Part shown: positions 1-10,586 of the stretch, in pieces | Layout of the letters: the number at the start of each line of letters is the position of its first letter | Position numbering within the stretch: the first letter of the stretch is position 1 | NCBI GenBank assembly: GCA_029261615.1 | Contig: JAJDAX010000252.1 | Coordinates: 1 to 10,586, forward strand | Direction: 5' to 3' | Length of the DNA stretch: 10,586 nt | DNA from: Nitrospinaceae bacterium | GTDB taxonomy: Bacteria > Nitrospinota > Nitrospinia > Nitrospinales > Nitrospinaceae | Translations under genes and position numbers: made by a program | Notes under the pieces: generated by a model | The model's input: the letters and a program-made list of their open reading frames with translations, nothing else | Databases searched by the model: none | What the model was told of the DNA's origin: nothing

Positions 1-453
1 ATAGTTGGGAAGGTTTTGCAAAAGCTCATTTTTCCCGATGAGCCTGAAGATGGTATGTTGGTTTGGGCTATTGCCATCAGTCCGTGGTTAGTGATTCAAA
101 GTGGACGCTTCATTATCTGGAGCCTTTCCAAATTGGGACCGGCCTTTAGAGGTTACGGTTTCGCCACGGGTCTTGTTGTCGGGATTTGTTTGATTGGAGG
201 AATGTGGTGGTGGACGGAAAAAAGCGACTTCGATGCCAATGATCCCTATTACTCAGCAAGAGAGACAAGTCCAAAATATTGGGTCCACATTAAACGGGAT
301 AAAAGCTTGAAGTCTTTTGATATAAAGGATTGCCATCGGTTTGTTGATCACCGACTGAAGGCAAAGGGATATTTTCCCTGGGAAAAGCGGGTTGAAGGGT
401 TTGGGGATTGCATGGAAGATAAGGGATATTTTCCCCGAGGGTTCTTCCAATGA
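1..453 (+). CDS. Hypothetical inner-membrane protein, 5' end probably outside the window
   Basis: The frame is open to the left edge, so the true start may lie upstream. A TTG at 16 and an ATG at 55 are the only starts inside, and neither has a convincing ribosome site. Counting from the TTG, residues about 14-34 form a moderately hydrophobic segment and residues about 49-66 a clear transmembrane helix ending in a Trp cluster (MWWW). A polar tail of about 80 residues follows, probably periplasmic. The tail has two similar blocks, each with a Cys followed closely by KGYFP: one around DCHRFVDHRLKAKGYFP, the other DCMEDKGYFP. This suggests a small internal duplication, with the two cysteines possibly paired. 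I recognise no family. The gene converges on the lipoprotein gene ending at 549. The 95 bases between hold only a short palindrome (467-474) and no clear terminator. Confidence 0.6.
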   Translation: MVGKVLQKLIFPDEPEDGMLVWAIAISPWLVIQSGRFIIWSLSKLGPAFRGYGFATGLVVGICLIGGMWWWTEKSDFDANDPYYSARETSPKYWVHIKRDKSLKSFDIKDCHRFVDHRLKAKGYFPWEKRVEGFGDCMEDKGYFPRGFFQ

Positions 454-548
454 AAAGAAATAGGGCCGCAATATTGGGTAGTGAAATTTGCATCTTGCCT
501 AAAAGCCCCACCGCCGAAATATTGACCTAGACTCTGTTTTTCGAACCG

Positions 549-1310
549 TTATTGCTGAAATTTTTCTAGCAAAAAACGAAATGCGTGTTTTTCCTCATCA
601 ACATTTATCTCGAAAAAAATTTCTGTCGGTAAATCTTGAATGGGCGGCAGCAGTACTTTAACAATTCCACCATGCCATTCTCCGGGAAATACCGTTTGTT
701 TCTTAAGTATGGTACGGTCCAATTTATCTAACTTTGCCCCTCCCTCAGTTTTCATTCTGGCAATACGAGCTTCCGATTTTGCTTCAGCTGCAGCCTGTGC
801 TGCTTTGGCACTACCTGAATCGGATGTAGTTACAGAAAATGTTCCAGAATCATACAAACTGGAATAGGTGCCATAAGAATAGGAATCGCCTGTACGACTT
901 GCCCTGATTGAATCACTAATTCCTTCTAGAGCTGCTCCAACCTTAGCATTGTACTGCCGAGATTTTTCATCTTCCACAAGCTCTTCATAACTATAAACTT
1001 TTAGATTATTCACTTTTGTCCCAAGTTTGGGCCTAGGATCAATGACTTCAATGTCATGGATAGAAAATAATATATTTTTGGCACCTTCATTTCGAACAGC
1101 AATCAAGAAATCAGCCCTCTTCCCACTATTAATCTTGTCTAATGGTGGGGAAACTGTAACCGTATGCTTTAATTGAGATATGATAGTTTCACGACCATCC
1201 CGAAAGATTTTTTTTTGACCTTCCAAAGTGTCGGTCGTTACTTTTCCGTAAACCGCACATCCTGTAATTGTCAAAAGTAACAATGGGAGTACTAATTTTG
1301 TAATATCCAT
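549..1310 (-). CDS. Outer-membrane or periplasmic lipoprotein of unknown function
   Basis: The 253-residue product starts with a short hydrophobic signal and an ITGC lipobox, with Cys18 as the lipidated residue, so it is a signal-peptidase-II substrate. The start is an ATG preceded by GAGGTG at 1315-1320. Residues about 45-105 look like a beta-rich region (VTVSPP, FLIAVRNEGAKNILFSIHDIEV) of the kind found in Ig-like or transthyretin-like folds. Residues about 135-168 are a low-complexity Ser/Gly/Tyr linker. Residues about 168-200 are an Ala/Lys-rich helix, and a second beta-rich part follows (FPGEWHGG, IFFEINVDEEKHAFRFLLE). I infer an envelope protein with two beta domains joined by a flexible or helical spacer. 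No specific family is recognised. It is transcribed divergently from the TonB-domain gene at 1724. Confidence 0.8.
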   Translation of the reverse strand: MDITKLVLPLLLLTITGCAVYGKVTTDTLEGQKKIFRDGRETIISQLKHTVTVSPPLDKINSGKRADFLIAVRNEGAKNILFSIHDIEVIDPRPKLGTKVNNLKVYSYEELVEDEKSRQYNAKVGAALEGISDSIRASRTGDSYSYGTYSSLYDSGTFSVTTSDSGSAKAAQAAAEAKSEARIARMKTEGGAKLDKLDRTILKKQTVFPGEWHGGIVKVLLPPIQDLPTEIFFEINVDEEKHAFRFLLEKFQQ

Positions 1311-1364
1311 TTTTCACCTCACAGGACAGATCATCAAAAGATTAAGAAAAACGCCTTCTCAAAA

Positions 1365-1395
1365 AACATAGGCAAACCCTTTTGGAACAAGTCAA
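1365..1395 (-). promoter_or_regulatory. Possible sigma-70 promoter of the lipoprotein gene
   Basis: On the minus strand, TTGACT (1390-1395) stands 19 bases before TATGTT (1365-1370), or 18 bases before CTATGT. The -35 box is good, but the spacing is longer than the usual 17. A start near 1358 would leave a leader of about 48 bases before the ATG at 1310. The call rests on pattern only. Confidence 0.3.
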
Positions 1396-1405
1396 TTATA
1401 AATAA

Positions 1406-1429
1406 TTTAGGGAGCCCCTCGTCCCTAAA
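1406..1429. repeat. Perfect 8-bp inverted repeat (TTTAGGGA / TCCCTAAA)
   Basis: TTTAGGGA at 1406-1413 and TCCCTAAA at 1422-1429 are exact reverse complements separated by 8 bases. The dyad sits about 10 bp upstream of the candidate -35 box of the lipoprotein gene. It could be an operator or activator site, or a hairpin on the leftward strand followed by an AT-rich but not U-rich stretch. It is not a convincing terminator. Confidence 0.45.
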
Positions 1430-1635
1430 CTATTCACTTCCCCCTTCGGTAACAGGCCCCAGACGCCCCACAGTCCATTGCACAGTGAATTATAGCGAAA
1501 GGCTTCTATTTTAGCTTCTCCAATCGACCCATCCCCCCGCAGGAATAACCAACCCCGCGCTGGTTCCCCCATACACTCCAATCCCCGCATCAATCTAACT
1601 TCTCAATATCTCTCACATTTCGATCTTCAACAACT

Positions 1636-1651
1636 TGGCATCCTGTTTGCT
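1636..1651 (+). promoter_or_regulatory. Sigma-54 (RpoN) type -24/-12 promoter
   Basis: TGGCATCCTGTTTGCT fits the consensus TGGCAYR-N4-TTGCW at every defined base except position 7 (C instead of a purine). The invariant GG (1637-1638) and GC (1649-1650) have the required 10-base gap. Transcription would start near 1662, giving a leader of about 60 bases to the ATG at 1724. The orientation and position fit the TonB-domain gene. If real, an AAA+ enhancer-binding activator controls the gene, but no such activator is encoded in the window. Confidence 0.55.
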
Positions 1652-1723
1652 GATTCTAGAACAGGCTTTAATCCTGCTTTAACGGAAAACTCAAAGGAAT
1701 CGTGTCATGAACGGAGGAAAGGT

Positions 1724-2776
1724 ATGACCAAACCAACGATTTATTTTTCATTGCTTGTAGTGCTTCCACTGTCGCTACTCCCTTTGGCTTGGGCTGACCT
1801 GCAAACGGCGGCAGAAACCATGATAGGTCTGGAAGGGAAAGAGACAATGAATATATTGCAGTTGAAAGGAAAGGAGGTAGTAATCCAATCAGATTCAGAT
1901 AAAATTCCTAAGCCCTCTGAAGTCCCAAATAGTCCTTACGGTGAGATAATTACCCTATGCACGGACGGTGCATGTGGCTGTAATGACGACATATGCAAAC
2001 CGGAGGAAATCGCCAAAAACCTGGTGTATCACATATTAGGCATCAAAGGACCGGTCAAGAAAGTCATTGATGACTTCATGGCCGAAGAGGGCTGCATTCT
2101 TACGAAAACTGGATATAGATATGGTAATGACCCAGACAGTTTCTCTTGCCCCAGGATCGATTTATCTGATTTGCTCAAGCTTCGTTCCGGTCGCGCTGGG
2201 TGGATGTACCAATCCATCAGTCGTCTTGTTATCGTAAGGCTAGTTGAGCTTGGTTCGGCCAGTAATACCTTTCCCATCATGGCCTTGACCATTTGCCAAG
2301 AGATGAAAAGTCAAAAGGGTTCTGACGACAACTACCAAACAACCCTGGCTACTCGTGTCTGTGGCTTTGACCCTAGCCGATTCTCGCTCCCACGTCCTAC
2401 ATGGTCAGAGGCGGAAAAATCTATGGTCGAGAAGGCCTTAAAACATCGTCTTGATGCAATGGAGGCACTTAAACCACGTCTCGATCAAAAGGACCTAGGG
2501 GAAATACCACCGGCCCAGGAGGGTCCCACACCACCGGTCTATCCTCGAATTGCTAGGGAGTCAGGATGGGAAGGGACTGTGCTCATCCGCGTAGTTGTCC
2601 TAGCTGATGGAAATCCAGGCTCCATTTCCGTTCATAAAAGCAGTGGACACGCCGTGTTGGATGAAGCGGCAATTGAAGCCGTCAAAAAATGGAAATTTAC
2701 TCCTGCAAAAGATGGGAATATCCCAGTCCGTAGCGTCGTGGAAATCCCCATCAATTTCGATCTAAGTAAGCAGTAG
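1724..2776 (+). CDS. Exported Cys-rich protein with C-terminal TonB domain
   Basis: The product is 350 residues. The ATG at 1724 has GGAGG at 1713-1717, six bases away. Residues 6-23 are a hydrophobic segment ending AWA-D, a standard signal-peptidase-I site, so it is probably a cleaved signal rather than the uncleaved TonB membrane anchor. Residues about 70-220 form an unrecognised domain with eight cysteines (79, 84, 86, 91, 124, 142, 191, 213), including CTDGACGCNDDIC; their even number suggests disulphides or metal binding. A charged helical linker spans 225-260. Residues about 264-348 are a TonB C-terminal domain: YPRIARESGWEGTVLIRVVV, then GSGHAVLDEAAIEAVKKWKF-like core and the closing beta strand. 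Known TonB proteins couple proton-motive force through ExbB/D to outer-membrane transporters. Without an anchor, this one more likely binds envelope partners in the periplasm. A sigma-54-type promoter lies just upstream. Confidence 0.88.
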   Translation: MTKPTIYFSLLVVLPLSLLPLAWADLQTAAETMIGLEGKETMNILQLKGKEVVIQSDSDKIPKPSEVPNSPYGEIITLCTDGACGCNDDICKPEEIAKNLVYHILGIKGPVKKVIDDFMAEEGCILTKTGYRYGNDPDSFSCPRIDLSDLLKLRSGRAGWMYQSISRLVIVRLVELGSASNTFPIMALTICQEMKSQKGSDDNYQTTLATRVCGFDPSRFSLPRPTWSEAEKSMVEKALKHRLDAMEALKPRLDQKDLGEIPPAQEGPTPPVYPRIARESGWEGTVLIRVVVLADGNPGSISVHKSSGHAVLDEAAIEAVKKWKFTPAKDGNIPVRSVVEIPINFDLSKQ

Positions 2777-2910
2777 AGAATAGGTGATGGAAATGGCACT
2801 AGTATGGGACCGTTACCCTTTCCAACCCGTCAGGCTCAACCTATGCCCCAGGAAGGCAATACCGTTTGGAGACGTGTTGTGGGATAAACGAGTATTTGGT
2901 TTTTATATCA

Positions 2911-2947
2911 GGGGCTCCACCCGGAGTTATACCCCTCAAAAGAGGGG
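2911..2947 (+). other. Two adjacent, mutually exclusive hairpins in leader RNA
   Basis: CTCC (2915-2918) can pair with GGAG (2923-2926), and the flanking GGGG (2911-2914) with CCCC (2932-2935). Alternatively, CCCCTC (2932-2937) pairs perfectly with GAGGGG (2942-2947) over an AAAA loop. The shared CCCC means the two folds compete, as in switching leader RNAs. A further CTCC...GGAG pair lies downstream, where the GGAG is the ribosome site of the 16-codon frame. The function is inferred only. Confidence 0.35.
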
Positions 2948-3003
2948 GTTGTTATCTGTATCTATTGAAGTTCACAATTGGCTCCAATCCATCAGGAGAG
3001 GGA

Positions 3004-3054
3004 ATGGTGAGACAGATAAACGATTTAAGAGAAGCCTTTCACAAGGAATTGTGA
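3004..3054 (+). CDS. Possible 16-residue leader peptide
   Basis: An ATG at 3004 follows AGGAG (2994-2998) at a spacing of 5 and is read MVRQINDLREAFHKEL before TGA. Its last seven sense codons and stop lie inside the terminator-like stem beginning at 3033. A ribosome on this frame would therefore melt or block that stem, which is the geometry of translation-coupled attenuation. There is no run of one amino acid that would name a signal. It could equally be a chance frame. Confidence 0.3.
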   Translation: MVRQINDLREAFHKEL

Positions 3055-3069
3055 GGGGCTTTTGTGTTT
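3032..3069 (+). terminator. Strong intrinsic-terminator-like hairpin, possible attenuator
   Basis: AGCCTTTCACAA (3033-3044) pairs with TTGTGAGGGGCT (3049-3060) over a GGAA tetraloop of GNRA type. The 12 pairs include two G-U wobbles, and A3032-T3061 extends the stem. TTTGTGTTT follows, an imperfect U tract. The stem is too close to the ATG at 3090 to leave room for a promoter after it. It therefore either ends the TonB-gene transcript with some read-through, or acts as a conditional terminator for the DUF1566 gene. Confidence 0.6.
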
Positions 3070-3089
3070 CATGGTACGGGGGGGTTGAG

Positions 3090-3743
3090 ATGAGAACATT
3101 TACGCGTGGACTTATTGGGCTGTTCAGTATCGTATTCTTACTTGGTGTCCTACCACTTGAGAGTGAGGCGGGAAAATGGAAGAAGTACTTTGATAACCAT
3201 GTCAGCCATAAGGATCTTCGGGCGGATCATGAGGACCTGGAATATGACAATCGGAAGACGCACGAGTGGCTGGAGAAGATCGAAGGGATGTTAGCGCCAG
3301 TGAAGCCGGTATGTCCGGTAGCGGGGGGCACGCCGGATGCGAGTGGGCAGTATGTGACCTATGAAGCCGATGCTCTGGACCCAAAGAAAGTGTGTGATAT
3401 ACGGACGGGGTTGTTCTATGAGCACTCGCCGAGTACATCCACGTTTCAGTGGTCCTCCGATGGGACCGCGACGGAAGCCCAAGACCATTGTACGAACGAC
3501 TTGGGCGCGGGGTGGCGGTTGCCGACGAGCTATGAATTGTATGCTGTAGTGGACGTGACGACCTTCCAGCCCGCCGTGAATACGAGCGTGTTCAGCAACG
3601 TCCAGTCGGCCTTTTATTGGTCGGCGTTGACGCATGCCGCTCCTGTCACGCAAGCGTGGGGCGTGCACTTCACCTTTGGCAATGTAAACTCCAACCCTAA
3701 GTCGAACCACGTCTTTGTCTGGTGTGTACGCAATGGCAGTTAG
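3090..3743 (+). CDS. Secreted DUF1566 (Lcl C-terminal, lectin-like) domain protein
   Basis: The product is 217 residues. I chose the ATG at 3090 because it opens a good signal peptide (MRTFTRG, hydrophobic core, ESEA-G cleavage near residue 27). The frame itself extends further upstream, and the ribosome site is only a G-rich stretch. Residues about 31-70 are charged and helical, probably a stalk. Residues about 75-214 are the DUF1566 domain: TGLFYEHSPSTSTFQW, AQDHCTNDLGAGWRLPTSYEL, the YWSA turn, and the closing VWCVRNGS. Cys75, 102, 134 and 212 are available for disulphides. Known members with this fold are secreted or surface ligand-binding proteins, including the Legionella collagen-like adhesin and variable targets of diversity-generating retroelements. 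The domain-coding part is clearly richer in GC (39 of 60 bases at 3301-3360) than neighbouring genes (23 of 60 at 3841-3900), hinting at separate ancestry. The ligand is unknown. Confidence 0.85.
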   Translation: MRTFTRGLIGLFSIVFLLGVLPLESEAGKWKKYFDNHVSHKDLRADHEDLEYDNRKTHEWLEKIEGMLAPVKPVCPVAGGTPDASGQYVTYEADALDPKKVCDIRTGLFYEHSPSTSTFQWSSDGTATEAQDHCTNDLGAGWRLPTSYELYAVVDVTTFQPAVNTSVFSNVQSAFYWSALTHAAPVTQAWGVHFTFGNVNSNPKSNHVFVWCVRNGS

Positions 3744-3764
3744 AATGAATTTCGGGAAAGGAAT

Positions 3765-3793
3765 ATGACGGTTATTCTCGAAGGATTTATAGG
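3765..3793 (+). promoter_or_regulatory. Possible sigma-70 promoter for the gene at 3851
   Basis: ATGACG (3765-3770) and TATAGG (3788-3793) each match four of six consensus bases, with the ideal 17-base spacing. A start near 3800 would give a leader of about 50 bases. The alternative is read-through from the DUF1566 gene ending at 3743, as no terminator is evident between them. Confidence 0.3.
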
Positions 3794-3850
3794 ATAAGAA
3801 GTTAGAGAAGCACCAAGCAAAGTGCACAATTTGAAATGTGAGGTGGAATC

Positions 3851-4546
3851 ATGATGACCAAACGATGTGTTTTCTTATTGGCTTTATTATCCGTTCTCTG
3901 TTTGCCATCTCTGGCTATGGCAGAAATAAGTGGGTTAGCGGTTTTTGATGATAATGGGAAACGGGTTGGACCAGTGATTGGGACAAAGGACAGTGGTTCT
4001 ACCGCGCCCAACGTTTGGTTCTCCTTCGAAACCAATGAGGAGTTGGTCACCTTACTTGTTGATTTGAGTGGAGATGGCTTAACTGGGATGGGTCCAAAAC
4101 ACTTCTTCTTTGAATCAACCGACTGCTCAGGACCTCCTTTAATACACCCCAACGGTCCTGGTTTGTGGCCAGATTTTTTAATAGTAGGAGGGCCGAATCC
4201 AGGACAACTGGGTGGTGGTGGTGACAATATAATCTACGGCCAAGATCCCAATGATATAGCACGACCAAATATAACTCCAAGGTCCCAGACTTTAACTACT
4301 GCTGAAGATTGCGACCCACCTCCATCAGGGACTTCCGATGCCATCAAGGTTAAAGCAATACTAGACATAGACACCGTATTTACTCGTCCCTTTCATATCG
4401 AAAGCGATGATGTACCAGATATGTCGTCAGTCCAAGCCCAACTCGATACTCTCCAAGAACAACTGAATAACCACTACCACAAGCTCAAACTGGGTAGACG
4501 ATTTAGACTCCCCACTGGACCACCCATATTCCCTGATACCCCATGA
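3851..4546 (+). CDS. Secreted hypothetical protein with C-terminal coiled coil
   Basis: The product is 231 residues. GAGGTG at 3840-3845 precedes two in-frame ATGs (3851 and 3854), so either could start. A clear Sec signal peptide ends AMA-E at residue 24. Residues about 25-90 read as a small beta domain (GLAVFDDNGKRVGPVIG, VWFSFETNEELVTLLVDL). A Gly/Pro/Asn-rich middle (95-160) with Cys92 and Cys154 follows, then a short beta segment. Residues about 191-212 form a heptad-like stretch (MSSVQAQLDTLQEQLNNHYH) likely to oligomerise, and the tail is basic and proline-rich. I recognise no family. Lying 107 bases after the DUF1566 gene on the same strand, it may be co-expressed and serve the same extracellular role; that is inference. 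Confidence 0.75.
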   Translation: MMTKRCVFLLALLSVLCLPSLAMAEISGLAVFDDNGKRVGPVIGTKDSGSTAPNVWFSFETNEELVTLLVDLSGDGLTGMGPKHFFFESTDCSGPPLIHPNGPGLWPDFLIVGGPNPGQLGGGGDNIIYGQDPNDIARPNITPRSQTLTTAEDCDPPPSGTSDAIKVKAILDIDTVFTRPFHIESDDVPDMSSVQAQLDTLQEQLNNHYHKLKLGRRFRLPTGPPIFPDTP

Positions 4547-4593
4547 TCAAAGCACCAAGTTTTGCGGATGGACAATTGGCAACGCTACTGTAA

Positions 4594-4631
4594 GCCGAGG
4601 GAGTGAGCGACGTAGGAGCGAACGACCGAGG
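4594..4631 (+). repeat. Degenerate GAGYGA-type purine-rich repeat
   Basis: Within 38 bases the unit recurs as GAGGGA, GAGTGAGCGA, GGAGCGAACGA and CCGAGG, almost free of pyrimidine partners, so the transcript cannot fold on itself. TCTTCTTTTAATATT follows. It lies between the stop of the secreted protein gene and the stop of the facing lipoprotein gene. Similar GAGCGA-rich strings occur between genes in unrelated bacteria, but I cannot name a family for this one. Confidence 0.4.
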
Positions 4632-4674
4632 TCTTCTTTTAATATTGCTGGAGGTATCCCCTATGAGGGAACCA

Positions 4675-4693
4675 CCCCGCCATTTGGGCGGGG
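4675..4693. terminator. GC-rich hairpin between convergent genes
   Basis: CCCCGCC (4675-4681) pairs perfectly with GGCGGGG (4687-4693) over ATTTG. It lies five bases past the stop codon of the leftward lipoprotein gene and on the exit side of the rightward secreted-protein gene. Neither strand has a strong U tract, so it is at best a weak intrinsic terminator or an RNA 3'-end stabiliser. Confidence 0.45.
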
Positions 4694-4697
4694 AACT

Positions 4698-4964
4698 TTA
4701 CTGTTGAACTTGTTTTTCTTTATCAGCTTGCTTCGGGGATCTTTTATTAAGATAACCCAGTTCCACCTTCTCTTCTACGGTGAGGGGCACACCAGATTCA
4801 AGTTCTTCAGGGTAGCAAAGTCCCCACATATACCCACGTTGGTGTACGGTCGCACAACCTGTGACATCCCAGACTTCGCCATCTCTTGCCAATGGGTTGA
4901 TACCAGTACTTGAGCAGCCAGAAAGGATAAGTAAACTTGCAAGTGCGATAACATTCTTTTTCAT
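4698..4964 (-). CDS. Small lipoprotein of unknown function
   Basis: The product is 88 residues starting MKKNVIALASLL, with an LSGC lipobox at Cys17, so it is lipidated in the envelope. I prefer this ATG over the in-frame one at 4970. The GGGGG ribosome site (4973-4977) is 8 bases from the former but only 2 from the latter. The mature part has two more cysteines about 14 residues apart (GCATVHQRGYMWGLCYPEEL), which may form a loop. The tail is charged and rich in Lys and Gln. No family is recognised. It is on its own transcription unit and converges on the secreted-protein gene. Confidence 0.72.
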   Translation of the reverse strand: MKKNVIALASLLILSGCSSTGINPLARDGEVWDVTGCATVHQRGYMWGLCYPEELESGVPLTVEEKVELGYLNKRSPKQADKEKQVQQ

Positions 4965-5069
4965 TTCCATATCCCCCGTTAAGCCAAAGGTATAGTTGAA
5001 TCATACCGCTTGGGCGGGGTGCACACAATTAGTTGTCACTTCACCTAACAACATACTACCCAGGAAAAC

Positions 5070-5093
5070 TGACAAGCACCGCCCAACTTGTCA
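5070..5093. repeat. Dyad TGACAAG-N10-CTTGTCA
   Basis: Two perfect 7-base half-sites are separated by 10 bases, about 105 bp upstream of the small lipoprotein gene. The size suits a dimeric repressor or activator operator. On the leftward strand it is also a hairpin followed by GTTTTCC. The spacer contains CCGCCCAA, the complement of the TTGGGCGG motif found at 4684 and 5010. Confidence 0.4.
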
Positions 5094-5302
5094 AAATCTA
5101 GAGGGTGTTTGGCAGTGCCTGACTGTAGCAATCGTTCCATATCGCCCTAAACCAATAAAAAATATGTGCAGTTTTTAAATAGGTCCTAACGTGCTATCCA
5201 CTAAACCCATTTTTTCCCCCACCCCCCTGTCTTTTTCTGTAGGAAAAAAAAGGTTTCCCTCCCCTGTTCCTCTCAAAGGAAATAGGTCTTTCTATTTGAG
5301 GT

Positions 5303-5325
5303 GTAACCTTTTTTGTAACCTTTTT
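5303..5325 (+). repeat. Tandem repeat GTAACCTTTTT x2
   Basis: GTAACCTTTTT begins at 5303 and again at 5315, with a period of 12 bases. It lies about 150 bp left of the tRNA fragment. Tandem short repeats in such a place can be arm-type binding sites of tyrosine recombinases, though no integrase is present here to support this. Confidence 0.5.
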
Positions 5326-5345
5326 CCCTCAGACCCGTCACATCC

Positions 5346-5363
5346 TACGCAACCATACGCAAC
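5346..5363 (+). repeat. Tandem repeat TACGCAAC x2
   Basis: TACGCAAC occurs at 5346-5353 and 5356-5363, with a period of 10 bases, one helical turn, so both copies face the same side of the DNA. It is a second tandem pair within 60 bp of the GTAACC pair. Confidence 0.5.
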
Positions 5364-5383
5364 ATTCATGAAGGACCTAACTC

Positions 5384-5409
5384 ATTGATCAATCAAGCGG
5401 TTTCCGCTT
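5384..5409. repeat. Two adjacent palindromes
   Basis: ATTGATCAAT (5384-5393) is a perfect 10-base palindrome. One base later, AAGCGG-TTT-CCGCTT (5395-5409) is a perfect 6-bp hairpin with a 3-base loop. No U tract follows, so it is not a terminator. They lie 42 bp left of the tRNA fragment and may be protein-binding sites. Confidence 0.45.
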
Positions 5410-5450
5410 CTATGGTGGGGTTTCGTCGAAGGGAAGGGTGAGCTGGTTAG

Positions 5451-5498
5451 GGTTTTGTAAACCACCGGTCGGAGGTTCAATCCCTCTCGCCAGCTCCA
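5451..5498 (+). tRNA. 3' fragment of tRNA-Thr(UGU), probable attachment-site scar
   Basis: The sequence fits tRNA positions about 29-76: anticodon loop TTTGTAA (5454-5460, anticodon TGT), 3' anticodon strand ACCAC, variable loop CGGTC, T stem GGAGG/CCTCT around TTCAATC, acceptor 3' strand CGCCAGC, then T73 and CCA (5496-5498). TTTTTCC follows, a usual tRNA terminator. The 5' half is missing. The expected acceptor strand GCTGGCG and a D arm are absent, and positions 27-28 no longer pair with 42-43. GCTGGTTAG just upstream (5442-5450) resembles a D loop but is too close. It cannot be a working tRNA. A remnant running from the anticodon stem to the 3' end is what integrases crossing over in the anticodon loop leave at the far end of an inserted element. 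The threonine identity is inferred from the anticodon. Confidence 0.75.
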
Positions 5499-5659
5499 TT
5501 TTTCCTCTCATGGCAACCTCATACTCCCTGCCATTACTCCGGATTCGAAATAACTGTCATTACATCATCCTTCATCTCGCAGAGATGTCAGGAATTGACA
5601 GCGCAAGGTTGAACAGAATCATTCCCTGCATGCGGCAATTGCGAAACTAAGGTATTCGT

Positions 5660-5689
5660 ATGACAATTTTGAATCCGGCTCCCTATAAT
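5660..5689 (+). promoter_or_regulatory. Sigma-70 promoter with perfect -10 box
   Basis: ATGACA (5660-5665, five of six) and TATAAT (5684-5689, six of six) are separated by 18 bases. Transcription would begin near 5696. No credible protein start follows, so an RNA product is likely. Confidence 0.5.
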
Positions 5690-5695
5690 CGCAAA

Positions 5696-5804
5696 CTCTT
5701 GGAGCTGTTTTGGATTTTCTTCCTCACTTCCCATTCCGAAGAAGAGGCTTTGCCCCCCCACCTCCTTACGTGAGGGTTTGAGGCATTTCCAGCTCCCATT
5801 TTTT
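5696..5804 (+). ncRNA. Candidate small RNA of about 110 nt
   Basis: From the predicted start, GGAGCTG (5701-5707) pairs with CAGCTCC (5790-5796), closing the whole molecule, and CATTTTTT ends it. Inside, TTCTTC can pair with GAAGAA, and CCTCC with GTGAGG-type partners around 5761-5783. The end stem with a U run, plus a good promoter at the right distance, is the usual look of an independent sRNA. The closing stem spans a large internal region, and no known family is recognised, so termination is less certain than for a simple hairpin. Confidence 0.4.
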
Positions 5805-5821
5805 CCAGGCAGCAAAAGATG

Positions 5822-5862
5822 GAAAAAAATTACCCCGAGCAGAGTCACTGACCTTGCTGGGG
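5822..5862 (-). terminator. Intrinsic terminator of the leftward small-gene unit
   Basis: Read leftwards, CCCC-AGCA (5862-5855) pairs with TGCT-C-GGGG (5841-5833), with GTCA-G-TGAC stacking in the loop, and TAATTTTTTT follows (seven U from 5829-5823). This is the best terminator in the window. It closes the unit that includes the genes from 7360 down to 6127. Confidence 0.7.
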
Positions 5863-6126
5863 AAAACTAATATCCCCATCACCCCCTTTTCCTAAGGGAA
5901 AACTTCGATAGTCACGCCGCATAGCACTCCACGGGAATAGCTCGTTTAACGCTTGGGGATTGAGAGTGCTCAAAAGAGCCGTCTCTGGGTAGAGGTATTC
6001 TATAATCTTGAAGTATCTGAAAAACTCATCTGTATCGCGAAGGATTGTTTTAAGAAGGGAGAGAACAAAAGTCTAGATTTGCAAAAGAAGGCAAATTTCT
6101 GAACAGAAAAACGAGGCGATTCTTGG

Positions 6127-6255
6127 TTATGATCTTCCGTAACGTTCTTTGCGATGCCACCATGCATGTCCATGCATCCACCCGAAACATGCCAGCGTAC
6201 CAACAACGAAAGCCATGAAAAAAATTGTGAGAACAAATGCGAGTTTACTTACCAT
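6127..6255 (-). CDS. 42-residue single-pass membrane protein, His-rich tail
   Basis: The ATG at 6255 follows an excellent ribosome site (GGAGGA, 6261-6266, spacing 5), the same GGAGGAGAAA context as the gene at 7360. The product starts MVSKLAFVLTIFFMAFVVG. Residues 5-25 are one transmembrane helix ending in a Cys, followed by GWMHGHAWWHRKERYGRS. That tail is positively charged and holds three His and two Trp within 8 residues, which could bind a metal or haem or sit at the membrane face. By the positive-inside rule the C terminus would be cytoplasmic. The gene is short enough to be missed by automatic calling. It is the last gene before the terminator at 5822-5862. The role is unknown. Confidence 0.68.
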   Translation of the reverse strand: MVSKLAFVLTIFFMAFVVGTLACFGWMHGHAWWHRKERYGRS

Positions 6256-6276
6256 CTTTCTCCTCCCCCTCTAGGC

Positions 6277-6339
6277 TCAAAAAAGGGTCGCGAGTCTCTC
6301 TAAATTGTATCGGCCTTCTTTGGTAATTCCTTTATACAT
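6277..6339 (-). CDS. Possible 20-residue peptide
   Basis: The ATG at 6339 follows AGGAGGAGT (GGAGG at 6343-6347, spacing 3) and reads MYKGITKEGRYN... to a TGA at 6277. Its stop is 21 bases before the start of the 42-residue membrane protein and in the same frame. It is amphipathic and basic. It may be a leader peptide coupling translation to that gene, or a chance frame after a purine-rich stretch. Confidence 0.33.
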   Translation of the reverse strand: MYKGITKEGRYNLERLATLF

Positions 6340-6407
6340 ACTCCTCCTGCGGCCCTATCACAACCACCAGAACATGGCCCTTGGCCCCTACGTGGCTACC
6401 TTATGAC

Positions 6408-6623
6408 TCAAGGATTGGTTTTTGTTGAACTTTTTACTGGCTCCTCACGCGTTAATGGCTGATTCGTTAAAGGACGAGGCTCCTTTTCTAATCGGGTCCG
6501 CCGGCCACAATTAATGCACCGATACACGACTAAAGACATGCCTGTCAGTAGGTCAACTTCCTGGTCAAGAACAAGGGTCCCTTCACATCTTTCACAATTT
6601 GGTTTTTGAGTGCCATTTACCAT
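6408..6623 (-). CDS. Small zinc-ribbon protein
   Basis: The product is 71 residues with two CxxC knuckles: C10-E-R-C13 and C36-I-N-C39, 22 residues apart. This is a typical rubredoxin-like zinc ribbon that would bind one Zn(II). The segment between them is beta-like (TLVLDQEVDL, SLVVYRC). After GRR the tail is Pro/Thr/Lys-rich and probably disordered. There is no signal peptide, so it is cytoplasmic. The start ATG has a poor ribosome site (AAAGGG lies about 14 bases upstream), so expression may be low or coupled to the upstream gene 73 bases away. A DNA- or RNA-binding role is possible, but nothing in the sequence decides it. Confidence 0.72.
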   Translation of the reverse strand: MVNGTQKPNCERCEGTLVLDQEVDLLTGMSLVVYRCINCGRRTRLEKEPRPLTNQPLTREEPVKSSTKTNP

Positions 6624-6696
6624 GTTAATACATCTTACCCTTTAATAAATTACAAAAGTACCTTGCCGTGTGATCAGACTCTGGGTTTCCCCCGTT

Positions 6697-6951
6697 TCAA
6701 CATGCCCCGTCCAAATCTGCGAGGTTGTGAGCACAGCTCGCAATGTGTTCGACTTCGGGATGCCGTGTGGCCTGCTGCATGAGGGACCGCCACACAGCAT
6801 TGGTATCCCATTGCAACAGCGGGGTATCCCACGTCAGATTCTCGCCGTCCCACTCCATCCACACGTTCCCCACATGCACGAACCCCGATTGGTCATTGAG
6901 AATGGCTTTGACCATTTCTTCGATCATGAGTTGGGCCCGTAGATGATTCAT
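6697..6951 (-). CDS. Hypothetical 84-residue cytoplasmic protein
   Basis: I chose the ATG at 6951 because GGAGGG (6959-6964) precedes it by 7 bases. The frame is open 40 codons further, but that part overlaps the next gene's end and lacks a ribosome site. The product starts MNHLRAQLMIEEMVKAILND, a likely amphipathic helix. A short beta-like motif VHVGNVWMEWDGENLTWDT follows, then a second helical part with Trp, His and two Cys near the C terminus (ASCAHNLADLDGAC). There is no signal peptide or membrane segment. No family is recognised. It lies 64 bases after the exported-protein gene on the same strand and probably shares its transcript. Confidence 0.6.
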   Translation of the reverse strand: MNHLRAQLMIEEMVKAILNDQSGFVHVGNVWMEWDGENLTWDTPLLQWDTNAVWRSLMQQATRHPEVEHIASCAHNLADLDGAC

Positions 6952-7015
6952 TTCAGAACCCTCCAGTCTAAGCCCAATATGCCAAGGTTTTTGATGAGAG
7001 CATTGCCGAAGTGCG

Positions 7016-7360
7016 TCATTCGGACACCCGATTACTCTTGAGACATGAAGTTGAGAATTTAGAGACCGCAAATTCCATATTTTGAAAAAGAGCCTTTAGC
7101 TCCGTCACCGACTTCGCCCGGTCGCTGGATCTGATGGAATCATGTAGTTCATCGGACACAAAATTCAGAGGGATAGCTGCCACCACACTTGCTGTATCCA
7201 CTTCTTGTTTTTTGACGGCAATTTCCTTCTGTAACTGTTGAACCTCTTCAATAGCCACTTGGCACTGCATCTCCCACAATGCCGCAAACACTGAACTGGT
7301 TCCGGCAAAAAGGATAAACCCGCCCAAGAGACTGATCCAAACTGGTTTTTGCCTCATCAT
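7016..7360 (-). CDS. Small exported protein with helical core
   Basis: The product is 114 residues starting MMRQKPVW. This start is chosen because GGAGG (7367-7371) lies 6 bases upstream; a start nine codons earlier would put the ribosome site inside the coding region. The signal peptide has a core of LLGGFILFAG and cleaves at SVFA-A (residue 26). Mature residues about 29-55 are a strong heptad-like helix (IEEVQQLQKEIAVKKQEVD), and about 82-104 a second helix. Cys33 and Cys106 near the two ends may form a disulphide clamping a helical hairpin. A periplasmic location is likely. No family is recognised. It is the first gene of the leftward unit ending at 5822. Confidence 0.7.
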   Translation of the reverse strand: MMRQKPVWISLLGGFILFAGTSSVFAALWEMQCQVAIEEVQQLQKEIAVKKQEVDTASVVAAIPLNFVSDELHDSIRSSDRAKSVTELKALFQNMEFAVSKFSTSCLKSNRVSE

Positions 7361-7580
7361 GTTTCTCCTCCTTCCCTTTATGATCATAACCCACTTGAAT
7401 GAACGATTCCGTTACCTGTGTTTGAAGGATACCGTCCCCACCCCTTAGGGTAAATTCGCCATGCTGCGTACATTTTTCATATCACCCTGTAACGTTTTGT
7501 CGGTTTTTTTCAATTTACTGACATTTACTCGCTACAGACCAAAACCAGCGGTTGCTAGAAAAATCGAGGATCGATTACTA

Positions 7581-7609
7581 GAAAAAAATAATGGTGGAAT
7601 GGAACCATT
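7581..7609 (-). terminator. Weak intrinsic terminator, probably for the tat unit
   Basis: Read leftwards, AATGGT (7609-7604) pairs with ACCATT (7595-7590) over eight bases and is followed by ATTTTTTT (7589-7582). The stem is AT-rich and short, but the U run is strong. It is about 215 bases after the cyclophilin stop codon. Confidence 0.4.
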
Positions 7610-7717
7610 CAATGGCCCCGTTGACATGTAAATAAACCTAAGGAAAAGAGAGGGAAGAAAAAGATAAATCGAAGGAGGGACTACAATTTCAATAAAAACC
7701 ACCCAGGAAAAGGGACG

Positions 7718-7800
7718 AAGACTGTTCTGGGATATTTCAAGTTTGTGTTGCTGGAGTCATTTCCGAAACACCAATATTTTTCACAGCCCTGAACAGTCTT
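7718..7800. repeat. 83-bp long imperfect inverted repeat
   Basis: AAGACTGTTCTGGG (7718-7731) and CCCTGAACAGTCTT (7787-7800) are reverse complements over 14 bases with one mismatch. The inner sequence pairs further: ATATT (7732-7736) with AATAT (7773-7777), and GTGTT (7745-7749) with AACAC (7767-7771). The whole element can fold into one long stem. No target duplication or coding region is seen. It lies just after the end of the cyclophilin gene and could be a 3'-end RNA structure, an sRNA or a small repeat element. Confidence 0.55.
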
Positions 7801-7823
7801 CAACCATTTCAAACAATTGACAG

Positions 7824-8327
7824 CTAGCTGATTGTGACAGTCATCTCGATGCGTTCCAATGGGTTATCGTTTCCATCTCGCTTGACGGCCACCACACGAT
7901 CGACTACCTCCATGCCGCTTTCGACTTCACCAAATGCAGTGTATTGCCCATTTAAGAATGCGGCATCGGCCACACAAATAAAAAATTGTGATCCTGCGCT
8001 ATTCGGATCTTGAGCACGTGCCATCGACACCACCCCGCGATTATGCGGTTTCGCATTAAACTCAGCATTCACATGATGCCCAGGCCCCCCTGTTCCATGG
8101 GTTGATCGATCTGGGTTTTTGCTATTCGGATCGCCGCCCTGAACCATAAATCCAGGGATCACTCGATGAAACGTGCATCCATCATAAAATTTATCCTGCG
8201 CCAATTTGCAAAAATTATTCACATGATTAGGAGCCACGTCTGGATAAAAATTCAAAGTAATCGTCCCCCAGGCTTCCCCTTGGGAAGAAACCGTAATCGT
8301 GGCTGTTTGCTGACTCTCATCGCTCAT
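7824..8327 (-). CDS. ppiB: Cyclophilin-type peptidyl-prolyl cis-trans isomerase
   Basis: The product is 167 residues, the usual length of a single-domain bacterial cyclophilin, with no signal peptide, so it is cytoplasmic. It catalyses cis-trans isomerisation of X-Pro bonds during protein folding. Core motifs are present in order: FHRVIPGFMVQGGDP (53-67) with the catalytic Arg55, the GTGGPG loop (78-83), GSQFFI (112-117), and FLNGQYTAFGEV (124-135). Phe124 takes the place of the Trp that gives cyclosporin sensitivity in human cyclophilin A, as in many bacterial forms. The start ATG has AAGGAG six bases upstream. It follows the beta-propeller gene by 27 bases and is the last gene of the tat unit. 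The symbol is by resemblance to the cytoplasmic class. Confidence 0.95.
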   Translation of the reverse strand: MSDESQQTATITVSSQGEAWGTITLNFYPDVAPNHVNNFCKLAQDKFYDGCTFHRVIPGFMVQGGDPNSKNPDRSTHGTGGPGHHVNAEFNAKPHNRGVVSMARAQDPNSAGSQFFICVADAAFLNGQYTAFGEVESGMEVVDRVVAVKRDGNDNPLERIEMTVTIS

Positions 8328-8354
8328 AAGAACTCCTTCTGCCTCTATAATAAA

Positions 8355-9431
8355 TTAGAAATATGGACGCGGCACCGTAAACTGCGTCCCTAGACCTTCG
8401 CTCATATTTTCCCAATGTTCGCCATGGTCTTGACTACGAAAGGCCCCTGCACTTGTCCCAACAAATAAGTCTCCGTTCGAAGTCATCACCATGGCCTGAA
8501 TGGCACGTTCGGTAAGCCCTGTGTTCACTGAAGTCCATTTGGAATTTGGCTGGGATGCTGTATAAATACCCCATCCAGTGGCGACAAACACCCCGGCATT
8601 GATGGACACGATTCCTCGGATAGAATCATTCGCCAACGATCGCCCAAACCTATGCCAAGATTTTCCATGATCGGTGCTGTGAAAAATACCGCCATTCTGC
8701 GTCCCGACGAACAGTGCCTCATCTGAGTTTTTCGCAAGCACGCGAATATGATTATGTCGCAACCGTTCTTTCTCATCCACAAACTGCGTCTTCACGGGCT
8801 GCCATGTGGCCGTCCCAGGCTTCGTGGTATCAAGCCACTGGACGCCCTTTCCCGCAGTCGCGGCGAACAAACGTCGATTACCCAACATCACTAAACTTGA
8901 AACCAACGTTTGATCTAACCCCTTCGCCACGACAGTCCAAGATTGATCGATTTCATGCCATTGATAGACGCCTCGTCCTGTCCCAGCATAGACGCCCTCT
9001 TGATCGGCTAAGAGGGATTTGACTTCGACTCGTTTCAGGCCCTGGTTAATCAATTCCCACGTACGTCCATCTTCCTTGGTTCGGAAAATCCCCCCACGAA
9101 CCGTACCAGCATACACGCGTCCCTTCTGATCAACGGCCAAACTTAAGACAAACTGGTCACTCAATCCCTCATTGATTGGCTTCCAATGTTCCCCCTGATC
9201 ATGACTCAGAAACACACCGAGTCCAAACGATCCGGCATAGAGAGAACCATCAGCAGCAGCGGCAAAGGTTTGGATACTCGGGGCAACGGCACCTCTATTC
9301 TCAAACGGGTTGACATGATTTTGAGGCGCAGCCAACACACTTCCACCCCCTACCGATGTTACCAGCCATATGGCGAATAGCATCATGAGTCTCGAAGCCA
9401 GGCTAACACGGGCGTGTTGGGGGAAGGACAT
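8355..9431 (-). CDS. Exported seven-repeat beta-propeller (BNR/YCF48-like)
   Basis: The product is 358 residues. The signal peptide has a long n-region (MSFPQHARVSLASR), a hydrophobic core and a VLA-A site. Seven repeats of the pattern (Y/F)(A/V)GT...G(I/V)(F/Y)...D.G..W......L follow, for example YAGTVRGGIFRTKEDGRTW and FVGTSAGAFRSQDHGEHW. Seven matches a closed seven-bladed propeller of the BNR/sortilin/YCF48 type. Such propellers bind proteins or glycans; YCF48 assists photosystem II assembly, but no enzyme residues are seen here. The ATG at 9431 is 15 bases after the tatC stop. A TTG at 9446, directly abutting that stop, is an alternative; neither has a clear ribosome site, so translation is probably coupled to tatC. 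Being between tatC and a cyclophilin suggests an envelope assembly role (inference). Confidence 0.85.
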   Translation of the reverse strand: MSFPQHARVSLASRLMMLFAIWLVTSVGGGSVLAAPQNHVNPFENRGAVAPSIQTFAAAADGSLYAGSFGLGVFLSHDQGEHWKPINEGLSDQFVLSLAVDQKGRVYAGTVRGGIFRTKEDGRTWELINQGLKRVEVKSLLADQEGVYAGTGRGVYQWHEIDQSWTVVAKGLDQTLVSSLVMLGNRRLFAATAGKGVQWLDTTKPGTATWQPVKTQFVDEKERLRHNHIRVLAKNSDEALFVGTQNGGIFHSTDHGKSWHRFGRSLANDSIRGIVSINAGVFVATGWGIYTASQPNSKWTSVNTGLTERAIQAMVMTSNGDLFVGTSAGAFRSQDHGEHWENMSEGLGTQFTVPRPYF

Positions 9432-9446
9432 ATTGGGTGAGGACAA

Positions 9447-10232
9447 CTATTCTTTAGAGGGTGGAGGCGCTAAATCATCCAATGCATCTTCAATATCATC
9501 ATTATCCGATTCGTATTCAGATGGCGCTGGCCGGCGGCCAAACCACTTCGCTCCCCAGATGCCGATCTCGTACAACACGATCAGGGGTACGGCCATCAAC
9601 ATCATGGTAAAGAGCGTGGCATCTGGAGTAATGACGGCAGAAACAATTAAGGCAATCATCGCCGCATGCCGACGAAATTTGGCTAATTGCTCAGGCTGAA
9701 CAATGGCCGCACGTGATAACAGGGTCAGCGTCAAGGGCAATTCAAACGCAAAGCCAAACGCCAACAGAAATTTGACGTTAAAATCAACGTAGGTTCCCAC
9801 GGCCAATTCCGGTTTTAATTCCCGCTCCAATCCGAATGACACAAAGAAGTTAATGACAAGGGGCAGAATGATCAGATTACAAAAGGCCAAACCTAAAGCG
9901 AAGAAACCCGAAGCCAACAAAAATAAGGGAATGCCCCAGTTTTGTTCCTTAGGCAGGAGCGCTGGCTGAATAAACCGCCAACATTGATGAAGAATGACGG
10001 GCATGCTGGCAACAATCCCAGCAAGAAAGGAAATTTTGATCGAGGCAAATAGGGCTTCCGCCGGCCCATAAAATATGAGGTCATCAGCAAAGGGCCGCTT
10101 AAACCATTCGATGAGATCGGCGGACACGGAGAACATGATGACAAACGCCACCAGGATCGTGCCACCGATGATAAACAGCCGGCGTTTGAGATCGCCAATA
10201 TGACGAGCAAGAGGATGTCCAACGGATGCCAT
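9447..10232 (-). CDS. tatC: Sec-independent protein translocase subunit TatC
   Basis: TatC is the six-helix inner-membrane receptor that binds twin-arginine signal peptides and recruits TatA for export of folded proteins. The 261-residue form starting at the ATG at 10232 fits the family length. A TTG at 10289 would add 19 residues before the conserved N terminus, which is unlikely. The N-terminal HIGDLKRRL (11-19) corresponds to the family's HLxELRxRL, with Asp14 where E. coli has Glu15. PAEALFASIKISFLAG, QPALLPKEQ (Glu96, equivalent to E. coli Glu103), FELPL, and ITPDATLF (Asp204, equivalent to Asp211) are all present. Six hydrophobic segments are visible. The C-terminal tail after residue 238 is unusually acidic (ESDNDDIEDALDD). 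No tatA or tatB is in the window. It lies between the DUF465 gene and the propeller gene. Confidence 0.96.
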   Translation of the reverse strand: MASVGHPLARHIGDLKRRLFIIGGTILVAFVIMFSVSADLIEWFKRPFADDLIFYGPAEALFASIKISFLAGIVASMPVILHQCWRFIQPALLPKEQNWGIPLFLLASGFFALGLAFCNLIILPLVINFFVSFGLERELKPELAVGTYVDFNVKFLLAFGFAFELPLTLTLLSRAAIVQPEQLAKFRRHAAMIALIVSAVITPDATLFTMMLMAVPLIVLYEIGIWGAKWFGRRPAPSEYESDNDDIEDALDDLAPPPSKE

Positions 10233-10301
10233 GAGAAAATTGGCCTTATAAAAACCCGAGATGAAAATTCGTGGCGACCCCCAACGCAAGCCGTCACACA
10301 G

Positions 10302-10541
10302 TTAGGCTATGGTCTGTTCCTCACACGTTCGATAATCGCGAACCATTTCCGCCATTCGATCTTTCAACCCAAGTTTTTCCTTTTGAAGTTGTTTTTTCAG
10401 TAACTCTTCCTGAGGTGTGAGCGTGTGATTTTTTAATAACGTTTTCAATTCAGCATCAAGACGATGGTGAGATTCTTCCACCTCTCGAAAATCTGCATTG
10501 GTTGAACGGAGGTGCTCTACAATTTGATCATCTGTTTGCAT
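10302..10541 (-). CDS. DUF465 / YdcH-like small helical protein
   Basis: The product is 79 residues. It shows the DUF465 pattern: LRSTNADFREVEESHHRLD (about 11-29), ELKTLLKNHTLTPQEE (31-46), then KKQLQKEKLGLKDRMAEMV. It is predicted to be a helical hairpin or coiled coil, cytoplasmic, with no signal peptide. The start ATG has a strong AAAGGAGGA (10547-10555). Members are common in proteobacteria and relatives, but their function is not established. It lies 69 bases upstream of the chosen tatC start. It is the first gene of the unit visible in the window; 45 bases remain to the right edge, with a small CCC-ATCGAT-GGG dyad (10562-10574) and no clear promoter. Confidence 0.88.
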   Translation of the reverse strand: MQTDDQIVEHLRSTNADFREVEESHHRLDAELKTLLKNHTLTPQEELLKKQLQKEKLGLKDRMAEMVRDYRTCEEQTIA

Positions 10542-10586
10542 ACTAATCCTCCTTTCTGCGCCCTATCGATGGGCCTTAAGTTGGAT

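Follow-up and report, generated by a model that had tools for sequence, protein, structure and literature searches.

Sequence evidence for the attR end of a probable genomic island in a tRNA-Thr(UGU) gene, with cargo shared with a probable tRNA-Leu(CAG) element of a near relative

Islands in tRNA genes and the window analysed

Genomic islands that occupy tRNA genes and leave displaced 3′ fragments of their targets are well known, and the Islander database records such a 3′ fragment in 3760 of 3919 islands and an anticodon-centred site in 2083 (PMC4383910). The match of the anticodon stem-loop to integrase core sites has been reviewed (PMC8371274), and exchange of integration modules has been described for streptococcal ICEs (PMC4701971). 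A paper on Nitrospira nitrosa treats integrases and an island in general terms (PMC5596200), and, among the papers listed on Nitrospira, integrases and islands, titles and abstract openings hold no pointer to tRNA-Thr elements of the kind described here, which is no proof of their absence from that literature.

The window analysed here is a stretch of 10,586 nucleotides (contig JAJDAX010000252.1), the features of which are collected in Table 1. Positions 5237–5498 are very probably the attR of a genomic island, inserted by a tyrosine integrase into the tRNA-Thr(UGU) gene that the chromosome carries close to cyclophilin and tatC. The locus resembles the anticodon-centred islands of Islander in its displaced fragment including the tRNA 3′ end, in the breakpoint at the anticodon and, presumably, in the tyrosine integrase type, but it differs from them in that the window shows one end only, and the restored tRNA and the integrase would lie outside it.

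Table 1. Features of the window around the tRNA-Thr(UGU) fragment, with distances of arm repeats counted from the core; motif counts are descriptive
Feature	Coordinates	Strand	Basis
Predicted lipoprotein, 253 aa	549..1310	-	no Pfam or NCBIfam family
Protein with C-terminal TonB_C domain, 350 aa, probable element cargo	1724..2776	+	PF03544, E 2.8e-25
Segment common to window and G001 contig C33, most of TonB-like gene and its end, probable cargo	1932..2849	+	84% identity
Predicted secreted protein with Lcl_C domain	3090..3743	+	PF07603, E 2.5e-21
Predicted secreted protein, 231 aa	3851..4546	+	no Pfam or NCBIfam family
Small predicted lipoprotein, 90 aa	4698..4970	-	ORF list; no Pfam family
Segment common to window and G001 C33, directly after 1932..2849 there, probable cargo	5084..5236	+	74% identity
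Putative attP-arm block of element, integration cassette end (214 bp)	5237..5450	.	left limit is end of homology to G001 TonB segment
Putative arm-type repeat 1, GTGTAACC	5301..5308	+	-153; loosened motif nearby in 14/18 class fragments, window included
Putative arm-type repeat 2, GTAACC, 12 bp after repeat 1 in register	5315..5320	+	-139; loosened motif in 18/18
GCAAC repeat a	5349..5353	+	-105; loosened motif in 16/18
GCAAC repeat b, 10 bp beyond repeat a	5359..5363	+	-95; GCAA in 18/18
3′ fragment of tRNA-Thr(UGU), probable attR / displaced target fragment	5451..5498	+	tRNA positions 29-76 with CCA; 48/48 identity to intact G001 gene
Shared core TTTGTAAACC, presumed crossover region	5454..5463	+	anticodon loop and 3′ stem; present in 24 UGU fragments counted
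Native chromosome right of site	5499..10586	.	collinear with G001; small genes and the four genes below
Cyclophilin	7824-8327	-	Pfam E 4.8e-50
Beta-propeller-type protein	8355-9446	-	family search
tatC	9447-10289	-	Pfam E 1e-57
DUF465 ORF	10302-10541	-	Pfam E 1.1e-7

The tRNA-Thr(UGU) fragment and its empty site in a relative

ARAGORN called no tRNA in the window and Rfam returned no match in it at E ≤ 1, so the window holds no complete tRNA gene. The fragment at 5451–5498 encompasses the anticodon loop (anticodon at 5456–5458), part of the anticodon stem, the variable region, the T arm, the acceptor 3′ strand and CCA. The closest relative found was G001, a Nitrospirae metagenome-assembled genome (isolate casp150-mb.14) with a TatC 97% identical to that of the window, the best among 66 tatC loci gathered by a scan with the window TatC, many of them too short to reach the tRNA place. 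The fragment has one match in G001, an intact tRNA-Thr(UGU) gene identical to it at every base and, beyond its end, as far as window position 5505 (55/55; BLAST E 1.6e-22 against this one genome). Counted in that 75-nt ARAGORN gene, the fragment starts at nucleotide 28, or tRNA position 29 with the anticodon taken as 34–36, and as homology to the empty site also begins there the breakpoint falls inside the anticodon stem-loop.

Homology to G001 sets in precisely at 5451 and extends across two contigs of that genome to take in cyclophilin and tatC, with 5451–5843 collinear at 84.5% to near the end of contig C16 and 5840–10586 collinear with a second contig (L001) at 87.8%. Identity amounts to 89 of 100 bases to the right of 5451 versus 13 of 50, about chance, to the left, where G001 encodes a 318-aa protein of the alcohol dehydrogenase family (Pfam). 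Since the tRNA is whole in G001, its site is empty, and this relative therefore supplies an unoccupied site with an intact tRNA, the same right flank as the window and a different left flank. Of the 66 tatC loci, 12 likewise have an intact tRNA-Thr(UGU), as called by ARAGORN, beyond cyclophilin, in the same relative orientation and at a distance of 66 to 7921 bp; this count leaves out a thirteenth tRNA-Thr lying on the other strand in a Methylobacillus locus (L065). To judge from these sequence comparisons, the right side is the native place of tRNA-Thr(UGU), because the G001 flank is collinear with it and the intact gene recurs at those 12 loci.

An earlier sequence-only reading had described the fragment as tRNA positions of about 29–76 with CCA and no 5′ half, had placed native chromosome with tatC, cyclophilin and DUF465 to its right, and had proposed comparison with a related genome lacking the insert. 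The identity to the G001 gene, with no complete tRNA called in the window, bears out the first of these points; the collinearity with G001 from 5451, the intact tRNA found there and the Pfam matches in Table 1 bear out the second; and G001, with its intact tRNA and empty site, proved to be a genome of the kind sought.

Several further observations concern this region. The homologies of the two G001 contig ends (L121 and L001) overlap by 4 bases relative to the window, at 5840–5843, and an inverted repeat of 27 bp (81%, E 0.009) is present at these ends; the contig break may thus correspond to a small inserted repeat element with 27-bp inverted ends and a 4-bp target duplication. In another relative, G003, a weak integrase match adjoins tRNA-Thr and the gap between cyclophilin and tRNA measures 7.9 kb, but no second fragment that would mark a remnant at the same site was found in it. 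Left of the fragment, GAGCTGG (5440–5446) can pair with CCAGCTC (5490–5496) at the fragment end, perhaps as an att-site hairpin; the folding z-scores of the 61-nt strand are -4.2 for the window, -2.9 for the tRNA-Thr fragment region L117 and -0.8 for L119.

The arm block and integrase-bearing elements at tRNA-Thr(UGU)

Fragments of tRNA-Thr(UGU) were detected in at least 8 of 59 relatives in a first survey, which sorted the matches lying in fetched loci or stretches into intact genes and fragments and to which we added 20 stretches around genes for integrases like that of locus L120, an integrase with matches at E ≤ 1e-30 in 43 of 146 genomes. The L120 element itself (genome G054; L120 6471–12519) is complete, consisting of an intact tRNA-Thr, 5.9 kb of element and then the fragment, and its integrase gene is convergent with tRNA-Thr and overlaps the tRNA 3′ end. 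Its other genes include those for a rolling-circle initiator (PHROG 3419, E 6.1e-56) and a ribbon-helix-helix protein. Twelve loci combine on one contig an intact tRNA-Thr, a whole or partial integrase gene and, at distances of 4.7 to 14.4 kb, a fragment of the class to which that of the window belongs, and small tRNA-Thr(UGU) elements of that size occur in relatives of G001 (L120, L118, L239–L241, L244, L247–L250, L253 and L254). Among 30 integrase loci, 20 encode proteins at least 65% like the L120 integrase over the match, and for 18 of them the locus contains tRNA-Thr(UGU), while the remaining two (L147, L155) have a fragment in place of the tRNA, as in a tandem array. The ten less similar integrases lie at tRNA-Ser (three), tRNA-Arg (two) and tRNA-Met (three) or have no tRNA in the locus (two). 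The tRNA-Thr(UGU) gene is thus a repeated insertion point in this group of relatives.

Apparent tandem arrays at tRNA-Thr, in which the integrase end abuts a fragment and not an intact tRNA, were seen in three genomes (G086, G132 and G146; L242, L251, L252, L259), and the intact tRNA of the window's genome could therefore sit beyond more than one element. Decayed elements also exist, since an L120-like integrase is missing from the stretch between tRNA and fragment at L117 and L119. At L119, three similar predicted secreted proteins, presumably PEP-CTERM-like, are encoded between intact tRNA-Thr and fragment (7747–9778), with an integrase-like stretch beyond the tRNA; the two of these three proteins that were searched match no Pfam family.

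To the left of the window's fragment, the putative arm block shares its layout with these elements. We compared 24 UGU fragments chosen for having the core TTTGTAAACC, 18 of which form the window's class. Motifs at about -152, -140, -105 and -95 are present in 14, 18, 16 and 18 of the 18 class fragments, respectively, and in none of the other six, with repeat 1 loosened to TGT followed by AAC, GCC, ACC or CAC; because the class was set by eye before counting, the motifs were picked after looking and the sequences are related, these counts describe a common architecture and are no independent test. All four motifs are present in the window, and 0 of 20,000 shuffles of its 200 upstream bases contain all four. 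Outside the class, L186, L189, L190 and one fragment in L242 have none of the motifs, and L251 and one fragment in L252 are of a GGTGTTA kind. Direct alignment of 5301–5506 with L117, the tRNA-Thr fragment region of genome G005, gives 74.8% identity over 206 bp, tRNA part included, and the arm block also matches two other attR-type ends, L118 (79% over 63 bp) and L119 (90% over 39 bp). In two variants, L187 and L250, GTGTGCCC replaces GTGTAACC, which suggests that the arm repeats follow the integrase.

The count of 24 leaves out fragments lacking the core in L252 and L258, as well as similar fragments with the core TTCGTAAACC in L192, L245 and L246, the second of which also has an intact tRNA-Thr(CGU). 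These TTCGTAAACC fragments suggest that tRNA-Thr(CGU) is targeted as well.

The L120-like elements are like the window in tRNA, core and arm-site spacing but unlike it in cargo, since L120 carries rolling-circle initiator and ribbon-helix-helix genes. Six proteins of the L120 element gave no significant match to the window outside the tRNA, and the L120 integrase matched it significantly only where the integrase C-terminus reads through the tRNA.

Cargo shared with a probable tRNA-Leu(CAG) element and a possible cassette exchange

The genes left of the arm block (Table 1; the start of the Lcl_C protein was chosen inside a longer ORF, 2784–3743) include a TonB-like protein with an 80% identical homologue in G001 over residues 71–350. 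Matches to this protein occur in 55 of 59 genomes, and among those listed all others start at residue 216 or later and cover mainly the common C-terminal domain. The 549–1310 lipoprotein has homologues in none of 59 relatives at E ≤ 1e-4, in a search run without a positive control, and the 3851–4546 protein has weak partial matches in 3 of 97 genomes, all with stop codons. The sequence-only reading had called the left-side genes orphan secreted proteins, a description that fails for the TonB-like gene, so that not all of them are orphans. The same reading held that left-side genes in a relative without the fragment would speak against an insertion; the TonB-like gene does occur in such a relative, but its place there, beside a tRNA-Leu 3′ end, favours an element. 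No transfer genes were seen in the visible part of the cargo. Searches of nine window proteins against PHROG returned three weak matches (E 0.002–0.003), and a phage link is not proposed, the TonB protein having a single weak viral contig match (42%, residues 271–349, within the TonB_C domain) and the L120 integrase no confirmed one.

The G001 homologue begins contig C33 (L183), where the cargo shared with the window spans L183 1–1094. Two window segments, 1932–2849 and 5084–5236, follow each other directly on this contig, and window positions 2850–5083 have no counterpart between them. About 190 bases past the shared cargo, L183 1285–1301 matches the last 17 bases of tRNA-Leu(CAG) at 17 of 17 positions, a match with an E value of 3e-5 when searched against this contig, compared with only 0.04 when the block is searched against the whole G001 genome and picks out the intact tRNA-Leu. 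Beyond it lie genes for a BrxC/D-family ATPase and for two further proteins that Pfam confirms, one with a STAS domain and the other an aldehyde dehydrogenase. A second G001 contig, C70 (L215 13005–14203), carries tRNA-Leu(CAG), and only 6 bases separate the end of this tRNA from an integrase gene, 352 bases past which the contig ends. In the chromosome of genome G004, tRNA-Leu(CAG) is flanked on its left by a region collinear with C70 and on its right by one collinear with C33, and between the two lie a 2.1-kb insert and a tRNA-Leu fragment (88% identical, 59 columns), with the end of which, and its flank, L183 1282–1405 aligns at 68% (E 1.5e-7). Because of this collinearity and the integrase beside tRNA-Leu(CAG) on C70, the two contigs are most likely the two ends of one tRNA-Leu element with the TonB gene at its distal end, an element that is split over two contigs and the fragment of which rests on 17 bases. 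Of 24 loci fetched with the L215 integrase, 13 encode proteins at least 58% like it and 11 of these 13 lie beside tRNA-Leu, with no tRNA found at the other two; the 11 less similar ones lie at tRNA-Arg (seven, one also at tRNA-Lys) and tRNA-Thr (two) or have no tRNA (two).

This probable leucine element is like the window's in having TonB cargo just inside the distal end and in a pair of repeats that precede the fragment by about 150 and 139 bases, but it differs in tRNA, in arm motif (GGTGTTA at -151 and -140, 11 bp apart) and in its integrase, which is 27% identical to that of L120. At the same place in G001, similarity to the window's arm block was not above that of shuffles, and homology between the two blocks was rejected, the score being reached by 194 of 500 local and 174 of 500 global shuffles. 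A 45-base portion of the leucine block is 87% identical to the block of a tRNA-Thr fragment in G146. The target cannot be read from the arm type alone, because the GGTGTTA type occurs both at tRNA-Leu and at the tRNA-Thr fragments of G132 and G146.

One unlikely account of these data is that an element did integrate but was mostly lost later, and that a rearrangement placed the TonB gene and its neighbours beside a 214-bp remaining end, so that they would not be cargo. The similarity to C33 does stop at 5236, just before the arm block; no integrase family was found among the left-side window proteins tested, in the 5.4 kb visible; and L117 and L119 exemplify decayed elements. The TonB segment of G001, however, also lies just inside a tRNA 3′ end, and two independent rearrangements to such a place are improbable. 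Less likely still is an assembly chimera, produced by fusing an unintegrated attP circle to an empty attB through their common tRNA 3′ half, leaving arm block and chromosome not truly adjacent: the 55 bases identical between window and G001 here would be enough to mislead a short-k assembler, but the join has a genuine attR layout that recurs elsewhere, including on contigs of more than 4 Mb (L120, L249). A decayed tRNA gene that lost its 5′ half with no integration, a process that does occur and would fit a fragment lacking that half, is the least credible of all, given the identity of the fragment to the intact G001 gene, a breakpoint in the anticodon stem, and element-type arm sites at fixed spacing on the left in a block common to integrase-bearing elements.

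The attR reading is preferred because of the empty G001 site, the homology break at 5451 and the arm layout recurring at fragments that close integrase-bearing elements; the break and the arm block likewise uphold the earlier placement of the element on the left and the chromosome on the right. Under the attR reading, crossover would have taken place in the anticodon loop, within the core TTTGTAAACC; the island would have brought its own 3′ half, restoring a working tRNA at its far left end, off the window, and the original 3′ half would have stayed at 5451–5498. The repeats at 5301–5320 and 5349–5363 are, by their fixed spacing and recurrence, likely arm-type sites for the integrase and perhaps for a directionality factor, and the genes left of 5237 would be island cargo. 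In G001, a different attP-arm block stands before part of the same cargo, and the element concerned is probably one at tRNA-Leu(CAG).

Once such an element is circular, attP would lie next to the integrase gene, and therefore a swap of this one block could change the target tRNA with the cargo kept. One cargo on two integration cassettes is the simplest reading of a TonB gene near an element end in both genomes, the alternative being that the TonB segment was captured twice. Whether the integrase gene with attP, including two arm-repeat sets at fixed spacing, constitutes an exchangeable cassette in these Nitrospirae relatives is a broader proposal, which we advance tentatively and rate at somewhat less than an even chance: one species would carry its cargo on an L120-type cassette, at tRNA-Thr, and a near relative would carry the same cargo on a cassette of L215 type, at tRNA-Leu, with the two sequences parting cleanly at the cassette edge. 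Burrus, in 2002, reportedly discussed exchange of modules with a change of integration specificity. The streptococcal ICEs are alike in combining related bodies with unrelated integrases and other target sites, but their body is a conjugation module, whereas that of the window is cargo with no transfer gene in its visible part (PMC4701971).

The finding is ordinary in kind and overturns nothing known about islands in tRNA genes, the presumed module swap being mildly interesting. The comparison with G001 fixes an exact border between mobile and resident DNA in the group that contains Nitrospira. Members of that genus are known nitrifiers. The window and G001 also form a near-relative pair whose sequences may reveal how swapping a cassette alters the target site and, if the cassette proposal is true, elements in this group would re-target without a change of cargo.
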